Shown here one piece after another: positions 1 through 64,000 of a DNA stretch of 64,000 nucleotides. The notes under the pieces were generated by a model that worked only from the letters and a program-made list of their open reading frames with translations, was not told the DNA's origin and ran no database searches. The DNA comes from Planctomycetota bacterium (lineage in GTDB: Bacteria; Planctomycetota; Phycisphaerae; UBA1845; UTPLA1), in the NCBI GenBank assembly GCA_016235815.1, contig JACRIM010000045.1, forward strand, positions 186,001 to 250,000, given 5' to 3'. The position numbers and the translations under genes were made by a program. Position 1 is the stretch's first letter; each line of letters starts with the position of its first letter.

Positions 1-2
1 GC

Positions 3-440
3 CGCATGGCCGCCGTCGTGCGCGACGCAAATGACGTGGTGCTGTTTGAATATTTCTGTGAGACCGGGCTGGAGCACGATCGACAGACGCACCGATGGGT
101 TGGCGTCGTGGTACCGATCTTCTGCGAATTGGGCCGAGCCACGTTCACGCGCGAACCCTGGGTTATCGCCGCGGCCACTGCTCCGGGGATGATCCGAATT
201 GATCGCGCCGATGGCACGCCGGCGTCGAGCACCGGCCGCTTCACGCTGCTCACCGAGGATCCCCCCGCATGGTCGTCACGCCTGGACGGCGAGTTCGGGC
301 GACGATTGGCGGCGGACTCCCCGGCGCGTACCTGGGAACTATTGAGCAATTGCCTGTTGGGTTACCAACCCGGTCCGATCCCCGATGAACAGGTCGCGGA
401 ACTGGCTTCGAGCGGAAAGGAACTGGCGAAATTGATCTGA
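3..440 (+). CDS. Hypothetical protein, probably 5'-truncated by the window edge
   Basis: The frame is open from the first bases of the window to a TGA at 438-440, so the true start may lie upstream; the first ATG inside the window is at 6 and would give 144 residues. The visible part is soluble and has no signal peptide, membrane segment or catalytic motif that I recognise. It ends nine bases before the stop of a convergent Ser/Thr kinase gene. No function can be assigned from the visible part. Confidence 0.6.
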   Translation, partial: RMAAVVRDANDVVLFEYFCETGLEHDRQTHRWVGVVVPIFCELGRATFTREPWVIAAATAPGMIRIDRADGTPASSTGRFTLLTEDPPAWSSRLDGEFGRRLAADSPARTWELLSNCLLGYQPGPIPDEQVAELASSGKELAKLI

Positions 441-449
441 CGCCAAGCG

Positions 450-2348
450 TCATGGGTTGGCCGGTGCGCTGGTCGGCTGCGACGCAGCCGGGGCGGACGT
501 GGGCTGCGTCGAGGCGGAAGTCTTTTCGGCCTGTTCGAGTTGCTTCATCAGCTTGTCGATTTGTTCCTGTATCTGCTGCTTGCTGAGCGTCGGGCCTTGC
601 ACCGGCGGATTTGCCGGTGCCGCCGGCTGCGTGGTCTGCTTGCCAAGATCGACGAGGCCCGGCGCGAGCACCTTGACCGCCTCACCGCCGATTTTTCTTA
701 ATCCCTCTTGCATGGCCTGCGCCGTGCTTGCCTCGGCGCCGGTATCTTTCGGCTTCGCGCTTCGCTCGGGCTGCGTGGGGTCGTAGAGGTCTTTCTTGGG
801 AATCTCGTCCGAGTCATCAGGAACAAGTCTTGACGCCATTTTTCCAAGCAGGCTGAGACCCATTGGCGCGGCCGATTCGCTCGACGCCAACTCCGCGGCC
901 GCTTCGAGGAACGGTTTCATTGTCTCACGCGACTTGGGATCGATGTTTGCCAGCGCCGCATCGAGTTCCTTTTTCTTGAGTTCCCGCTGCCGCCGCGCTT
1001 CTTCATCCGCGACCTGCTTGGCAAGCAACTGGTCTTCCAGCCGTTTGGTGCGCTCCGCGGTATCACGCACCACCGCGTCCTTTTCCTTTAGCTTGGTTCG
1101 GAACTGGCCAATCACGAAGAGGCCGGTCATCGCCGCGATGAGTGCGAACGCCGCCACGCCGACGACGACCTTATGCTTGAGCACCACCTTCTTCATCAAA
1201 TAAAGCCCGCTGGGCGGCTTGGCGCTGATCGGTTCGCCCGCGAGGTAATGCTGCACATCCGACGAAAGCGCATCCACGCTCTGGTAGCGCGTGTCCTTCG
1301 ACTTCTCCAGCGCCTTCAGCAGGATGGCCGTCACTTCGCCGTCGATCTTGGGGTTGAACTTGTTCGGCGGTCTCGGCTCGGCCTGGGCGATGTTGTGAAG
1401 AATCTTGCCCATCGACACGTTGGTGTCGTAGGGCATCGCGCCGGTGAGCATCTCATAGAGCATGACGCCGAGGGCATACACATCCGTGCGGATATCAATG
1501 CCCGATGGATCGCCTGACGCCTGTTCCGGCGACATGTACGCGGGCGTGCCGACAATCTGCGCGGTGATGGACGTTGTCGGATCTCCAAACATTCCGGCCT
1601 TGGCGAGGCCGAAGTCGAGAACGTGCGGCTCATTCGTGCCGTCGACAAGGATGTTCGTCGGTTTCAGGTCGCGGTGGATCACGCCGCGCTGGTGGGCGTG
1701 ACTCACCGCGCTGCAAATCTTGACAAAAATCTGCAACCGCTGGCGCAAATCCGGATTGTTAATCTTCAGATGATCGGTGAGCGACGTGCCGAAAATGTAC
1801 TCCATCGCGTAGTACATTCGCCCGTCGACGTTGCCGCTGTCATAAATGGGAATGATGTTGTTGTGCTTCAGGGCCGCCGAAAGGGCAACCTCGCGCTCGA
1901 ATCGCTTGCGAGCCATGTCCGAGGCGAAGGGTCCTTCGAGCAGGAGCTTCAGCGCGACGATGCGTTTTGTGGAGACTTGCAGCGCCTTATAGACGATGCC
2001 CATGCCTCCGCGGCCGATCTGCTTGTGAATGTCATAGCCCGGAATCGTCGGGATCGGGGTGGACTCGGCGGCCAGCGCATCCTGCGCCGAGCTGCCTTTC
2101 GGGGCGGGCGTCCAGTTGCCCGGCAGCGTCGCGCTCATGGACGAGCCGAGGTCGGTGATGAGGTCGAGGCCGGCAAGGTGGCCGCGCAGCTCCTCCGCGT
2201 ATTCCGGATTTTTTGCGAGAAACTCTTCCTGTGAAATGTCCTCGCCGCGCTCCCGCCGATCGAAGTAATCGTTGATCAACTCGCCCAAACGCTGTTCGCG
2301 CGGACTCTCCGCGATTGAGTCATTCGGGCTGGGTTCATCGGGATTCAT
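450..2348 (-). CDS. Membrane-anchored Hanks-type serine/threonine protein kinase
   Basis: The 632-residue protein has an N-terminal acidic helical region (about 18-65) of a kind often found before planctomycete kinases, then a complete kinase domain (about 105-370). The glycine loop IGRGGMGIVY is at 111-120, the ATP-binding lysine is K134 in VALK, the catalytic loop HRDLKPTN starts at 225, and DFG is at 246-248. One membrane helix (about 393-415) follows, then a long charged coiled region and a Ser/Thr/Gln/Pro-rich tail, which would lie outside the cytoplasm. The kinase should phosphorylate cytoplasmic targets in response to an envelope signal. It is divergent from a sigma-factor gene 316 bases away, a common pairing in Planctomycetota, so that sigma factor is a candidate partner (inference). 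Confidence 0.93.
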   Translation of the reverse strand: MNPDEPSPNDSIAESPREQRLGELINDYFDRRERGEDISQEEFLAKNPEYAEELRGHLAGLDLITDLGSSMSATLPGNWTPAPKGSSAQDALAAESTPIPTIPGYDIHKQIGRGGMGIVYKALQVSTKRIVALKLLLEGPFASDMARKRFEREVALSAALKHNNIIPIYDSGNVDGRMYYAMEYIFGTSLTDHLKINNPDLRQRLQIFVKICSAVSHAHQRGVIHRDLKPTNILVDGTNEPHVLDFGLAKAGMFGDPTTSITAQIVGTPAYMSPEQASGDPSGIDIRTDVYALGVMLYEMLTGAMPYDTNVSMGKILHNIAQAEPRPPNKFNPKIDGEVTAILLKALEKSKDTRYQSVDALSSDVQHYLAGEPISAKPPSGLYLMKKVVLKHKVVVGVAAFALIAAMTGLFVIGQFRTKLKEKDAVVRDTAERTKRLEDQLLAKQVADEEARRQRELKKKELDAALANIDPKSRETMKPFLEAAAELASSESAAPMGLSLLGKMASRLVPDDSDEIPKKDLYDPTQPERSAKPKDTGAEASTAQAMQEGLRKIGGEAVKVLAPGLVDLGKQTTQPAAPANPPVQGPTLSKQQIQEQIDKLMKQLEQAEKTSASTQPTSAPAASQPTSAPANP

Positions 2349-2664
2349 GCGTTAGCCGCCTCCGGGCGGCACCGAACAGCGGTACCCTATTGATATTCAA
2401 CGATCCTGACGGTTTTCGCCAATGATTAGAGTACCCTATGCCCCCCCGATAGTTCGTTCGACACGGCCGGGCACATCCCAAAAACGACACAAGTCCTTAC
2501 CATAGCGAAAGTTCCGAGAACAGCCATTACAAACCACGTCCGTTTTTCCACAGACCCAAACACGCGGGCCGTGTTTCCGAACAGGCCCTCCCGAGGGTAT
2601 TCTATTTCATAAGACGGTTTATTCGGCAGGCTCCTGCCTCAAAAAAGGCGCCGCCGGTGGAAAC
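2349..2664. promoter_or_regulatory. Divergent intergenic region between kinase and sigma-factor genes
   Basis: This 316-base stretch has no credible gene and must hold both promoters. Two direct copies of GTACCCTAT lie at 2382-2390 and 2431-2439, 49 bases apart, which is close to a whole number of helical turns. They could be operator or promoter elements, but a nine-base word seen twice is weak evidence. I saw no convincing -35/-10 pair. Confidence 0.3.
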
Positions 2665-3306
2665 GTGGGTATCGCGGTGCCGCACTCGACCGAGACGCAA
2701 GTCCTGATTACCCGAGCACGTAAGGGCGACGAAGACTCTGTTCGCCGCCTGCTGGTGCTCTATCACCCGCGCCTGCGAGCAAGGCTTCTTCGCCAGATGG
2801 ACCCGCTCATGCGCTCCAAGATCGAGCCGGAGGACATCCTGCAACAGGTCTATCTGGAAACATTCCGTGCGATCGGACAGTTCGATTATCAGGGCAAGGA
2901 TTCGTTCCTGCGCTGGATGTACGCCATCCTCGACCGGAAGCTGATCGACGAACACCGGGCCATGCGTGCTGAACGCCGGGACGTTCGTCGCGAGGTGAAG
3001 CCGTCTGCGCAATCCAATCAGCAGACCACCTACGTCGACCTCATGGCTCGCGTCATGGCCGATGTCAGCACACCGAGCCAGGTGGTTCGCAAGGGCGAGG
3101 CGCTGGGCGTCCTCAGCGCGTGCGTCGCGACCCTGCCCGAACATTACCGCGAAGTCATCCAGATGCGTTTCATCGAAGGCATGCCCGTGGCCGAAGTGGC
3201 CAAACGCCTTGACCGCTCCATTGGTTCCATTCACATGCTCTGCCACCGCGCCCTAAGACAGCTCCGCGAACAGGCGGAGAAGCTTGGTGTTACGCGCGAG
3301 GAATGA
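2665..3306 (+). CDS. Sigma-70 family (ECF-like) RNA polymerase sigma factor
   Basis: The 213-residue protein starts at a GTG preceded by a GGTGG stretch. Region 2 covers about residues 22-90 (PEDILQQVYLETFRAI, then FLRWMYAILDRKLIDEHR). Region 4, with its helix-turn-helix, lies at about 150-205 (LPEHYREVIQMRFIEGMPV, then AEVAKRLDRSIGSI). Sigma-70 regions 1.1 and 3 are absent, as in ECF factors. It should direct RNA polymerase to a small regulon. No anti-sigma gene is next to it; the divergent membrane kinase is the likely regulator, as in other planctomycete kinase/sigma pairs. The TPR gene starts 30 bases downstream and may be cotranscribed. Confidence 0.92.
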   Translation: MGIAVPHSTETQVLITRARKGDEDSVRRLLVLYHPRLRARLLRQMDPLMRSKIEPEDILQQVYLETFRAIGQFDYQGKDSFLRWMYAILDRKLIDEHRAMRAERRDVRREVKPSAQSNQQTTYVDLMARVMADVSTPSQVVRKGEALGVLSACVATLPEHYREVIQMRFIEGMPVAEVAKRLDRSIGSIHMLCHRALRQLREQAEKLGVTREE

Positions 3307-3336
3307 TTCCGCGAACTCGCCTAAGATGACACTCCC

Positions 3337-5478
3337 ATGACTCACGCGTCCCTCGCCGAACGAGACTATTCGAAAACAACGGAACGACATTCACCCGAGT
3401 TCCGCACGCTGACCTGGCTGATCCCTTGTGTCATGCTCGTCACCGCGGTCGCGCATTGGCCGGCGCTTTCCGCCCGTGCGGTGTCTTTCGACGATCATCA
3501 ATATCTACTGCAAAACCCCCTCGTGAAAACGCCGAGCTGGAACTCCGTGCAACGGTTCTTCACTGAGGTGCTCAAACCCTCCAGTGTCGCCGGGTATTAC
3601 CAACCATTATCGATGACGTCGCTCATGCTCGATGTCGCGATGGGCGGCAGTCCACAGAATTTTGAGCCCCTCCACCGTACGAGCCTCTTGCTGCATACGC
3701 TCAATACCGGCCTACTCGCGTTGCTGCTGTATCGCCTCTTTCGCAAAGCCTGGCCGGCCGCACTCGCGGCGCTGCTCTTCGGTGTTCATCCCCTGACGAT
3801 TGAACCGATTCCCTGGATCGGCGAACGCAAGACCTTGCTGGCCGCATTCTTCGCGCTGATTAGCCTGTGCTGCTATGTCCGGTATGCCCGTTCTCGCGAC
3901 TCAATACCCGCCGCCGATGATGCACCGCGCTGGTATATGTTCAGCCTTGCCGCATTTTTGCTCGCACTGCTCTCCAAGCCAACGACGGTGCCGCTCTCGA
4001 TCGCAATGATCCTTATCGACCTCTGGCCCCTTCGCCGGTTCGGCAAGAAAACTCTTATCGAGAAGATTCCCTTCCTCGCGCTCACCGCCCTCTTCGCCGT
4101 CATCACCATCGTCTCACAGGGGCGATCCAGCGTCGCCACCATGCCAACCGAGTATCCGATATCACGCATCCCGCTCACGCTCTGCCACAACATCTTTTTC
4201 TATCTGTGGAAATTCGTGTGGCCGGTCAATCTGTCGTCGCATTATCCGTTCCCGTCGCCGATGGACCTTTCGCATCCCATGATCAGGGCCGGCCTCATCG
4301 GCACCGCCCTTCTCGCCGCGTTCGTGCTTGCATCGCTTCGAAGAACGCCCGCCGCGGCCATTGGCTGGCTGGTGTGGTTTGTGATGATTCTGCCGACCAT
4401 GCAAATCGTTGGATTCTCCGATGTCATCGCATCAGACAAATACTTCTACCTGCCGGCGGTCGGATTGATGATGATCGTCGCGTGGGTCCTGGGGCTGGCG
4501 TGGGAGAAGTCTCGTCCGGTCGCACGGCGGGCCGCCATCCTCGCGGTCGTCGCCGTCACCATCGGCTTGACCACCGCGACACGGGCCCATCTTTCGGTGT
4601 GGGTCGACTCGCCGACGTTCTATCAATACATGATCCGTCTGACGCCCAACTCGGCCGCGTTGCATAACAATTACGCGGTCGAATTGGTGAACATGCAGAA
4701 ACTCCCCGAGGCCATTGAGGAGTATCGCAAAGCACTTTCCATTGACCCGGGAGACGAGCGCACCATCACCAACATCGGCGTCGCGCTTCGTGCCGCCGGC
4801 AAACCGTATGAGGCGATTCGCCTCTACAAAGAGGCGCTCAATAATCCGAAGCTGAGCCACAGCTATTCCATCCTGGTCAACCTCGGCACTTTGACGGCCG
4901 AGCAGGGTGACACCGAGATGGCCACCGAGTATTTTCGCGTGGCCCGAATGGAGAATCCGAAAAGCGCGGAGGCGCAGACGAATTATGCCAACGGCCTGTT
5001 AACATCCGGAAAGTACGCCGAGGCCGTTGAGGCTTATCGCGAGGCCCTCGAGCTTCGCCCGGACATCGCCGACATTCACAATAATCTGGCCGTCGCGCTT
5101 AATGACCTCGGCCGCACGGAAGAAGCCATACAGCACTTCAACATGGCCGTGGTGCTCGATCCGAATCACGCCGGCGCCCGGAGCAACCTCGCCCTTCATC
5201 TGGCTCAGTTGGGCCAATTGCAGGAAGCGCTGACACATGTTCGAGTTGCCGTGAAGTTGCAGCCGAACAACACGGAATTGCTCTACATGGCGTCCCAGCT
5301 TGAGTTCAACACGGGTCATGCCGAAGAGTCCAAGGAGTTGTTACGACGCGTGCTGGCAATCGATCCCGGCTTCGAACCTGCAAAGGAACTGCTGGACCAA
5401 TTCACGTTCAAGCAGACCGCGGATCGTGTGATGACCACTCAGCCCACAACGACGCAAGCATCGAAGCCTGCACCGTGA
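3337..5478 (+). CDS. TMTC-like membrane protein: GT-C-type transmembrane region plus TPR repeats
   Basis: The 713-residue protein has a polytopic membrane region (about 25-430, roughly ten hydrophobic helices) followed by TPR repeats (about 435-690). The first extracytoplasmic loop carries an acidic motif, FDDHQYLLQNPLV, with D52 and D53, as in GT-C glycosyltransferases and the eukaryotic TMTC O-mannosyltransferases. The extracytoplasmic TPR domain would bind acceptor proteins. The C-terminus is Thr/Gln/Pro-rich. Its GTGA junction with the next gene indicates translational coupling. A close paralogue lies at 34509. Glycosyltransferase activity is inferred from architecture only; 'TPR-repeat membrane protein' is the safe call. 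Confidence 0.85.
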   Translation: MTHASLAERDYSKTTERHSPEFRTLTWLIPCVMLVTAVAHWPALSARAVSFDDHQYLLQNPLVKTPSWNSVQRFFTEVLKPSSVAGYYQPLSMTSLMLDVAMGGSPQNFEPLHRTSLLLHTLNTGLLALLLYRLFRKAWPAALAALLFGVHPLTIEPIPWIGERKTLLAAFFALISLCCYVRYARSRDSIPAADDAPRWYMFSLAAFLLALLSKPTTVPLSIAMILIDLWPLRRFGKKTLIEKIPFLALTALFAVITIVSQGRSSVATMPTEYPISRIPLTLCHNIFFYLWKFVWPVNLSSHYPFPSPMDLSHPMIRAGLIGTALLAAFVLASLRRTPAAAIGWLVWFVMILPTMQIVGFSDVIASDKYFYLPAVGLMMIVAWVLGLAWEKSRPVARRAAILAVVAVTIGLTTATRAHLSVWVDSPTFYQYMIRLTPNSAALHNNYAVELVNMQKLPEAIEEYRKALSIDPGDERTITNIGVALRAAGKPYEAIRLYKEALNNPKLSHSYSILVNLGTLTAEQGDTEMATEYFRVARMENPKSAEAQTNYANGLLTSGKYAEAVEAYREALELRPDIADIHNNLAVALNDLGRTEEAIQHFNMAVVLDPNHAGARSNLALHLAQLGQLQEALTHVRVAVKLQPNNTELLYMASQLEFNTGHAEESKELLRRVLAIDPGFEPAKELLDQFTFKQTADRVMTTQPTTTQASKPAP

Positions 5479-7454
5479 CGCATTCGCATCGCGCGGCATG
5501 GAACTCCCGAATGACGGCCCGGCATCGAAATCCCCTTACCGCACACACGATTCACCCCGCGTGGATTGCCATCGGCATCCCGTTGCTCACGCTTATCGCC
5601 TACACGCCCGCGGCAAAGAACGGCTTTGTCTGGGACGACGACCGCTATGTTGTGAACAACGAGCTGCTCGCCAATCGCGACGGCCTGCGGAAGATTTGGT
5701 TTGAAATCCGCGCGGCCGACCAATACTACCCGCTTACTTACACCACCTTCTGGATCGAGAAACGCGTTTGGGGCGACAAGCCGGCGGGGTACCACATCGT
5801 AAATATGCTGCTGCACGCGGCCAACGCCGTGCTTCTGTGGAGATTGCTTGCGCTTCTGGGGATTCCCGGCGCGGCGTTGGCCGGGTTACTCTTCGCCGTC
5901 CACCCGCTGAATGTCGAGTCGGTGGCGTGGATCACCGAGCGAAAGAACACGCTGTCGTTGTTCTTCTATCTACTCGCGGCACTTGCCTATGCGCGTTTCG
6001 ACGGCTGGCGTAAACCTGACACAGCCCCTGCGCGGCGCTGGGGCGCCTACGTGGGTGCAATCGCGCTATTTGCGCTGGCGTTGTTGAGCAAGTCCGCCGT
6101 GGCCACGTTCCCCGCGGCCCTGCTCCTTGTTGTATGGTGGCGACACGGTCGACTTGCCATCCGCGACATCGCGCCGACATTGCCCTTGTTCCTGCTCGCG
6201 ATCCTGAGCGGCTATGTCACGGTGCTGGTCGAATCGTCGCACGTGAGTCTCGAAACCGGTGACGCCGTGCTCGACTGGCCCTCGCGTCTCATCGTCGCCG
6301 GCCGCGCAACGTGGTTCTACCTCGGCAAACTTACCTGGCCGTACCCGCTTTGCTTCACCTACCCGCGGTGGTCGATCGACCCTTCGAACTTCATGCAATA
6401 CCTCGATGCGGCTCTGGCGTTCGCGCTCGTCGTGGGGCTTGCCGTCACTGCCAGACGGATCGGGCGCGGCGTGCTAACCGCCGTACTTTTCTATGGCGGG
6501 TCGCTGCTTCCCGTGCTCGGATTCGTCGACGTGTATGCCATGCGTTACTCATTCGTCGCCGATCACTTCGCCTATCTGCCCAGCATCGGCCTAATTGCGC
6601 TTGCCGCCGCGGCGCTCGTTCAACTCGCGCCCCGGATGCGAGACACGGGGCGATTCCTTCCGCTTGTACTCGCGGCGCCGCTTGTCGCGCTTTGTTGGCA
6701 ACACTGCGGCGTCTTTCGCGATCTCGAAGCACTCTGGACCGACACGCTGCGCAAGAACCCCGCCGCGTACATGGCCCACACCAACCTTGGCATCCTCTTG
6801 CAGCAGCGCGGCGACGTGGACGGCGCACTCGCTCATTACCAAAAAGCCATTCAACTAAAGCCCGATCTCTTCAACGCTCACTACAACGCCGCCATTGCGC
6901 TTGATTCCAAGGGGCTTCTGCTCGATGCCGGTCGCCACTATGAAAAGGCGCTCGCGTTGCGGCCGGATTTCGCCAATGGCCACTTCAACTACGCCCTGCT
7001 GCTGAACAAATCGAAGAACCACGACGCGGCCGTTGCTCACCTATTGGAGGTCCTGCGAATCACGCCGAAGGACAACGAGGCCCGCTTCAAACTCGGGTGC
7101 GTCTATGCCGATGCCGGCAAATACGAAGAAGCCGTGCGCGAAATCAAAATGGCCCTCAAAGTGATGCCGGAAAGCCCGATCATCTACGCAAGACTGGCGC
7201 AGGTTTATTACGACATGGGCGACCTCGAACGCGCTGATGCATTTTTTCGCGCGGCCCTCAAGCGCAAATCCGATTACGCGTACGCCCACCATGGGCTTGG
7301 CCGAACGCTTGAGCGATTAGGCCGAACCGCCGAAGCCGTGACCTCCTATCGCGAGGCGCTGCGGCTTGACCCCGCACGGTCGGCGCTCCGCGATCACATC
7401 GCCGCACTCGAACACCTCGGCACAACCACCCAACCTGCGCCATCGCCGCCGTGA
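5475..7454 (+). CDS. TMTC-like GT-C/TPR membrane protein, second of three in tandem
   Basis: The 659-residue protein shares the plan of its upstream neighbour: about ten membrane helices (about 28-420) and then six to seven TPR units (about 430-640). The acidic loop is FVWDDDRYVVNNELL with D54-D56. A conserved VHPLNVESVAWITERKN segment follows the third helix region and recurs in the third paralogue. The GTG start overlaps the previous stop by four bases; an ATG at 5511 is an alternative. The C-terminus ends in a short Thr/Pro-rich tail. Likely an envelope glycosyltransferase, but not shown by sequence alone. Confidence 0.85.
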   Translation: MTHSHRAAWNSRMTARHRNPLTAHTIHPAWIAIGIPLLTLIAYTPAAKNGFVWDDDRYVVNNELLANRDGLRKIWFEIRAADQYYPLTYTTFWIEKRVWGDKPAGYHIVNMLLHAANAVLLWRLLALLGIPGAALAGLLFAVHPLNVESVAWITERKNTLSLFFYLLAALAYARFDGWRKPDTAPARRWGAYVGAIALFALALLSKSAVATFPAALLLVVWWRHGRLAIRDIAPTLPLFLLAILSGYVTVLVESSHVSLETGDAVLDWPSRLIVAGRATWFYLGKLTWPYPLCFTYPRWSIDPSNFMQYLDAALAFALVVGLAVTARRIGRGVLTAVLFYGGSLLPVLGFVDVYAMRYSFVADHFAYLPSIGLIALAAAALVQLAPRMRDTGRFLPLVLAAPLVALCWQHCGVFRDLEALWTDTLRKNPAAYMAHTNLGILLQQRGDVDGALAHYQKAIQLKPDLFNAHYNAAIALDSKGLLLDAGRHYEKALALRPDFANGHFNYALLLNKSKNHDAAVAHLLEVLRITPKDNEARFKLGCVYADAGKYEEAVREIKMALKVMPESPIIYARLAQVYYDMGDLERADAFFRAALKRKSDYAYAHHGLGRTLERLGRTAEAVTSYREALRLDPARSALRDHIAALEHLGTTTQPAPSPP

Positions 7455-7496
7455 TGCGTGTGGAGCGGCGGTGTCGGCTCAAGTACGATCCTCGCC

Positions 7497-9248
7497 ATGA
7501 GCCGCCGGCACTCGGTACCCAGATACACCCCCCGCACCTCCCCCGGCCATGATTCTGCGGCGGCGGCGTCCATGGCGAACCTGCTCCCCACCGCGCTCGC
7601 ACTATTCGGCGCGACTTTGATCGCCTATCTGCCGGCGTTCGGCGCTGAGTTCATCTGGGATGACGACGCGTATCTGACAACCAATGCCGTGCTCTTCGCG
7701 CCCGACGCCCTGCGGCGAATCTGGTTCGAACTTGGAGCGACCATTCAGTATTACCCGCTCGTCTTCACCAGTTTTTGGATCGAGCATCACCTGTGGGGAC
7801 TGAATCCGGCCGGCTACCACGTCGTGAATATTTTGCTGCACGCGGTCGCCGCCGTGCTGCTGTGGCGAGTGCTGGTTCGATTGGAGGTTCCCGGTGCCGC
7901 CTGGGCCGCCGCGATCTTTGTGCTGCATCCAGTACACGTAGAGTCCGTTGCGTGGGTCACAGAGCGGAAGAATGTGCTCTCAATCATTTTCTATTTGCTT
8001 GCGATTCGTGCCTATGCGCCGTTTCTTCGCGCCGATTCAGCATCGCCTCAGTCGAATTCGCAGTGGCAATACGTCACATCACTCTTGTGGTTTGTTGCGG
8101 CCCTGCTCAGCAAGACATCGACGGTTACGCTCCCCGTCGCACTACTCTTGTTTCATTGGTGGAAGTCGGCCCGCATTCGCTTGAGCGATGTGGTTCGCGG
8201 CGCGCCCTTCGTCGCCGCGTCGCTCGCCGCCGGGCTTGTTACTTCTTACGTCGAGAAACATCATGTCGGCGCTGCCGAGGCCGAGTGGACGCTTTCGCTG
8301 GTCGAGCGAGTCCTCGTCGCCGGCCGGGCCGTATGTTTCTACCTTGGCAAGTTGCTCGCGCCGGTTGACCTGGCGTTTATTTACCACCGTTGGACCGTCA
8401 ATGCGTCCGATGCGGTTCAGTGGCTTTTCCCCGCGATGGTTGCCATTGCCGTCGGCGCGACGCTAATCGTCCACCGCCGAATCGGCCGCGGCCCGGTTGT
8501 TGCGCTTCTTTACTTTGTCGTAACGCTCGGACCCATCCTCGGATTCGTGAAGTTCTTTTTCATGGGCTACTCCTTTGTCGCGGACCACTTCCAATACCTT
8601 GCCAGCCCAGGCCCCATCGCGCTGATTGCCGCCATTGCGAGCAAGCCAATGCAAAAAGCCGCCGTCCGCGCTGCGGCGATTGCCGTGCTGCTGGTCCTCG
8701 GAGCACTTACGTTTCAGCGCGCCCGCGTTTTCAAGAACTCTGAGGCGCTGTGGAACGATGTCCTCGCGAAAAGCCCATCGGCCGCGCGAATGGCGCATGA
8801 GAATCTCGCCCAGCATTTCACCAACCTCGGCCGCGCACCCGACGCCATCCCCCATTTCGACGCGGCGCTGGCCATCAAGCCCGACGCAATCGACACGCGT
8901 ATGAGCTACGCCGTCGTCCTCCACGCCGTCGGGCGAATCGACGATGCCATCGCCAACCTCAAACAGGTCCTCGCACGCGACCCCGTCAACTACATCGCCG
9001 CCGTCAACACCGGCCTGTTCCTCGCGGAGAAAGGCGACCTGAATTCCGCCCTGATGTATTACCAGCGCGGCATTGCGACAAAGCCCGACTTTGCCACGGC
9101 CCATTTCAATCTCGCCCGGTTGTATGCCCGCCTCGGCCGCCGCGACGATGCAATCAAACACTACCGCGAGGCCGTGCGACTTGACCCGGCGGACGCAGAG
9201 GCTGCTCGGGAGTTGATGCAACTCACAACACCATCAACGCCGCGGTGA
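7497..9248 (+). CDS. TMTC-like GT-C/TPR membrane protein, third in tandem
   Basis: I place the start at the ATG at 7497 (583 residues); an in-frame GTG at 7458 only four bases after the previous stop is possible but adds a residue run with no conservation to the paralogues. The acidic loop reads FIWDDDAYL, the ERKN segment is conserved, and four to five TPR units occupy the last 150 residues. It is most similar to the second gene of the array, so these two look like a more recent duplication than the first. Predicted to sit in the cytoplasmic membrane with the TPR domain outside. Confidence 0.83.
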   Translation: MSRRHSVPRYTPRTSPGHDSAAAASMANLLPTALALFGATLIAYLPAFGAEFIWDDDAYLTTNAVLFAPDALRRIWFELGATIQYYPLVFTSFWIEHHLWGLNPAGYHVVNILLHAVAAVLLWRVLVRLEVPGAAWAAAIFVLHPVHVESVAWVTERKNVLSIIFYLLAIRAYAPFLRADSASPQSNSQWQYVTSLLWFVAALLSKTSTVTLPVALLLFHWWKSARIRLSDVVRGAPFVAASLAAGLVTSYVEKHHVGAAEAEWTLSLVERVLVAGRAVCFYLGKLLAPVDLAFIYHRWTVNASDAVQWLFPAMVAIAVGATLIVHRRIGRGPVVALLYFVVTLGPILGFVKFFFMGYSFVADHFQYLASPGPIALIAAIASKPMQKAAVRAAAIAVLLVLGALTFQRARVFKNSEALWNDVLAKSPSAARMAHENLAQHFTNLGRAPDAIPHFDAALAIKPDAIDTRMSYAVVLHAVGRIDDAIANLKQVLARDPVNYIAAVNTGLFLAEKGDLNSALMYYQRGIATKPDFATAHFNLARLYARLGRRDDAIKHYREAVRLDPADAEAARELMQLTTPSTPR

Positions 9249-9315
9249 GCATCCCCCCGTTTTCCCGTTACCATTCCCCGGTCGGCCGACTTATTGGGCC
9301 TTGCACGAGCCATCC

Positions 9316-10095
9316 ATGAGCCAACCACTCCTTTCCTGCGAGAACATTCACAAGGCGTATCAGCTTGGCCGCACCGAATTGCCCGTGCTCCGTGGGGTCA
9401 GTCTGAACATTTCCCGCGGCGAATTCGTAAGCATCATCGGATCGAGCGGCAGCGGAAAGAGCACCCTGCTCCACGTCTTGTCGGGGCTGGATGTCCCGCA
9501 ACGCGGGCAGGTGATCTACGACGGAAAGCCGCTCTTCGAGGCCGAAGGCGTGCGAAAAATCCCGGTCGGTCGCGACAGCCGACCAAGCGGCGGCGAGGCA
9601 AAGACCGTCCGCGGCTCATCCGATGACCGGCTCATGGAGGGCAGACGAAACGATTTGCTGAATGCCGCATTTGGCTTTGTATTTCAGTTTTACCACCTGT
9701 TGCCGGAGTTTGACGTTTTGGAAAATGTCGTGCTGCCGCAAATGGTGGGTCGGTCCGTCGCCGGTTGGCTGGAGAATCGGACGGCCGGCTCGACCCGCGC
9801 CCTGGAGTTGCTCGATCGCGTCGGCCTGAAGGATCGAATGCACCATCGGCCCAACGAACTTTCGGGCGGAGAACGCCAGCGCGTGGCCATCGCCCGGGCG
9901 TTGGTGAATGAGCCTGCCGTGCTTTTTGCCGACGAACCGACCGGAAACCTTGACGGTCGCACCGGACAGGATATCTTCGGCCTGTTGAAGAACCTGAACA
10001 AAGCCGGTCAGACGCTGGTCATGGTCACGCACGATGCCGAACTGGCCAAGCAGGCCGACCGGGTCGTGCGGATCGTGGACGGTCGGTTACAATAG
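9316..10095 (+). CDS. ABC transporter ATP-binding protein, LolD/MacB-like
   Basis: The ATPase is complete: Walker A GSSGSGKST (about 42-50), Q-loop FVFQFYHLLP, signature LSGGERQRVAIARAL, Walker B VLFADEPTGNLDG and an H-loop VTHD. The LSGGE...EPTGNLD pattern is typical of the LolD/FtsE/MacB branch, which moves lipoproteins or drives mechanotransmission across the envelope. A stretch of about 35 extra residues lies at about 77-110 between Walker A and the Q-loop, rich in Gly, Arg and Ser, which family members lack. No permease gene (LolC/E type) is adjacent, so the partner is elsewhere. A TTG at 9301 is an alternative start. Confidence 0.88.
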   Translation: MSQPLLSCENIHKAYQLGRTELPVLRGVSLNISRGEFVSIIGSSGSGKSTLLHVLSGLDVPQRGQVIYDGKPLFEAEGVRKIPVGRDSRPSGGEAKTVRGSSDDRLMEGRRNDLLNAAFGFVFQFYHLLPEFDVLENVVLPQMVGRSVAGWLENRTAGSTRALELLDRVGLKDRMHHRPNELSGGERQRVAIARALVNEPAVLFADEPTGNLDGRTGQDIFGLLKNLNKAGQTLVMVTHDAELAKQADRVVRIVDGRLQ

Positions 10096-10200
10096 TTTTG
10101 TGCGATAAACACCACGTGTCCTCTCACGGGTTTGCCGGCCAAACGGCCCTGAAATAGGCCCGATTACGCGGTGCGACCCGGAGGCAGGAGGTTGGAAGTC

Positions 10201-11097
10201 ATGGGTGACGAGTACGTCCCAAATCCGAATCTGAAGATCTGGCTTAACGGCAAGATGGTTCCGACCGCTGAGGCCAAGGTCGGCGTCTTCAGCCACGGCC
10301 TGCTTTACGGCGACGGCGTCTTCGAAGGCATTCGCGTCTACAACAAACGAATCTTCGAATGCAGAGCGCACATGGATCGCTTCATCGCCAGCGCCAAGGC
10401 GATTCGGATGCAACTTCCGTGGACGGCCGAGCAGATCGTCGCCGCCATGAACGACACCGTAAAAGCCAACGGCACGACCGACGGATACATCCGATTGGTC
10501 GCCGCGCGCGGGGCCGGTTCGCTCGGCATTCACCCATTTCGCACGGTCGCGCCCGATGTCTTCATCATCTGCGACAAAATCGCGATGTATGACGCCGAAA
10601 TGTACGAGAAGGGCATGAAGATCATCACGGCCGCGACGATCCGCAACCATCCGGCCGCCCTCTCGCCTCAGATCAAGAGCCTGAACTATCTCAACAATAT
10701 CCTTGCCAAAATCGAAGCAATCGACGCCGGGTGCCTTGAGGCCGTCATGCTCAACCATGAGGGATATGTCGCCGAATGCACCGGTGACAACCTCTTCATC
10801 GTGACGCGCGGTCGCTTGCAGACACCGGCGACCCACAGCGGCCTGCTCGGCGGCGTGACGCGGCGACTGGTACTTCGCTTCGCCGAAAAGCGACAATACC
10901 CCGTCGATGAAAAGATCATCACCCGGACGGATCTGTATTACGCGGACGAGATGTTCATCACCGGAACCGGCGCCGAGATCTGCCCCGTCAATGAGATTGA
11001 CAAACGCCCCGTCGGCGACGGCAAGCCCGGCCCCATCACCAAACAACTCATGGCCGACTTCAAAGCGCATACCCGCAGCAGCGAAGACCTGCTCTGA
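10201..11097 (+). CDS. ilvE: Branched-chain amino acid aminotransferase
   Basis: The class IV PLP aminotransferase converts branched-chain 2-oxo acids to Ile, Leu and Val using glutamate. Evidence: KIWLNGKMVPTAEAKVGVFS at the N-terminus, GLLYGDGVFEGIRVYNKRIF, the PLP-lysine segment LSPQIKSLNYLNNILAKIEA, and the EAVMLNHEGYVAECTGDNLF segment. The start is the ATG at 10201, preceded by AGGAGG with nine-base spacing; an in-frame GTG at 10171 would add an unconserved leader. D-amino-acid transaminase is the main alternative, but EGIRVY and the length of 298 residues fit IlvE. The next gene starts inside its stop codon (TGATG). Confidence 0.92.
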   Translation: MGDEYVPNPNLKIWLNGKMVPTAEAKVGVFSHGLLYGDGVFEGIRVYNKRIFECRAHMDRFIASAKAIRMQLPWTAEQIVAAMNDTVKANGTTDGYIRLVAARGAGSLGIHPFRTVAPDVFIICDKIAMYDAEMYEKGMKIITAATIRNHPAALSPQIKSLNYLNNILAKIEAIDAGCLEAVMLNHEGYVAECTGDNLFIVTRGRLQTPATHSGLLGGVTRRLVLRFAEKRQYPVDEKIITRTDLYYADEMFITGTGAEICPVNEIDKRPVGDGKPGPITKQLMADFKAHTRSSEDLL

Positions 11098-12239
11098 TGC
11101 CCATGGCTTCTACACGCTGGACTGTCCGCATTTGGACCCTCGCGGCCGTCGTCGCGATCTGCGCCGGCTGCGATAACGCCTCACGCCTGCACATGCAGAC
11201 CGGCGGCAACGCGGCCCTCTTTGGCCAGTTCCGCGCCTTCGACGGCCGCACCGGCAATCCGATCTCGTTCAACTCGGTCGTGATGCAGGCGCAGGACGCC
11301 GACGTGATCCTCTTTGGCGAACAGCACTCCGATGTCATCTGCAACGCGCTGGAGGCCCAGCTCTTCGCCGCCATGCACGAGCGCGGCCGCCCGGTCAGCC
11401 TCGCCATGGAATTCTTCGAGAACGATACGCAAGGCCCGTTGGACGGCTACCTCGCCGGTCGGATCGACGAGGCAGACTTCCGAAAACTCGCCCGACAGAG
11501 AAAGCCGTACCTCCTCGCTCATCGGCCACTGATCGAGTATTGCCGGGCCATGTGCATCCCGGTGATCGCCGCCAATGCACCGACGCGACTCACGCGGGCG
11601 TTGCGCCTTTCGGGAAAAACGTTTGACGAATTCTGCGCAACGACACAGCCCGCCGACCGTGCGATGCTGCCGGCGCGGAGTGACATGTTGGAAGGCGCGT
11701 ATTTCGAGCGATTCAAAGAGGCCATGTCCGGCCACGAAATGCCAACAAGCCAACCGACCAGCCAGCCAACCACCGCACCAGCGGCCGACGGCGCGACAAC
11801 GACAGCCCCGGCGGATTCAGTACCAACGACCGCGCCGACATCAAACGAACCAAGCAAGGAGGAGAAACTCCTTCGCTCATATCGCGCCCAATCGATGTGG
11901 GACGACGCCATGAGCGAATCCGTGGCCATTCATCGAGCGCGACACCCGGACCGCCGCGTGATGCTCGTGGTGGGTTGCTTTCATGTGGAGAAAAACGGCG
12001 GCACCCAGGTCAAGTTCCGGCAGCGTCGCCCCAATGACCGCGTGCTGACGGTGGTGTATCGAGGCGTCCCCATGCCACCACTTCGATTCGATGAGGATGA
12101 CCGTTACGCCGGCGACATCATCCTTTATGGCATTTCACCGCCCGAGGACGATCCCAAGCCGCCGATGCCCACCAGCCAGCCGACCAGCGCTCCCGCGAGT
12201 CAGCCGACTAGCGCGCCGGTCGAAAAAGCGAACTCGTAG
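11097..12239 (+). CDS. ChaN family (haem-binding uptake, Tiki superfamily) lipoprotein
   Basis: The 380-residue protein begins with a signal peptide ending in a lipobox-like AICAGC. The core has ChaN features: VILFGEQHSDVICNALEAQL near residue 65, AMEFFENDTQGPLDGYL, and near the end a VGCFHVEKNGG segment. ChaN-type proteins bind haem or act as metallopeptidase-like proteins at the outer membrane. A Thr/Ser/Gln/Pro-rich insert (about 215-255) and a similar C-terminal tail, with repeated TSQPTSAP-like words, are unusual and resemble linkers in other exported proteins here. One-base overlap with ilvE suggests cotranscription, though no functional link is obvious. Confidence 0.82.
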   Translation: MPMASTRWTVRIWTLAAVVAICAGCDNASRLHMQTGGNAALFGQFRAFDGRTGNPISFNSVVMQAQDADVILFGEQHSDVICNALEAQLFAAMHERGRPVSLAMEFFENDTQGPLDGYLAGRIDEADFRKLARQRKPYLLAHRPLIEYCRAMCIPVIAANAPTRLTRALRLSGKTFDEFCATTQPADRAMLPARSDMLEGAYFERFKEAMSGHEMPTSQPTSQPTTAPAADGATTTAPADSVPTTAPTSNEPSKEEKLLRSYRAQSMWDDAMSESVAIHRARHPDRRVMLVVGCFHVEKNGGTQVKFRQRRPNDRVLTVVYRGVPMPPLRFDEDDRYAGDIILYGISPPEDDPKPPMPTSQPTSAPASQPTSAPVEKANS

Positions 12240-12279
12240 GCCTTACCTCAGACACGAGGTCTTCGATCACCGCGCCCCA

Positions 12280-13773
12280 TCATCGCTTCGCGCGTTCGCC
12301 CATGCCGCGTTTCGCGTTGGACTGCGCGAACAGCCAATCCACCGCTTCCGGAATCGCTGCGCCGACCAGGATGGTGTGACCGTAGTCGGCCTTTTCCCGG
12401 TACTCCACCGGCAAACCCCTGTCTTTCGCGGCCGTTGCTTGTTCGCGAACGCGTGCGGTCTGCGCGATCTGGTCCACTTCCGCTCCATATATCCGCATCG
12501 GTGGAAGATCTTTTGCGACGGCCAAGTCGCCCGCGCCCGCCATGCAGATCGCCGCCGTCACCAGGGCGCGCCGTTCCACACAAATCCGCCCCGTCGTCAC
12601 GGCCCCGAGCGAATGTCCCACAACAAAAACGCGGCTTGTGTCGATGGGATAATCGTAGCCAGTCAGTGTGAGAATCTTGTCGAAAAGCATCGGGTTGCTG
12701 AGTAGCGGATATGCCAGCGGGCTGACCAAAACAAAGCCATGCTGATCGGCAAGCGTTTTGATCTTTCCCGCGCCGTAGCCATCGGGAAACATGTTTTCAT
12801 CGCCGCCTGCCCCGTGAAACGCCACAACAAGCGGCACCGGCTGATCCAGGTTCAGCGTTGTCGGAACATACACCCGCGCGGGGATCTCCGTCGAATCCGT
12901 CTTGAAGACTCGCCAATAGTCACCCCGACGCCTCAAATACGGATCACCACCCTGTTCCAACGCGGCGATCTCGGTCTCTAACTGCGCAGCGATGGCGGCC
13001 GGATCGGTCAGGTACTCAATGAGCCGATCTTCGGACGGCGTGTCGACAAGCAACTCGTTTCGCGCCTTGCACACGGCTACAGCTTGGAGAATCGCCGGCG
13101 CCTCGCTCGTGATGGCGTCGAGCCGCGCGGAATTCTCATCGCGAACCCCGTTTAGTTCGCGCGACACGACCGACCAGCGTCCGGCATGAAACGTCATGCC
13201 ATCGGCCGTCGCGACGTCGATGTAATAAGCGCCAGGCGATACTTTGCCCGGGTCCAGCGTAATCGGCACGTTGACATCCACCCGCGTCGACGAGCTGACT
13301 GGCGCAGCAAAGGATGCTTCCACGATCGCAGGACCGCCGGCAACCGGCGTCAACCGCAGTTTCAGCGGAACTGATCCCGAGGTGGCGAACGAAAGTTCAT
13401 AGCAAGACGTTACACGGGCCGTGACGACACTGGTAGTGCCTTTGACAAACACCCGTGGCGAAACACGCCCTTTCAGCGATGCAGCCGCCCTTGCCGAATC
13501 CGAAAAGGCCTTTGCGGCGAGCGGGCCCTGCAGTATCGCGTCCAGACTTTGCATGATGGCTGAATAGTTAAATGTGAAAAACGCCTGCGTAGCCCGGTCG
13601 AATCGGAGATTCACATCCTCAAGCTTCTCCGGCAGCGGAGGGGCCGCCTCGTAGGCTCGTTCGAATCGCATGAGCGCGTCGCCAAGGTCGGCCCGGGTCA
13701 CCGGCACCGCGGGAGACCATCCGCAACCGGAGACTGAGGCCGCGAAAAGCACCAAGATTACGGAAGTTGCCAT
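12280..13773 (-). CDS. Exported alpha/beta-hydrolase (esterase/PHB-depolymerase-like) lipoprotein
   Basis: The 497-residue product starts best at 13773, where the signal peptide ends in a lipobox SVSGC; a longer reading from 13830 puts 19 charged residues before it. The C-terminal half is an alpha/beta-hydrolase: oxyanion segment VVAFHGAGGDENMF, nucleophile motif VVGHSLGAVT and a likely catalytic histidine in YGHTILVG. The arrangement resembles LpqC/feruloyl-esterase and PHB depolymerase-type enzymes. The N-terminal half (about 20-250) matches nothing I recognise and may be a beta-sandwich accessory domain. Substrate unknown. It is divergent from the MerR-like regulator gene. Confidence 0.8.
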   Translation of the reverse strand: MATSVILVLFAASVSGCGWSPAVPVTRADLGDALMRFERAYEAAPPLPEKLEDVNLRFDRATQAFFTFNYSAIMQSLDAILQGPLAAKAFSDSARAAASLKGRVSPRVFVKGTTSVVTARVTSCYELSFATSGSVPLKLRLTPVAGGPAIVEASFAAPVSSSTRVDVNVPITLDPGKVSPGAYYIDVATADGMTFHAGRWSVVSRELNGVRDENSARLDAITSEAPAILQAVAVCKARNELLVDTPSEDRLIEYLTDPAAIAAQLETEIAALEQGGDPYLRRRGDYWRVFKTDSTEIPARVYVPTTLNLDQPVPLVVAFHGAGGDENMFPDGYGAGKIKTLADQHGFVLVSPLAYPLLSNPMLFDKILTLTGYDYPIDTSRVFVVGHSLGAVTTGRICVERRALVTAAICMAGAGDLAVAKDLPPMRIYGAEVDQIAQTARVREQATAAKDRGLPVEYREKADYGHTILVGAAIPEAVDWLFAQSNAKRGMGERAKR

Positions 13774-13852
13774 GGGGTACCCTGTCGGGTGGTCAAAGAA
13801 AGCATGTTGATTAGGGTAAGTTTGTCGCATGAATGGCTACGCGCTTTTTCAC

Positions 13853-13881
13853 TTGCCACTGCTCCGCTCCTATCCTACCAT
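13853..13881 (+). promoter_or_regulatory. Putative sigma-70 promoter for the MerR/photolyase operon
   Basis: TTGCCA at 13853-13858 and TACCAT at 13876-13881 are separated by 17 bases, about 38 bases before the regulator ATG. Match to consensus is five of six and four of six. No clear operator repeat was seen. Found by eye only. Confidence 0.4.
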
Positions 13882-13919
13882 AGTCAAAGATTCGTGCAAA
13901 ACGTTCAGATTGGTGAGTC

Positions 13920-14873
13920 ATGTCATTAGAGATTTCCCCTAGTGGTTTTTCCGATACAGAAAACGTGCAAAGCACGTTCCCCCAGCAAATCGTGCTTAGC
14001 CCTAAGCAGGTCGCGCGGGCCATCGGTGTCAGTGAAGCCTCCCTAAAGCGCTGGTGCGACAAGGGCAAACTCATCTCTACGAAGACTGTCGGAGGACATC
14101 GCAGGCTGCACGTCAGCAACGTACTTCGTTTTCTGAAAGACACCGGCCGCGAGCTGGTCCGACCCGAAGTACTCGGCCTTCCTCCATCCACCCGAAAATC
14201 GGAGTGGACCCAGGAGCGGGGCGCCCAACAGCTGTTTGATGCCCTTGCGCTCGGGGACGAAGACATGGTCCTGCAGGTCGTCTTTGACCTGTACGTCGCC
14301 GGATTCTCGGTCTGCGAGATTTGTGACAAGATAATGACGCAGACATTTCACGAAATCGGCCGCGCGTGGGAACATGGCACCGTGCAAATCTACCAGGAAC
14401 GCAGAGCCGCCAGCCTCTGCGCCCGCGCACTTCAGCGGCTGGAACAGTTCACGCCTCCGCTCACCGCCGACGCGCCACGGGCCTTCGGTGCCACGCTGGC
14501 ATCCGATCCATACACCCTTCCGACGGCCATGGCGTCCGTCGTCCTGCGCGAAATCGGGTGGCGCGCCACGTCGTTCGGCGTGGGACTGCCGACGGAGACG
14601 CTTTGCGACGCCCTGTCGAAGGAATCGGCGCAACTTTTCTGGGTCAGCGTTTCGTCTTTTGATTCCGACCCCGTTGAATTCCTTGCAGACTTCTCGCGAC
14701 TCTACAATGCCGCGTCGGCGAGAGAGATTCCTGTCGTCGTTGGCGGTCGGGCCTTGACCCCGGAGCTTCGAAAGCAGATGCGCTTTGCCGCTTTCGGCGA
14801 CAACATGGCCCATCTCGTTGACTTCGGTTCGACGATCTATCGGGCGACGCGACGTGAGGGCGTCAGCGCGTGA
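13920..14873 (+). CDS. MerR-type regulator with a B12-binding fold (CarH/LitR-like) lacking cobalamin-ligand motifs
   Basis: The 317-residue protein has a MerR helix-turn-helix (about 25-75; LSPKQVARAIGVSEASLKRW, then VGGHRRL), a four-helix cap (about 100-180) and a Rossmann-like B12-binding domain (about 188-305). In CarH/LitR photoreceptors the cap has Wx9EH and the Rossmann domain E/DxHxxG. Here W150 is followed after nine residues by E160-R161, and the second motif is D196-P-Y-T-L-P201, so both histidine ligands are missing. The protein probably does not bind adenosylcobalamin as CarH does. Its coupled downstream gene is a photolyase, a typical target of this family, so it likely regulates its own operon. 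Confidence 0.85.
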   Translation: MSLEISPSGFSDTENVQSTFPQQIVLSPKQVARAIGVSEASLKRWCDKGKLISTKTVGGHRRLHVSNVLRFLKDTGRELVRPEVLGLPPSTRKSEWTQERGAQQLFDALALGDEDMVLQVVFDLYVAGFSVCEICDKIMTQTFHEIGRAWEHGTVQIYQERRAASLCARALQRLEQFTPPLTADAPRAFGATLASDPYTLPTAMASVVLREIGWRATSFGVGLPTETLCDALSKESAQLFWVSVSSFDSDPVEFLADFSRLYNAASAREIPVVVGGRALTPELRKQMRFAAFGDNMAHLVDFGSTIYRATRREGVSA

Positions 14874-16336
14874 GTATCCAATGCGACCCAGACTCCGCAA
14901 CCACGGGACTCATGTGGTTTCGCCGCGATTTGCGTCTCGATGACAACGCGGCTCTCGCGCATGCCCTTCGCCAGTGCGGCCGCGTCTATGGCGTTTTTGT
15001 CTTTGACCGTGAAATCCTTGATCTGATCGAGGACAAGGCGGATCGCCGCGTTGAGCTGATTCTTCAGTGCATATCGGAAATCGACAGACTGCTGCGTCAG
15101 CGTGGCAGCCGGCTGATCGTGCTGCACGGCAAGGCGACGGAGGAAATTCCGCAATGGGCGGCACAGCTCGGCGTCGACGCGGTCTATGCAAACCACGACT
15201 ACGAACCGCGACGGATCGCACGCGACGAAGCCGTGCGCAGTGCTCTTGCATCGCAGGGCCGCACCTTCAAGACGTATAAGGACCATGTCATCTTCGAGAA
15301 GAGCGAGATCCTGAACAAGTCGGGCCTGCCGTTTCGTGTCTATACGCAATACAAGAATGCATGGCGGGCGGCTCTGAGCGATGACGCGGTGGCCGCCTTT
15401 GATTGCGACGGACGACCGGGCCAATTCGCCGCCCCGCTCGATGACGTGGGCATTAAAGACCCCACGCTCGACGCCATTGGATTCAAAAAGACAAACCTTG
15501 CCATGACGGGCAGCACCGCGGCGGCACGCGGCATGTTTCACGACTTTCTGAGGCGTATCGACGGCTACGGCGAGACCCGCGATCTCCCCGGCATCACCGG
15601 CACGTCGCGGCTCTCGGTGCATCTGCGCTTCGGCACGATCAGCATTCGAGAACTCGTGCGCGAGGCGAGCGACGTCGGCGGACCCGGCGCGACAAAATGG
15701 GTCGATGAACTCATCTGGCGCGAGTTCTACAACATGATCCTGCACCACTTCCCACATACGCAGACGCGGGCGTTTCAACCGGCGTACGAGGCGCTTCCCT
15801 GGCGACACGACGAGCCACAGTTCGCCGCATGGTGCGATGGTCGCACCGGATACCCCATCGTCGACGCCGGAATGCGCGAGCTGAACACGACCGGCTACAT
15901 GCACAATCGACTGCGCATGATCACCGCGAACTTCCTGACGAAGGACTTGCGGATCGACTGGCGCTGGGGCGAGCGGTACTTCGCACGGAAACTTCTCGAT
16001 TATGACCTCTCGCAGAATCTCGGCGGCTGGCAGTGGTCGGCCAGCATCGGTACCGATGCGCAGCCCTACTTTCGCATCATGAACCCCGTCCTGCAGTCGC
16101 GGAAGTTCGACGCAGACGGGGCGTACATTCGACAATACGTGCCGGAGTTAGCGGGATATTCGTCCGAATCGATTCACGCGCCGTGGGAGGCGGACTCGGC
16201 CGAGCAAGCGCGCGCCGGCTGTATCATCGGCAAGGACTACCCCTCGCCAATGGTGGACCACCACGCCGCGCGGGCCGCGGCACTGGCGATGTTCAAGGCG
16301 GTCAAGGAGAATCCGGGCGTTGGGAGTCGCGGGTGA
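14870..16336 (+). CDS. phrB: Deoxyribodipyrimidine photo-lyase (class I)
   Basis: The flavoprotein repairs cyclobutane pyrimidine dimers using blue light. The N-terminal antenna domain begins GLMWFRRDLRLDDNAALAHA; the C-terminal FAD domain shows SRLSVHLRFGTISIREL, WVDELIWREFYNMIL, YPIVDAGMRELNTTGYMHN and NLGGWQWSASIGTDAQPYF. At 488 residues it has normal length. The GTG start overlaps the regulator stop (GTGA), and the following hydrolase overlaps its stop in the same way, so the three genes are translationally coupled. A cryptochrome is the alternative, but the conserved repair-enzyme context favours photolyase. Confidence 0.95.
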   Translation: MSIQCDPDSATTGLMWFRRDLRLDDNAALAHALRQCGRVYGVFVFDREILDLIEDKADRRVELILQCISEIDRLLRQRGSRLIVLHGKATEEIPQWAAQLGVDAVYANHDYEPRRIARDEAVRSALASQGRTFKTYKDHVIFEKSEILNKSGLPFRVYTQYKNAWRAALSDDAVAAFDCDGRPGQFAAPLDDVGIKDPTLDAIGFKKTNLAMTGSTAAARGMFHDFLRRIDGYGETRDLPGITGTSRLSVHLRFGTISIRELVREASDVGGPGATKWVDELIWREFYNMILHHFPHTQTRAFQPAYEALPWRHDEPQFAAWCDGRTGYPIVDAGMRELNTTGYMHNRLRMITANFLTKDLRIDWRWGERYFARKLLDYDLSQNLGGWQWSASIGTDAQPYFRIMNPVLQSRKFDADGAYIRQYVPELAGYSSESIHAPWEADSAEQARAGCIIGKDYPSPMVDHHAARAAALAMFKAVKENPGVGSRG

Positions 16337-17307
16337 TTCGAGTTTTCGCATTAACGGTGTGCATCGCATTGGCCGCGTTGGTATGCTCCTTCGCAGCAGG
16401 GAACGAACCGACGAGTCGACCGACCGTGACGCGTGGCACGACGTCGAGAAAGCCCGGAATGTTGATGTCCTTCAATGAAGTGCTCGCGTTGAAAGCCGCG
16501 CCGCCGACGGCTCGGATTGCATATGGCGATGGGCCGCAGCAATTCGGCGAACTGCGCATTCCGGAAGGCAAGGGGCCGCATCCGGTCGTCGTGTTGATTC
16601 ACGGCGGCTGCTGGCTGGCCGAGGTCGCGGACCTGACCTACTTCTCGCCGATGGCCGAAACGCTGACGAAGCGCGGTGTTGCCACGTGGAACATCGAGTA
16701 TCGGCGAATCGGCAACGAGGGCGGTGGGTGGCCGGGGACGTTTCTGGATGTCGGCCGGGCGACGGATCATCTTCGGGTAATCGCAAAACAGTACGCGCTC
16801 GATCTGGATCGCGTCGTCGTCGCCGGGCACTCGGCCGGTGGGCATCTGGCGTTGTGGATTGCGGCGCGGAAGAAGCTGGACAAAGCGAGCGAGTTGTTCG
16901 TCAAAGACCCCCTGCCGGTGGCAGGCGTGGTGAACCTTTCGGGGCCGGGTGATCTTGCGACGTTTGGCAGCGATCCGAAACATGCCTGCGGTGAGGACAC
17001 GATTCGCCGGCTGCTCGGTGGCGGGCCGAAGGATGTGCCCAGCCGGTATCGCGATGCGTCACCGACCATGCTGCTTCCGTTGGGAGTTCCGCAAGTATGC
17101 ATCAGCGGCCTGCGCGATCAGGCGGTGCCGTTTGGGCATGGGAAGGCACACACCGAGGCGGCGCGAAAGGCCGGAGATGATGCGCGATTTGTAGAGTTGC
17201 CGGAGGCCGGGCACTTTGAAGTAATAGCCCCCACCAGCGATTCGTGGCGGTCTGTCGAACAAGAGCTTGTTCTACTGGCATTGCGGACAAAGCCCGAAAA
17301 ACCGTGA
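16333..17307 (+). CDS. Exported alpha/beta-hydrolase (BD-FAE/kynurenine-formamidase-like)
   Basis: The start is the GTG at 16333, overlapping the photolyase stop; it opens a signal peptide, VIRVFALTVCIALAALVCSF. Upstream in-frame codons belong to the photolyase region and are not conserved. The 324-residue product has an oxyanion motif VVVLIHGGCWLAEV, nucleophile VVAGHSAGGHLALW, catalytic Asp in SGLRDQAVPF and His in EAGHFEV. These fit small carboxylesterases of the BD-FAE type. A Thr/Arg/Pro-rich linker follows the signal peptide. Its coupling to a photolyase is unexplained; perhaps part of a light-stress regulon. Confidence 0.85.
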   Translation: MIRVFALTVCIALAALVCSFAAGNEPTSRPTVTRGTTSRKPGMLMSFNEVLALKAAPPTARIAYGDGPQQFGELRIPEGKGPHPVVVLIHGGCWLAEVADLTYFSPMAETLTKRGVATWNIEYRRIGNEGGGWPGTFLDVGRATDHLRVIAKQYALDLDRVVVAGHSAGGHLALWIAARKKLDKASELFVKDPLPVAGVVNLSGPGDLATFGSDPKHACGEDTIRRLLGGGPKDVPSRYRDASPTMLLPLGVPQVCISGLRDQAVPFGHGKAHTEAARKAGDDARFVELPEAGHFEVIAPTSDSWRSVEQELVLLALRTKPEKP

Positions 17308-17359
17308 CGGAACCTTCAGAGCACACAATACCCAATGGCGATCGTGATATAATCTTGAA

Positions 17360-17575
17360 ATGCCGACTGTCGCACGTATCGGCCCCTATCGGTTCTTCTT
17401 CTACGGCAACGAAAGCAATGAACCGGTGCATATTCACGTGCAGCGCGACAGTGCTTTGGCGAAATACTGGCTTTCCCCTGTCACCCTTGCGGCGTCAAAG
17501 GGATTTGCGGCTCACGAGTTAAGCAAGATCGAGACCATTGTTCGCGAAAACGAAGAGACTTTTCGAAAGGCCTAG
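17360..17575 (+). CDS. DUF4160 domain-containing protein
   Basis: The 71-residue protein matches DUF4160 in its key words: ARIGPYRFFFYGNESNEPVH near the N-terminus, then HIHVQRD, and a C-terminal LSKIETIVRENEETF helix. Function is not established. The next gene, a DUF2442 protein, starts one base after its stop; these two families are very often adjacent and may form a small toxin-antitoxin-like or regulatory module. Confidence 0.85.
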   Translation: MPTVARIGPYRFFFYGNESNEPVHIHVQRDSALAKYWLSPVTLAASKGFAAHELSKIETIVRENEETFRKA

Positions 17576-17576
17576 G

Positions 17577-17858
17577 ATGAGTTCTTCAATCGTTGAATCA
17601 AACCCGACGGCTCTGGACGTCCAAACGACCGACGAAGAACTCATCGTACAGCTCGCCGACGGGCGGCGCATCTGCGTCCCCCTAGCATGGTTTCCGAGGC
17701 TTCTTCACGCGAATCCAGCGCAGCGGGCAAAGTGGGAATTGCTCGGCGGGGGTGAGGGGATTCACTGGCCGTTGATCGATGAAGATCTGAGCGTCGAAGG
17801 GCTATTGGCCGGGCGGAAGTCGCGTTCATTGCCACCAGAGAATGCCGGAGCGGCCTGA
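17577..17858 (+). CDS. DUF2442 domain-containing protein
   Basis: The 93-residue product shows the DUF2442 pattern: LIVQLADGRRICVPLAWFPR followed by a GIHWPLIDEDLSVEGLLAG segment. The ATG at 17577 sits immediately after the DUF4160 stop (TAGGATG), with GGAAAGGC-like bases upstream as ribosome site. DUF2442 proteins often accompany DUF4160 proteins; a role as antitoxin or DNA-binding partner is suspected for the family, not proven. Confidence 0.85.
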   Translation: MSSSIVESNPTALDVQTTDEELIVQLADGRRICVPLAWFPRLLHANPAQRAKWELLGGGEGIHWPLIDEDLSVEGLLAGRKSRSLPPENAGAA

Positions 17859-17924
17859 AAACGTGTCGGCGTTTCGACATTCTTGAGTCCATTGTGGGGC
17901 TGCCATGCATTATGATGGAGCCAC

Positions 17925-18443
17925 ATGGGCACGCGACATCAGCCGATCCTTGCGCGGGTAGAGGCCGATCTCCGCGACGGCGATTATGCAAGAGCGCGAG
18001 ACCGACTTTCATCGCACCTCTGCGAAAGGGGCTACGACTGCGAACTGATCGCGCGACTTGGGGAAATCTGTTTCGATATGCACGACCTGTTTCTTGCGGG
18101 ACGCTATTGGTTGGTTTCGCGCGAGGATTGCCCGCCGGTAGACCTGGCGATTAAGGCGTTTCTCGAACGAATGGGCTCACATCCCCATGACCGAGTTTCG
18201 CGTCTTGCATCGTTTTGCCGTGTGTCGGATTTCTCACGATACCCTAAATTTGTTCAGGACCGACTTCGACAGCTTGGGCTTGAAACAGCCATCCTCTTCG
18301 AACGCAACCCTGCAAAGCCAACGCGTAACCACGTCCGGTTTCGCGATAGGCTTGGGCTGTGGACGGCAACGGCGATCTTGATGTTTTTGCTGGCATGCAT
18401 GGTTATTGGTTTGGGTACAGTCGCATCGTGGATCGCAGGCTAA
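17925..18443 (+). CDS. DUF6584-like protein with one C-terminal membrane helix
   Basis: The 172-residue protein starts with a TPR-like helical segment (ARVEADLRDGDYARARDRLS, then HLCERGYDCELIARLGEICF) resembling DUF6584 proteins, followed by a basic middle part and one strong membrane helix (about 148-170). Such proteins are of unknown function and are scattered in genomes. It is 66 bases downstream of the DUF2442 gene. The family name is my best match by eye and needs a profile search. Confidence 0.65.
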   Translation: MGTRHQPILARVEADLRDGDYARARDRLSSHLCERGYDCELIARLGEICFDMHDLFLAGRYWLVSREDCPPVDLAIKAFLERMGSHPHDRVSRLASFCRVSDFSRYPKFVQDRLRQLGLETAILFERNPAKPTRNHVRFRDRLGLWTATAILMFLLACMVIGLGTVASWIAG

Positions 18444-18503
18444 ACAAGCAGGTCTGGTGTTGACCATCGGTTCAACCTAAATGCTGGAAAGCCGAGGACA
18501 TCG

Positions 18504-18956
18504 TTATCGCCCGCCCCGCCACTGCCAGCCGGCGCGTTGCGGGGTTTCGGTTTGCCGATCGAGCGAACGCCCTTCCACGTTGTTCGCCGCAATCCACAAG
18601 AACCCGGCAAACGCACCGACCAAGATCGCCAGGGTCAATCCACCGTAAAGGCTGTTTAGCAGCTTCGCCCGCCTCATTCCCATTCCTGCCGAAGCATGGA
18701 ACATCGCTCGAACCACACCACACACCCACGTCCAGTGCAACGCGATATGCAGCAGTAGCAACGCTCCCAACCCAACGATCAAATAGAAATGCAAATCGCC
18801 CCACTCATGTCGATTCCATTCCCATAGTTGAAGGCCCGCGCCGCCACGACTACCCGGCGGCAGAATGAAACGGAGAATCAATCCCGTCGCCGCAACTGCC
18901 AACATATCCAGCAAAGTCACTGCGTCAACCGCCATGTTCAACGTGCTTCGTCGCAT
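18504..18956 (-). CDS. DUF4405-like integral membrane protein
   Basis: The 150-residue protein has three to four membrane helices with histidines placed as in b-type cytochrome-like DUF4405 proteins (RHEWGDLHFYLIVGLGALLL, then LHIALHWTWV). The start has a strong AGGAGG site. It lies 97 bases downstream of the cytidylate-kinase-like gene on the same strand. Haem binding is possible from the histidines but not shown. Confidence 0.7.
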   Translation of the reverse strand: MRRSTLNMAVDAVTLLDMLAVAATGLILRFILPPGSRGGAGLQLWEWNRHEWGDLHFYLIVGLGALLLLHIALHWTWVCGVVRAMFHASAGMGMRRAKLLNSLYGGLTLAILVGAFAGFLWIAANNVEGRSLDRQTETPQRAGWQWRGGR

Positions 18957-19053
18957 GGTTAGTTCCTCCTAATCGTTCGAGTTTTCCGGGAGATTGCAAC
19001 GGCGCACTGCTTCAGCGATACGTCCGCGCCGTGCTCGGTCAAACTCGGCCCGT

Positions 19054-19767
19054 TTAGGCTTCCACACCATGCAGCCGCAGGGCCGCGAGGATGATGTCCA
19101 CCGCTTGCCTGGCTGTGAAACGCTCCATGTTAATAGCCAAGTCGTAGCGCGTGGGCTCGTTCGCCTCGATGCCAAAGTGGTGCTGCACGAATTTCGCACG
19201 ATCGTGCTCCAACGCATCGATTTCCTGTTCGGCGGCCGTGATGGAAACACCTTTATCCGTGGCGTGCCGCCGGACGCAGTAATCGTGCGAGGCGGTCAGA
19301 CGGACGCGCAATCCCACGCCCTTGGGCAGAATCAGGTCGGCTGCCCGGCCGATGAAGATGGCGTGGCTCTTCCGAGCGAGCGACAAGACAGCCTCGCGAA
19401 GGCGATGGAAGTAATCATTCCGAGATTCGTGCCGATCCATTCCGATCGCGCGGAGACACTCTTCAAGCCATGACAAATCACGCTCGTCCATGGTGGCATA
19501 CAATCTTTGACGAACGCTGTCATTTCCGCTCATGGCCTGCAGCAAGTCCTTATCGAAGACTGGCCAACCAAGCCGGGCATGTAATAACTCATTTATTTCC
19601 TCGACCGGCAACCCGGCGTTACGAGAGATCGCCACAAACTCCTCGACCGGCCGGGTGACCCGGGTCTCCGCCTCGAGCTTTTGCTGCCGCGCGATCTCCC
19701 AGTTACGAATTTGGCGCTCAATTAAGGCGTCGATTTCGCGTGAGTGGGAATGTAGGGTGTGTGCCAT
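19054..19767 (-). CDS. Cytidylate kinase-like family protein
   Basis: I place the start at 19767 (237 residues), where GGAGGTG stands five bases upstream; longer readings to 19920 lack a good site. After a helical N-terminus the protein shows P-loop-kinase-like features of the 'cytidylate kinase-like' family: LGWPVFDKDLLQAMS, then SHAIFIGRAADLILP, LRVRLTASHDYCVRRHATD, and a C-terminal YDLAINMERFTARQAVDIIL. Proteins of this family occur with energy-metabolism and stress genes; the true substrate is unknown. The divergent deacetylase gene starts 187 bases away. Confidence 0.82.
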   Translation of the reverse strand: MAHTLHSHSREIDALIERQIRNWEIARQQKLEAETRVTRPVEEFVAISRNAGLPVEEINELLHARLGWPVFDKDLLQAMSGNDSVRQRLYATMDERDLSWLEECLRAIGMDRHESRNDYFHRLREAVLSLARKSHAIFIGRAADLILPKGVGLRVRLTASHDYCVRRHATDKGVSITAAEQEIDALEHDRAKFVQHHFGIEANEPTRYDLAINMERFTARQAVDIILAALRLHGVEA

Positions 19768-19954
19768 GGTGCACCTCCGCGAGAATTTATGGCAATTTAC
19801 GTGCCGCTCGACCAATACTGACACTACCTCCTTATAAGACAGTGACTTACAATCCAATCGAAAACGACGAGTCCGCGACATCGCGTGTCGCCTTTCGATG
19901 TGGCACCTTATTGGACTCATCCATAAGACCGGCCCTTGAGCTTCGATCTAAACT

Positions 19955-21094
19955 ATGCCCGTGACTGACAGACCGCGGACAATTCACAAGCGCGCTTTCC
20001 AGGTGTTCACGTCGGCATGGACGCTCGGTGCCATTGTCTTGACGCTCGTTGTCGTCGCAGCGGTGGGGCAACTCGCCTACTCCTACTCCGACGAACTTTC
20101 CGGTCCGCGCGTCGTGTGCCTGATGTATCACCGATTTGTAACCCAGGCCGAGTACGACGCACTGCGCGGCGAGGATCGCTTTTACTCCATCGCAACCGAG
20201 CGATTCGAGGAGCATCTTCGCTGGCTGCGCGATCGCGGGTACCACACGTTGACGACCGAAGAGTGTCTGGCGTATCTGCGCGGCGCATTCACGCCGCCGG
20301 ACAACAGCGTGCTTATCACCATCGACGACGGGTATCTCAGTACACTGACGCGAGCACAACCGTTGCTCACGAAATATGGAATGCGAGCCACGTTGTTTGT
20401 GACGGCTGATGAAAACGCGCGTGTCTTCTCCGAGGGGCGACCACGGCAACGGCGGCTTACGAACGAAGAGCTTCAGGCGCTCGATCCGTCGGTGATCGAT
20501 GTGCAGGCGCACGGCTTTTCGCATCGACCCCTGCGCGAGATGTCGGATGACGATCTGGCGGTTGAGCTGACGGCGTCACGGATGGTCCTGGCCAAGGCGA
20601 CGGGGCGTGCGGTGCGGTGCATGGCCGTGCCGGGAAATCATTACGACGAGCGCGTGCTTCGTAAGGCGAGGGAGGCAGGCTACGACGCGGTGTTCACGTC
20701 GGACGCCGGCTCGCTCGACGTGGGTGATGATCCCTTCGGTCTGCCGCGCGTGAACGTGGCGGGCTATTTCGATGCGGCGGGCGTCGCGGCCATTCTCGAT
20801 CCGGCCGGCATGGCGCGGCGGCGGTTCATTCGTACGATGACCGAGGGGCCGAAACAATTGCTGGGCGCGGCGATTGGCGAACCCGTGAGTCGGGCCGTGA
20901 GCACCTTGTTCGCCACGCATCCGCCATCGGCGCGACATTTGTATGGCGCAATGGGCCTGTTGGCGCTGGCGTGGGCGGTGCCGGTGATGGCGCGCAAAAA
21001 ACGAGGACAACGAGCCGCGCTGCGCAAGCAAGCGGTCGCGTGCGAGATCAACGACCGATCGAACGAGGGCGAAACCATTCCCGGCCATTCGTAG
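19955..21094 (+). CDS. Polysaccharide deacetylase (NodB domain), membrane-anchored
   Basis: The 379-residue protein has an N-terminal membrane anchor (about 24-47), a NodB domain (about 55-265) and a second hydrophobic helix near 325-342. NodB motifs are visible: MYHRF, the metal/base motif TIDDGYLST, the HGFSHRPL His-x3-His motif, and MAVPGNHYDE in place of the usual RxPxG. It should remove N-acetyl groups from an envelope polysaccharide. Convergent with the permease gene, with one base between stops. Confidence 0.87.
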   Translation: MPVTDRPRTIHKRAFQVFTSAWTLGAIVLTLVVVAAVGQLAYSYSDELSGPRVVCLMYHRFVTQAEYDALRGEDRFYSIATERFEEHLRWLRDRGYHTLTTEECLAYLRGAFTPPDNSVLITIDDGYLSTLTRAQPLLTKYGMRATLFVTADENARVFSEGRPRQRRLTNEELQALDPSVIDVQAHGFSHRPLREMSDDDLAVELTASRMVLAKATGRAVRCMAVPGNHYDERVLRKAREAGYDAVFTSDAGSLDVGDDPFGLPRVNVAGYFDAAGVAAILDPAGMARRRFIRTMTEGPKQLLGAAIGEPVSRAVSTLFATHPPSARHLYGAMGLLALAWAVPVMARKKRGQRAALRKQAVACEINDRSNEGETIPGHS

Positions 21095-21095
21095 A

Positions 21096-22661
21096 TCAAC
21101 GCATTCGTCCGGCCCGGCCCCGTGCCGGCGCATGGGGTTCGTTGGATGTTTCGCCGTGGGGGTGGGTCGCTTTCATCAACATTGCATATAACGCAAACGA
21201 CACGCCGAAGCTGATGAACCACGCGTAGTGGTACATGTCCATCCAAAACGTTGAGACTTTTACGGGTGAGACGGTGCCAATGAAGCCGGGGATGCACGGG
21301 GCAATGCCGGCGACGAGGGCGATCATCGCAATCGGGTTCCAACCGGCGATGTAGCGATAGGGGCCGTCGGCCTTGTAGAGGCCCGCGAGGTCGAGCTTAG
21401 TTCGGCGTATCAGGAAGTAATCCGCGATCAACACGCCGCCGACCGCGCCGAGCAACGCGGAGTACGCAATCAGCCAGGTGAAGATGTAACCGGATGGGTC
21501 GGCCACGAGCTTCCACGGCTGCATGAGGATGCCGATGATGCCGGTGATGAGTCCGCCGGTTCGAAAGCTGATGCGCTTGGGCGCAAGATGCGCGAAGTCG
21601 TTCGCGGGACTGACGACGTTCGCGGCGATGTTAGTGGCGAGTGTGGCGAGGCAGAGAGAGAACAAGCCGACTGCAAGCACAATCGGATTTTCGAACTTTG
21701 CGATCAACAGAATTGGATCCCAAATGGGTGGGCCTTTGTAAATCACAGTGGTCGCAGACGTGACCGCGACACCGATGAAGGAATACAACGCCATGGTCGT
21801 CGGGAGTCCCAGCGCCTGGCCCCATATCTGATCGCGTTGCGAGTAGGCATAACGCGAGAAGTCAGGAATGTTCAGCGACAGCGTCGCCCAGAATCCGACA
21901 TTTGCCGTTAACGCGGGGAAGAAGAACGCCCAAAACATACCTGCCTTCGGTTGCCCTGCCTCGAACTGCGACGGTTGCGTGAGCATCGGACCGAAGCCGC
22001 CCGCCTGCCGATACGCCCAACCCAGCAGCAACAGTCCCATCACGATCAGCAGCGGCGCTTTGATATTGAGCAGCAGCCGGATCGACTCGATGCCGCGGTA
22101 AATGACAAAAATGTTGATCGACCAGAAGAAGAGGAAGCAGGCGAGTTGCATCGGATTGATGCCGATGAAGGCGATCTTCGACGATTGCTCCCACGAGGGG
22201 AACCAGATTGTCAGGATGTGGTAGATGGCCATGCCGCCGATCCACGTTTGAATACCGAACCACCCGCAAGCCACGAGGGCCCGGAGCAGCGCGGGGACGT
22301 TGGCGCCAATGAGTCCGAACGACGGTCGGCAATAGACGGGGAAGGGAATGCCGTACTTCGTCCCTGCATGAGCGTTCAAGACCATTGGGATGAGGACGAC
22401 AACATTGCCGAGAAAGATGGTCAGGACGGCCTGCCACCAGTTCATGCCCTCGGCGATGAGCGAACTGGCGAGCTGATACGTCGGGACGCAGGCCGACATG
22501 CTGATCCACAGCGCGGCGATATCCTTCATGCCCCACTTGCGCTGGGCACGGGTGGTGGGAGCCATGTCGGCGCTGTAGTGGGCCGAGTGCGACATGTCGT
22601 CCATCAGCTCGTGGATTCCGCCCTGCGCGATGGACTGAAAGAGTGATACGTCGCGGTTCAT
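21096..22661 (-). CDS. NCS1-family nucleobase:cation symporter
   Basis: The 521-residue protein has about twelve membrane helices and NCS1 signatures: WGMKDIAALWISMSACVPTY in helix 1, GIPFPVYCRPSFGLIGANVP, and CGWFGIQTWIGGMAIYHIL in helix 3. The family imports cytosine, uracil, allantoin, hydantoins or thiamine by Na+ or H+ symport. No pyrimidine-degradation genes are nearby to fix the substrate. Length and helices look complete. Confidence 0.92.
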   Translation of the reverse strand: MNRDVSLFQSIAQGGIHELMDDMSHSAHYSADMAPTTRAQRKWGMKDIAALWISMSACVPTYQLASSLIAEGMNWWQAVLTIFLGNVVVLIPMVLNAHAGTKYGIPFPVYCRPSFGLIGANVPALLRALVACGWFGIQTWIGGMAIYHILTIWFPSWEQSSKIAFIGINPMQLACFLFFWSINIFVIYRGIESIRLLLNIKAPLLIVMGLLLLGWAYRQAGGFGPMLTQPSQFEAGQPKAGMFWAFFFPALTANVGFWATLSLNIPDFSRYAYSQRDQIWGQALGLPTTMALYSFIGVAVTSATTVIYKGPPIWDPILLIAKFENPIVLAVGLFSLCLATLATNIAANVVSPANDFAHLAPKRISFRTGGLITGIIGILMQPWKLVADPSGYIFTWLIAYSALLGAVGGVLIADYFLIRRTKLDLAGLYKADGPYRYIAGWNPIAMIALVAGIAPCIPGFIGTVSPVKVSTFWMDMYHYAWFISFGVSFALYAMLMKATHPHGETSNEPHAPARGRAGRMR

Positions 22662-22760
22662 GCGAGGGGCCTTTCGACGGACGCGTGATATATCACCAAT
22701 CGGCCATCAACGCACGAGAAATCAAGGCGCGCGGAGAAAGGATCGGTATGATTCGCCGCG

Positions 22761-24005
22761 ATGAACCTCCGACTCGCCGACATCCCCGGGCAGCGCTTCG
22801 AGTGCCGCGGCTGCACCACCTGCTGCCGGGATTTGGTCGTGCATCTGACACGCCGGGACATTGACGCCATTGATGGGCAGAACTGGACGGGGCGGATTGA
22901 TGGGCCGGCTTATGTGCGGCTGGGCCGCGAAACGGTGCTGAATCACCGGGCCGACGGCGGGTGCGTGTTCCTCTCGCCCGATGGCAAATGCCGGATTCAC
23001 TCGGAATACGGTGCCGAAGCCAAGCCCCTGGCGTGCCGGCTCTATCCATTCACTTTGGAGCCGGAGTCGGGGGCGCTGCAAGTGGGCATTCGCTTCGACT
23101 GCCCGACCGTGGCGCGAAATGACGGGGCGCATCTCACATCGCATCGGCCCGCGCTGACCACGCTCGCCCGGGCGATGAGCGACGCGATGCCGGAACACTT
23201 CGTCGGACCCCGAACGCCGACGCTGCTCGCGCCCGGCCGGCCGGCCTCCGACCGCGAGCTTGACGACATCGTCAAACGAGTGGATCGACTGCTCGCGGCG
23301 GAGCATGTGCCGCTGCCCATCCGATTGCGGCGTCTATGCACGCTCACTGACACGCTTGGCCAGGCGCGGCTCGGAACGATCCGAGACGAACGCCTCGTGG
23401 AATTGCTCGACCTTTTGATGGACGATGCGGAAGCCGACAACCATGCTGATCTCGATCCGGCAGACGGACGGCAGCGCAAGTTGCTGCGGCAACACGCCTT
23501 CGCCCACATGGAACACATTACGCTGGCGCAGGCGAGGGCATCCTTCATCGCGTCGCTGTCATACCGCTGGGGACAATTCCAACGTTCGCGGCAGATCGCC
23601 AATGCCGTCGATGGTTCGGCCGCACACGCCGACGCGATGACCCCGGCCAACAGCACGGCCGAGTCGGGGCGATTCGTCACCCGCTATCTTCGCGCACGCG
23701 TGCTTACCTATTCGACATTCGGCTCAGCCTATTACGGTTGGAGCGTGCTCGATGGCCTGCGCTCGCTGATCCTCGCGGTGGCGACGGTCGGCTGGCTGGC
23801 CCGCTATCGCGCCGCCAGCGCGGGTCGCGATTCGTTCGATGACAAGGACATTTTGCACGCCGTTGGAGTTGTCGATCGTGCCGCGGGACGGGCCGCCGAA
23901 CTCGGTGCGAAATCGGCACGGCTTCGTGTCGGCTATCTGCAGCGCGAGCATGGCCTCTTGCGGTTGCTCGCGGCCTATCCGATCATGGCGGATCAGCGCC
24001 CATGA
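22761..24005 (+). CDS. YkgJ family cysteine cluster protein
   Basis: The 414-residue protein opens with a Cys-rich metal-binding domain: FECRGCTTCCRDLVVHLTRR (residues about 13-32), then CVFLSPDGKCRIH and KPLACRLYPF, which is the YkgJ (Fe-S or zinc) cysteine pattern. The remaining 250 residues are helical and without recognisable motif. Function unknown; family members are putative metal-cluster proteins. The next gene, an MFS-acyltransferase fusion, overlaps its stop by four bases (ATGA), so the two products are coupled. Confidence 0.85.
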   Translation: MNLRLADIPGQRFECRGCTTCCRDLVVHLTRRDIDAIDGQNWTGRIDGPAYVRLGRETVLNHRADGGCVFLSPDGKCRIHSEYGAEAKPLACRLYPFTLEPESGALQVGIRFDCPTVARNDGAHLTSHRPALTTLARAMSDAMPEHFVGPRTPTLLAPGRPASDRELDDIVKRVDRLLAAEHVPLPIRLRRLCTLTDTLGQARLGTIRDERLVELLDLLMDDAEADNHADLDPADGRQRKLLRQHAFAHMEHITLAQARASFIASLSYRWGQFQRSRQIANAVDGSAAHADAMTPANSTAESGRFVTRYLRARVLTYSTFGSAYYGWSVLDGLRSLILAVATVGWLARYRAASAGRDSFDDKDILHAVGVVDRAAGRAAELGAKSARLRVGYLQREHGLLRLLAAYPIMADQRP

Positions 24006-25936
24006 CGATTCACACCGCCGCATCGTCACGCCCTCTCTTTGCCAATCGCAATTTCATATTGCTGCTCGTCGCTTACGGCATCTCGGCCTTCGGCGATCAC
24101 CTGTCGGAATTCGCACTGCTCAAGATGCAGAACGCGCTCGATCCGTCCGTGACCGACGTCACGCGCCGACAGGCGATCATGCTCTTTGTCTTCATGTTTC
24201 CATTCTTCGCGTTCGGCCCGATTTGCGGCTGGATCGCGGACCGGCTGCCGCGGCGGGCCATCATGATCGCGGCCGATTTGGTTCGCGCGGTGGTCATGTT
24301 CGAAATGCTGGCGCTATTGACCGGCATACACCAATGGGCAACGCCTGCTGATCCGGGCGGGCCGATCTCCATCTGGGTGGCGGCGATTCCACTGGTCATC
24401 TGCGGGCTGTTCGCGGCCATGTTCTCGCCCGCGCGGCTGTCGCTACTGCCGAGCGTGATCGGGCAGGACCAACTCATCCGTGCGAATGCCTCCACAGCGG
24501 GTTTGGGGATGATCGCCAGCATTGCGTCGGCGGTGGTCGGCGGATGGATGGTAACCAACATCGGCGTGCGGGCGAATTTTCAGATTGATGCCCTGACATT
24601 CGTTCTCAGCGCGGCGTGTCTGTTCCTCGTCAGACCGCCTCGACAGATCACGCGATCCGACGAAGGCGGCGTGGCCCAATTGACCGCCGCGTTTCGCTAT
24701 GTGCGGGAGCATCGCCGAGTCCTGGAGGTCATTCTCATCTCGACGCTGCTCTGGACCGCGGCATCGGTCGTACGCAGCATCATCCCCGCGCTCGTGAAAG
24801 ACGTTTTCGGCGGTAGTTACAACGACATCGGCATCTACCAGGGCATCCTTGGGCTGGGTCTGCTTCTCGGCTCGCTCGCACTTACCCTGATGGGCCCGGC
24901 GCTGAAAAGTGAAGTCGCGATTTCCTGGTCGCTCATGCTGGCCGGATTGTCGGGGCTGTTGCTCACCGTCGCCGTCGCCGTGAAGGGGAACCAATGGATC
25001 GCCGCGGCGGGAATCGGGCTGATCGGCTTCTTCGGCGCGGGGATTCAAGTAAGTGTGAATGCCTTCTTGCAACGCATCGTGCCCGACTACATTCGCGGCC
25101 GAATCTTCGGTGTCAACGACCTGGCCAGCATTGCCGGGCTGCTCGCAGCCACCGGTTTGCTCGGAATACCTGCATGGCCGAACATTGACAGACACATCAC
25201 CTGGATCATGGGGCTGACCGCGATCCTCCTTTTTGTCGGCGGGATCTGGGTAACGCGGATTCGACTTCATCGCGGCCGATTTGGCGCATCGCTCACGTTT
25301 TGGCGAAACGTCAACGAGTTCTATTGCCGACTTGTCGCCCGCCTTCGGCGCGAAGGCGGCTGTACCATCCCGGCCACCGGGCCGGCGATTGTCGCAGCCA
25401 ATCACAATTCGGTGCTCGACCCGTTTATTCTCTCGGCATGTTCACCAATTCGCAGCGTCGGCTTCATGATCGCGAGGGAATACGCAAGACTGCCCCTGGT
25501 CCGCTGGGCGGTCGAGGCGACGGAGTGCGTGCCCGTCAATCGAAGCGGCAATGACACCGCAAGTATCAAGGCCGTGCTTCGACACCTTGAGCACGGCAAG
25601 GCGATCGGCATTTTTCCCACCGGCAAGATTACGCCGCGCGATGAAGTGCCGGAAGCGCGGGAAGGCATCGCCATGCTTGCCCTGCGAAGCGGCGCAAAAG
25701 TAATTCCCGCCTACATCGACGGCCTGCGTCCGCCGATCCAATGGGGCCGGTCGCGGGTGCGCGATCTGATCTCAATGGCAATTCCATTTTTCTTGTGGCA
25801 CCGCGCCGTCGTGAGGTTTGGACCGCCGATTGATCTATCACCGTGGGCAGGGCGCGAAAAGGATCGCGATGCCTACCGCGAGGTAGCGGACCTGATCATG
25901 AAGCGGATACTTGATTTGCGTGGAAAAGACAATTAA
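24002..25936 (+). CDS. MFS transporter fused to 1-acyl-glycerophosphate acyltransferase (LplT-PlsC-like)
   Basis: Residues about 10-425 form a twelve-helix MFS transporter (MFPFFAFGPICGWIADRLPR between early helices). Residues about 440-640 form a PlsC-type acyltransferase with the HX4D motif at H468-D473 (NHNSVLDPF) and a second motif, FPTGKITPRDEVPEAREG, in place of FPEGTRS. By analogy with LplT and Aas in Proteobacteria, it may flip lysophospholipid inward and re-acylate it. The acyl-ACP synthetase domain of Aas is missing. Coupled to the upstream YkgJ gene. Confidence 0.88.
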   Translation: MTIHTAASSRPLFANRNFILLLVAYGISAFGDHLSEFALLKMQNALDPSVTDVTRRQAIMLFVFMFPFFAFGPICGWIADRLPRRAIMIAADLVRAVVMFEMLALLTGIHQWATPADPGGPISIWVAAIPLVICGLFAAMFSPARLSLLPSVIGQDQLIRANASTAGLGMIASIASAVVGGWMVTNIGVRANFQIDALTFVLSAACLFLVRPPRQITRSDEGGVAQLTAAFRYVREHRRVLEVILISTLLWTAASVVRSIIPALVKDVFGGSYNDIGIYQGILGLGLLLGSLALTLMGPALKSEVAISWSLMLAGLSGLLLTVAVAVKGNQWIAAAGIGLIGFFGAGIQVSVNAFLQRIVPDYIRGRIFGVNDLASIAGLLAATGLLGIPAWPNIDRHITWIMGLTAILLFVGGIWVTRIRLHRGRFGASLTFWRNVNEFYCRLVARLRREGGCTIPATGPAIVAANHNSVLDPFILSACSPIRSVGFMIAREYARLPLVRWAVEATECVPVNRSGNDTASIKAVLRHLEHGKAIGIFPTGKITPRDEVPEAREGIAMLALRSGAKVIPAYIDGLRPPIQWGRSRVRDLISMAIPFFLWHRAVVRFGPPIDLSPWAGREKDRDAYREVADLIMKRILDLRGKDN

Positions 25937-25947
25937 CGAAGTGTCAA

Positions 25948-26427
25948 CTACCGCACGCCGCCGGTGCCGAGGTCGTCTTCGGAGAGCACCGCGAATTTCC
26001 GCGAACGAAGAACCGCTACGGCGGTTTCCATGTCCTGGGTGTGAATGGCAATGGCAGCTCGACCGGTGGGACGGGCCAGAAGCGGATAGGCGTAGTCGAT
26101 GTTGACCTCGCCGGCGAGAAGGGCACTGCAAATCGACATCAGTCCATGGCCGTGCGGCACTTCGACGACGACCAATTCCGACGTCGTCAATGGGAATCGC
26201 TCGGCCTTGAGTATTTCGATGGCCTTCTCATTCTGATCGCAGATCAGGCGGATGATCGCGCAGTCGATGGCGTGCACGACCGACATGGCCACGACTTTGA
26301 CTTCCGTCCCCTCAAAGCAGCGGAAGAGACGCAGCAGGGCACCCACCCGATCCTCCAAAAAGATTGAAATCTGCCGCACGACGGGCGGGTGAAACGTCTC
26401 AGCAGTTTCGAATGAGTGAGTAGGCAT
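25948..26427 (-). CDS. ACT-domain protein
   Basis: Read from the ATG at 26427, the 159-residue protein carries two ACT-like halves: VRQISIFLEDRVGALLRLFR starts the first, and SELVVVEVPHGHGLMSICSA the second. ACT domains bind amino acids and control metabolic enzymes. A longer reading from 26493 adds 22 residues with no support. The gene is divergent from trpBA with 112 bases between, so it could sense tryptophan or another amino acid; this is inference from position. Confidence 0.75.
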   Translation of the reverse strand: MPTHSFETAETFHPPVVRQISIFLEDRVGALLRLFRCFEGTEVKVVAMSVVHAIDCAIIRLICDQNEKAIEILKAERFPLTTSELVVVEVPHGHGLMSICSALLAGEVNIDYAYPLLARPTGRAAIAIHTQDMETAVAVLRSRKFAVLSEDDLGTGGVR

Positions 26428-26539
26428 GGTTATGGCTCTTATCGGTTGACGGGCCGTACCAGAATAATAGTGGGGGGCGCGTTTTGGAAACATTTTCGGG
26501 CACGATCTATCATGCCTCTCCCCAGCCCCGGAGAACCGA

Positions 26540-27760
26540 ATGACCGCCCATTCCGCTACCCCCTATTCTGCCTGGCCCGACGCTAACGGCCGTTTTGGGC
26601 CCTTTGGCGGCCAGTTCGTTCCCGAGACCCTCATGGCCGCTGTCCGCCAACTGGAAGCGGCCTACGCCGAAGCGAAGGTCGATGAGACCTATTGGGGGGA
26701 ATTGGAGCGGTACCTCACCGATTACGTCGGCCGGCCAAGCCCTCTCTATTTCGCGCGGCGACTCACCGAACGACTCGGCGGCGGGCGAGTCTTTTTCAAA
26801 CGCGAAGACCTGAACCACACCGGGGCACACAAGATCAACAACACCCTCGGCCAGGCCATGCTCGCGCGACGCATGGGCAAGACACGAGTCATCGCCGAGA
26901 CCGGCGCGGGACAGCATGGCGTCGCAACAGCGACCGCCGCGGCCGTCTTTGGGCTTGAATGTGTCGTCTACATGGGCGCCGAGGACGTGCGTCGACAACG
27001 GCTCAACGTCTATCGCATGGAGCTTATGGGTGCGAAGGTTGTGCCGGTGGAGTCCGGACAGAGAACACTCAAGGACGCGATCAACGAGGCCATGCGCGAC
27101 TGGATCGCGAGCGTGGAGACCACGCATTACATCATCGGCTCGGTGATGGGGCCGCATCCTTTTCCCATGATCGTGCGCGATCTTCAATCCGTCATTGGGC
27201 GCGAGGCCCGGCAACAAGCAATCGAAGCGATGGGCAAGCTGCCGAGCGTGGTCATGGCGTGTGTTGGCGGCGGCAGCAATGCAGCCGGTATCTTCCACCC
27301 GTTTATCGAAGATAAAGACGTGCGGCTCATCGGTGTTGAAGCCGCTGGCGAGGGACTGGATAAACGTCACAGTGCGACTATTTCGCGCGGTCGGCCCGGT
27401 GTCTTGCACGGCATGGAGACGATTGTGCTGCAGGACGACGATGGGCAAACGCTGCCGGTGCATTCCGTGTCGGCCGGCCTCGATTATCCCGGGGTCGGGC
27501 CGGAGCATGCGTTTTGGGCGACAAGCGGGCGTGTCGAGTATGTCTCAGCAACCGATGATGAAGCGCTCAATGCGTTCGAAATGCTGAGCCGTTCGGAGGG
27601 AATCATACCAGCCCTGGAAACCGCCCACGCCGTGGCCCATGCCGTAAAGCTGGCACCGACCATGAACAAGGACGAAACGCTCATTATCAACCTGTCGGGG
27701 CGCGGCGACAAAGATTGTGTGGAAGTGGCACGACTGCGGGGGACGCACCTTGGCGCCTGA
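26540..27760 (+). CDS. trpB: Tryptophan synthase beta chain
   Basis: The PLP enzyme joins indole and serine to make tryptophan. The 406-residue protein has the expected N-terminus ([19 protein letters not shown]), the PLP lysine K98 in [10 protein letters not shown], the indole-tunnel and activation segment [14 protein letters not shown], and the phosphate loop [13 protein letters not shown] site precedes the ATG. trpA starts inside its 3' end, so the alpha and beta chains are made together. No other trp genes are in the window. Confidence 0.97.
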
Positions 27761-28553
27761 TTCAAAAAACCGAATTGACAATGCGCTCGGCAGTTCACCG
27801 CCGGGATTGTGGCCTTTTCTTCCCGCGGGCTACCCAGACATTTCCTTCACGGGTGCACTGCTTCGATCCATGAAGGACCTTCCCGTTCGCGGCGTTGAGT
27901 TGGGGTTCCCATTCTCCGACCCCATTGCGGACGGGCCTGTGATTCAGGCGGCCTTCACCGCCGCGCTCGAAAGCGGATTGCGCGCCGATCAGGTGTTCGA
28001 CATGGTCCGCGCGGCCCGCGCCGACGGTGTTGCATATCCAATTGTCGCGATGGTGTCGGCCTCCATCGTATATCGCCTCGGTGCGGAGACGTTTGTTGCC
28101 CGAGCCGCGGACGCAGGATTTGACGGACTGATCGTCCCCGATCTTTCGCTCGAAGAGGCACCGAAACTCGCCTCGGCGTGCAGTAACGCCGGGCTTCGGC
28201 TTTGCATGTTGGCGGCCCCCACCACTCCGGCGGATCGGCTTCGCCGGATTGCCGAAACGTCAAGTGGATTCCTCTACTACGTCTCGGTACAAGGCGTGAC
28301 CGGGCAACGAGACGCATTGCCGCCCGACCTGGAACATCATGTGCAACAAATCAAGGCGACATCAGGACTTCCAACATTGGTCGGTTTCGGGATTAGCAAC
28401 CCAGCGCATGTGAAGACTGTCTGCCGATTCGCGGACGGGGCAATCGTTGGAAGTGCGATCGTGCGTCGAATGACGGCCCTCCTGGAAGCCCGGGAGAGTA
28501 CACACCGTCTCTTGCGCGAGACCGTGGAGTTCATCGGCTCGCTCTCAGGTTGA
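27750..28553 (+). CDS. trpA: Tryptophan synthase alpha chain
   Basis: The enzyme cleaves indole-3-glycerol phosphate and passes indole to TrpB. I choose the TTG at 27750 (GGGGGA upstream; 267 residues) because it puts the catalytic residues at E50 ([11 protein letters not shown]) and D61 (IADGPVIQ), next to E49 and D60 of the E. coli enzyme; a GTG at 27717 would add 11 residues. Other family words: [34 protein letters not shown] and GAIVGSAIV. Overlap with trpB is 11 bases. Confidence 0.95.
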
Positions 28554-28735
28554 TCCGAACGCCGCTACGGTCCCACTAATCGTCACAGACCCACCACGTC
28601 CCAAAATGCGCCCGGGGCCCCGACGAAATAACCCTCCCGTTCAGCCGTTTCACGCATAAGATGATTGTGTGGTCGTAGTAGCGAGGATACCGATTTCGGT
28701 GTTGTCGCGTGTGCGTGTATGGAGGGGGTAGTGCA

Positions 28736-29395
28736 ATGGTGAGGTCTACGGTTCGTGTCAGCGCGCTCATTGCGCTGTTCGTCCCAGTTGCGGCACAGGC
28801 ATTTGATGTTCAGCAGTATTTTGCAGCGGCGCCGTTGACGCCCACGAATTCAAATCGCATTATTTCTATTCCACAGTTTGACGCATCGGTTGGCTCACTG
28901 GAGGCCGTTGAGCTAAGCCTCTGGGGTCACGTGGAAGGCTCGGCCCGCTTTGAAAGTCTGAATGCCACGAACCGCACGGTTACGATGAACCTTGCCGCGC
29001 GAATCGATCTCAAGAACTTCGACGGCAGCCTCATTTCCTCGGTTTTGCCCATTACCAGCGTCACAGACACCGTCACGGGTTATGACGGAGTGCTGGATTT
29101 TGCCGGAACCTCGGGCCGCACCTATTCCAATCTCATGGCCAACACCAGCGCGCCACTGCAGTCGTTCACAGACGCGGCAACCCTGGCAATGTTCACGGGT
29201 AGTGGCCAAATGAATTTTCCCGTGATCGGCACCGGCGCTTCGACCGCCTCCGGCCCGGGAAACATCGTCTACCAATTCAGCACGGCGACCTCGGCGTGGG
29301 TGCAAGTCACGTATCGCTACGCCCTCGCGCCGGAACCGTTCACCGCTGGATTGCTCTGCATCGGCGGACTGCTGCTTCGTCGGCGCGGGCGATAA
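28736..29395 (+). CDS. PEP-CTERM-like exported protein (choice-of-anchor E type)
   Basis: The 219-residue protein starts at 28736 behind a GGAGGGGGT site. It has a signal peptide (cut after AAQA), a beta-rich domain with spaced Ser/Thr, and a C-terminal sorting tail: PEP (in APEPFTAG), a hydrophobic helix, and RRRGR. Such tails are recognised by exosortase, which is not encoded here. The domain resembles 'choice-of-anchor E' proteins of unknown function. It is a paralogue of the gene at 29558; shared words are YDGVLDF and SGPGN. Confidence 0.78.
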   Translation: MVRSTVRVSALIALFVPVAAQAFDVQQYFAAAPLTPTNSNRIISIPQFDASVGSLEAVELSLWGHVEGSARFESLNATNRTVTMNLAARIDLKNFDGSLISSVLPITSVTDTVTGYDGVLDFAGTSGRTYSNLMANTSAPLQSFTDAATLAMFTGSGQMNFPVIGTGASTASGPGNIVYQFSTATSAWVQVTYRYALAPEPFTAGLLCIGGLLLRRRGR

Positions 29396-29557
29396 GGATG
29401 GGCCACTCCGGTAATCACCCCTACGCGGTCGTCCCAGAGGCCGCCCGAGTGGAACTTCAACCGACCAGACGCCTAGACTTGGGGAGAAGCACACAAGGGG
29501 ACTCCGCCTTCATGCCAAGCGCATGATCGCGGCAAGCATCAACTGGGGGAGAGAACC

Positions 29558-30220
29558 ATGAAGTGGACACTTCATTCTGTGGCGGTATTGACCATCCTTT
29601 CTGCGGGCACGGCGTCGGCCGACACTATCGTTTTCAACGACAGCATTCCGCTTTCCACGACGGATTGGAGCCACGTCATCTCCGTGCCGCGCTTCGACCC
29701 GGCCGGCGGCACGCTCAACAGCGTGCAGTTCATGGTCATGGCCCACATCGAAGGCGCCGCCTTCTATGAAAATCAGGAGTCCGCGCCAACGGACGTAGCG
29801 CTGACACTTTCTGCTGACTTGAAACTGCTCCGGCCCGATGCGTCGATCATCATCTCCGCCGCACCATCCACCAACGTAATGGAAACGGCCGACGCCTACG
29901 ACGGCGTACTCGATTTCGACGGGCTGTCAGGATCGTATTTTTCAAATCTCTTCGCCGACGTAATGCAGTCTCACACCAGCCCATTGCCGCTGAGCGACCT
30001 CGCCCTGTTCACGGGCCTGACGCCGATCGACCTGACGGTGGAGGCCACGGGCAATTCGTTCGGCTCCGGCCCCGGCAACTGGATCTTCGGATTCGCACTC
30101 GCCGCGTCGGCCGATGTGAAGGTGACCTACGACTACACGCCCATCCCCGAGCCGGCCAGCATGGCGATGGCGCTATCGGGCGGATGGATGTTCTTCTTCC
30201 ATCGACGGCGGAAGAGCTGA
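29558..30220 (+). CDS. PEP-CTERM-like exported protein, paralogue of the preceding gene
   Basis: The 220-residue protein has a signal peptide (cut near TASA-DT), the same beta-rich domain as the gene at 28736, and a clear PEP-CTERM tail: IPEPASMAMALSGGWMFFF followed by HRRRKS. It should be exported and anchored or processed by an exosortase. The 162 bases between the two paralogues are non-coding, so each may have its own promoter. A decayed copy of its 3' end lies at about 30956-31048. Confidence 0.8.
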   Translation: MKWTLHSVAVLTILSAGTASADTIVFNDSIPLSTTDWSHVISVPRFDPAGGTLNSVQFMVMAHIEGAAFYENQESAPTDVALTLSADLKLLRPDASIIISAAPSTNVMETADAYDGVLDFDGLSGSYFSNLFADVMQSHTSPLPLSDLALFTGLTPIDLTVEATGNSFGSGPGNWIFGFALAASADVKVTYDYTPIPEPASMAMALSGGWMFFFHRRRKS

Positions 30221-30320
30221 TACCGCCGCATTCGCTAATCGTTCTATCCCACAAGACAAACGAGTAGGAATCGCAGACTGTTATTGTCAGATGCAGGATC
30301 GATGACGATAATCACCGTCG

Positions 30321-30734
30321 ATGATTCCGTCCTTTGACGATAACGGCGTCCTTCCACCCGGCGTTCATTTGGCCGCGATGGATGAATTGGAAGCCCGGTT
30401 TGGGACCGGATCGGAGATTCGCCGCGCGCAGATGGAGTCGGTGAGATGGATGGTAGATCTGGCTCGCCGGGCAGGTGTTTTGCGCATCGTTTTGAATGGC
30501 AGCTTCGTGACGGATATAATTGAGCCGAACGATGTGGATTGCGTGTTGTTGATCGGTCGAGGATTTCCGAAAGATGCGGATGCCGAGGCCGAACTGAACG
30601 CCGGGTTACCTTTTCTCGAAATGAAACTGGTGGGCCAGGCAGACTTTGACGAATTTGTGACCCACGTCTTTGGGACCGATCGAATGGGTGTCGCAAAGGG
30701 AATGGTCGAGGTGATGTATGAGCCTCAGCAATGA
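30321..30734 (+). CDS. DUF6932-like putative nucleotidyltransferase-fold protein
   Basis: The 137-residue protein has a nucleotidyltransferase-like signature: LNGSFVTDIIEPNDVDCVLL, i.e. GS followed by DxD, near residues 58-77. This fits DUF6932 and relatives of the MNT/HEPN-type toxin-antitoxin world. The partner gene at 30718 overlaps its end by 17 bases. Together they may be a two-gene accessory module. Family name assigned by eye; activity not known. Confidence 0.7.
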   Translation: MIPSFDDNGVLPPGVHLAAMDELEARFGTGSEIRRAQMESVRWMVDLARRAGVLRIVLNGSFVTDIIEPNDVDCVLLIGRGFPKDADAEAELNAGLPFLEMKLVGQADFDEFVTHVFGTDRMGVAKGMVEVMYEPQQ

Positions 30735-30918
30735 TGTAGAACTGGCGAATACGCGCGAGAAGCTACGCCGACTGGAGGCGCGGGTCGCGGAGCTTCGCAA
30801 CGATCCTCGCGAAGACGAACACGTACGCGACCTGACATTACGCTCACTTCAGTCAACGATTAAGCAATTCAAAGAAGAAATCGCACGCTATGAGGCGGGC
30901 GCCATTACGCGTAAGTAG
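30718..30918 (+). CDS. Small coiled-coil protein paired with the DUF6932-like gene
   Basis: The 66-residue product is almost wholly helical and charged (ANTREKLRRLEARVAELRND, later QSTIKQFKEEIARYEAG), giving heptads typical of a short coiled coil. The 17-base overlap with the upstream gene implies translational coupling and partnership. Homologues of this size next to nucleotidyltransferase-like genes suggest an antitoxin or regulatory subunit; this is inference. Confidence 0.65.
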   Translation: MSLSNDVELANTREKLRRLEARVAELRNDPREDEHVRDLTLRSLQSTIKQFKEEIARYEAGAITRK

Positions 30919-30951
30919 CGATGGAATCGAGGGCCGCCGGGTGCGGGCGCT

Positions 30952-31048
30952 TTCGACTACCTTTTTGATAGTGCCTGAGCCGGCCGGCATGGCCATGGCA
31001 TTGTCAGGCGGATGGATATTCTTCTTTCATCGCCGGCGAAGGGCGTAA
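30952..31048 (+). pseudogene. Orphan PEP-CTERM tail, remnant of a third paralogue
   Basis: Codons from 30971 to the TAA at 31046-31048 read VPEPAGMAMALSGGWIFFF then HRRRRA, nearly identical to the end of the protein encoded at 29558. Upstream homology continues only to a GACTAC near 30955-30960, where four extra bases before the PEP codon break the frame. No start or body remains. It is a leftover of a duplicated gene or a recombination scar. Found by translation by eye; the short length hides it from ordinary gene calling. Confidence 0.75.
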
Positions 31049-31082
31049 CGTCGAATTCGTGATGCAACACCAAGCAATAAGC

Positions 31083-31120
31083 AAACGGCCTCGGAGGACA
31101 ATACTCCGAGGCCGTTTTCT
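31083..31120. terminator. Perfect bidirectional intrinsic terminator
   Basis: The arms 31083-31096 and 31104-31117 pair over 14 bases without mismatch around a seven-base loop (GACAATA). The stem is GC-rich (CGGCCTCGGAG) and is flanked by A residues on the left and T residues on the right, so it can end transcripts on both strands: those from the PEP-CTERM side and the convergent desaturase gene ending at 31158. Confidence 0.85.
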
Positions 31121-31157
31121 ATTGCGTTCTATGTGAAAAAGGCAGTTGCCGTGCCGT

Positions 31158-32180
31158 TTATACCGTCGGTTCGGGAATCCCCAGAATCGAGATCTGCGAC
31201 TCACGCTCGGGCTTGGGCGCAGGCTTGGCTTCGTCTGCATTCGCAATCTGGTTGCGATCGCGATGGGACTCGGGCACCGGGTTCAGATCCCAGATAATGC
31301 CGAGCTTTTCAAAGCCGCGCAGGATGTAATACGTCATGTCGATTTCCCACCAATAGAAGCCCTGCCGCGTGGACGCGGGGTAGTGGTGGTGGTTGTTGTG
31401 CCAGCCTTCGCCCATGGTGATGATCGCCAGGAAGAAGCTGTTCTTGCTGTGGTCCGTCGTGTCGTAGCGCTTGCGGCCGATGAGGTGGGCCAGCGAGTTG
31501 ATCGTGCAGGTGCCGTGAAAGAGGAAGACCGTGGAGATGAAGAATCCCCAGACCAGCATCTGCCAGCCGGTGGTGCCGAGCTGCGGCGCCCAGATTTCCA
31601 GCGCCTTGCCGAGGCCGAACATGGCCACGCCGGTGAGAAACGGGACCAGGCTGTCGTAGCGATTGAGGAAGACCAGTTCGGGGTACTTCGCCAGATCGGG
31701 CACGTTCTTGTAGTTCGTCGGGAACATCTTTCGCGACGTGATCCAGCCCATGTGCGCCCAGAGGAAACCATGCTCATGCGGGGAATGCACATCATCGGGC
31801 TGATCGGAATGACGGTGGTGATGCCGATGGTGAGCGGCCCACCAGAGCGGGCCTTTTTGGGCACAGGTGCCGCCCCAGAGCGCCATGAAGAATTGCCCCA
31901 CGCGCGAGGTCTTGTACGTCCGGTGCGAAAAGTACCGGTGATAGATGCCGGTGATCGCAAACATGCGAATCCAGTACATCGCGAAAGCGACGCCGACAGC
32001 CGTCCAGCTCCAACCCGTCAAAATGGCGAAGAAGCAGACGCCGTGCATGGCGAAGAAGGGAATCGTGCGCACCCATTCGACGCGCATCGGTTCTTCGTCA
32101 ACAAAATTGCCGTCGACCGAAACGCCGGCCGAGGCGTCAAACCACCGCATAATGGAAATAACGAGAGCGGGTGTCTTCAC
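31158..32180 (-). CDS. Fatty-acid (acyl-CoA delta-9-type) desaturase
   Basis: The 340-residue membrane di-iron enzyme carries the three histidine boxes: HRYFSHRTYK, HHRHHHRHSDQPDD and HNNHHHYP, with four to five membrane helices between them (TGWSWTAVGVAFAMYWI is one). It should insert a cis double bond into membrane acyl chains using O2. The length fits bacterial delta-9 acyl-CoA/acyl-lipid desaturases. Upstream 283 bases to glnK have no gene and hold no signal that I can name. Confidence 0.92.
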   Translation of the reverse strand: MKTPALVISIMRWFDASAGVSVDGNFVDEEPMRVEWVRTIPFFAMHGVCFFAILTGWSWTAVGVAFAMYWIRMFAITGIYHRYFSHRTYKTSRVGQFFMALWGGTCAQKGPLWWAAHHRHHHRHSDQPDDVHSPHEHGFLWAHMGWITSRKMFPTNYKNVPDLAKYPELVFLNRYDSLVPFLTGVAMFGLGKALEIWAPQLGTTGWQMLVWGFFISTVFLFHGTCTINSLAHLIGRKRYDTTDHSKNSFFLAIITMGEGWHNNHHHYPASTRQGFYWWEIDMTYYILRGFEKLGIIWDLNPVPESHRDRNQIANADEAKPAPKPERESQISILGIPEPTV

Positions 32181-32463
32181 AGTTGGGCTGTCTCCGAAGT
32201 GTCACGTTGGACGGACGGACCGCGATGGGGGTGTCGGCATCCTTGCACGGCGAATCGTCCTTGTCCGGTCAATCCAGTAGCGGGCAACAGAAAATCTATC
32301 GTCGTTCCCGGCGTCCGCGCCACACGGACTGATACCCCGCCGCAACGGCTGGGATTCGTGCCACGCGGGAACGGAAAGGGATCATAGCGGCAATCCATCA
32401 ACGGTCAAATCAGTCCGCTGAGCAATAGCCGAAAACCGCGTTGGCGGCCTCGAAAACGGCGTT

Positions 32464-32817
32464 TTAAGGACCAATGGCCTCAGAGCCTGCTTCGCCGGTG
32501 CGGATGCGGATGCACTCATCCATCGGCAGGACGAAGATTTTCCCATCGCCGACGTTGCCGGTGTCACCGGTGCGGGCGGCCCGGACGATGGCATCGACGG
32601 TCGCCTCGACAAAGGCGTCGTTCACGGCGATCTCCAGTTTGATCTTGGGGACCATGCGCTCAACGACCTCCTGCCCGCGATAGACCTCGGTAAAGCCGCG
32701 CTGCTTGCCGAAGCCGCGGACGTCGGAAACGGTCATGAGATAGACGTCATCCTGGGCAAGGACGTGTTGGACGTCGTCGAGTTTCTCGGGGCGAATAATG
32801 GCGACGATCATTTTCAT
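32464..32817 (-). CDS. glnK: P-II nitrogen regulatory protein
   Basis: The 117-residue trimeric sensor of ATP/ADP and 2-oxoglutarate lies 61 bases downstream of an ammonium transporter gene, the classic amtB-glnK order. Family words: MKMIVAIIRPEKLDDVQHVL, VSDVRGFGKQRG, TEVYRG, and the C-terminal GDGKIFVLPMDECIRIRTGE. In the T-loop Y46 is present but position 51, the uridylylated tyrosine of E. coli, is valine (YRGQEVVERMVPK). Control by UMP modification at that site is therefore excluded; ligand binding and Amt blocking remain likely. Position 49 is Gln, so serine phosphorylation as in cyanobacteria is also absent. Confidence 0.95.
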   Translation of the reverse strand: MKMIVAIIRPEKLDDVQHVLAQDDVYLMTVSDVRGFGKQRGFTEVYRGQEVVERMVPKIKLEIAVNDAFVEATVDAIVRAARTGDTGNVGDGKIFVLPMDECIRIRTGEAGSEAIGP

Positions 32818-32878
32818 GGGAAGGCGCCTCCCCTCGGAAGATTGACATGGAGAAAACGGGTTCGGATTCGATTCACAA

Positions 32879-34447
32879 TCATACCTCGACCTGCGCTTTC
32901 ACCGTTGGGGAAACGTGGCGGAAGAGCTGTTCAAGGTTGGCGCGAATCGCTTCGCGGTCGCCGCCGCGGAAGCGGAAGCGTGTGCCGGTGACCGTCGTGA
33001 CAAGGCGATAGACCGCCGCGAACTGCGGAGAAACCGGCCCTTCATGAACCTGGCAAAGACTTCGCCAATACTTGATCAACGCGTCGGCATCGATCCCGTC
33101 GAGCCGCACGACGAATCGTTCGCCGGACGGAGGCGACATGGCGGCTCGCATCTCGGTCGCGGGCGCGGCGACCATCTCGGCTTCGCCGAGGCTGTAGGCT
33201 CGCTCGCTATGCTGCGATAGGTCGAGGCCGGCGACTTCCTCATCGGTGTCGGCGCGCACGCGCGTGAACAGATTGATAAACATGAGGAGTGCAAGTGTCC
33301 CCAGTCCGCAGAAGGCATACGTCACGCCCACGGCAATGAACTGATTCTTCAACAGGCCCGTGCCGCCGCCGTAGAAGAGTCCGCCTTCGAGACCAAGAGA
33401 CAATGCCCTGACCGCAGGGTTCACCGCGGATGTGGCGAAAAGCCCGGTTGCCAACGCGCCGAGTGTTCCACCCACCATATGAACGCCGACGACGTCGAGC
33501 GCGTCATCGTAGCCGAGTCGCTGTTTCAACGAGACGGCCGCTTGACAAACAACTCCCCCGAGCAGCCCCATGAGGATGGATGCGCCGGGCGTCACAAAAC
33601 CCGCCGCAGGCGTGATGACGACAAGTCCCGCAACCGCGCCCGATGCAAGACCGAGAAGTGTCGGCTTGCCGGTACGCAAACGTTCCATGGCGATCCATGC
33701 GAGCGCGGCGGCGGCGGCGGCCGTGTTTGTGTTGACGAATGCCAGGGCGGCCAACTCATTCGAGCCGAGAGCGCTTCCCGCATTGAAGCCGAACCAGCCG
33801 ACCCAGAGAAGCGATGCCCCAATGACGGTGAACGGGAGATTGTGCGGCGGCATCGACTCATGGCCGTAGCCAATACGTCGGCCGACGTAAAGAGCGGAGA
33901 CGAGGGCGGAGATTCCGCTTGCGATGTGAACCACCGTGCCGCCGGCGAAGTCGATGGCGCCGACCTTGGTGGCGATCCATCCACCGCCCCAGACCATGTG
34001 GGCGAGCGGCGAGTAGATCAGCAGGGACCACAGGAGCATGAGCAATGCGAACGCCCGGAATCGCATTCGCTCGGCGAATGCGCCGGAGATTAGCGCGGGC
34101 GTGATAATGGCGAAGGTGCCCTGATAGGCGACGAAGAGCATGTGCGGAATGGTCGGGGCGAGGGGGCTGGCGGTGCCCATGATGCCGCGGAGACCGAAGA
34201 AATCGGTACCGCCGATCCAGCCCGAGTCATTGGGTGCGAAGGCGAGCGAGTAGCCGCCAAGCACCCAGGTAACGCCGATCAGCCCGGCGCAAAAGAAGCT
34301 GTGCATGAGCACGGAGAGGACGTTTTTCGATCGAACCAGACCGCCATAAAAGAGGGCGAGACCGGGAATGGTCATCATCAGTACGAGGGCCGTGCTGGTG
34401 AGCATCCAGGCGGTATCGCCGGTGTCGAAGTTGGGAGGGGGATTCAT
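32879..34447 (-). CDS. amt: Ammonium transporter, with C-terminal extension
   Basis: The 522-residue protein has eleven membrane helices. Twin pore histidines lie in TVVHIASGISALVSALYVGR and in VVGVHMVGGTLGALATG; the N-terminal LALFYGGLVRSKNVLS segment is also typical. The usual C-terminal tail (GLDLSQHSERAYSLGEAE) is followed by about 100 extra residues (about 425-522) with a compact mixed alpha/beta look (RFVVRLDGIDADALIKYW). These are not part of standard AmtB and may be a regulatory domain. Cotranscribed with glnK, whose product should gate it. Confidence 0.95.
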   Translation of the reverse strand: MNPPPNFDTGDTAWMLTSTALVLMMTIPGLALFYGGLVRSKNVLSVLMHSFFCAGLIGVTWVLGGYSLAFAPNDSGWIGGTDFFGLRGIMGTASPLAPTIPHMLFVAYQGTFAIITPALISGAFAERMRFRAFALLMLLWSLLIYSPLAHMVWGGGWIATKVGAIDFAGGTVVHIASGISALVSALYVGRRIGYGHESMPPHNLPFTVIGASLLWVGWFGFNAGSALGSNELAALAFVNTNTAAAAAALAWIAMERLRTGKPTLLGLASGAVAGLVVITPAAGFVTPGASILMGLLGGVVCQAAVSLKQRLGYDDALDVVGVHMVGGTLGALATGLFATSAVNPAVRALSLGLEGGLFYGGGTGLLKNQFIAVGVTYAFCGLGTLALLMFINLFTRVRADTDEEVAGLDLSQHSERAYSLGEAEMVAAPATEMRAAMSPPSGERFVVRLDGIDADALIKYWRSLCQVHEGPVSPQFAAVYRLVTTVTGTRFRFRGGDREAIRANLEQLFRHVSPTVKAQVEV

Positions 34448-34508
34448 GGCGGGTACAGTAGCAAATCAGCGCGGCATTGAGAATTGATTCTTCAAATTTT
34501 TTTGTCCT

Positions 34509-36467
34509 ATGCACGACCCGACGCATAAGCGAAATCGTTCACCGGCCGCCTTCACAGCGTGTTTCGTGGTCGTCACCGGCGTCGTGGCCTTTGCCCATTG
34601 GCCCGCACTGAATGCCGAAGCGATCTCGTTCGACGACTACCACTATGTTGTCGAAAATCCGCTGGTCATGAACCCGGGCTGGACGTCGGCCGGACGATTC
34701 GTTTCCGAGGTGCTCGCCCCTTCGACCGTCGGAGGCTACTACCAGCCGCTGAACATGATCTCGCTCATGCTCGACGCGGCGATGGGCGGCAGTCCAACCA
34801 ACCTGGGGCCGTTTCACCGTACGAGCCTCGCGCTTCATGTCCTTAACACGCTCTTAATTTTGCTCCTTCTGTATCAACTATTCGGCAGCCTCGCCGCAGC
34901 GACCGGCGTGGCGCTGTTATTCGGAGTGCATCCGCTGACGGTGGAGACAATCCCGTGGGTCGGTGAACGCAAGACGCTGCTGGCGAGTTTCTTTGCGCTG
35001 TGCAGCATCATCGCGTATGTTCGATACGCGCGTGGCGGAGCAGCGGCGCGAAAATGGTACGCCGCAAGCCTCGTCTGTTTTCTATTGGCGCTCCTGTCAA
35101 AACCGACGACAACGATGTTGCCGATTGCGATGCTGCTTCTCGATGCGTGGCCGCTGCAACGATTCACCAAGCGAACGATCATTGAGAAGTGGCCGTTCGC
35201 AATGCTTGCGGTTGCATCGGGCGTGGTGACATACGTATCACAGGCAGCGTCCTACGTTCAAACGCCCGGGCAGGTTGGTCCGTGGCGCATTCCCCTCGTG
35301 ATCTGCCACAACATCATCTTTTATTTGTGGAAGATGGTCTGGCCGACGCAGCTCTCGTCGCACTACCCATTCCCCGAACCGATGAACCTGTCGCATCCGA
35401 TGGTGCTGGCCGGCGTCATCGGAACAGCGGTGCTCCTGGTTATCCTCTTGCTCACACGACGCCGAACGCCTGCCCCGCTGATCGGCTGGTTGATTTTCTT
35501 CGCGCTCATCTTCCCTACGCTGGGCGTGGTCGGATTCACCATCGTCATTGCCTCGGATAAGTACGCATACCTTCCAGGCATTGGCATACTGATGATCCTC
35601 GCTGCCGGCGCGACGACGTTTCTGCATCCGCGTCGAGCAACATCATCGGTTGCACCACGATCCGCGCTGTTTGCCATCTTGATCGTCGCATGTGCCGCTG
35701 CCGAGACACGCGCCACACGACAGTACCTCGCCGCATGGCGCACCAGCGAAACGCTCTATGAACACATGATCGCACTTGCCCCTCGCGCCGCAACGCCGCA
35801 CTTCGGCCTCGGCCACTGCCACCAGACCAAGGGCCGCTTCGACGCCGCGCGGGCTGAATACACCATGGCGCTTGAATGCGACCCTCGGCATGTCCACGCA
35901 CGAAACAACCTTGCGCTGCTGCTCCTCGATGTCGGACAATTCAAGGAAGCGGCCGATCATCTCCGTACCGTGCTCACCATCACGCCCGATGCGCCGGACG
36001 TTCTGAGCAATCTTTCCCTGGCCCTCGCCTCGGACGGCCAAACCGACGAAGCCATCGAGTGCTGCAAGAAGGCGCTGGCAATCAATCCCGGCGAACTTCG
36101 GGCACTTACCAACTGGGGCGCCGCGCTCGGCATTCGCGGCGACGCCGATGGGGCCATCGCGAAGTTCGAGGAGGCACTGAAGCAAAACGCTGACTTCGCC
36201 GATGCCCGGCGCAACCTGGCCGCCGCGCTCTGGCGAACGGGTCGGCTGCCCGAGGCTGCTGAGCAGTACAAACTGTTACTTCATGCTCGGCCGGATGATT
36301 TCGATGCACTCCAGAACATGGGGCGGCTGCTGATTGTGCTCAATCGGCTCGCAGAGGCACAGACGGCACTCGAAATGGCACTTCGTGTTCGCCCCGGCGA
36401 CGAGGGGACCACTCAACTACTCAACGAATTGGCTCGGCGGACAAACCAATCCGCCCCGAAAAGCTAG
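34509..36467 (+). CDS. TMTC-like GT-C/TPR membrane protein, distant paralogue of the 3337 gene
   Basis: The 652-residue protein has about ten membrane helices (about 15-395) and five to six TPR units (about 410-640). It is closest to the protein encoded at 3337: both share SFDDYHY/SFDDHQY-type acidic loops, the word VLAPSTVGGYYQPLNMISLM in near-identical form, GVHPLTVETIPWVGERKTLL, and LSSHYPFPEPMNLSHPM. A GT-C glycosyltransferase role is inferred. Only 61 bases separate it from the divergent amt gene. The C-terminus lacks the Thr/Pro tail. Confidence 0.85.
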   Translation: MHDPTHKRNRSPAAFTACFVVVTGVVAFAHWPALNAEAISFDDYHYVVENPLVMNPGWTSAGRFVSEVLAPSTVGGYYQPLNMISLMLDAAMGGSPTNLGPFHRTSLALHVLNTLLILLLLYQLFGSLAAATGVALLFGVHPLTVETIPWVGERKTLLASFFALCSIIAYVRYARGGAAARKWYAASLVCFLLALLSKPTTTMLPIAMLLLDAWPLQRFTKRTIIEKWPFAMLAVASGVVTYVSQAASYVQTPGQVGPWRIPLVICHNIIFYLWKMVWPTQLSSHYPFPEPMNLSHPMVLAGVIGTAVLLVILLLTRRRTPAPLIGWLIFFALIFPTLGVVGFTIVIASDKYAYLPGIGILMILAAGATTFLHPRRATSSVAPRSALFAILIVACAAAETRATRQYLAAWRTSETLYEHMIALAPRAATPHFGLGHCHQTKGRFDAARAEYTMALECDPRHVHARNNLALLLLDVGQFKEAADHLRTVLTITPDAPDVLSNLSLALASDGQTDEAIECCKKALAINPGELRALTNWGAALGIRGDADGAIAKFEEALKQNADFADARRNLAAALWRTGRLPEAAEQYKLLLHARPDDFDALQNMGRLLIVLNRLAEAQTALEMALRVRPGDEGTTQLLNELARRTNQSAPKS

Positions 36468-36632
36468 CGGCCGAGGCAGATTGTCCGCCGTTCGCGCCAA
36501 TGCAGGATTGGATACCGCGCGCCGGGCATAGGTCTCGTCGACCGAAGCAAGCACTGGTTCATGGTCAGTGCAACTGATTACACGTACACTGCCCGCTCAG
36601 ACACGTCTCGCACCCATCTTACGAGGTTGACT

Positions 36633-38351
36633 ATGCAACGTTTCTCGAATCGGAATTTCTGGACCCTGTCCCTGGCTGGATTTGTTGCGACGCTCATCGC
36701 GCTGCCGCTGACCGCGGAGACGCCGATTGCCGTCGACAAAGAGGCGGACCCCGGCCCGGTTGCCCAAGGGGTTGCCCGTTCACCGCAGGAACCAGTCATG
36801 GCGCGGGCCGGGCAGAATGACACCCCACCGACGATCACGGCCACCGACACGGCGTTCGGCTATACGTCCACGGACTCCAACGAGGCGGGCGGACCGACAT
36901 TTACAAATTACACCGATATCGCGACGACAGGAACGCGCGTGACGTTCTTCGACGCTGACGCACTGCCGGGAGCGCAGAACGCCAACGCGGACGATGGCGT
37001 CGCACTCAATATCTCACTGGCAAGTCTCAATGACGGGATTGGATTCCCATTCTTCGGTACGCCGAAGACGTCAGTGAACATGAGCACCAACGGCTTCCTT
37101 CACTTTGATCTCAATGGGACGTCAGACTCCCTGAGCAACAACTGCCCCATTCTGAATAACGCGGAGCCTAACAACATCATCGCCGTGATGTGGGACGATC
37201 TTGTGTTGCGCAATCCGCCGAGCACCCTCGCGGGCGGTTTCGTTCAGGTATTCAGCCCCTGCCCCTACTCGCAGGGCGGGACGGGCGACTGCGTTGTGTT
37301 CCAGTGGGACAACTGCGATCACTTCGGCGGCGGCATCGACAGCTTCGATTTCCAGGCCGTGTTGTATGACAGCGGCAATATCCTGATGCTCTACCCAGAG
37401 GGCGCGGGCGCGACGCCAACCAATCCGCCGTTCAATCCTGAGCATGGCAGTGGATCGACGACGGGCCTGGAGAATGCGACCGCCACCGACGGAATCACGC
37501 ACGTTTGCGATACAAACAATTCCATCCCGGCGAACTTCGTCATTCTCTTCACCTATCCCGCGCCGCGCATCGAATACTCAGAAACCGTCGACGTCTGCAC
37601 CGCAGACCCCGCGGGTCCCGGCACCGATCTCACTTGCGTCGATATCTGCAAACCGGGTGAGTCGCTCATCGTTCCGCCGGGAACGGCCGTGAAGTATTGC
37701 TTCAAAGGTCAAAACACCGGCACGACAAACATCTCGGGCTTGATCATCACCGACAACATTCAGGGAATCATCATCGACCCGGCGATCTCCGGCATCATTG
37801 CACCAACCGATGGCTTTGAGATCTTCCGAAAGGTCACGATCACGGAGGACGTGGTGAACACCTCCACCTTCGTCTTTAACTCGGTGGCCGGTAAGACCAT
37901 CACCCAGTCGGATTCCGTGACGATCCAGATCGACACCGATGGTGATGGCGTGGCCGACGTGGCGGACAATTGCCCAACATTGTCAAACGCAAATCAGGCC
38001 GACGCCGACGGCGATGGCGATGGCGATGCCTGCGACAACTGCGTAAGTGTGGCCAATGCCAATCAAGCCGATGGCGACGGGGATGGCGACGGCGATGCCT
38101 GCGACAACTGCCCGACTCTGGCCAATTCTGATCAAGGCGATGGCGACGGCGACGGAGTGGGCGACGCCTGTGATAACTGTGTGACCGCGGCGAACACCGA
38201 TCAAGCCGATTCGGACGGCGATGGCGAAGGCGATGCATGTGAACCGCCGCCGGCAGCCGTCAATCCCTGCGCGCCGGCTCCCGCGACTGCGACGCTGGCG
38301 ACCATTGCCTCCCTGCTGCCGTTCATGCTGCTGCGTCGCCATCGGCGATAA
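36633..38351 (+). CDS. Exported protein with thrombospondin type 3 (calcium-binding) repeats
   Basis: I start at the ATG at 36633 (CGAGGTT upstream), giving 572 residues and a signal peptide; an in-frame GTG... upstream reading from 36561 has no site. A nidogen/beta-propeller-like domain (about 100-330; [47 protein letters not shown]) precedes a beta-sandwich (about 330-430), then four Asp-rich TSP3 repeats (about 435-535) of the type [21 protein letters not shown] short hydrophobic helix and RRHRR end the protein, like a cell-surface sorting tail but without PEP. Surface-exposed, calcium-binding and probably adhesive. Its stop abuts the convergent PQQ gene stop. Confidence 0.82.
37936..38241 (+). 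repeat. Tandem DNA repeats encoding TSP3 calcium-binding units
   Basis: The DNA repeats a GATGGCGATGGCGACGGC-like core four times with period about 66-69 bases. Each unit encodes a D-x-D-G-D-G-x-G-D-A-C-D-N-C pattern with paired cysteines. This is part of the coding sequence; such tracts can expand or contract by slippage. Confidence 0.75.
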
Positions 38352-39578
38352 TCAGCGGCCCGCGAGATCGACGGCCATGATCTGCGACTGATCGCGCAGG
38401 TAGAGCTTGCCATCGGCGAGCGTCGGAACGGTCCACGCCTTGGGCTTGAGCACGGTTGCCTTGCAGATCGTGTCGAGCTTTTTGTCCGATGGGCGAGCAA
38501 ATTGAAGTTGTCCGGATTCGTCGAGAATGATGAGTCGATCATCGGCGAGCAGGACGTTGGCCATTGGAAGCCGCTCCTTCCAGACTTCGGTGCCGTCGCC
38601 GACTTTGGCCGCGGCGAAAAGGCCGGCCTTGCCGCTTCCGGCCGCACCGTAGAGCAAATCGCCGACGAGGATGACGTTGGTTTGACCCGCGCCGACGGAC
38701 TTGGATGTCCACAGCTCCTTCGGGCTTACCTTTCCACCCTTCTCATCGAGTTGCAGCATGACGCCGCCGCCGAACGATGGGTAGAACACGCGCCCCTTCC
38801 CGCAATCGACCGGTGTGGTGCAGTGCGTGTCCCATTGGTTCTTATAAGGATGGGCCCATACGAGCTTCCCGTTGTCGGCGTTGAGGCCGATGATCTCTGT
38901 TGGCATCACCAGGGTGACGTATTTCGAACCGCGGACATCGACGAAGATGGGCGTTGAGTAACTGTTGTCCTGATCGCCGGACGACCAACGAACCTTTCCG
39001 TCGGCGATGCCAAAGGCCATCACGGCTTTTCCCTTGCCGCCGACCGGAAGAATGATTGTATCTTTGTGGAGCAGCGGGGCCGCTGAGTAACCGAATTTGA
39101 CGGCGGTGCCGCCCTCGTCTTTGACCAGATCATGCGACCAAATCGGCTTACCTGTCTTGGCGTCGAGGCAGAAGATCACTCCATTGAAACCAATCGTGAT
39201 GAGTTTGCCGTCCACAAGGAGCGGCGTGGCATTGGGCCCGCGACCGAAGCTGGTTTCAGCGTCCTTCGGCATAGGCGCTGCGTAGGTGTGCGTCCAGCGC
39301 GTTTCGCCGGTCTTCGCGTTGAGCGCAACGACGCTTTCATCGTCACCCTTACGAAACATGGTGTAGAGCGTGTCGCCCGCGGCAAGGATCGACGAGTAGC
39401 CCTCGCCGAGGTCGCGCTTCCAAAGCGTCTTGGGCCCGCCGTCGGGAAACTTTTCAATGAGGCCGGTCTCGGGCGAACGGAAATCCCGCGTCGGCCCGCC
39501 CCACTGTGTCCATTCATGTCCGGCAAAAGCGCTGCTCGCAACGACAAGCGTGAAAAGGGTCGCGCAGAGGGTCTTCAT
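38352..39578 (-). CDS. Exported PQQ-like beta-propeller repeat protein
   Basis: The 408-residue product starts at 39578 with an AAAGGAA site and has a signal peptide (cut near SSAFA-GHEW). The mature part repeats the PQQ-propeller pattern: VVALNAKTGETRWTH, IFCLDAKTGKPIWSHDLV, IIGLNADNGKLVWAHPY. N-terminal WTQWGGPTRDFRSPET is common in planctomycete 'PQQ-binding-like' proteins. No catalytic residues of a quinoprotein dehydrogenase were recognised, so it is probably a structural or binding propeller in the periplasm. Confidence 0.87.
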   Translation of the reverse strand: MKTLCATLFTLVVASSAFAGHEWTQWGGPTRDFRSPETGLIEKFPDGGPKTLWKRDLGEGYSSILAAGDTLYTMFRKGDDESVVALNAKTGETRWTHTYAAPMPKDAETSFGRGPNATPLLVDGKLITIGFNGVIFCLDAKTGKPIWSHDLVKDEGGTAVKFGYSAAPLLHKDTIILPVGGKGKAVMAFGIADGKVRWSSGDQDNSYSTPIFVDVRGSKYVTLVMPTEIIGLNADNGKLVWAHPYKNQWDTHCTTPVDCGKGRVFYPSFGGGVMLQLDEKGGKVSPKELWTSKSVGAGQTNVILVGDLLYGAAGSGKAGLFAAAKVGDGTEVWKERLPMANVLLADDRLIILDESGQLQFARPSDKKLDTICKATVLKPKAWTVPTLADGKLYLRDQSQIMAVDLAGR

Positions 39579-39707
39579 CGTGTTTCCTTTCGAGGGTTGT
39601 GTGTGCATAAATGAGCTTCCCGAACGTTGGGGATGATAGGCGTCAATAGTGCGTGCGGCTCTCGATTGCAGATCGAACTGCGGTTCGCAACCTTTCCCAC
39701 AAAATGT

Positions 39708-40988
39708 TCACGTCAGCTTCGCCACCAGCAGCGTCCGGTCGTCGTCGGCCGGGTGGTCTCCGGCAAACGTGTCGACGGCCTGGAGGATGGCGTCGATGAT
39801 CGCCCGGGCATCGGGGCGGCATCGGCTCAGGGCGCGATCAATTCCCTCAAGCCCCAGCATGTTGCCATGATTGTCCAACGCCTCAGAGAAGCCGTCCGTG
39901 AAGAAGATGACCTGATCGCCCTGATGAAGTTGAGCGGTCGCCTCGCTGTAAGTCGAATCAGGAAAAATGCCGAGCGGCAGATCTCCTGCTTGATCGAGCG
40001 AACCCACACTGCCATCCTCGCATCGCTTGATGCGCGGCGGCGGATGGCCGGCGCTGGCGTAAGTGATGGTGCGGCGCGATGGATCGTAAATACCGTAAAA
40101 AGCCGTGACGAACGAGCCGTTGTTGGTCGTGTAGCGTGCCGCAAGTCTGGCATTGACGTAGCTGAGCAATCGACCCGGCGGGATCGGCGGTCCGGGATGG
40201 GCATGGGCAATCGCGTGGGTAATGGCCATCATGACGGCGGCGGGCGTGCCGTGGCCGCTGACGTCGGCGATGAGAATGCCCCAACAGCCGTTGGGCAGAG
40301 GAAAAAAGTCGTAATAGTCGCCGCCGGCGCGCTTGGATGTTTGATAATGCGCGGCGAGGTCAAGCCCGGGGATCTTTGGCAATTCAACCGGCAGGAGCGA
40401 TTGCTGGATGTCAGCCACGACCTTCAATTCCTGATCCATGGCGTCGTAGGCCGCGCGAAGCTGCTCGGCGAGGACCAGCGTCCCCGTCGCACGGCCGAAG
40501 AGGCTGGTGACCCACACCCATCCGGGGAACTCGTCCTGCTTGAAACCATCGTGCTGCTTCCGCATGGAGAAGATCATGTTGGTGGCAACGCCGCCTTCGT
40601 AGAAAGGCGTGCAAACGAGGCTGCCCATTCCGTCGAGGTATTCGAATGCGGGGTCGCCCTTGGGCGCAGCGAAGTCGTTAATGATTTTCGGCAGACCTTC
40701 GTAGAGCATCTCGCCAAGGATTCCGCGATCGAAAAGCGGAAGCTTGTCCGCCTGCTTCCACGGGTTGACTTCTTCCTTCCAGAGATTGGATCGTGTGATG
40801 CGATACTGCGGCGGGTTCACACCGCGTCGGCTCACGGCCACCATTCGATCGGTCGGAAGATACTCGCCAACGCGCCGCGCGTAGGACCGGACCATGTCTT
40901 GCGGGTCGGTCTTGAGGCTCATCTCCTTCATCGTGGCGACGACGAAATCGAGTTTCTGCTGCCAATTCCAGTCGGGTCGGTCGAACAT
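39708..40988 (-). CDS. SpoIIE/RsbU-type PP2C serine phosphatase with N-terminal GAF-like domain
   Basis: Read from 40988, the 426-residue protein has a GAF-like sensor domain (about 15-165; MGSLVCTPFYEGGVATNMIF), a linker coil (EQLRAAYDAMDQELKVVADI) and a SpoIIE phosphatase domain (about 195-425). Metal-binding acidic residues appear in AGGDYYDFF, ADVSGHGTPAA, DGFSEALD and ADDDRTLLV. Such enzymes dephosphorylate anti-sigma-factor antagonists and so switch on stress sigma factors; no STAS or RsbW-like partner is adjacent. A longer reading from 41105 is less likely. Confidence 0.88.
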   Translation of the reverse strand: MFDRPDWNWQQKLDFVVATMKEMSLKTDPQDMVRSYARRVGEYLPTDRMVAVSRRGVNPPQYRITRSNLWKEEVNPWKQADKLPLFDRGILGEMLYEGLPKIINDFAAPKGDPAFEYLDGMGSLVCTPFYEGGVATNMIFSMRKQHDGFKQDEFPGWVWVTSLFGRATGTLVLAEQLRAAYDAMDQELKVVADIQQSLLPVELPKIPGLDLAAHYQTSKRAGGDYYDFFPLPNGCWGILIADVSGHGTPAAVMMAITHAIAHAHPGPPIPPGRLLSYVNARLAARYTTNNGSFVTAFYGIYDPSRRTITYASAGHPPPRIKRCEDGSVGSLDQAGDLPLGIFPDSTYSEATAQLHQGDQVIFFTDGFSEALDNHGNMLGLEGIDRALSRCRPDARAIIDAILQAVDTFAGDHPADDDRTLLVAKLT

Positions 40989-41159
40989 GTCACATCCCGG
41001 ATTCCCTGTGTGAGCAACACCGTGGGCATCATAGCCCGATGTCATGGCGGTTCGATGAATGGCGACCGTGCGCACTCCTCCAATGATGCCACCCCAGAAA
41101 GTCACAGCCGCCGAACCCGGCTGTCGATCAAGCGGCGCGCGACCAACGTCGTTTTTTCC

Positions 41160-41188
41160 TTGACACGATTTTTATAGGGCCATACGCT
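41160..41188 (+). promoter_or_regulatory. Putative sigma-70 promoter upstream of nrdR
   Basis: TTGACA at 41160-41165 is a perfect -35; TACGCT at 41183-41188 follows after 17 bases as a weaker -10 (three of six). It lies 62 bases before the nrdR ATG. I saw no paired NrdR boxes. Confidence 0.4.
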
Positions 41189-41249
41189 GCAAGCAGATAC
41201 GACATGTTGGGGTCGTGGGCGCCCCGACGCTATTAGCCGTGGCAGAACA

Positions 41250-41750
41250 ATGTTATGCCCGTACTGCAAACAGCAACAGAGGGATCAAGTCATCGACTCC
41301 CGCCTGACTGAGGGCGGCACCGTGATCCGACGTCGCCGGGAGTGCCCGGCGTGCAAGCGACGCTACACGACCTATGAACGCATCGAGGAAACGGCAAGGC
41401 TCCAGGTCATCAAAAAGGATGGCAGCCGGGTTCCCTACGAGCGTGAGAAACTCCTCGGCGGCGTGCAGCGAGCATGTTGGAAACGGCCGATCAGCGCGGC
41501 GGCGTTGCAGGAACTCATCGTTGAGGTGGAGGACGAAGTCTTCAAGCGATTCGACCGCGAAGTGCCCAGCGTCTATCTGGGAAATGCCGTGGCCGCACGA
41601 CTTCGACGGATCGACAAGATCGCTTATCTGCGATTCGCCAGCCTCTACCACGAGTTCCAGGTCGTTGATGATTTCATCCAGGAAGCGCAAGACATTCTGG
41701 ACCGCGACAAGACGGACGTCGACGGTCAACAGGATTTATTCAATGAATGA
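41250..41750 (+). CDS. nrdR: Transcriptional repressor of ribonucleotide reductase genes
   Basis: The 166-residue protein has a zinc ribbon with C3-x2-C6 and C32-x2-C35 (MLCPYCKQQQRDQVIDSR, RRRRECPACKRRYTTYERIE) and an ATP-cone (about 49-140; VIKKDGSRVPYEREKLLGGV). NrdR binds ATP/dATP and represses nrd operons when dATP is high. The C-terminus extends about 15 residues beyond the typical end. The next gene, another ATP-cone protein, overlaps it by eight bases. No ribonucleotide reductase gene is in the window. Confidence 0.96.
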   Translation: MLCPYCKQQQRDQVIDSRLTEGGTVIRRRRECPACKRRYTTYERIEETARLQVIKKDGSRVPYEREKLLGGVQRACWKRPISAAALQELIVEVEDEVFKRFDREVPSVYLGNAVAARLRRIDKIAYLRFASLYHEFQVVDDFIQEAQDILDRDKTDVDGQQDLFNE

Positions 41751-42375
41751 TCATTCCGCTCCCGACTTGTCCATACACGTTTCCAAACGCGACGGCACCT
41801 CCGAGCCTTTTGTGCTCGCCAAGCTGCTGCGCTGCATACGATTCGGGTTGCAGGCCGTTCAGGAGGGCTGGGAACTCGACACCACCACCGCCGGAAACCT
41901 CGGCGATGCTGTGTACGAGTATCTCAAGACCACGTTTGACGAATCCACCATCACGACGCGACAGCTTTCCGAGCTGGTCGAATTGGTGCTCAGCCAGACG
42001 GGCCACTCCGCCGCGGCCATGGCCATCCGCGAACACCATCGCTTCCGCGACAAACTCCGCCGCATGATCATGGTCGCCACGGCGCGCCCGCGCGACGGAC
42101 GCATCGTGCAGCAGCGATGGAACAAGAGCCTTATCGTGCAGCATCTTCGCAGGCAACACGGACTCCATGTTCCAACGGCCCGCATGATTGCCGGCCGCGT
42201 GGAAGAGCTTGTGTTCTGTTGCGGATTGCGCGTCGTGACCAGCGGCCTCGTCCGCGAAATGACGCGAAGTGAAATGCTCGCATGGGGGTTGCTGCCGGGT
42301 GCGCTGGTCGTAAAGCGAACCGGCGGGCACCGAAAGCACACGCGAAAGGTCCACGATAAATCGGATCGCGCGTAG
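41743..42375 (+). CDS. Stand-alone ATP-cone protein, probably two cones in tandem
   Basis: The start is the ATG at 41743 inside the end of nrdR; longer in-frame readings merely overlap nrdR. The 210-residue protein begins with an ATP-cone (about 9-105; LSIHVSKRDGTSEPFVLAKL) and continues with a second cone-like half (about 122-185; WNKSLIVQHLRRQHGLHVPT, then ARMIAGRVEELVFCCGLRVV). It has no reductase catalytic domain and no zinc ribbon. Coupling to nrdR suggests a nucleotide-sensing partner, perhaps in deoxynucleotide control; this is inference. Confidence 0.8.
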   Translation: MNDHSAPDLSIHVSKRDGTSEPFVLAKLLRCIRFGLQAVQEGWELDTTTAGNLGDAVYEYLKTTFDESTITTRQLSELVELVLSQTGHSAAAMAIREHHRFRDKLRRMIMVATARPRDGRIVQQRWNKSLIVQHLRRQHGLHVPTARMIAGRVEELVFCCGLRVVTSGLVREMTRSEMLAWGLLPGALVVKRTGGHRKHTRKVHDKSDRA

Positions 42376-42555
42376 ATATGAACTTCGCCGTCGCATGCGA
42401 CGGTGAATCTGGGCCGGCGGAACGTTTCAGGGACGATGTGCAAGGGATGCACGTTCCGCCGCCCCACCATTTGGCCTGCCGTAAGACACCGCCCTCATCC
42501 GAGCGCCACGGCGACGGGGTGCTCGTCTTATGGCGGGCCATTTATATAGTGCAAA

Positions 42556-43869
42556 TCAGGATGCCTTCACCGGCGGCCGGCCGATGGAGTAATACGTAAA
42601 CCCCCGTCGCTTCATCTGGTCCACGGAGTAGAGATTGCGTCCGTCGAAGATGATCGGCTGCTTCAATGCCGCCTTGATGCGATCAAAGTCGGCCGAGCGA
42701 TATTCATTCCACTCGGTGCAGATCACCAGGGCATCGGCGCCCGGCAACGCGGCGTAGGCATCCGTGCAATACTGAATCTTGTCGCCGAATTCCTTCTTGA
42801 GATGGTCGAGGCCTTTCGGGTCGCAGGCCCGGACGGTCGCCCCACCCGCGAGAAGTCCCTCAATGATCCGCAGTGAGGGCGCCTCGCGAATGTCGTCCGT
42901 CTTCGGCTTGAAGGCGATGCCCCAGATGGCGAATGCCCTGCCCTTCAGATCGCCAAAGTGCGAACGGATGCGGTCGACCAGCAGACCCTTCTGCTGTTCA
43001 TTCACTTCATGAACGGCCCGCAGCAGGTCGGCCTCGATGCCGGCGGCCTTTGCGACGTGCCACAAGGCCTGCACATCCTTCGGGAAGCAGCTTCCGCCGT
43101 AGCCCGCGCCGGGATACATGAAATGCGAACCAATGCGGGCGTCATACCCCATGCCGGTGCGAACTTCATCGACATCAATGCCGAGCTTCTCGCAGAGATT
43201 CGCCACCTGATTGATAAAGCTGATGCGCATCGCGAGGTAGCAGTTCGCGGCATACTTGACCATTTCCGACGCAGCCCGCTTGACCACGATGATGGGGTGG
43301 TTGTTTCGCACGAACGGCGCGTACAGCTCTTTCATGAGCGTCGCGGCGTATTCGCTGTCGGTGCCAATGACCACGCGATCCGGCCGGAGGAAGTCGTCCA
43401 CGGCCGAACCTTCCTTGAGGAACTCGGGATTGCTGACCACATCGATGGGGTGCTTCGTGTGCGAGGCGATCAGTTGCTCCACGCGGGCCCCGGTGCCGAC
43501 GGGCACGGTCGATTTCATCACCAGCACGGTGTGCTTGTTCACGGCCTTGGCAATGTCCACCACGGCCCGCTCGATCATCGACAAATCGGCCGATCCATCC
43601 GCCTTCGGCGGCGTGCCGATGGCAATGAAGATCACGTCGGCGTGCTCGACAGCCTCTTTCAGATTGGTGGTCAGTCGGAAGCGACCCGCCGCCAGATTGG
43701 ATTGCAACAGGTCGGTCAGACCCGGCTCAAAAATCGTGCATTCGCCGCGCGACAATCGCGCGACCTTGTCGGCATCGACGTCGAGGCCGATGACATGGTT
43801 GCCGGTGTCGGCGAGACAGACGCCGGTGACGAGGCCGACGTAGCCCGTTCCTACAATGGTGACTTTCAT
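42556..43869 (-). CDS. ugd: UDP-glucose 6-dehydrogenase
   Basis: The 437-residue enzyme oxidises UDP-glucose to UDP-glucuronate with two NAD+, feeding envelope polysaccharide synthesis. The NAD-binding motif GTGYVGLVTGVCLADTGNHV opens the protein; the catalytic cysteine is in GYGGSCFPKDVQAL; the C-terminal UDP-binding domain has FAIWGIAFKPKTDDIREAPS. The polysaccharide deacetylase at 19955 is not linked by position. UDP-N-acetylmannosamine dehydrogenase is the alternative, but VKSTVPVGTGARVEQLI fits Ugd. Confidence 0.95.
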   Translation of the reverse strand: MKVTIVGTGYVGLVTGVCLADTGNHVIGLDVDADKVARLSRGECTIFEPGLTDLLQSNLAAGRFRLTTNLKEAVEHADVIFIAIGTPPKADGSADLSMIERAVVDIAKAVNKHTVLVMKSTVPVGTGARVEQLIASHTKHPIDVVSNPEFLKEGSAVDDFLRPDRVVIGTDSEYAATLMKELYAPFVRNNHPIIVVKRAASEMVKYAANCYLAMRISFINQVANLCEKLGIDVDEVRTGMGYDARIGSHFMYPGAGYGGSCFPKDVQALWHVAKAAGIEADLLRAVHEVNEQQKGLLVDRIRSHFGDLKGRAFAIWGIAFKPKTDDIREAPSLRIIEGLLAGGATVRACDPKGLDHLKKEFGDKIQYCTDAYAALPGADALVICTEWNEYRSADFDRIKAALKQPIIFDGRNLYSVDQMKRRGFTYYSIGRPPVKAS

Positions 43870-43956
43870 TCGGTATCTCCCCGGCGTGCATCGCCGCGAC
43901 GTAAACTACTTGGGCCGGGAATTATCGTCGGTTTCGCCGCCTCATTCCAGAGGCGA

Positions 43957-43985
43957 TTGCGAGGCCTTGACACGACGCCTACACT
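43957..43985 (+). promoter_or_regulatory. Putative promoter of the SelW-like gene
   Basis: TTGCGA at 43957-43962 and TACACT at 43980-43985 are spaced by 17 bases and lie 29 bases before the start codon. Each matches the consensus in four of six positions. Supports the short gene being expressed on its own. Confidence 0.35.
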
Positions 43986-44014
43986 CCCGCCAAGGCCCGA
44001 AAAAGGAGTGGACC

Positions 44015-44257
44015 ATGAAGATTCAGATCACCTACTGCCAGCAGTGAAACTACAAACCGCAAGCCACCGGTCTGGTGGCGGAGCTGACCGAGAAATATGG
44101 AAAAGGGACGCACGAGTACGAGCTGATCGGCGGCTCGGGAGGCGTGTTTGACGTCGTCGCCGATGGACAGCGCGTGTTCTGCAAAAAGGAAGTGGGGCGA
44201 TTTCCGGGTTATGCGGAAATCCCGATGGCGATCGATAAGATTCTGATCAATCGGTAA
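44015..44257 (+). CDS. SelW/Rdx-family selenoprotein with in-frame TGA as selenocysteine
   Basis: From the ATG at 44015 (AGGAG six bases upstream) the frame reads MKIQITYCQQ, TGA at 44045-44047, then NYKPQATGLVAELTEKYGKG and on to a TAA at 44255. Treating TGA as Sec (U11) gives an 80-residue protein with the CxxU redox motif C8-Q-Q-U11 followed by NYKP, and a FDVVADGQRVFCKKEVGRFP segment, both typical of the thioredoxin-fold Rdx (SelW/SelT/SelH) family. Conservation continues across the TGA, so this is not a decayed gene. A hairpin of bacterial SECIS type follows the TGA. SelA, SelB and tRNA-Sec are not in the window. Confidence 0.85.
44063..44079 (+). promoter_or_regulatory. Bacterial SECIS-like hairpin downstream of the Sec codon
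   Basis: GCCACC (44063-44068) pairs perfectly with GGTGGC (44074-44079) around the loop GGTCT. The loop starts with GG, and 21 bases separate it from the TGA at 44045-44047. Both fit the known bacterial SECIS rules (stem in the coding region, G in the first loop positions, about 16-37 bases from UGA). Confidence 0.7.
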
Positions 44258-44262
44258 GAGCA

Positions 44263-46014
44263 TCACATCGGAAGAAGGGCGATATCCTGAATGGCGTGTC
44301 CGTGGGCTCGCGCAACGGGAATCGTTGCCGTCGGCTCTTCAGGGACATCCGGCCGCCAGAGTACGAGCGAATCGCGAAGGTCATCCACCGCGACAATGAC
44401 ATCGTCCGCGCCGGCCGCCCAACGCAGCGGTTTCTTCCAGCGATACTCCGCATGATAGGATTCGCCGAGCACGCGAAGCGTCAGGTGCGTCCGCTTGTCG
44501 GCGCTCAGCAACCTCGGCGCGCCGCCGCCTGCAAGGCCTACCAGTGAATGCACTGCATCGCCGCCGGGCGATTGAAGCACGTTGGCAGTCTCCGTGTCGC
44601 GAAGGTCCCAATGCACGATCGCGCCGCTGTCGAGGCCCGCGTACACGTCGCGACCTTCGACGAAAAGCGAGTGAATGGTGGCATTCGCGTACAGCACGAT
44701 CGGGGCCTCCTCGGTGTCGGGCCGCCAACCGAGGACGCGCGAATCAACCGTGAACCAAAGGCGGCCGTCCCCGGATGGTTGCACATCGCGAACGGCCTTC
44801 GCCCCACGAGTCGATTCCGACAAGACCAATTGCGACGTTGTCGGCTCCGCGAGGCGCCAACGAATCAGCCCTGCTTCGGAGTGCGATGCATAAAGCGAAT
44901 CGCCAAGAATACACGCGGCATTAACGCCGCCGCGCAAAGTGCCCGGGGCCGTGAACGAATACGAAGTGGGCTCAGCGGAAACCTTGGGGTCTAGCACAAA
45001 TACGCCGTTGCGTGCGCCAACGAGTAAGACGCCCTGCTCCCCGCGTTGTCCGATGCGAATACTACGAAGTGGGCCGAGCGTCGACGGCAGCGAATCTCTG
45101 CGGGTCGGCTTTTCGCCACCATTGGGAGAGAACCAAAGCAACTCCTGCCCGGCCACAACGAGGATCGCCTCCGTGCGACATTGGTTTGCGCCGAGGCTCA
45201 TAAGCCCGCGATAGAGTTCCCCGCGACGCGACACGTCAAACGTGCGAATCAAGTCGATCACGCCTGCGCCGCCGGAGGATTTCGCGGTCTGCTGCGCGCG
45301 ATCAAGGATGGCGGCGAGGTCGTCAAGATGCTGCTTGCGGGCCTCGGCGGCGATGGTGCGAAGTTTCGATTCCTCCGTTACCCGCTCGGCACGGCGTGTC
45401 GCGGCTTGTTGATCGCGCTGGAAATCCGCGAACGCCGGCGATTGAAACGTCGCGCGAATGTCGCCCGCAAGCGTCAGGCCGGTTGAAAAGCCGATGGGCT
45501 GGAAGTGCTCGGCGAGGACGGCGTTGAACGATTGCTGCGTTGCAGTGGATGCAAGGGATGCGGCGTCATTTTGGTTTGCAAAGATGGCGAGTGCTTGACG
45601 GACCGCGGTCTCAACATGAGAACCAAGGGCCGTCGCGTCGACGCTGTTTCGGCTGCCGATAAACGATTTGCGAAACAGCTCCAGCTCGGTTCGCTCGGGA
45701 ACGATTTGCACGGACAGGTTCAGCGCGGCCTTGAATTCGAAACCATCGCGCGACGCGACGACCATGTCTCCAAAGCGGACCGGGATTGGCATGGATTTGA
45801 CGAAGAGCACTTCTCGAACCCCGCCGGAGTCGATGGACTGCCCCCCGCGGACAAAGGCCGGATGGCTCGCATCCCCCCACACCAGCGCAACGCATGACGG
45901 CGGGACGACGAACTGACGCGTGAGCAGCGAGAACAGATCAGCCGCCGGCACGAGCCGCGCGACGAGCGATTCATCGCGAGTGAAGGCGTCGAGATTAAAG
46001 GCGGTTGAGATCAT
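44263..46014 (-). CDS. SPFH/band-7-like domain fused to a beta-propeller
   Basis: The 583-residue protein begins with an SPFH-like region (about 30-215; VREVLFVKSMPIPVRFGDMV, ALNLSVQIVPERTELELFRK), a charged coil (about 215-260; FQRDQQAATRRAERVTEESK), and ends with a WD40-like propeller (about 290-575; VQPSGDGRLWFTVDSRVLGW, IHSLFVEGRDVYAGLDSGAI). No signal peptide or membrane helix is clear. It lies 74 bases downstream of the Vps4-like gene on the same strand and probably scaffolds or recruits that system to membranes; SPFH proteins assemble on membranes. The fold assignments are by eye. Confidence 0.7.
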   Translation of the reverse strand: MISTAFNLDAFTRDESLVARLVPAADLFSLLTRQFVVPPSCVALVWGDASHPAFVRGGQSIDSGGVREVLFVKSMPIPVRFGDMVVASRDGFEFKAALNLSVQIVPERTELELFRKSFIGSRNSVDATALGSHVETAVRQALAIFANQNDAASLASTATQQSFNAVLAEHFQPIGFSTGLTLAGDIRATFQSPAFADFQRDQQAATRRAERVTEESKLRTIAAEARKQHLDDLAAILDRAQQTAKSSGGAGVIDLIRTFDVSRRGELYRGLMSLGANQCRTEAILVVAGQELLWFSPNGGEKPTRRDSLPSTLGPLRSIRIGQRGEQGVLLVGARNGVFVLDPKVSAEPTSYSFTAPGTLRGGVNAACILGDSLYASHSEAGLIRWRLAEPTTSQLVLSESTRGAKAVRDVQPSGDGRLWFTVDSRVLGWRPDTEEAPIVLYANATIHSLFVEGRDVYAGLDSGAIVHWDLRDTETANVLQSPGGDAVHSLVGLAGGGAPRLLSADKRTHLTLRVLGESYHAEYRWKKPLRWAAGADDVIVAVDDLRDSLVLWRPDVPEEPTATIPVARAHGHAIQDIALLPM

Positions 46015-46034
46015 CCCCGGTTACCCGCGAATCG

Positions 46035-46085
46035 CACCGGCTGGAAACCGGCGCCACAATTCACTGGCTGGAAACCAGTGCCACA
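46035..46085. repeat. Two tandem 24-base palindromic repeat units
   Basis: CACCGGCTGGAAACCGG plus GCGCCACA (46035-46058) and CACTGGCTGGAAACCAG plus TGCCACA (46062-46085) are two versions of one unit with period 27. In each unit the outer arms pair (ACTGG with CCAGT; CCGG with CCGG) with compensating changes between copies, so a hairpin is kept. Intergenic repeats of this kind recur in planctomycete genomes as far as I recall. Confidence 0.7.
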
Positions 46086-46088
46086 TGC

Positions 46089-47207
46089 TTACGTTGCGTC
46101 CCTGAACTGCTCGAAACGCACCAAGTCCTTCTTCCTCACGGAGGGCTGCACGTCGGCAAGGGCCTCGGCGATGTCCTTCATCGAGATCGGCCGCGCCTCG
46201 TTGCCCCCGACTGCGTTCATGAAGGGGATCGTAGCCGCCCGCTCGGCGACCGACTTGATATCTGCACCGCTATAGCCCTCGGTGAGGCGAACGAGTTCCG
46301 CAAAATCAACATCCTCGGCCAGCGGCCGCTTGCCGAAGTAGATCTCCATGAGGCGGTGCCGTGCAGGCGGGTCGGGCAGCGGAACGTATACCTTCGCATC
46401 AAATCGCCCAGGCCGCATGACCGCGCTATCGAGCGCCCACGGCTCATTGGTCGCGCCGACGAACATTAGCGGCCGCGACTCACTGGTGCGGTCGAAGCCT
46501 TCCAGCTCCTGCAAAATCTGCGGCACCACGCGCGTCATCACACTGCTGTTGGAATCGCGCCTGCTTGGCACCAGTGCCTCGATTTCGTCAATGAAGATGA
46601 TGCTTTTGGCCTCGGCCTTGGCGGCGTCAAAAAGTTTCTTGATGTTCTGCTCGGCCTCGCCGACCCACTTGCTCAACACCTGCGCCGGGCTGATGACAAA
46701 CATGGTCGCCTCGATCTCGGCGGCGATGGCTTTGGCGATCATGGTTTTGCCGGTGCCGGGCGGGCCGTAAAGCAGCAGGCCGCCGCCGGTGGCGATCTTG
46801 TATTTGGCGGCAAGCTCCGGATGGCTGAAGGGGTAGATCATCTTCATCCGGATTTCCTGCTTCACGTCGTCGAGGCCGGCGATGTCATCGAACTTCACCC
46901 CGGGCTTCTCGCGCACGATCCAGTCGGAGGCATCAGCCCCGCTTTCTTCGCCGTCTTTGGTCGCCTGTCGACGGCCGGCCTTTTTGTCCGCGGCGCGGCT
47001 GTCGCATTGCTTGGCAAACTCGATGAGTTCAGCGGCCATGGCCTTCCGCCGCTGCCGACTTGCGGCGTCGGTCGTGTCACCGGCGATCTTGATCATCGCA
47101 TCGGCCGCCTGCATAAGAAACGGCTTGGCCTCGGCATAATTGCCGGCCTTGTACGCGGCGAGTCCGCGTTCTTTAAGGCGTTCGAAGGTGGGGAGTGAGA
47201 CGGACAT
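46089..47207 (-). CDS. Vps4-like AAA ATPase with N-terminal MIT domain
   Basis: The 372-residue protein has an MIT domain (about 5-75; LKERGLAAYKAGNYAEAKPF), a linker, and one AAA domain (about 105-335). Walker A GPPGTGKT is at 148-155, Walker B IIFIDEIEA at 203-211, sensor-1 GATNEP at 251-256 and the arginine-finger segment RPGRFD at 265-270. Pore loop 1 is SKWVGEAEQN (179-188), the KWxGE form of the Vps4/katanin/spastin clade. The C-terminus (ISMKDIAEALADVQPSVRKK, DLVRFEQF) matches the Vps4-clade end helix. The Vps4 beta-domain insert is lacking. It should pull ESCRT-III-like subunits, encoded at 52394-55240, out of membrane polymers. Confidence 0.92.
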   Translation of the reverse strand: MSVSLPTFERLKERGLAAYKAGNYAEAKPFLMQAADAMIKIAGDTTDAASRQRRKAMAAELIEFAKQCDSRAADKKAGRRQATKDGEESGADASDWIVREKPGVKFDDIAGLDDVKQEIRMKMIYPFSHPELAAKYKIATGGGLLLYGPPGTGKTMIAKAIAAEIEATMFVISPAQVLSKWVGEAEQNIKKLFDAAKAEAKSIIFIDEIEALVPSRRDSNSSVMTRVVPQILQELEGFDRTSESRPLMFVGATNEPWALDSAVMRPGRFDAKVYVPLPDPPARHRLMEIYFGKRPLAEDVDFAELVRLTEGYSGADIKSVAERAATIPFMNAVGGNEARPISMKDIAEALADVQPSVRKKDLVRFEQFRDAT

Positions 47208-47241
47208 GATAGGATACAGGAGTCGCCTTAGAGCCAGCGTT

Positions 47242-47868
47242 TTAAACTTGCCATGCCTTCGGTTCAGCGTCTGGATAACTTTTCTTGTATTCTGCTAACT
47301 CTTCATTGTTTAGCGGATACCACTCGTCGTACGGGTATCGCCGGAAAAATTCTGCGATACGCTCGCGAAAATGCTCATCAGCAAGTGGATTGAGTCGGCC
47401 TTTGCGAAGATGGCGTGAATCTTCGAGATCAGATCGTGGTACACGCAGAGTGACCGTAAAATCGACTGCCAGTTTGTCCTTGAATCCAATTTGTTCGTCT
47501 GGCGGAAGGTAAAACCATTTTAAGTTGAGCCTAGCCTGCTGGGTCAAAATACTAATCCAACTCTTAACGCTTTGAGTGTCTTTCGCCTTTCGTTCGACAT
47601 CCCGGAAATTCCGAACTTCACAAAGTGTTACGTCAGGATTATGGGAGGCGTCACAGTCCTGCGAGGCGACAATCGCAGTTACAGGGCGGACCGGCAGCAC
47701 TGCAGTAATAGGCAGGCCCGCCTGCACTATTAGATCCCAGTCTGTCTCTACATCATCATCATTTCCGGCGACGATGATCTTCCGCAGTGGGACGTCAACC
47801 CGCGGTAGGCCGACGAATATGTCACCTTGTCGTATAGCGGCTTCTAAAGGTGGAAATTCGTAAATCAC
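47242..47868 (-). CDS. Hypothetical protein, third gene of a low-GC accessory operon
   Basis: The 208-residue protein starts with GTG (GGAGGG upstream) overlapping the previous stop by four bases. It is soluble, with the words QGDIFVGLPRVDVPLRKIIV and VTAIVASQDCDASHNPDVTL near the middle. I do not recognise the family. It is coupled to a 127-residue protein and a TIGR04255 protein, and the base composition of the three genes is much more AT-rich than the flanks, so it is probably acquired. A phage-defence or immunity role is possible only from context. Confidence 0.7.
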   Translation of the reverse strand: MIYEFPPLEAAIRQGDIFVGLPRVDVPLRKIIVAGNDDDVETDWDLIVQAGLPITAVLPVRPVTAIVASQDCDASHNPDVTLCEVRNFRDVERKAKDTQSVKSWISILTQQARLNLKWFYLPPDEQIGFKDKLAVDFTVTLRVPRSDLEDSRHLRKGRLNPLADEHFRERIAEFFRRYPYDEWYPLNNEELAEYKKSYPDAEPKAWQV

Positions 47869-48248
47869 CCGCCCTCCTCCAAGTCGAATCCGAGGCGTGC
47901 AAGATTTTCGGCAGCCTGTAAACGCATTGATTCCATTCGTTGCAGGAAATCCATCGCCAACTGGCGCGCCTCCCGTCGAGAAACACGCCTGCGACCAACA
48001 GTATCAATGACCACAAATGCTGTCGGTTGGCTCTGTCGCCGTCGTTCAATCACCCACGGATCGCAGTCAACAGTCATGGGAGATAAAGCCATAGCAATGC
48101 CAAAACTAATCGGGCGTAGGAACCCTAGCGACAACTTTGAAGTCCTCAGTTGCTGGACAGGCTCTCGGACGGACCATGGTCCACTTGCTGTTTCGCCGAA
48201 TACTGCTGTCGCTTCCTCAAGCGTGGGCATTGTGAACGTGTTGTTCAT
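47865..48248 (-). CDS. Hypothetical protein, middle gene of the accessory operon
   Basis: The 127-residue protein has an AAGGAA site before its ATG and overlaps both neighbours (32 bases with the TIGR04255 gene, four with the next). The N-terminal part holds PTLEEATAVFGETASGPWSV; the C-terminal third is helical and basic. No family recognised. Tight coupling says that it acts with its neighbours. Confidence 0.68.
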   Translation of the reverse strand: MNNTFTMPTLEEATAVFGETASGPWSVREPVQQLRTSKLSLGFLRPISFGIAMALSPMTVDCDPWVIERRRQSQPTAFVVIDTVGRRRVSRREARQLAMDFLQRMESMRLQAAENLARLGFDLEEGG

Positions 48249-49023
48249 TCGTGAATTCCTTGTGCAGTTTTCCGTCGATCATTTTGAAGAACCAGTCATA
48301 TGCCAACGTGTGAGCCTGATCGAGCCAGCCTTCGAAGCTGTCAGACATATTTGGAAGATCATTTCCCGCAGACTTTACAGTTGTGTCCCAAATCAGCGCT
48401 AGCTTGTCAGATTTCCGCCCTGTAGCAATGCTCAGTTGAATAATTCCCTTGGGCTTCGTGGCTCGGTACCACTGCTGCAATTGAAAATGTCTAGGTAATG
48501 GCTCGACTTCCGTGTTCTGAAACAGGTTTGACGGTAGTGAGACTGACACTTTAAGGTTGTCCTTCAAGAACTCGGAGACAGAGTTCTTTTCGTAATCAAT
48601 TTCGATTGCATTAATATACCGCAAAGATAGACTCTCGACTCGCAACTCGCTTGGCTTGGGATGAGCGTCGTACAAATGATTCTTGGCCTTAACGACATGC
48701 CTTTGATAGCTGCTCCAAGTATATTCGGCTGTATCGTTGACCGTGCAAATGCCAGGCCCAAGTTGGATCAATGGCCATTTGCTTGCGCCAACCCTGAATC
48801 GATGCTGAACGACCTGCCCCGCGATTTCGTCAGGGATATTAGCAGCATCTAATTGCTCGTGTTCCGGGTACTCGGATTGTAAGCGGTCGAACAACCGTCC
48901 TAAGAGGAGGCGGTAGTGTGGATCGTATTCGATACCAGGTGCCTTCTTCGAGAGTTGCCACCGAATCTCAAATATCGCTTCGACAAGCGGTTTGTTTTTT
49001 AGTTCACGAGAATTCATTTCCAA
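48217..49023 (-). CDS. TIGR04255 family protein
   Basis: The 268-residue protein begins with NKPLVEAIFEIRWQL, the hallmark opening of the TIGR04255 family, and continues with WPLIQLGPGICTVNDT and LSLRYINAIEI, also typical. Function is not established; such genes are sporadic and often occur with small partner genes in accessory or defence-like islands. It is the first gene of the three-gene operon; the region is AT-rich (24 G/C in 60 bases at 48541-48600, against 39 in 60 at 43081-43140). Confidence 0.82.
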   Translation of the reverse strand: MEMNSRELKNKPLVEAIFEIRWQLSKKAPGIEYDPHYRLLLGRLFDRLQSEYPEHEQLDAANIPDEIAGQVVQHRFRVGASKWPLIQLGPGICTVNDTAEYTWSSYQRHVVKAKNHLYDAHPKPSELRVESLSLRYINAIEIDYEKNSVSEFLKDNLKVSVSLPSNLFQNTEVEPLPRHFQLQQWYRATKPKGIIQLSIATGRKSDKLALIWDTTVKSAGNDLPNMSDSFEGWLDQAHTLAYDWFFKMIDGKLHKEFTNEQHVHNAHA

Positions 49024-49138
49024 TTCCCTGTCACGTTAATCATGTGAAATATTAATCGCCATTTGATCTTAGAGCAGCGACTGAACCAGCTTCAAGGCAA
49101 ATGGCAGCATATGAGCGGGCTCATTGTAACGCTTTCTT

Positions 49139-49228
49139 CTACTTCGCTTCCTTCTGCCCCGCATTCTTCACCGCGTTCAATTCCACACTCAGCGAATCCG
49201 GTTCGTATACGTCCTTCGCGTGCTCAGC
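49139..49228 (-). pseudogene. Decayed copy of an ESCRT-III-like C-terminus with MIM1-like motif
   Basis: Read on the minus strand from 49228 to the TAG at 49139-49141, the codons give AEHAKDVYEPDSLSVELNAV then KNAGQKEAK. The intact protein encoded at 52394-53002 ends AEHAKDMDELDSLRAELNAV, KNAGQKESK: 23 of 29 residues are the same. An in-frame TAG lies immediately upstream (49229-49231) and no body of the gene remains. It is a duplication remnant sitting between the Vps4 side and the ESCRT-III side of the split locus. Confidence 0.8.
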
Positions 49229-49257
49229 CTACAGTACGATGAAGGTCTTGGGGTAGC

Positions 49258-49590
49258 CTATCTCGTTCGTCGCTTGCGATTTTGTCCCCGTCGTTCCCGG
49301 TCCAACTTCTGCGCGGTACTCATGTCATAATATCGCTCGCCGCAATTCGAGCACACATCGGCGGGAACTGGCGAGGATGTTCGCCCGTTTCGGAACTGCA
49401 CCGTCACAAGTCGACGGGAGACGCGTTTCGATCCGCACATGACGCACTCGGCCAGCGAATCCGTCGTCGGCTTATGGGGAGTCGATCTTCGACGAGATAA
49501 TGACGTAGTAGACTTGCTCGCCGTGGTCCCAACCGAAGCGGCCTTTCGTGTAGATCGGCTCAGTATTTGTTCTTTCCTCATAGCCACCAC
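49258..49590 (-). CDS. YgiT-type zinc-finger (MqsA-like antitoxin) protein
   Basis: The 110-residue reading contains the YgiT zinc finger: ECVMCGSKRVSRR, then a CSNCGERYYD motif 30 residues on. The 45 residues before it are Ser/Thr/Arg-rich and unlike the family, and the start (GTG 49590 or ATG 49581) is uncertain. In another frame of the same strand the bases around 49490-49570 read EPIYTKGRFGWDHGEQVYYV, which looks like real protein, so the 5' part may be a decayed gene. No MqsR-like toxin follows. Confidence 0.55.
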   Translation of the reverse strand: MVAMRKEQILSRSTRKAASVGTTASKSTTSLSRRRSTPHKPTTDSLAECVMCGSKRVSRRLVTVQFRNGRTSSPVPADVCSNCGERYYDMSTAQKLDRERRGQNRKRRTR

Positions 49591-49595
49591 TGCAC

Positions 49596-49949
49596 CTATT
49601 CCGATTCGCGTGACACTCGTATTCGTTCGCCACGGATGGTGATCATCGCGCCGGCAGCCAGTGCTACTGAATAATCTCTCAACAAGGTACTCACCAAGGC
49701 TATGCGCTTTACCGTCGATACATCGGGCATTCGGATGATTCCCGCATGGGGCTGGTTTTGGACATAGACGATTGCTCCGAAGTCTTTATCAATCGTGATG
49801 AGTATTCGCCCCTGGTCGTGGGCTGTTTGTAAAAGTGACTCGTCGCCGGGATCAGGGCCAAGTTCCGGGGCATAAAGTGCGTCATGGCCTTGTCCCTTCA
49901 GCCACTCGCAGACTTGCGCCCCGATGCATCGGTCAATCAGGAACTTCAT
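49596..49949 (-). CDS. DUF5615 PIN-like toxin
   Basis: The 117-residue protein shows the DUF5615 (Mut7-C/PIN-like) pattern: MKFLIDRCIGAQVCEWLKGQ, the DALYAPELG segment and ILITIDKDFGAIVYV with acidic residues for metal binding. It should be an RNase toxin. The start overlaps the stop of the DUF433 gene (ATGA), the usual antitoxin-toxin order for this pair. Confidence 0.85.
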   Translation of the reverse strand: MKFLIDRCIGAQVCEWLKGQGHDALYAPELGPDPGDESLLQTAHDQGRILITIDKDFGAIVYVQNQPHAGIIRMPDVSTVKRIALVSTLLRDYSVALAAGAMITIRGERIRVSRESE

Positions 49950-50191
49950 GCGGAAACCTTCACGCGATCGAGCGAGTCATTCGCGATCACCGCGTGGGCG
50001 TATGCAAGACAGGCCTGAATGTCAGCGGCCTCAAGTCCCGGGTAGTCGGCCAGCAGCGATTCCGCGGTCTCTCCCTGTGCGAGAAGGCTCAGAATCAACT
50101 CCACCGAAATGCGCATGTCGCGAATAATGGGCTTGCCGCCAAACACGTCCGCCCTTGAGGTGATTCGGCTTAGCAGATCATTTTGTACCAT
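49946..50191 (-). CDS. DUF433 antitoxin
   Basis: The 81-residue protein has the DUF433 helix-turn-helix pattern: GGKPIIRDMRISVELILSLL, GETAESLLADYPGLEAADIQ and ACLAYAHAVI. DUF433 proteins neutralise DUF5615-type toxins and probably repress their own promoter. AAGGAG stands eight bases before the ATG. First gene of the toxin-antitoxin pair. Confidence 0.88.
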   Translation of the reverse strand: MVQNDLLSRITSRADVFGGKPIIRDMRISVELILSLLAQGETAESLLADYPGLEAADIQACLAYAHAVIANDSLDRVKVSA

Positions 50192-50213
50192 AACTCGAAC
50201 TCCTTAAAGCGCA

Positions 50214-50219
50214 ATTATA
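50214..50219 (-). promoter_or_regulatory. Consensus -10 element for the toxin-antitoxin pair
   Basis: The minus strand reads TATAAT here, about 23 bases before the DUF433 start codon, with no good -35 at the usual distance. The 214 bases from 50192 to 50405 have no gene. Confidence 0.35.
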
Positions 50220-50405
50220 ACGAGTCGGTTGGCCGCTTGGTCCCACGAAACGCATCCAACTTTCACGTCCCTGACACATTATACACAACGGATAACGTCG
50301 ATTTCCCTGCCCTCGCCGCGGACGATGGCGGACAGAGAGACGTCCAACCCAAAACGGGCACGGCTGAGTCATGCAACGCGATCAAATCCTCTTTCCTTTT
50401 CTTCA

Positions 50406-52325
50406 TTACTCCCCCCGCTTCTTCTCAAACGTCTTCAACTCTCTCATCACCCCCAGCAATTCCTGTTTGTGCTCATCAAAAAATGCATCCGGGTTCGGCA
50501 GTTCCACGTCGTCCTTGGTCGTAATCCGTGGCGGGTCGAATCCATACGAGCGGACGGAGAAGACGACCTTGTAATCGGGCGTCACGTACGCCACATGGCT
50601 CCAGTCGGCCAGTATCGTCATCGTCCGAGTCGAATTGCCGTAGAGATCGATGCCGCAGGAATGATCGGCGGGCGGGTTGGTGACACCGAGCAGAGGCATC
50701 ACCGTCGCGGGCATGTCCAGGTGGCTGGTGATCGTGTCAATGGCCCGTGGGCTTTTTCCGGGAACCCAAAGCACAAAGGGCGAGCGCGTCTGCTCTTCGC
50801 TGAAGGTGGAGTTGTGGCCCCAGCGGCCCTTCTCCATGAATTCCTCGCCATGATCGCCGGTGACCATGACGATGGTGGAGTCCATCAATCCCTGCTTCTC
50901 CAGATGATCGAGCACCCGCTTGACCTGCATGTCCATGTGATGGCAGGCGTTGATGTAGCGATTCTTGATCAGGCCGATCTCGCGGTCGAGGTCCATCGTC
51001 GCATAATTCAGGTCCTTGGCGTATGGCTCGACAATCACCGCATCCGGCGGGAAATGATAATTCGCGTGCGGCGACTCAAAAAACATAAAGGTCATAAACG
51101 GCAGCGCCGGATCGCGCTTATCGATACTTTCAAGCAATGCGGTGATCTGATTCTGATCACAACGCCACTGCGGCAGGCTGTTGCGCTCGTGCAGCCGCTT
51201 GGGGTCGATCTTCGAGAAAATCGTCTGGTCGAACTCGGGATACGAAAAGCCGGCGCTGGTGAAGAGTTCCATCTGGTATTTTTGTTCGAGCAGCACGTCA
51301 ATCAAGACCGCGCCCCGGTTCTCGCCCAGGCAGGTGAACCAATAGGAACCGTAGATTCCGGAGAACAACGAGAACATGGCCATGCGCGTGCCGTTGCCGC
51401 CGCTGTAATGCTGGCGGCACCAAAGTGATTTCTGCGCAAGGGCCCATGTCGACGGCATGATCGTCTCCGAGAGCATGTCCCAGCGAAGCGACTCGCCTAT
51501 AAGAAAGACGATGTTCAGCGGCTTTTCCGGCGGCGTAATCTGAATGGGTTTAAGCGGATAGACCAGCGTGCTGGCCTCAAGGTCGACGGTCATGCACGCC
51601 GAACGGGAAACATCCATGCCCATCTTCTCGGCGAGGGTCGTGAATGTGATCGGGACATACAGCGGTATGACATTCGAAGCGAAAAGGATCGGCGTATAAC
51701 CGCGAATAAAGCTCACACCATACGCCACCTGTCCGAACAGGCCGAACACGAGCAAAGCCGCAATCCCGCTCACCAACATGCGACGCCGGAGCAAAAGGGA
51801 AAGCCGAAAGCGAATTCGAGGAGCATAAAAAAGCACGGCTAGCATTCCCGCCTGCATGGCAACGAGGCCCAGGATAATCAGGATGAATGTGAACGTCGTC
51901 GGGGCGCTGCTTCCAAGAGACTCGATTCCGCCGCGCGTAAACACCAGGTTTAAGACAAATCCATTGAGGTGAAATCCGTAGAGGTGAAAGATAAATCGAT
52001 CGGCATAAAGCCCCACTTGCAGCGCCGATGCCAGAAGGACGGATAAGGCACAAAAAGCAATCGTGCATGAGGTTCGGTTTCGATCGGAGAATGAGCCGGG
52101 TCTCCTGCGGGAAACCAGCAGCAACGATGCGATCCACAGAAGCAACGCGACCGGGACAAGATAGGCCGCCCCGTATGCCATGAGCGATGCGCCGACGAAC
52201 AGCTTCGTCACCCAATGGGAATAATTGACATCGCGAAGATAACCAAACATGTTGACCAATAGCGCGACATAGGTCAGCAGCAGGTACGTACTAAGAAAGT
52301 GTTTAACCGAACGAACGTCGCGCAT
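50406..52325 (-). CDS. YejM/PbgA-like membrane-anchored sulfatase-fold protein
   Basis: The 639-residue protein has five membrane helices (about 8-230) and an alkaline-phosphatase/sulfatase-fold domain (about 270-620) outside. Domain words: NIVFLIGESLRWDMLSETIM, SGGNGTRMAMFSLFSGIYGS, the metal-ligand motif TGDHGEEFMEKGRWGHNSTF, and TITSHLDMPATVMPLLG. The N-terminal helices plus sulfatase domain resemble YejM/PbgA and lipid phosphoethanolamine or phosphoglycerol transferases. An envelope-lipid role is likely. It sits 68 bases downstream of an ESCRT-III-like gene on the same strand, so it may belong to that locus or to the insert. Confidence 0.83.
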   Translation of the reverse strand: MRDVRSVKHFLSTYLLLTYVALLVNMFGYLRDVNYSHWVTKLFVGASLMAYGAAYLVPVALLLWIASLLLVSRRRPGSFSDRNRTSCTIAFCALSVLLASALQVGLYADRFIFHLYGFHLNGFVLNLVFTRGGIESLGSSAPTTFTFILIILGLVAMQAGMLAVLFYAPRIRFRLSLLLRRRMLVSGIAALLVFGLFGQVAYGVSFIRGYTPILFASNVIPLYVPITFTTLAEKMGMDVSRSACMTVDLEASTLVYPLKPIQITPPEKPLNIVFLIGESLRWDMLSETIMPSTWALAQKSLWCRQHYSGGNGTRMAMFSLFSGIYGSYWFTCLGENRGAVLIDVLLEQKYQMELFTSAGFSYPEFDQTIFSKIDPKRLHERNSLPQWRCDQNQITALLESIDKRDPALPFMTFMFFESPHANYHFPPDAVIVEPYAKDLNYATMDLDREIGLIKNRYINACHHMDMQVKRVLDHLEKQGLMDSTIVMVTGDHGEEFMEKGRWGHNSTFSEEQTRSPFVLWVPGKSPRAIDTITSHLDMPATVMPLLGVTNPPADHSCGIDLYGNSTRTMTILADWSHVAYVTPDYKVVFSVRSYGFDPPRITTKDDVELPNPDAFFDEHKQELLGVMRELKTFEKKRGE

Positions 52326-52393
52326 GGCGTCTCATTCTTCCCGATGGGAACAACCTGATGGCAATGACAAGACGAGTCGCCTTGCCCTTGAGA

Positions 52394-53002
52394 TTACTTG
52401 CTTTCTTTCTGCCCCGCGTTCTTCACGGCGTTCAGTTCGGCACGCAGCGAGTCGAGTTCGTCCATGTCCTTGGCGTGCTCGGCCTGACCTTCCGCTTCGA
52501 TCAACGCGTCGATTTCCTGATCGGTGACGACCTCGGCCGGAACGCCGGCCGTGTCGGATGCGGCGATGTCCTCGACCGTCTCCAGGAACATGCTCATCCG
52601 CTCTTCCATGCTCTGGCTCTGCGCCATGGCCTTTTCCCACTCGAGCTGCGTCTTGGCAAGGTCCGTCTCGCCATACATGCGACTAATCTCAGCGGCCATG
52701 GTGCTCATGGCGGACACAAAGTCGCTGGATGCCTCGGCCTGCCGCTTGATAAGCAGCGCGTTTTTCACCGCGAGCAGTTGCCGCTCCAGCATCTTCTTGA
52801 TCGTCGCGGTTTTCTTAAGCGAATTGCGGATAAAAACATACTGCCCGTTGTCGCCGATCTCCTTCGCACGGCGGGCATTCTTGACGAACTCATCCGTGAA
52901 CTTTCCCTGCTCGGCAATCGCCTTCTCAATGCGGCGGATGCCCTGGCGGATCTTGATGTCGCGCTCAATCCGGCGCTCTTCTGCGGATTTGAAAAGGCTC
53001 AT
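52394..53002 (-). CDS. ESCRT-III (CHMP2/Vps2)-like protein with C-terminal MIM1-like motif
   Basis: The 202-residue protein is nearly all helical. The N-terminus MSLFKSAEERR could be a membrane-binding helix; basic helices (about 17-90) follow, then SAMSTMAAEISRM and LEWEKAMAQSQSMEERMSMF, ETVEDIA (98-147), which by eye follow the CHMP2 pattern of a QAMKGVTKAM-like and an EFERQAEIMDMKEEMM-like segment. The charge shifts from basic to acidic toward the C-terminus, as in ESCRT-III. The tail SLRAELNAVK (185-194) fits the MIM1 form LxxRLxxLK with E for R and V for L; MIM1 binds MIT domains. The MIT-Vps4 partner is at 46089. Confidence 0.78.
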   Translation of the reverse strand: MSLFKSAEERRIERDIKIRQGIRRIEKAIAEQGKFTDEFVKNARRAKEIGDNGQYVFIRNSLKKTATIKKMLERQLLAVKNALLIKRQAEASSDFVSAMSTMAAEISRMYGETDLAKTQLEWEKAMAQSQSMEERMSMFLETVEDIAASDTAGVPAEVVTDQEIDALIEAEGQAEHAKDMDELDSLRAELNAVKNAGQKESK

Positions 53003-53006
53003 AGAT

Positions 53007-53127
53007 TAATTCCCAATGACGAATGACCAATTACCAATGTCCCCCTCAAGCGCAGCACCGTTCGGCAATGTGCGATGCGTAGTTGTGATTCGTAATTCGT
53101 CATTCGTCATTCGTAATTCGTAATTCA
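53007..53127. repeat. Inverted intergenic repeat of AATTACCAATGACGAAT type
   Basis: Left arm copies (53007-53039; AATGACGAATGACCAATTAC) and right arm copies (53088-53127; ATTCGTCATTCGTCATTCG, ATTCGTAATTCG) are reverse complements of one another in part. They flank 48 bases of unrelated sequence and fill the whole gap between two ESCRT-III-like genes. The units are 6-8 bases repeated with small changes. A similar element lies at 53734-53829. Confidence 0.7.
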
Positions 53128-53730
53128 TCATTCTGATTGCGCTTTGTGTCGTTCGCGAACACGGCGATCGGCTTCATCAAAGGCTTGGCCCGCGTCGGCG
53201 ATCAGACCAGTGTCCATCTGCTCCCAGACATCAAGCACCTGCTTCGAGCCGGGCGTGAGAATGCTCTCGCCGTCCTCGCCGCCGATCTGGAGCATGGAAT
53301 CCAGTCGATCCTGATACATCTCGGCGGTGATTTCGTCGCTGGCGATCATCTTCTCCAACGCGACGAGGTCCTTTTCGCCAATGAGCCCGAGCTTTGAACC
53401 GCGGGCCTTCGCCTTCTCCGCATTTTCACGAAGCATGCGCATCCGCGTGACAGTGATCGCTTCCTTGCTGCGGATGTTGAGCTGACGCGACGTGAGCAAC
53501 TGCTCCGTCGTCTTCAGGTCAAACTCCTGCGCAAGGACGCGGCGCACCTCCGGCGACTTCTCCTGCCGTCCACGCTCGAATATCTCCTGCTTCTTCGCCG
53601 CCAGATCGGTGACGCGCTTAAGCAGTTGATCGCGCTCGCGGTTGAGCAGCAGCTCCTGTCGGCGAAGCTCCTGCCGCGTCATCTGCGACAGGGCCTTGTT
53701 CTTTTTTGTCAGCCAGTCAAAGAGGGCCAT
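53128..53730 (-). CDS. ESCRT-III-like coiled-coil protein, second paralogue
   Basis: The 200-residue protein starts MALFDWLTKKNK, close to the SLTDWIKSLFSK start of the third paralogue, and continues with a long helical hairpin (about 15-105; LNRERDQLLKRVTDLAAKKQ, VRRVLAQEFDLKTTEQLLTS). The C-terminal third is shorter and more polar, with QVLDVWEQMDTG. Size, N-terminal amphipathic segment and helix layout match its neighbours, but I see no clear MIM. Probably a co-polymerising subunit. Family call rests mainly on pattern and context. Confidence 0.68.
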   Translation of the reverse strand: MALFDWLTKKNKALSQMTRQELRRQELLLNRERDQLLKRVTDLAAKKQEIFERGRQEKSPEVRRVLAQEFDLKTTEQLLTSRQLNIRSKEAITVTRMRMLRENAEKAKARGSKLGLIGEKDLVALEKMIASDEITAEMYQDRLDSMLQIGGEDGESILTPGSKQVLDVWEQMDTGLIADAGQAFDEADRRVRERHKAQSE

Positions 53731-53733
53731 AAC

Positions 53734-53829
53734 TGAATTACCAATGACGAATTACCAATGACGAAAGTGCTCCGAGCACGGCACATGGCTGGTTATTGGT
53801 AATTGGTCATTCGACATTTGTCATTATTT
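53734..53829. repeat. Second inverted intergenic repeat of the same type
   Basis: Left arm GAATTACCAATGACGAATT and a further ACCAATGACGAAAG (53735-53766), and right arm ATTGGTAATTGGTCATTCG and ATTTGTCATT (53794-53826) are partly reverse complementary. The element fills the gap between the second and third ESCRT-III-like genes. Confidence 0.7.
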
Positions 53830-53830
53830 C

Positions 53831-55240
53831 TCATTCCGCCTGTGCCGGTCCGCGTTCCTTCTTTGTCTCCGGCGGATTCCCTTCCTGCGCCTGAGCGACT
53901 GTCCGGGATTGATCCTGCTTCTCCACCGCCGGCTTGTCGCCTTCCAATTCCTTCAGGATCGCCGCTTCATCCTCCGAAACGGCCGATTGAGCCAGCCCGA
54001 CCTCAAGGTCGCTGACCAGCCCGTCGCTCACCGTGAGTTGCTCCAGGATTTCCTCGGCGTTCACCGCGGCCTCGGTCAATTCATCGCTCGACGGCAACTG
54101 CGCCACGCTGCCGGCCTGTGCCAGTTCGAGGTTATGAATGTGCGTGCTGATGATGTTGATCTGCTTGCTGACAACGGCCGCGCTGGTGTTACAGCGGGAA
54201 ATGTCCTTCCGCATGTGGGCGATCTGCGCCGCGAGGCGACGCTTCACCACGTTCGACGATGCGCTCTTGCCCTCAGTCACCAGCTCCTGCTCGCGCTTCT
54301 CCAGCTTGCCGATGTCGTCATACATCCGATCGAGGCGCGTGGACAGGGCGGCGCGCCGCTCTTTGAGCACGTTCACTTTCGCCGCCTCATCGCCTTCCTT
54401 CGAGAAGAGGCTCTTGATCCAATCCGTGAGGGACATTGAGTCGTCCTCCTTCGTCGGAAGCGATGCCGCCCCGCGATACAAAATCACGTCGCCGGCCTGC
54501 CGCGTCACGCGCAGTTCAGGGTCGGACTTGGCTGCCGACTCGAAACCAGCCTGCGCCACTGTAAGCGGAATGCCGAGGTCTTTCGCCATGTCGGCCGCCG
54601 AAAGCCCACCGATAAGCAGGTCCGTACTGCGAGCCTCAATCTCGCGTCGTACGCGGTCCACCTTCTGCGTCGGCCCTTCCGGATCGAACAGTTTTATCAG
54701 ACGCTCGTCCAACGGGCCACCGGGGCAACCAGTCTTCCACCCGCCCTCCTTGGTCGGCTCAACCAATACCACTCGAACATTGGGCATGCCGACAGGAGTA
54801 TTCCAAGCATCCGCCGCAAATCCACTCGGGCTGCATACGCCAATGACATGCGGCACGCGCCCATCGCGGACGAGGCTGCGCACGTGCTTATCGAGCGTTG
54901 CGAAATTAACCGGTTCAACGCGGCCGTCGCCATCCAAGAGCGGGCCCGGCGGCGCAAGCACCGTCGCAACCGTGACGCTCTTGAGTTTCTTCCAGAATAT
55001 GAACTGCCGCTCGAAACCGCGAATGGTGAAGCCCCGACCCTGTGGGAGCATATCGAACTTCTTGCGGTCATAGATTCGGCGATCCACCATCGCCGCGCGT
55101 ACGTGCTCGGCGCGGTCGTGATCCTCGCGCGCAAACGTGGTTCCGGCGAAGGTCTTGCTGCCCGCAGCCTTGATGTTGGCCTGCACTCCCGCGAGGAAGC
55201 CGGACTCGGCTTCAACGGCTTGTTCTATGGCTGACTTCAT
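53831..55240 (-). CDS. Winged-helix-containing domain fused in frame to a Snf7-like ESCRT-III protein
   Basis: The 469-residue reading has two parts. Residues 1-268 are an unrecognised alpha/beta region (about 85-190; HVIGVCSPSGFAADAWNTPV, NVRVVLVEPTKEGGW) and a winged-helix-like end (about 205-262; LLIGGLSAADMAKDLGIPLT). Residues 269-469 form a complete ESCRT-III-like protein: MSLTDWIKSLFSK, helical hairpin (KLEKREQELVTEGK, RLAAQIAHMRKDISR), and an acidic end with NAEEILEQLTVSDGL and SEDEAAILKELE, like the Snf7 end. The second part has its own perfect ribosome site and would be 201 residues, the size of its paralogues. Winged helices are also the building unit of ESCRT-II. Confidence 0.75.
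   Translation of the reverse strand: MKSAIEQAVEAESGFLAGVQANIKAAGSKTFAGTTFAREDHDRAEHVRAAMVDRRIYDRKKFDMLPQGRGFTIRGFERQFIFWKKLKSVTVATVLAPPGPLLDGDGRVEPVNFATLDKHVRSLVRDGRVPHVIGVCSPSGFAADAWNTPVGMPNVRVVLVEPTKEGGWKTGCPGGPLDERLIKLFDPEGPTQKVDRVRREIEARSTDLLIGGLSAADMAKDLGIPLTVAQAGFESAAKSDPELRVTRQAGDVILYRGAASLPTKEDDSMSLTDWIKSLFSKEGDEAAKVNVLKERRAALSTRLDRMYDDIGKLEKREQELVTEGKSASSNVVKRRLAAQIAHMRKDISRCNTSAAVVSKQINIISTHIHNLELAQAGSVAQLPSSDELTEAAVNAEEILEQLTVSDGLVSDLEVGLAQSAVSEDEAAILKELEGDKPAVEKQDQSRTVAQAQEGNPPETKKERGPAQAE
54434..54449 (-). promoter_or_regulatory. Internal ribosome-binding site and start codon for the separate ESCRT-III-like product
   Basis: On the minus strand AGGAGG (54449-54444) stands seven bases before an in-frame ATG at 54436-54434, inside the long reading. 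Initiation here gives a 201-residue protein ending at 53831, matching paralogues of 202 and 200 residues. Either both a fusion and a short form are made, or the upstream gene lost its stop codon. Confidence 0.7.
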
Positions 55241-55420
55241 GCTCGCCTCGATCTCAACAATGCCAACTCAAAATCCGAGCACAATGGCGCAAGCCTTGTG
55301 GCATGTCGCGTCGTCGCCTGACTCGGAAGCAATCTGGAAATCGCATGCCACGCGAACCACAGGCTTCCGCCAAGCGGCTCAAATAGGCAATGCGGACTGC
55401 ATTGTTGCGGCGCGAATCTC

Positions 55421-55651
55421 CTACGCATCGCGCTTCTTCCCACACATGCGGCAGAATCGTCCGTGCGGCGGATTCGGGGCGCGGCAGCGCGGATCGTCGC
55501 ACGCCCACACGCCGGCGCGACCGACGTCATCCTCGCCCCAACCGCACGTCCAACGGAACGCACCGGCGATCGAATAGACAACGAAGATCGTGCCAATGAT
55601 TAAAAGCCCAAGTGCAATGATCGGGGGCATTCCGGTCGTCCAGAAGAACAT
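55421..55651 (-). CDS. Small membrane protein with C-terminal zinc ribbon
   Basis: Started at 55651, five bases after the kinase stop, the 76-residue protein has one membrane helix (about 8-32; PPIIALGLLIIGTIFVVYSI) and a RanBP2/zinc-ribbon-like end with WACDDPRCRAPNPPHGRFC and RMCG. The zinc ribbon resembles those at the end of the kinase. It is coupled to the kinase and may be its membrane docking partner. The 180 bases from 55241 to 55420 downstream hold no gene. Confidence 0.72.
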   Translation of the reverse strand: MFFWTTGMPPIIALGLLIIGTIFVVYSIAGAFRWTCGWGEDDVGRAGVWACDDPRCRAPNPPHGRFCRMCGKKRDA

Positions 55652-55656
55652 GGCGG

Positions 55657-56775
55657 TCACCTCGCTCCCGTCGGAAGTGGCGCGCCGCAACCCACGCAGA
55701 ATCGATCATCCGCCTGCGGCACGGCGCCGCACCCGCCGCACGTACGCACCTCCGCAACCAGTTGTACGCCGCACAGGATGCAGAAGTTGTCGCCTGGTTG
55801 AGCCTCCCCGCCGCAGGATGGGCACGATCGTTTCGACTTCCTCGGCCCCGGGATCGGCGGCGGAGGAGGTACGCGGCCATCCCGTTCGACGCGTACCGGA
55901 CCGCCTGCACCACGGGCCATCGGAGGCAACGACGCCTGAATCACCGGCGGCACGCTCATCGCATCGACCATGCCGAGCGCTTCCGTCGCACTGGCAATTC
56001 GCCGCTCGCGCCGTGTGTAGAGTTTCGAATACAGGTTGTCGATCCACGAAGGCAACCCCTCGCGCACATGCGATGGCAGGTCGCCGCCGGTCGGCCGCTG
56101 ACCTGTCACCATTTCAAACAGTACGACGCCAACGGAATACAAATCGCTTCGCGCGTCGGTCTCACCGCCATCGCGCTGCTCCGGTGCCATGTAGGCGAGC
56201 GTGCCCGAGATGCTCTTGCCGTCTTCGGCGAGCAGACTGCCGGATTGCACAATGCTCGACGCGGTGATCTCGCCGACCTGGCCAAGACCGAAGTCGGTCA
56301 CCTTCACATCGTCGGGCGTAAGCGTCTCCGGTTTCTTCGTGTGACCGCCAACGATGAGGACGTTGGCCGGCTTGATGTCCCGGTGGATCACGTTTGACGC
56401 ATGGGCATGCTCCAGTGCGCGGAAAATCCCGCACAACACGCTTCGCACGCACTGCACCGGCAGGCCGGAGGGGCTTTTCTCGATAAGCTTGTCCAGCGAA
56501 GGACCGTCGACGAGTTCCATTACGAGGTAGGGCGTGTCGCCGTATGGATCCAGCCCAATGGCGCGGACGATGTTCGGGTGCTTCAGACCGTGAACGGTAA
56601 TACCCTCGCGCTGCAGATTGCGAACGAAACGCGAATCCGTCGGCACCTTCACCGCCACGCGCTCGGTCTTCCACACATGATGATGCGCGCGCCAGACCTG
56701 ACCGAAGCTGCCCGCGCCGAGAAGCTCCTCCAGCACGTATTCGCTGATGCGATCACCTTGTCTTGGCCCCTGCAT
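55657..56775 (-). CDS. Soluble Hanks-type Ser/Thr kinase with two C-terminal zinc ribbons
   Basis: The 372-residue protein has a full kinase domain (about 10-275): LLGAGSFGQVWRA loop, lysine K43 in VAVK, HRDIKPANVL at 131, DFGLGQ at 161, and GTLAYMAPEQRDGG. A Pro-rich linker (PPPPPIPGPRK) leads to two zinc ribbons, CPSCGGEAQPGDNFCILCG and CGGCGAVPQADDRFCVGCG. There is no membrane helix, unlike the kinase at 450. Its place in the ESCRT-like gene run suggests that it phosphorylates those subunits or senses a membrane signal through the TM/zinc-ribbon partner. Confidence 0.9.
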   Translation of the reverse strand: MQGPRQGDRISEYVLEELLGAGSFGQVWRAHHHVWKTERVAVKVPTDSRFVRNLQREGITVHGLKHPNIVRAIGLDPYGDTPYLVMELVDGPSLDKLIEKSPSGLPVQCVRSVLCGIFRALEHAHASNVIHRDIKPANVLIVGGHTKKPETLTPDDVKVTDFGLGQVGEITASSIVQSGSLLAEDGKSISGTLAYMAPEQRDGGETDARSDLYSVGVVLFEMVTGQRPTGGDLPSHVREGLPSWIDNLYSKLYTRRERRIASATEALGMVDAMSVPPVIQASLPPMARGAGGPVRVERDGRVPPPPPIPGPRKSKRSCPSCGGEAQPGDNFCILCGVQLVAEVRTCGGCGAVPQADDRFCVGCGAPLPTGAR

Positions 56776-56811
56776 GGTTACCCTCCCGGCAATTAGGCCG
56801 AGCGATTCGTA

Positions 56812-57237
56812 TTACGCGTCGGCCTGTCTCGCCAGGGATTCACAGATCACGAAATTATATGCGGCCGCGGCGGCAAACCCAAGAAACACGACAAACCACG
56901 AAAACGAGCCGACGATCCCGCCGCCCGCAAGATACAACGCAAACGCGATGTCCGCCGCACTGTATGCGATGATGATCGCAACGCCGATCGCACCGGCCGA
57001 CTGCGCCGATTGCATCCGCGCCTGCCGTGCCATCAGCGGCTGAATGAAAAGATAGCTGCTCCACGGCAGCGCCGCGGCGACGACGATCCATAGAAGCGAC
57101 ATCTTCACCACGTGCCACCCGGCCTGAAGCGTCTCCGGGTGTTGGTAGCACCAGATTCCGCCGCCGGCCATGGCGACGAAGATGAGGGCGGTGGCGACCT
57201 TTCCGCCGACAAACTTTCCCAACTCAGCGATAATCAC
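56812..57237 (-). CDS. Four-helix membrane protein heading the ESCRT-like gene run
   Basis: The 141-residue protein has four hydrophobic helices (about 14-32, 43-66, 82-104, 110-132) with small polar loops (QPLMARQARMQSAQSAG in the middle). No family recognised. It is the most upstream gene of the minus-strand run, 36 bases before the kinase. A membrane anchor or target of the ESCRT-like subunits is possible; this is inference. Confidence 0.72.
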   Translation of the reverse strand: MIIAELGKFVGGKVATALIFVAMAGGGIWCYQHPETLQAGWHVVKMSLLWIVVAAALPWSSYLFIQPLMARQARMQSAQSAGAIGVAIIIAYSAADIAFALYLAGGGIVGSFSWFVVFLGFAAAAAYNFVICESLARQADA

Positions 57238-57562
57238 GCTCCACCTTTTCCAGTCGTTAACCCTCGGTTGAAGAAGAGGGCATTGACGCGTTCAAGGAGC
57301 ATCCACTCAAGCAACTCCATGAAGAAAAAAAACACGCCCGCAAGAAGCACGACAACCTGAGTCCTTCCGTCCTACTAAATATAGCAATCCCGGCCGGTTT
57401 CACGCCTATAATCCGGCCCCGCTTTTCCAGCCGTCCGCCTTGACGGAACCCTCGTTTCCCCCGACACTTATACCCTGTATTCATTGAAAACAACCGTTAC
57501 GCCGCCTGTCGCCCGATCGACCGGGTCGCTTCGTCGGCGGCAGCACCACGCAGGAACCACTC
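57238..57562. promoter_or_regulatory. Divergent intergenic region between the ESCRT-like run and efp
   Basis: This 325-base gap holds no credible gene. A perfect TATAAT lies on the plus strand at 57407-57412, 151 bases before the efp ATG, with no good -35; if used, efp has a long 5' leader. A promoter for the minus-strand run must also lie here; I see only a weak TATATT-like element near 57374-57384. Confidence 0.35.
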
Positions 57563-58120
57563 ATGCCGAAAGCATCCGACATCCGTAAGGGCCAGGCCGT
57601 CATCTGGGAGAACCAGCTTTATATCGTTCAGGAGGCCCAGCGCGTCGCCAAGGGCAACTGGCGCAGCTACATGCAAATGAAAATGCGCAACTTCAAGACC
57701 GGCCTCACCCTCGATCAGCGGATGAACATGGACGAGAAGCTGGACACGCCGCACGTCGAAGACAAGCCGATGGAGTTCCTTTATCGCGAGGGCGACAACT
57801 TCGTCCTCATGGATATCACGTCGTTCGAGCAGATTCCGGTTTCCAAGGACATCATGATCGATGCCGAGAACTACCTGAAAGGCAACGAGCGCTGCGTCGC
57901 CAAGTTCATGGAGGGCACCATCATCAGCGTCGACCTTCCGAACATCGTCGAATTGACCGTTGCCGACACGGCGCCACAGGCCAAGGGCGCGACCGTCACC
58001 AACCAGAGCAAGGACGCCGTCATGGAGACAGGCCTGAAGATTCGAGTTCCGCCGTTCATTGAAATCGGCGAGATGCTCCGCATCGACACGCGGACAGGCG
58101 AATACCTCGAGCGCGCTTAA
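57563..58120 (+). CDS. efp: Translation elongation factor P
   Basis: The 185-residue protein has the three beta-barrels of EF-P: N-terminal KOW-like domain (ASDIRKGQAVIWENQLYIVQ), middle OB domain and C-terminal OB domain (LKIRVPPFIEIGEMLRIDTR, TGEYLERA). The loop that reaches the peptidyl-transferase centre reads AKGNWRSYMQMK with lysine K30 where E. coli has K34 in PGKGQA. EF-P relieves stalls at polyproline. The modification enzyme is not in the window. Confidence 0.95.
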   Translation: MPKASDIRKGQAVIWENQLYIVQEAQRVAKGNWRSYMQMKMRNFKTGLTLDQRMNMDEKLDTPHVEDKPMEFLYREGDNFVLMDITSFEQIPVSKDIMIDAENYLKGNERCVAKFMEGTIISVDLPNIVELTVADTAPQAKGATVTNQSKDAVMETGLKIRVPPFIEIGEMLRIDTRTGEYLERA

Positions 58121-58140
58121 TCGCGATTGCCGTTCGACTC

Positions 58141-58938
58141 GTGTCACTCCACTCCGGTACAACGCCGTATCCTTTCGCATGGAACATCATCCCGCTGATG
58201 GGCGGGCTGGTCGATTTCTTCATGGGGGTATTGGGGAAAGTCGTCGCCATATTCTGGTGCCCCGGCCTGCCGAAAAGGGCTGATTCGGACAAACGCAGAC
58301 GTCGAGGCGTCACCTTCATCCTCGGCGGCATTGAAGGCCCCAGCATTTACAACTACTCCATCGCCATGGGTGTGCTCGGCGGCCGATATCGCGGGGCCGT
58401 CATTCGGTTCGACTGGAACGCGGGCCTCTTCGGCTTGCGCTCGCTGGTGAACCTGATGAGCCGGCGGCATCATGAGCGGCAGTCGGACCGACTGGCCAAA
58501 CGGATTGTCGAACACGCGCGGGCGTTTCCCGATTCACCGATCAATCTCGTGGCGCAATCGGGGGGTTGCTTCGTCGTAATTCGCGCGTTGGAAAAACTGC
58601 CGAACGATGTCAGCGTTCATGTCGCCGTCTTGCTGGCCGCCTCAACATCGCCGGGATACGACATCACCCGCGCGGCCTCGCGATGCAATCGGGCGATGGT
58701 CTCCATCGGCGCCCTGGGCGACTTTTTCTTCCTGGGAATCGGCACCATGATTTTTGGAACGTCCGACCGCGTCTGGTCCCCATCAGCCGGCCTCGTCGGC
58801 TGGCACTATAAGCACCCCCGATTCATCGAATCACGCTGGCATCCCTCATGGACGCGCCTGGGCTACGTCGGGAACCACGTCACATCATCGGCCGCGCCAT
58901 TTATCGCGGAAGTCGTGACGCCGCTACTGTCGAAGTGA
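58141..58938 (+). CDS. Putative alpha/beta-hydrolase-fold protein
   Basis: The 265-residue reading begins with GTG 20 bases after efp. A hydrophobic N-terminal segment precedes a Rossmann-like pattern with VTFILGGIEGPSIYNYSIA and a possible nucleophile elbow NLVAQSGGCFVVIRAL, where serine follows Gln rather than His; a late GYVGNHVTSSAAPF could hold the catalytic histidine. These suggest a degenerate or divergent hydrolase. The start is uncertain (ATG 58198 is possible). Substrate unknown. Confidence 0.65.
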   Translation: MSLHSGTTPYPFAWNIIPLMGGLVDFFMGVLGKVVAIFWCPGLPKRADSDKRRRRGVTFILGGIEGPSIYNYSIAMGVLGGRYRGAVIRFDWNAGLFGLRSLVNLMSRRHHERQSDRLAKRIVEHARAFPDSPINLVAQSGGCFVVIRALEKLPNDVSVHVAVLLAASTSPGYDITRAASRCNRAMVSIGALGDFFFLGIGTMIFGTSDRVWSPSAGLVGWHYKHPRFIESRWHPSWTRLGYVGNHVTSSAAPFIAEVVTPLLSK

Positions 58939-58958
58939 TTTTTCCTTCACGACCGCTC

Positions 58959-59675
58959 TTAAAGCCGGTGGCACGCCAAGCACAAACTGCTCCGCTGATT
59001 GGATCGCACCAGCATCGCTGGATGGCGCTCGGTGTTGTGCGGATCGTGGCACGACGTGCATTGCACGCGACCGCCCGGCAGCCGCATGCGACCGTCCGAC
59101 TCCACCTCCGCCGGACTGTGATACTTCGCATCAACCACCGGATACTTCGCGCCGATCGGATGGCTCGTCAACGGACGCGAGCCGTGTTGCTGACTGCCCA
59201 GTTGCCCGGTCCACATCAGTGAATGGCTCGATGTATAGACATCGGGTGCGGTCACGCCGTCATGGCAACTCAAACACAGGATGCTCGAACTGTTCAACTC
59301 ATCCCCAAACGCCTGCCGAAGCGACGCCGGTTGTGCGGACCGCGGCGCGCGATCGAGCAGCGGCGCCCGCGTCGTCGTCATGTGCGGGGTGTGACACGTC
59401 AGGCATAAATCGCGCGGATTCCGCGGATCACGCGAAAAGTCGTGCTTGCTGCCGATCAATCCGCCGGCAAAGCTGTCACGCAATTCCGGCGGCACCTCCC
59501 ACTTGGCTTCCGTGGCCGGCATCGTCGTCGCCCGGCCGCCGCGCGGACCTTCTGCACACGACCCGAGTGAAAGGATAAAGACCCCAGCCGACAGCCCGAA
59601 AAGTGCGCACGCCACGTTGTGGCGCAGCGTGCAACAACAACTCGCACGCGCCTCGCTGTTACAGTATGATCTCAT
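58959..59675 (-). CDS. Tetrahaem c-type cytochrome lipoprotein (doubled CxxCH)
   Basis: The 238-residue product (start 59675) has a signal peptide ending in a lipobox LSLGSC and four haem sites: CLTCHTPH, CLSCHDG, CTSCHDPH and CLACH. CxxCH followed by xPH is typical of 'doubled CxxCH' electron-transfer proteins. A Thr/Met/Pro linker follows the lipid cysteine. It is divergent from the barrel gene and likely belongs to the same electron-transfer set. A longer start at 59729 is less likely. Confidence 0.87.
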   Translation of the reverse strand: MRSYCNSEARASCCCTLRHNVACALFGLSAGVFILSLGSCAEGPRGGRATTMPATEAKWEVPPELRDSFAGGLIGSKHDFSRDPRNPRDLCLTCHTPHMTTTRAPLLDRAPRSAQPASLRQAFGDELNSSSILCLSCHDGVTAPDVYTSSHSLMWTGQLGSQQHGSRPLTSHPIGAKYPVVDAKYHSPAEVESDGRMRLPGGRVQCTSCHDPHNTERHPAMLVRSNQRSSLCLACHRL

Positions 59676-59813
59676 CGTGTTCGGGGACAGACTATACGCC
59701 GCGCGATTGCATCGAGCAAGATGTAACACGCGACACGCTGAAGTGCGCTCGGCGCGGTGAGTGCGCGACTAGCCTCCCGACCATTGGGCGGCATGCGGAC
59801 GTATTGTTGCCCG

Positions 59814-61913
59814 ATGGCCCACGCGACGATGCGATGGCTTTCCGCGACCCTGCCGCTTCTCGCCGCGGCCGGACTTGCTCGCGCCGATGACGCGAACGAA
59901 ACTCCCACGTCGCAACCAGCGATCGTCGATGCACGGCCTCGAAATCTCAGGTTCATGAGCATCGACGAACTTTCCGCTGACCTCGGATTGGACGTCGACT
60001 TCAATCGCCGCCATGTTCGCACCGAAAAAACCAGTTGGCTCGGCCCGCCCGCCTATCGTCAACGCAACGAGGCGCGCGTTTTTCAGGAAACGCTCGGCCT
60101 GAACTCCAACGGCAGCCTCATCGATGAGCGCGTTCTCAAATACGACGCGATGGCCCGATTCGGGCTTTCCCAGGAGCGCTATCAGGAAGACACGCCCGGC
60201 CTCGGCGGCGATGAGACAAACCCCCACGGCCAGATCCTCGAATACGATTTACGATTACAGGCCCTGCCCGTCGGAAAAATCTCCGCGAATGCCTTCGCCT
60301 CCAAACTCGAAGACCGCCTCACCCGTCCCTTCCTGCCCAGCATGGATCGGGTCCGCGAACGCTACGGCGGCCAGGTCTTATACAACGATGCGAAGCTCCC
60401 CATGTCGCTCACCTTCGAGCATCTGTACGACGACCTCGATGGCAGCCGGTCATTCTTCTACGACGACAGCCAGCAACGTGCCGAAGATTCCCTCCGCTAC
60501 GAAGCCACGTGGCAGGCCACGACAAATCACTCGATGAAGTTCAACTACGAGTACATGGATCGCGATGAGCAGTATTCCGGCACGCGCGATCACTTCAGCA
60601 ACCGCCACAACTACCTCTCACTGCTCGACACGATCCAGTTCGGAGACCAGGGCCGCAATCGCCTCGAAACCCTGGCCCGTTACGAGGATGAAAAAGGCGA
60701 CTGGGCACGCGACGTCGCCGAATTTGCCCCGCGCCTGCATTTGCAACACACCGACGACCTCTTCACCACCTATGGCGTCCAATGGCTCAAGGAGAACTTC
60801 CAGCAGCTTCAAAGCAAGACCGCCCGCGCCGACGTCGGCGTAACCCACATCCTGTCCAACGCCCTCACCAGCAGCCTGAACCTCTATGGTCTGACTCAGG
60901 ACGTCGATGAAAACGCCGACAGCAAAGAATGGGGCGCGCTCTCCAACTTCGCCTTCAGCAAGGACAATGACCTCGGCCGCTTCTCTACCAACCTCGCTTA
61001 CAACCACACCAATTACAGCTCCAACGACGGCGACCGCGAGGGAATCGTCACCGGCGAATCCGTCACCTTCACCGACCCGCTCCCGGCACTCCTGTCCCAC
61101 AACGACGCCCTTCCGTGGACCATCGTCGTCACCGACGTCGCCCGATCGCGCGTGTTCCTGTTCGGCCGCGACTACACCATCGTCCCGATCGGCCGCACGG
61201 TAAGCCTTCAGCGCGTCTTCACCGGGCAGATTCTCAATCGCCAGACGGTGCTCGTCAGCTACGTCTATCGCGTCTTCAACAATTTCGCCGTCCGCCGCGA
61301 CCGCGTCGATCTCCGAATACAGGAAGATTTCAAGGGCGGCTGGACGCCGTACTACGCGGGTTCCATTCAGGAAGAAGACGTCAGCCGGAGCACCTTCCAG
61401 CTCTACAACACCGACCGCGATGTGAACCGCCACCGCATCGGCATGACCTACAAACAAAAACGCTGGTCCACCGGCGTCGAATATGAATACAACGACGACA
61501 ACATCGACCCCTATCAGGCCGTGCACGTCAACGCCGATGCCGTGTTAATGGAGGATGCGAAGCAGCAGATCAACGCCCGAGGCACCGTGTCGCAATTCGA
61601 CTTCGACGGCCAACACGATCTTGATCCGCGTGACACAGTGCTTCTCGACCTCGGCATGAACTACCGTTACCTGCTCGGCCGCAACATCGAGGCCAATGCC
61701 AACGCCGCCTATCGCTATGAAGATGATTCACTCTTTGGCCGCACGAACGGCGTGGACCTGCGCGGCAATCTCGCCTGGCGCATCGGGTTGTTCACCGTCT
61801 CCCTCGAACTAGAATACGAAACACTGCACCTGCCCAATTCAGAGGATGATTCGTTCGGCGTCTGGATTCGCGTCCGGCGTGAAATCCCTATCATCGGGAG
61901 TGCACGATCATGA
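59814..61913 (+). CDS. Probable outer-membrane beta-barrel protein of an electron-conduit cluster
   Basis: Read from 59814 (699 residues; ATG at 59793 or 59829 also possible) the protein has a signal peptide cut near GLARA-DD, then a Thr/Pro linker, and a long run of alternating polar/aromatic strands (SMKFNYEYMDRDEQYSGTRD, RWSTGVEYEYNDDNIDPYQA, GLFTVSLELEYETLHLPNSE) through to the C-terminus. This is the look of a large porin-like barrel without known domain. Its coupled neighbours are an NHL propeller and a multihaem cytochrome, as in porin-cytochrome conduits. The role is inferred. Confidence 0.72.
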   Translation: MAHATMRWLSATLPLLAAAGLARADDANETPTSQPAIVDARPRNLRFMSIDELSADLGLDVDFNRRHVRTEKTSWLGPPAYRQRNEARVFQETLGLNSNGSLIDERVLKYDAMARFGLSQERYQEDTPGLGGDETNPHGQILEYDLRLQALPVGKISANAFASKLEDRLTRPFLPSMDRVRERYGGQVLYNDAKLPMSLTFEHLYDDLDGSRSFFYDDSQQRAEDSLRYEATWQATTNHSMKFNYEYMDRDEQYSGTRDHFSNRHNYLSLLDTIQFGDQGRNRLETLARYEDEKGDWARDVAEFAPRLHLQHTDDLFTTYGVQWLKENFQQLQSKTARADVGVTHILSNALTSSLNLYGLTQDVDENADSKEWGALSNFAFSKDNDLGRFSTNLAYNHTNYSSNDGDREGIVTGESVTFTDPLPALLSHNDALPWTIVVTDVARSRVFLFGRDYTIVPIGRTVSLQRVFTGQILNRQTVLVSYVYRVFNNFAVRRDRVDLRIQEDFKGGWTPYYAGSIQEEDVSRSTFQLYNTDRDVNRHRIGMTYKQKRWSTGVEYEYNDDNIDPYQAVHVNADAVLMEDAKQQINARGTVSQFDFDGQHDLDPRDTVLLDLGMNYRYLLGRNIEANANAAYRYEDDSLFGRTNGVDLRGNLAWRIGLFTVSLELEYETLHLPNSEDDSFGVWIRVRREIPIIGSARS

Positions 61914-62959
61914 TGAATGCGCCGATCAACATCCGCCGACTGATTCGATGCATGCTGCTGCCGCTCGCGCCGTGGCTCATCGGATGTCAGGGACCGCTCA
62001 GACCGATCTTCCCCGAGACCAACCCACCGGTCGTCTGGCCAACGTCGCCCGATCAACCGCGCATCCGCTACATCGGCCAGCTCACCGGCGAAGAAAGCCT
62101 CCATGCCCCGGCCAAGGGCCTGCAAACCCTCGGCGAAATCTTCACCGGCCCCAAACCCAAGATTGGTTTCTCCACGCCGATGGCCGTGATCGCAAAAGGC
62201 GATCTCGTCTTTGTCGCCGACGGGCAGGCCCAAACCGTGTATCGACTCGACCTCGCCGCCCGAACGATCAGCCCGATTCGCGTCGCCGCAGGTAAGCCGC
62301 TGGAGTGGCCGATCGACATCGCGTTCATGAAAGACAGCCTCGTCGTTGCCGACAGCAAACGCGCCGCCGTCTTTGTATTCGACATGCTCGGCGGCTATCA
62401 ACGAACCATCGGTGCAGGCCAGTTGACCCGTCCGGCCTCGATCACCCACGACGCCGCAACCGACGAGCTGGCCGTGGTCGATAGCGGCGCGCACAACTGC
62501 AAAATCTTCGACTCCGCCGGCTCAAAAAAGCGAACCATCTCCACGCGAGGCTCTGCGCTCGGCGAAATCAATTTCCCCACCGGCATCGCTCGCGTCTTGG
62601 ATCGCGGCTTCGCCATCGCCGACTCCATGAACTTCCGCATTCAAATCCTCGGCTCCGACGGAAAGCCGGTGATCTCGTTCGGCCACAAAGGCGACGCCGC
62701 CGGCGATTTCGCCCTCCCGCGCGATGTCGCCACCGATTCCGAGGGACACCTCTACGTCCTCGACAACCAATTCGAGAACATCCAGATCTTCGACGATCAG
62801 GGGCGGCTGCTCATGTCGCTCGGCCACGAAGGCCGCGGCCCGGGTGAGTTCTACCTCCCCAGCGGCATCAGCATCGACGATCAAGATCGCATCTGGATCG
62901 CCGACACGTACAATCGCCGCGTGCAAGTCTTCCAATATCTGAAGGAGGCGCAGCCATGA
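61910..62959 (+). CDS. NHL-repeat (six-bladed propeller) lipoprotein
   Basis: The 349-residue protein has a signal peptide with lipobox WLIGC and a series of NHL repeats, e.g. RPASITHDAATDELAVVDSG, FPTGIARVLDRGFAIADSMN, LPRDVATDSEGHLYVLDNQF and LPSGISIDDQDRIWIADTYN. It overlaps the barrel gene stop by four bases and the following cytochrome gene by four. NHL propellers are common next to multihaem cytochromes and may help in assembly or binding. Exported, probably anchored in an outer membrane. Confidence 0.87.
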   Translation: MMNAPINIRRLIRCMLLPLAPWLIGCQGPLRPIFPETNPPVVWPTSPDQPRIRYIGQLTGEESLHAPAKGLQTLGEIFTGPKPKIGFSTPMAVIAKGDLVFVADGQAQTVYRLDLAARTISPIRVAAGKPLEWPIDIAFMKDSLVVADSKRAAVFVFDMLGGYQRTIGAGQLTRPASITHDAATDELAVVDSGAHNCKIFDSAGSKKRTISTRGSALGEINFPTGIARVLDRGFAIADSMNFRIQILGSDGKPVISFGHKGDAAGDFALPRDVATDSEGHLYVLDNQFENIQIFDDQGRLLMSLGHEGRGPGEFYLPSGISIDDQDRIWIADTYNRRVQVFQYLKEAQP

Positions 62960-64000
62960 CGTCACGATGGTTCGTTGCGCCAACATCACCGGATTCGCGC
63001 AAGGCGGCGCGCGATAATTCCCTCCCCTTCAGAAGGGGAGGGCTAGGGTGGAGTCTGGGCATTTGCGCAATCGCTCTATTCAGCATCAACCCACTCCGCG
63101 CCGACGACACGGTCGTCAATTCCAAACACGATCTCTCCACCTTCGGCCCCGGCAACGTCCGCGCCATCAACGAAGGCGAAGTCTGCATCTTCTGCCACGC
63201 CCCGCACAACGCCAGCCCCCAGGCCCCGCTTTGGAACCGTTACAACCCCACGACCTATTACAGAATCTACAACTCCAGCACCACCGACGCCCGCATCGAC
63301 CAGCCCGGCGGACCAAGCAAAATGTGTCTCTCCTGCCACGACGGCAGCATCGCCATCGGTCTCGTGCTCAACCGCCCCCCCACCGACCCCATTGCCATGA
63401 CCCAACCCTTCATGCCGACGGGACCATCGAACCTCACCAACGATCTCTCCGATGATCACCCCATCGGCTTCCGTTACGACCGACAACTCTCCAACCGCGA
63501 TCATCAAATTCGCTCGCCCGACCTCGTCGACGAACGCATCAAGCTCGGCCCCCGCGGGCAGCTCGAATGCACCGCCTGTCACGACCCGCACAACAACGAG
63601 CGCGGCAACTTCCTCCGCATCACCGATCGCCAGTCAGCTCTCTGCAACACCTGCCACCGCATGGATGGCTGGGAGATCAGCTCACACGCCAACAGCCCGC
63701 GCACCGTGCAGGTCACCTCCACCAACGGCGTCAAGCTCCCCTTCCGCTCAATGAGTGAAAACGCCTGTTCCACCTGCCACGTCGTACACAACGCCCCGCA
63801 TCGCGAGCGACTCCTGCGCGACCGCCCGTCCGATCTCTGCATCACCTGCCACGACGGCCTCGGCGGCATCAGCATTCAGGACACGCTCAACAGTCGCAGC
63901 GGCCACACCTTCAATCGCCTCGCCGATCTGCACGACCCGAAAGAAAACCCGCTCATCATGCCGCGCCACGTCGAATGCGTGGACTGTCACAACCCGCACT
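62956..64000 (+). CDS. Multihaem c-type cytochrome, 3' end beyond the window
   Basis: The frame is open from the ATG at 62956 (overlapping the NHL gene stop, ATGA) to the last base. In 348 visible codons there are seven haem sites: CIFCHAPH, CLSCHDG, CTACHDPH, CNTCH, CSTCH, CITCHDG and CVDCHNPH. The order resembles the tetrahaem protein at 58959 repeated. A signal peptide core (GICAIALFSINPLRADD, about 36-52) is preceded by about 33 residues encoded partly by a palindromic repeat. The protein is a periplasmic or surface electron carrier. Confidence 0.9.
   Translation, partial: MTSRWFVAPTSPDSRKAARDNSLPFRRGGLGWSLGICAIALFSINPLRADDTVVNSKHDLSTFGPGNVRAINEGEVCIFCHAPHNASPQAPLWNRYNPTTYYRIYNSSTTDARIDQPGGPSKMCLSCHDGSIAIGLVLNRPPTDPIAMTQPFMPTGPSNLTNDLSDDHPIGFRYDRQLSNRDHQIRSPDLVDERIKLGPRGQLECTACHDPHNNERGNFLRITDRQSALCNTCHRMDGWEISSHANSPRTVQVTSTNGVKLPFRSMSENACSTCHVVHNAPHRERLLRDRPSDLCITCHDGLGGISIQDTLNSRSGHTFNRLADLHDPKENPLIMPRHVECVDCHNPH
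63013..63056. repeat. GC-rich palindromic repeat element inside the cytochrome 5' coding region
   Basis: CCTCCCCTTC (63021-63030) and GAAGGGGAGG (63032-63041) form perfect ten-base arms around a single A, followed by GCTAGGGTGGAG. The word looks like a dispersed intergenic repeat known from many bacterial genomes, here lying in frame before a signal peptide. Confidence 0.6.

Follow-up and report, generated by a model that had tools for sequence, protein, structure and literature searches.

Does the TGA at the eleventh codon of a short open reading frame in a planctomycete genome mark a broken gene, a reassigned codon or a selenocysteine (Sec)? The frame lies in a 64,000-nucleotide stretch of Planctomycetota bacterium assembly GCA_016235815.1 (contig JACRIM010000045.1, positions 186,001 to 250,000), hereafter the window, in which all unprefixed positions are counted. 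An earlier note, made from the letters of the window, had read the locus as a SelW/Rdx selenoprotein gene with an in-frame TGA and a SECIS hairpin. Judged from sequence, the locus (Table 1) is most probably a bacterial SelW-like (Rdx) selenoprotein gene in which TGA is read as Sec (probability about 0.97), which bears out the chief claims of that note. The selenoprotein family was already known, and the gene adds an ordinary new member to it.

Table 1. Features assigned at the selW locus, in window coordinates
Feature	Coordinates	Strand	Basis
Putative selW/rdx selenoprotein gene	44015–44257	+	ATG to TAA (44255–44257), 80 residues, Sec as residue 11; translated with TGA as U
In-frame TGA, predicted Sec codon of the C8-x-x-U11 motif	44045–44047	+	One TGA each in 49 of 50 Rdx matches, 61 genomes of the order
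Candidate bacterial SECIS hairpin, stem GCCACC/GGUGGC, apical loop GGUCU (44069–44073)	44063–44079	+	bSECIS limits, conservation, covariation, loop codon constraint
Probable ribosome-binding site AAGGAG	44003–44008	+	Six bases before the ATG; read from the sequence

The reading frame and its product

Ten codons precede the TGA, and translation of the frame with this triplet as U (MKIQITYCQQ-U-NYKPQATGLVAELTEKYGKGTHEYELIGGSGGVFDVVADGQRVFCKKEVGRFPGYAEIPMAIDKILINR) places it exactly at the U of C8-Q-Q-U11, with the frame continuing to a TAA as the earlier note had described. The product scored 64 bits against Pfam PF10262 (Rdx; cutoff 22.6) and 52.7 bits against NCBIfam TIGR02174 (CXXU_selWTH; cutoff 34.2), and fell just below the cutoff of NF041051 (86.5 against 88 bits). 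The gene is solitary, standing between a divergent UDP-glucose dehydrogenase-like gene (42556–43869, minus strand) and a convergent open reading frame without a Pfam match (44263–46014, minus strand). A good ribosome-binding site had been claimed upstream and is present; the promoter-like pair claimed with it was not recovered, since a promoter and terminator scan found no sigma-70-like pair in 43850–44330 (0.2 expected) and no terminator around selW. An Rfam search of 43500–44800 yielded no family matching the hairpin discussed below; its sole match, mgtE, scored 13.4 bits where the gathering score is 200, and was taken as chance. Scanning the window for TGA-interrupted genes by codon preference returned 16 candidates, selW included; most of the other 15 resemble, by eye, adjacent gene pairs, upstream noise or antisense frames, though the window may hold further selenoprotein genes.

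The AlphaFold2 model of the product (pLDDT 92.8, from 24 sequences) has the predicted thioredoxin-like fold of SelW, with C8 ending strand 1 (residues 2–8) and U11 in the loop ahead of helix 1 (residues 14–28). The best match in the PDB was 2fa8, a putative SelW-related protein (TM 0.85), and the 21 matches at E ≤ 0.001 were chains of six entries, all of which were also matched by sequence. The Rdx structures 2fa8, 2oka, 2ojl, 2p0g, 2obk and 3dex share this fold at 25 to 35% identity (TM 0.74 to 0.89), and in the alignments of 2fa8 and 2oka these two carry CxxC where the gene here has CxxU. Mouse SelW (2npb) ranked 23rd among the PDB matches, with the same fold (TM 0.68) at 22% identity; its motif is CxxU, as in the gene here. 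The product is most likely a thiol/selenol redox protein of thioredoxin-like fold, its CxxU lying at the passage from strand 1 to helix 1. The function of SelW is described as unclear in excerpts of PMC1088965, where the CXXU motif is held to suggest redox activity and an interaction of the protein with glutathione is reported.

The hairpin downstream of the TGA

Counted from the TGA, the stem of the hairpin begins at 15 bases and the loop at 21, the distance at which the earlier note had placed a perfect six-pair SECIS hairpin. Checked against the bacterial SECIS (bSECIS) limits of PMC13188914, section 5 (loop of 3 to 9 nt, stem of 4 to 16 bp, G among the first two loop bases, 16 to 37 nt from the UGA, energy at most −7.5 kcal/mol), it lies within them (loop 5, stem 6, spacing 21; −13.4 kcal/mol for 44045–44090). 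Taken singly, it is nevertheless no better than chance, and in this respect the case is weaker than the note had made it: folding z-scores for four stretches of selW ranged from −1.15 to +0.63, and when codons were resampled for the same protein (20,000 trials), six of six pairs recurred at these columns in 18% of trials, while 40% contained a 6-bp SECIS-like hairpin of comparable kind. What makes the hairpin convincing is its conservation across relatives.

This conservation was measured over 56 loci, comprising that of the window, 47 of the 49 other Rdx matches in the order (among them the second copy of the host genome, L061) and 8 of 11 named loci. The named loci comprise six metagenome-assembled genomes of Planctomycetota by title (two Planctomycetota, one Phycisphaerales, two Phycisphaerae and one Planctomycetaceae; 54 to 67% identity), two Chloroflexota at 44% identity and three partial matches; by this kinship the host is counted among the planctomycetes. 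Left out of the 56 were G011:C22:204740, the match without TGA (G016:C676) and L058–L060, matched over residues 16–53 only. Since the loci were selected for [YF]C-x-x-TGA-[NDG][YFH], the set tests the hairpin and not the TGA; with identical 60-base stretches counted once, 49 distinct homologues were retained.

At least five of the six pairs can form in all 49, compared with an expected 34% and a maximum of 55% in 1000 codon resamplings, a null in which codon usage was taken from nine genes of the window, in place of the relatives themselves. Under a column-wise synonymous shuffle, all of the inner five pairs were formed in a mean of 32 and at most 37 homologues (1000 shuffles), compared with 40 observed. 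Both sides had changed at three of the six pairs (17 cells), and none of 500 shuffles reached either 17 cells or the covariation score; two of five covariation measures were weak or empty, as three covarying pairs were reached by 16 and the number of further pair types by 207 of 500 shuffles. Sliding the partner by one to three columns lowered pairing from 90% to 17 to 64%, and RNAalifold predicted the same helix without its outer pair and with an added inner A-U or G-U pair. Of the 49 homologues, 21 lack the outermost pair and 9 lack the fourth.

In every one of the 49, the loop sequence is (A/G)GU(C/U)U. A loop codon for Ser is AGT in 28 of 28 cases, whereas AGT accounts for 4 of 148 Ser codons in the remainder of these genes; a loop codon for Gly is GGT in 21 of 21, compared with 43 of 339 (p-values for these contrasts are inflated by relatedness of the rows, though their direction is plain). 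With 49 aligned hairpins, an invariant loop GU and a matching choice of Ser codon, the set offers a clean case of RNA structure constraining codons.

These results bear on an alternative in which Sec is inserted but the hairpin is a by-product of coding, SelB being recruited by another element or by the context of the UGA. Such a by-product would explain why the single-gene hairpin is within chance, and the bases immediately following the UGA are also conserved, though they encode Asn-Tyr, residues that had partly served to select the rows. Against it stand the compensatory changes, a loop Ser codon scarcely used elsewhere in the same genes, and a placement and loop that fit the bSECIS model, and we consider it very improbable. 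A hairpin that serves as the SECIS of selW is the reading that we retain.

Elsewhere in the phylum, two of eight additional Sec genes fail to pair at these columns (L098, two of six pairs; L087, one of six), and in both RNAfold gave a six-pair hairpin in another register. The eight scored homologues without Sec (four with Gly, four with Cys) retained one to five of six pairs, with five in L082; the scoring of these further phylum loci excluded L085 and L088, both read by eye from six frames.

Conservation of the TGA and the host selenocysteine machinery

An Rdx gene with CxxC that had been broken by a change of TGT or TGC to TGA, as a pseudogene or through an error in the host assembly, would likewise show one TGA in a frame open everywhere else; the assembly is a draft (4.58 Mb in 60 contigs, 95% complete). 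In the order, however, the TGA recurs: across 61 genomes (its own included), Rdx was matched in 44, and exactly one TGA was found in 49 of the 50 matches, the remaining one (25 bits) lacking, by eye, both Cys and Sec at the motif. Extending the comparison of residue 11 to 294 genomes of the phylum gave 134 Rdx matches in 115 genomes, of which, counted from match rows, 124 had one TGA and 10 had none (four with Cys, four with Gly, one with neither and one starting past its TGA); at least one TGA copy was present in 113 of the 115. Unrelated sequence after the TGA in close relatives had been named as grounds for rejecting the selenoprotein reading, and the sequence there is homologous, with 26/63 to 46/69 residues identical in eight chosen comparisons. 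In all eight chosen pairs dN was lower than dS (0.24 to 0.61 against 1.1 to 2.8), and the sequence downstream of the TGA is, judging by these alignments, under purifying selection. Together with the full Sec machinery of the genome, this leaves a pseudogene or assembly error hardly credible.

The machinery is that predicted for the organism by the earlier note (selA, selB, selC and selD), the absence of which would have counted against a Sec codon. A selB gene was found (309 bits, cutoff 242), in whose product the C-terminal winged-helix domain wing_3 lies above its Pfam cutoff and wing_2 just below its own; selA follows directly on the same contig (535 bits, cutoff 268), and selD is also present (378 bits, cutoff 125). 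A tRNA-Sec gene reached 67.6 bits (gathering score 47). Among 14 control genomes, the cutoffs were passed for selB in two, selA in one, selD in two and tRNA-Sec in five; because of the last figure the identity of the tRNA was decided by its anticodon, TCA, with which ARAGORN also called it tRNA-SeC. One other hit, which at 47.6 bits also exceeds the gathering score, is a tRNA-Ser. Reassignment of TGA to an ordinary amino acid in the host, which would equally account for a conserved protein being read through the triplet, is very improbable given this tRNA-Sec, selA and selB and the fact that TGA ends 6 of the 11 neighbouring open reading frames picked, which bears out an earlier remark that TGA is also a stop here.

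Computation shows the frame, the family, the predicted fold, a conserved TGA followed by conserved sequence, a hairpin kept across relatives and Sec machinery encoded by the same genome; Sec insertion, expression of selW, and the redox task and substrate of its product we infer. In this scheme, SelB carrying Sec-tRNA-Sec would bind the hairpin just downstream of the UGA (44045–44047) and deliver Sec there in place of termination, after which translation would run on to the TAA.

The host selD (L063:1562–2608, plus strand; G000:C21) is probably a second selenoprotein gene in its own right, because it has a single in-frame TGA, at L063:1613, read as NCAGUAGK; SECIS candidates after this TGA within the spacing of the model are weak, at 4 to 5 bp only. 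The genome also has a second SelW gene with a TGA (L061; G000:C9:125833–126042, minus strand), which lies on another branch of the tree than the first and has the same hairpin with five of six pairs. With this Rdx gene besides selW and selD, the host likely has at least three Sec genes.

Within the order, selA was matched in 42 of 44 genomes with Rdx compared with 11 of 17 without (Fisher P = 0.004), and over its cutoff in 41 of 44 compared with 10 of 17; the two Rdx genomes lacking selA are 75% and 80% complete. Rdx was absent from all 13 genomes of one family (f5), in six of which (G033, G036, G039, G045, G051 and G057) selA was nevertheless over the cutoff. SelW would have been lost or never gained in this family, and Sec decoding kept in those six genomes. 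In another family (f4), 6 of 13 genomes (G019, G025, G029, G032, G047 and G050) gave the SelA match as two parts of a single open frame, with the break near model position 260, which suggests an insertion in SelA.

Known SelW proteins and relatives without selenocysteine

Bacterial SelW-like selenoproteins were described between 2005 and 2008 (PMC1088965, PMC1794560, PMC2398784). The gene shares with that family, as far as excerpts of these papers describe it, the CxxU motif, TGA as Sec, a SECIS that follows at once within the coding sequence and a G in the apical loop; nothing essential differs, and the host genome has two copies. The coding position is unlike that of the eukaryotic SECIS, which the sections of PMC13188914 used here place in the 3' UTR. 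For SelW-like proteins, very few or no Cys homologues are reported in Sec-containing organisms in extracts of PMC1794560, and the Planctomycetota Rdx count agrees with that scarcity. Sec genes have been reported in other planctomycetes (PMC4807772, in part); the literature searched, available partly as excerpts, yielded no SelW detail for the phylum. The present set adds a lineage that keeps SelW in its Sec form and is at most a modest extension, leaving views of selenium biology unchanged.

Standard gene callers stop at a TGA of this kind or start after it. Genes like selW, which is well supported here, are easily lost or truncated by gene calling.

The phylum also holds Rdx paralogues without Sec. 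Four have Gly (GGC) at the Sec position (G198:C182:13125–13331, G305:C62:2815–3021, G183:C221:4280–4489 and G335:C216:36–248; loci L081–L084 and L099–L102) and retain one to five of six hairpin pairs, and in a fifth, G120:C199, Cys and Sec are both missing from the motif; each of the five genomes has a TGA copy as well. In an Rdx tree built on few columns and with long branches, these five form one branch (support 100/95) with the Sec gene of G323 as sister (97/87), and the redox-less copy of G016 falls elsewhere, on a long branch. Judged from sequence comparison, the branch looks like one in which Sec, SECIS and redox chemistry have been lost and the fold kept. According to portions of PMC4807772, planctomycetes also have Gly in the place of Sec in a different protein, fmdB. 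A broader proposal, that Planctomycetota Rdx is almost all in Sec form and that one branch exchanged Sec not for Cys but for Gly (GGC), or kept no redox residue, while losing most of the hairpin, is tentative and somewhat doubtful. If true, the SelW fold would have moved to a non-redox task, with a Sec copy and a redox-less copy occupying the same position ahead of a MutS-domain gene in two genomes that belong to a single family.

That arrangement was seen at L103:5089–5361 (minus strand) and L104:5013–5222 (plus strand), where Rdx immediately precedes a gene with MutS domain V. In the flanking stretches examined around the four Gly copies, blastp found no open reading frame similar to the MutS-domain gene. 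One of the two MutS-adjacent copies has CxxU with six of six hairpin pairs and the other lacks both redox residues, and the MutS-domain genes that follow the G120 and G323 Rdx copies are 60% identical.
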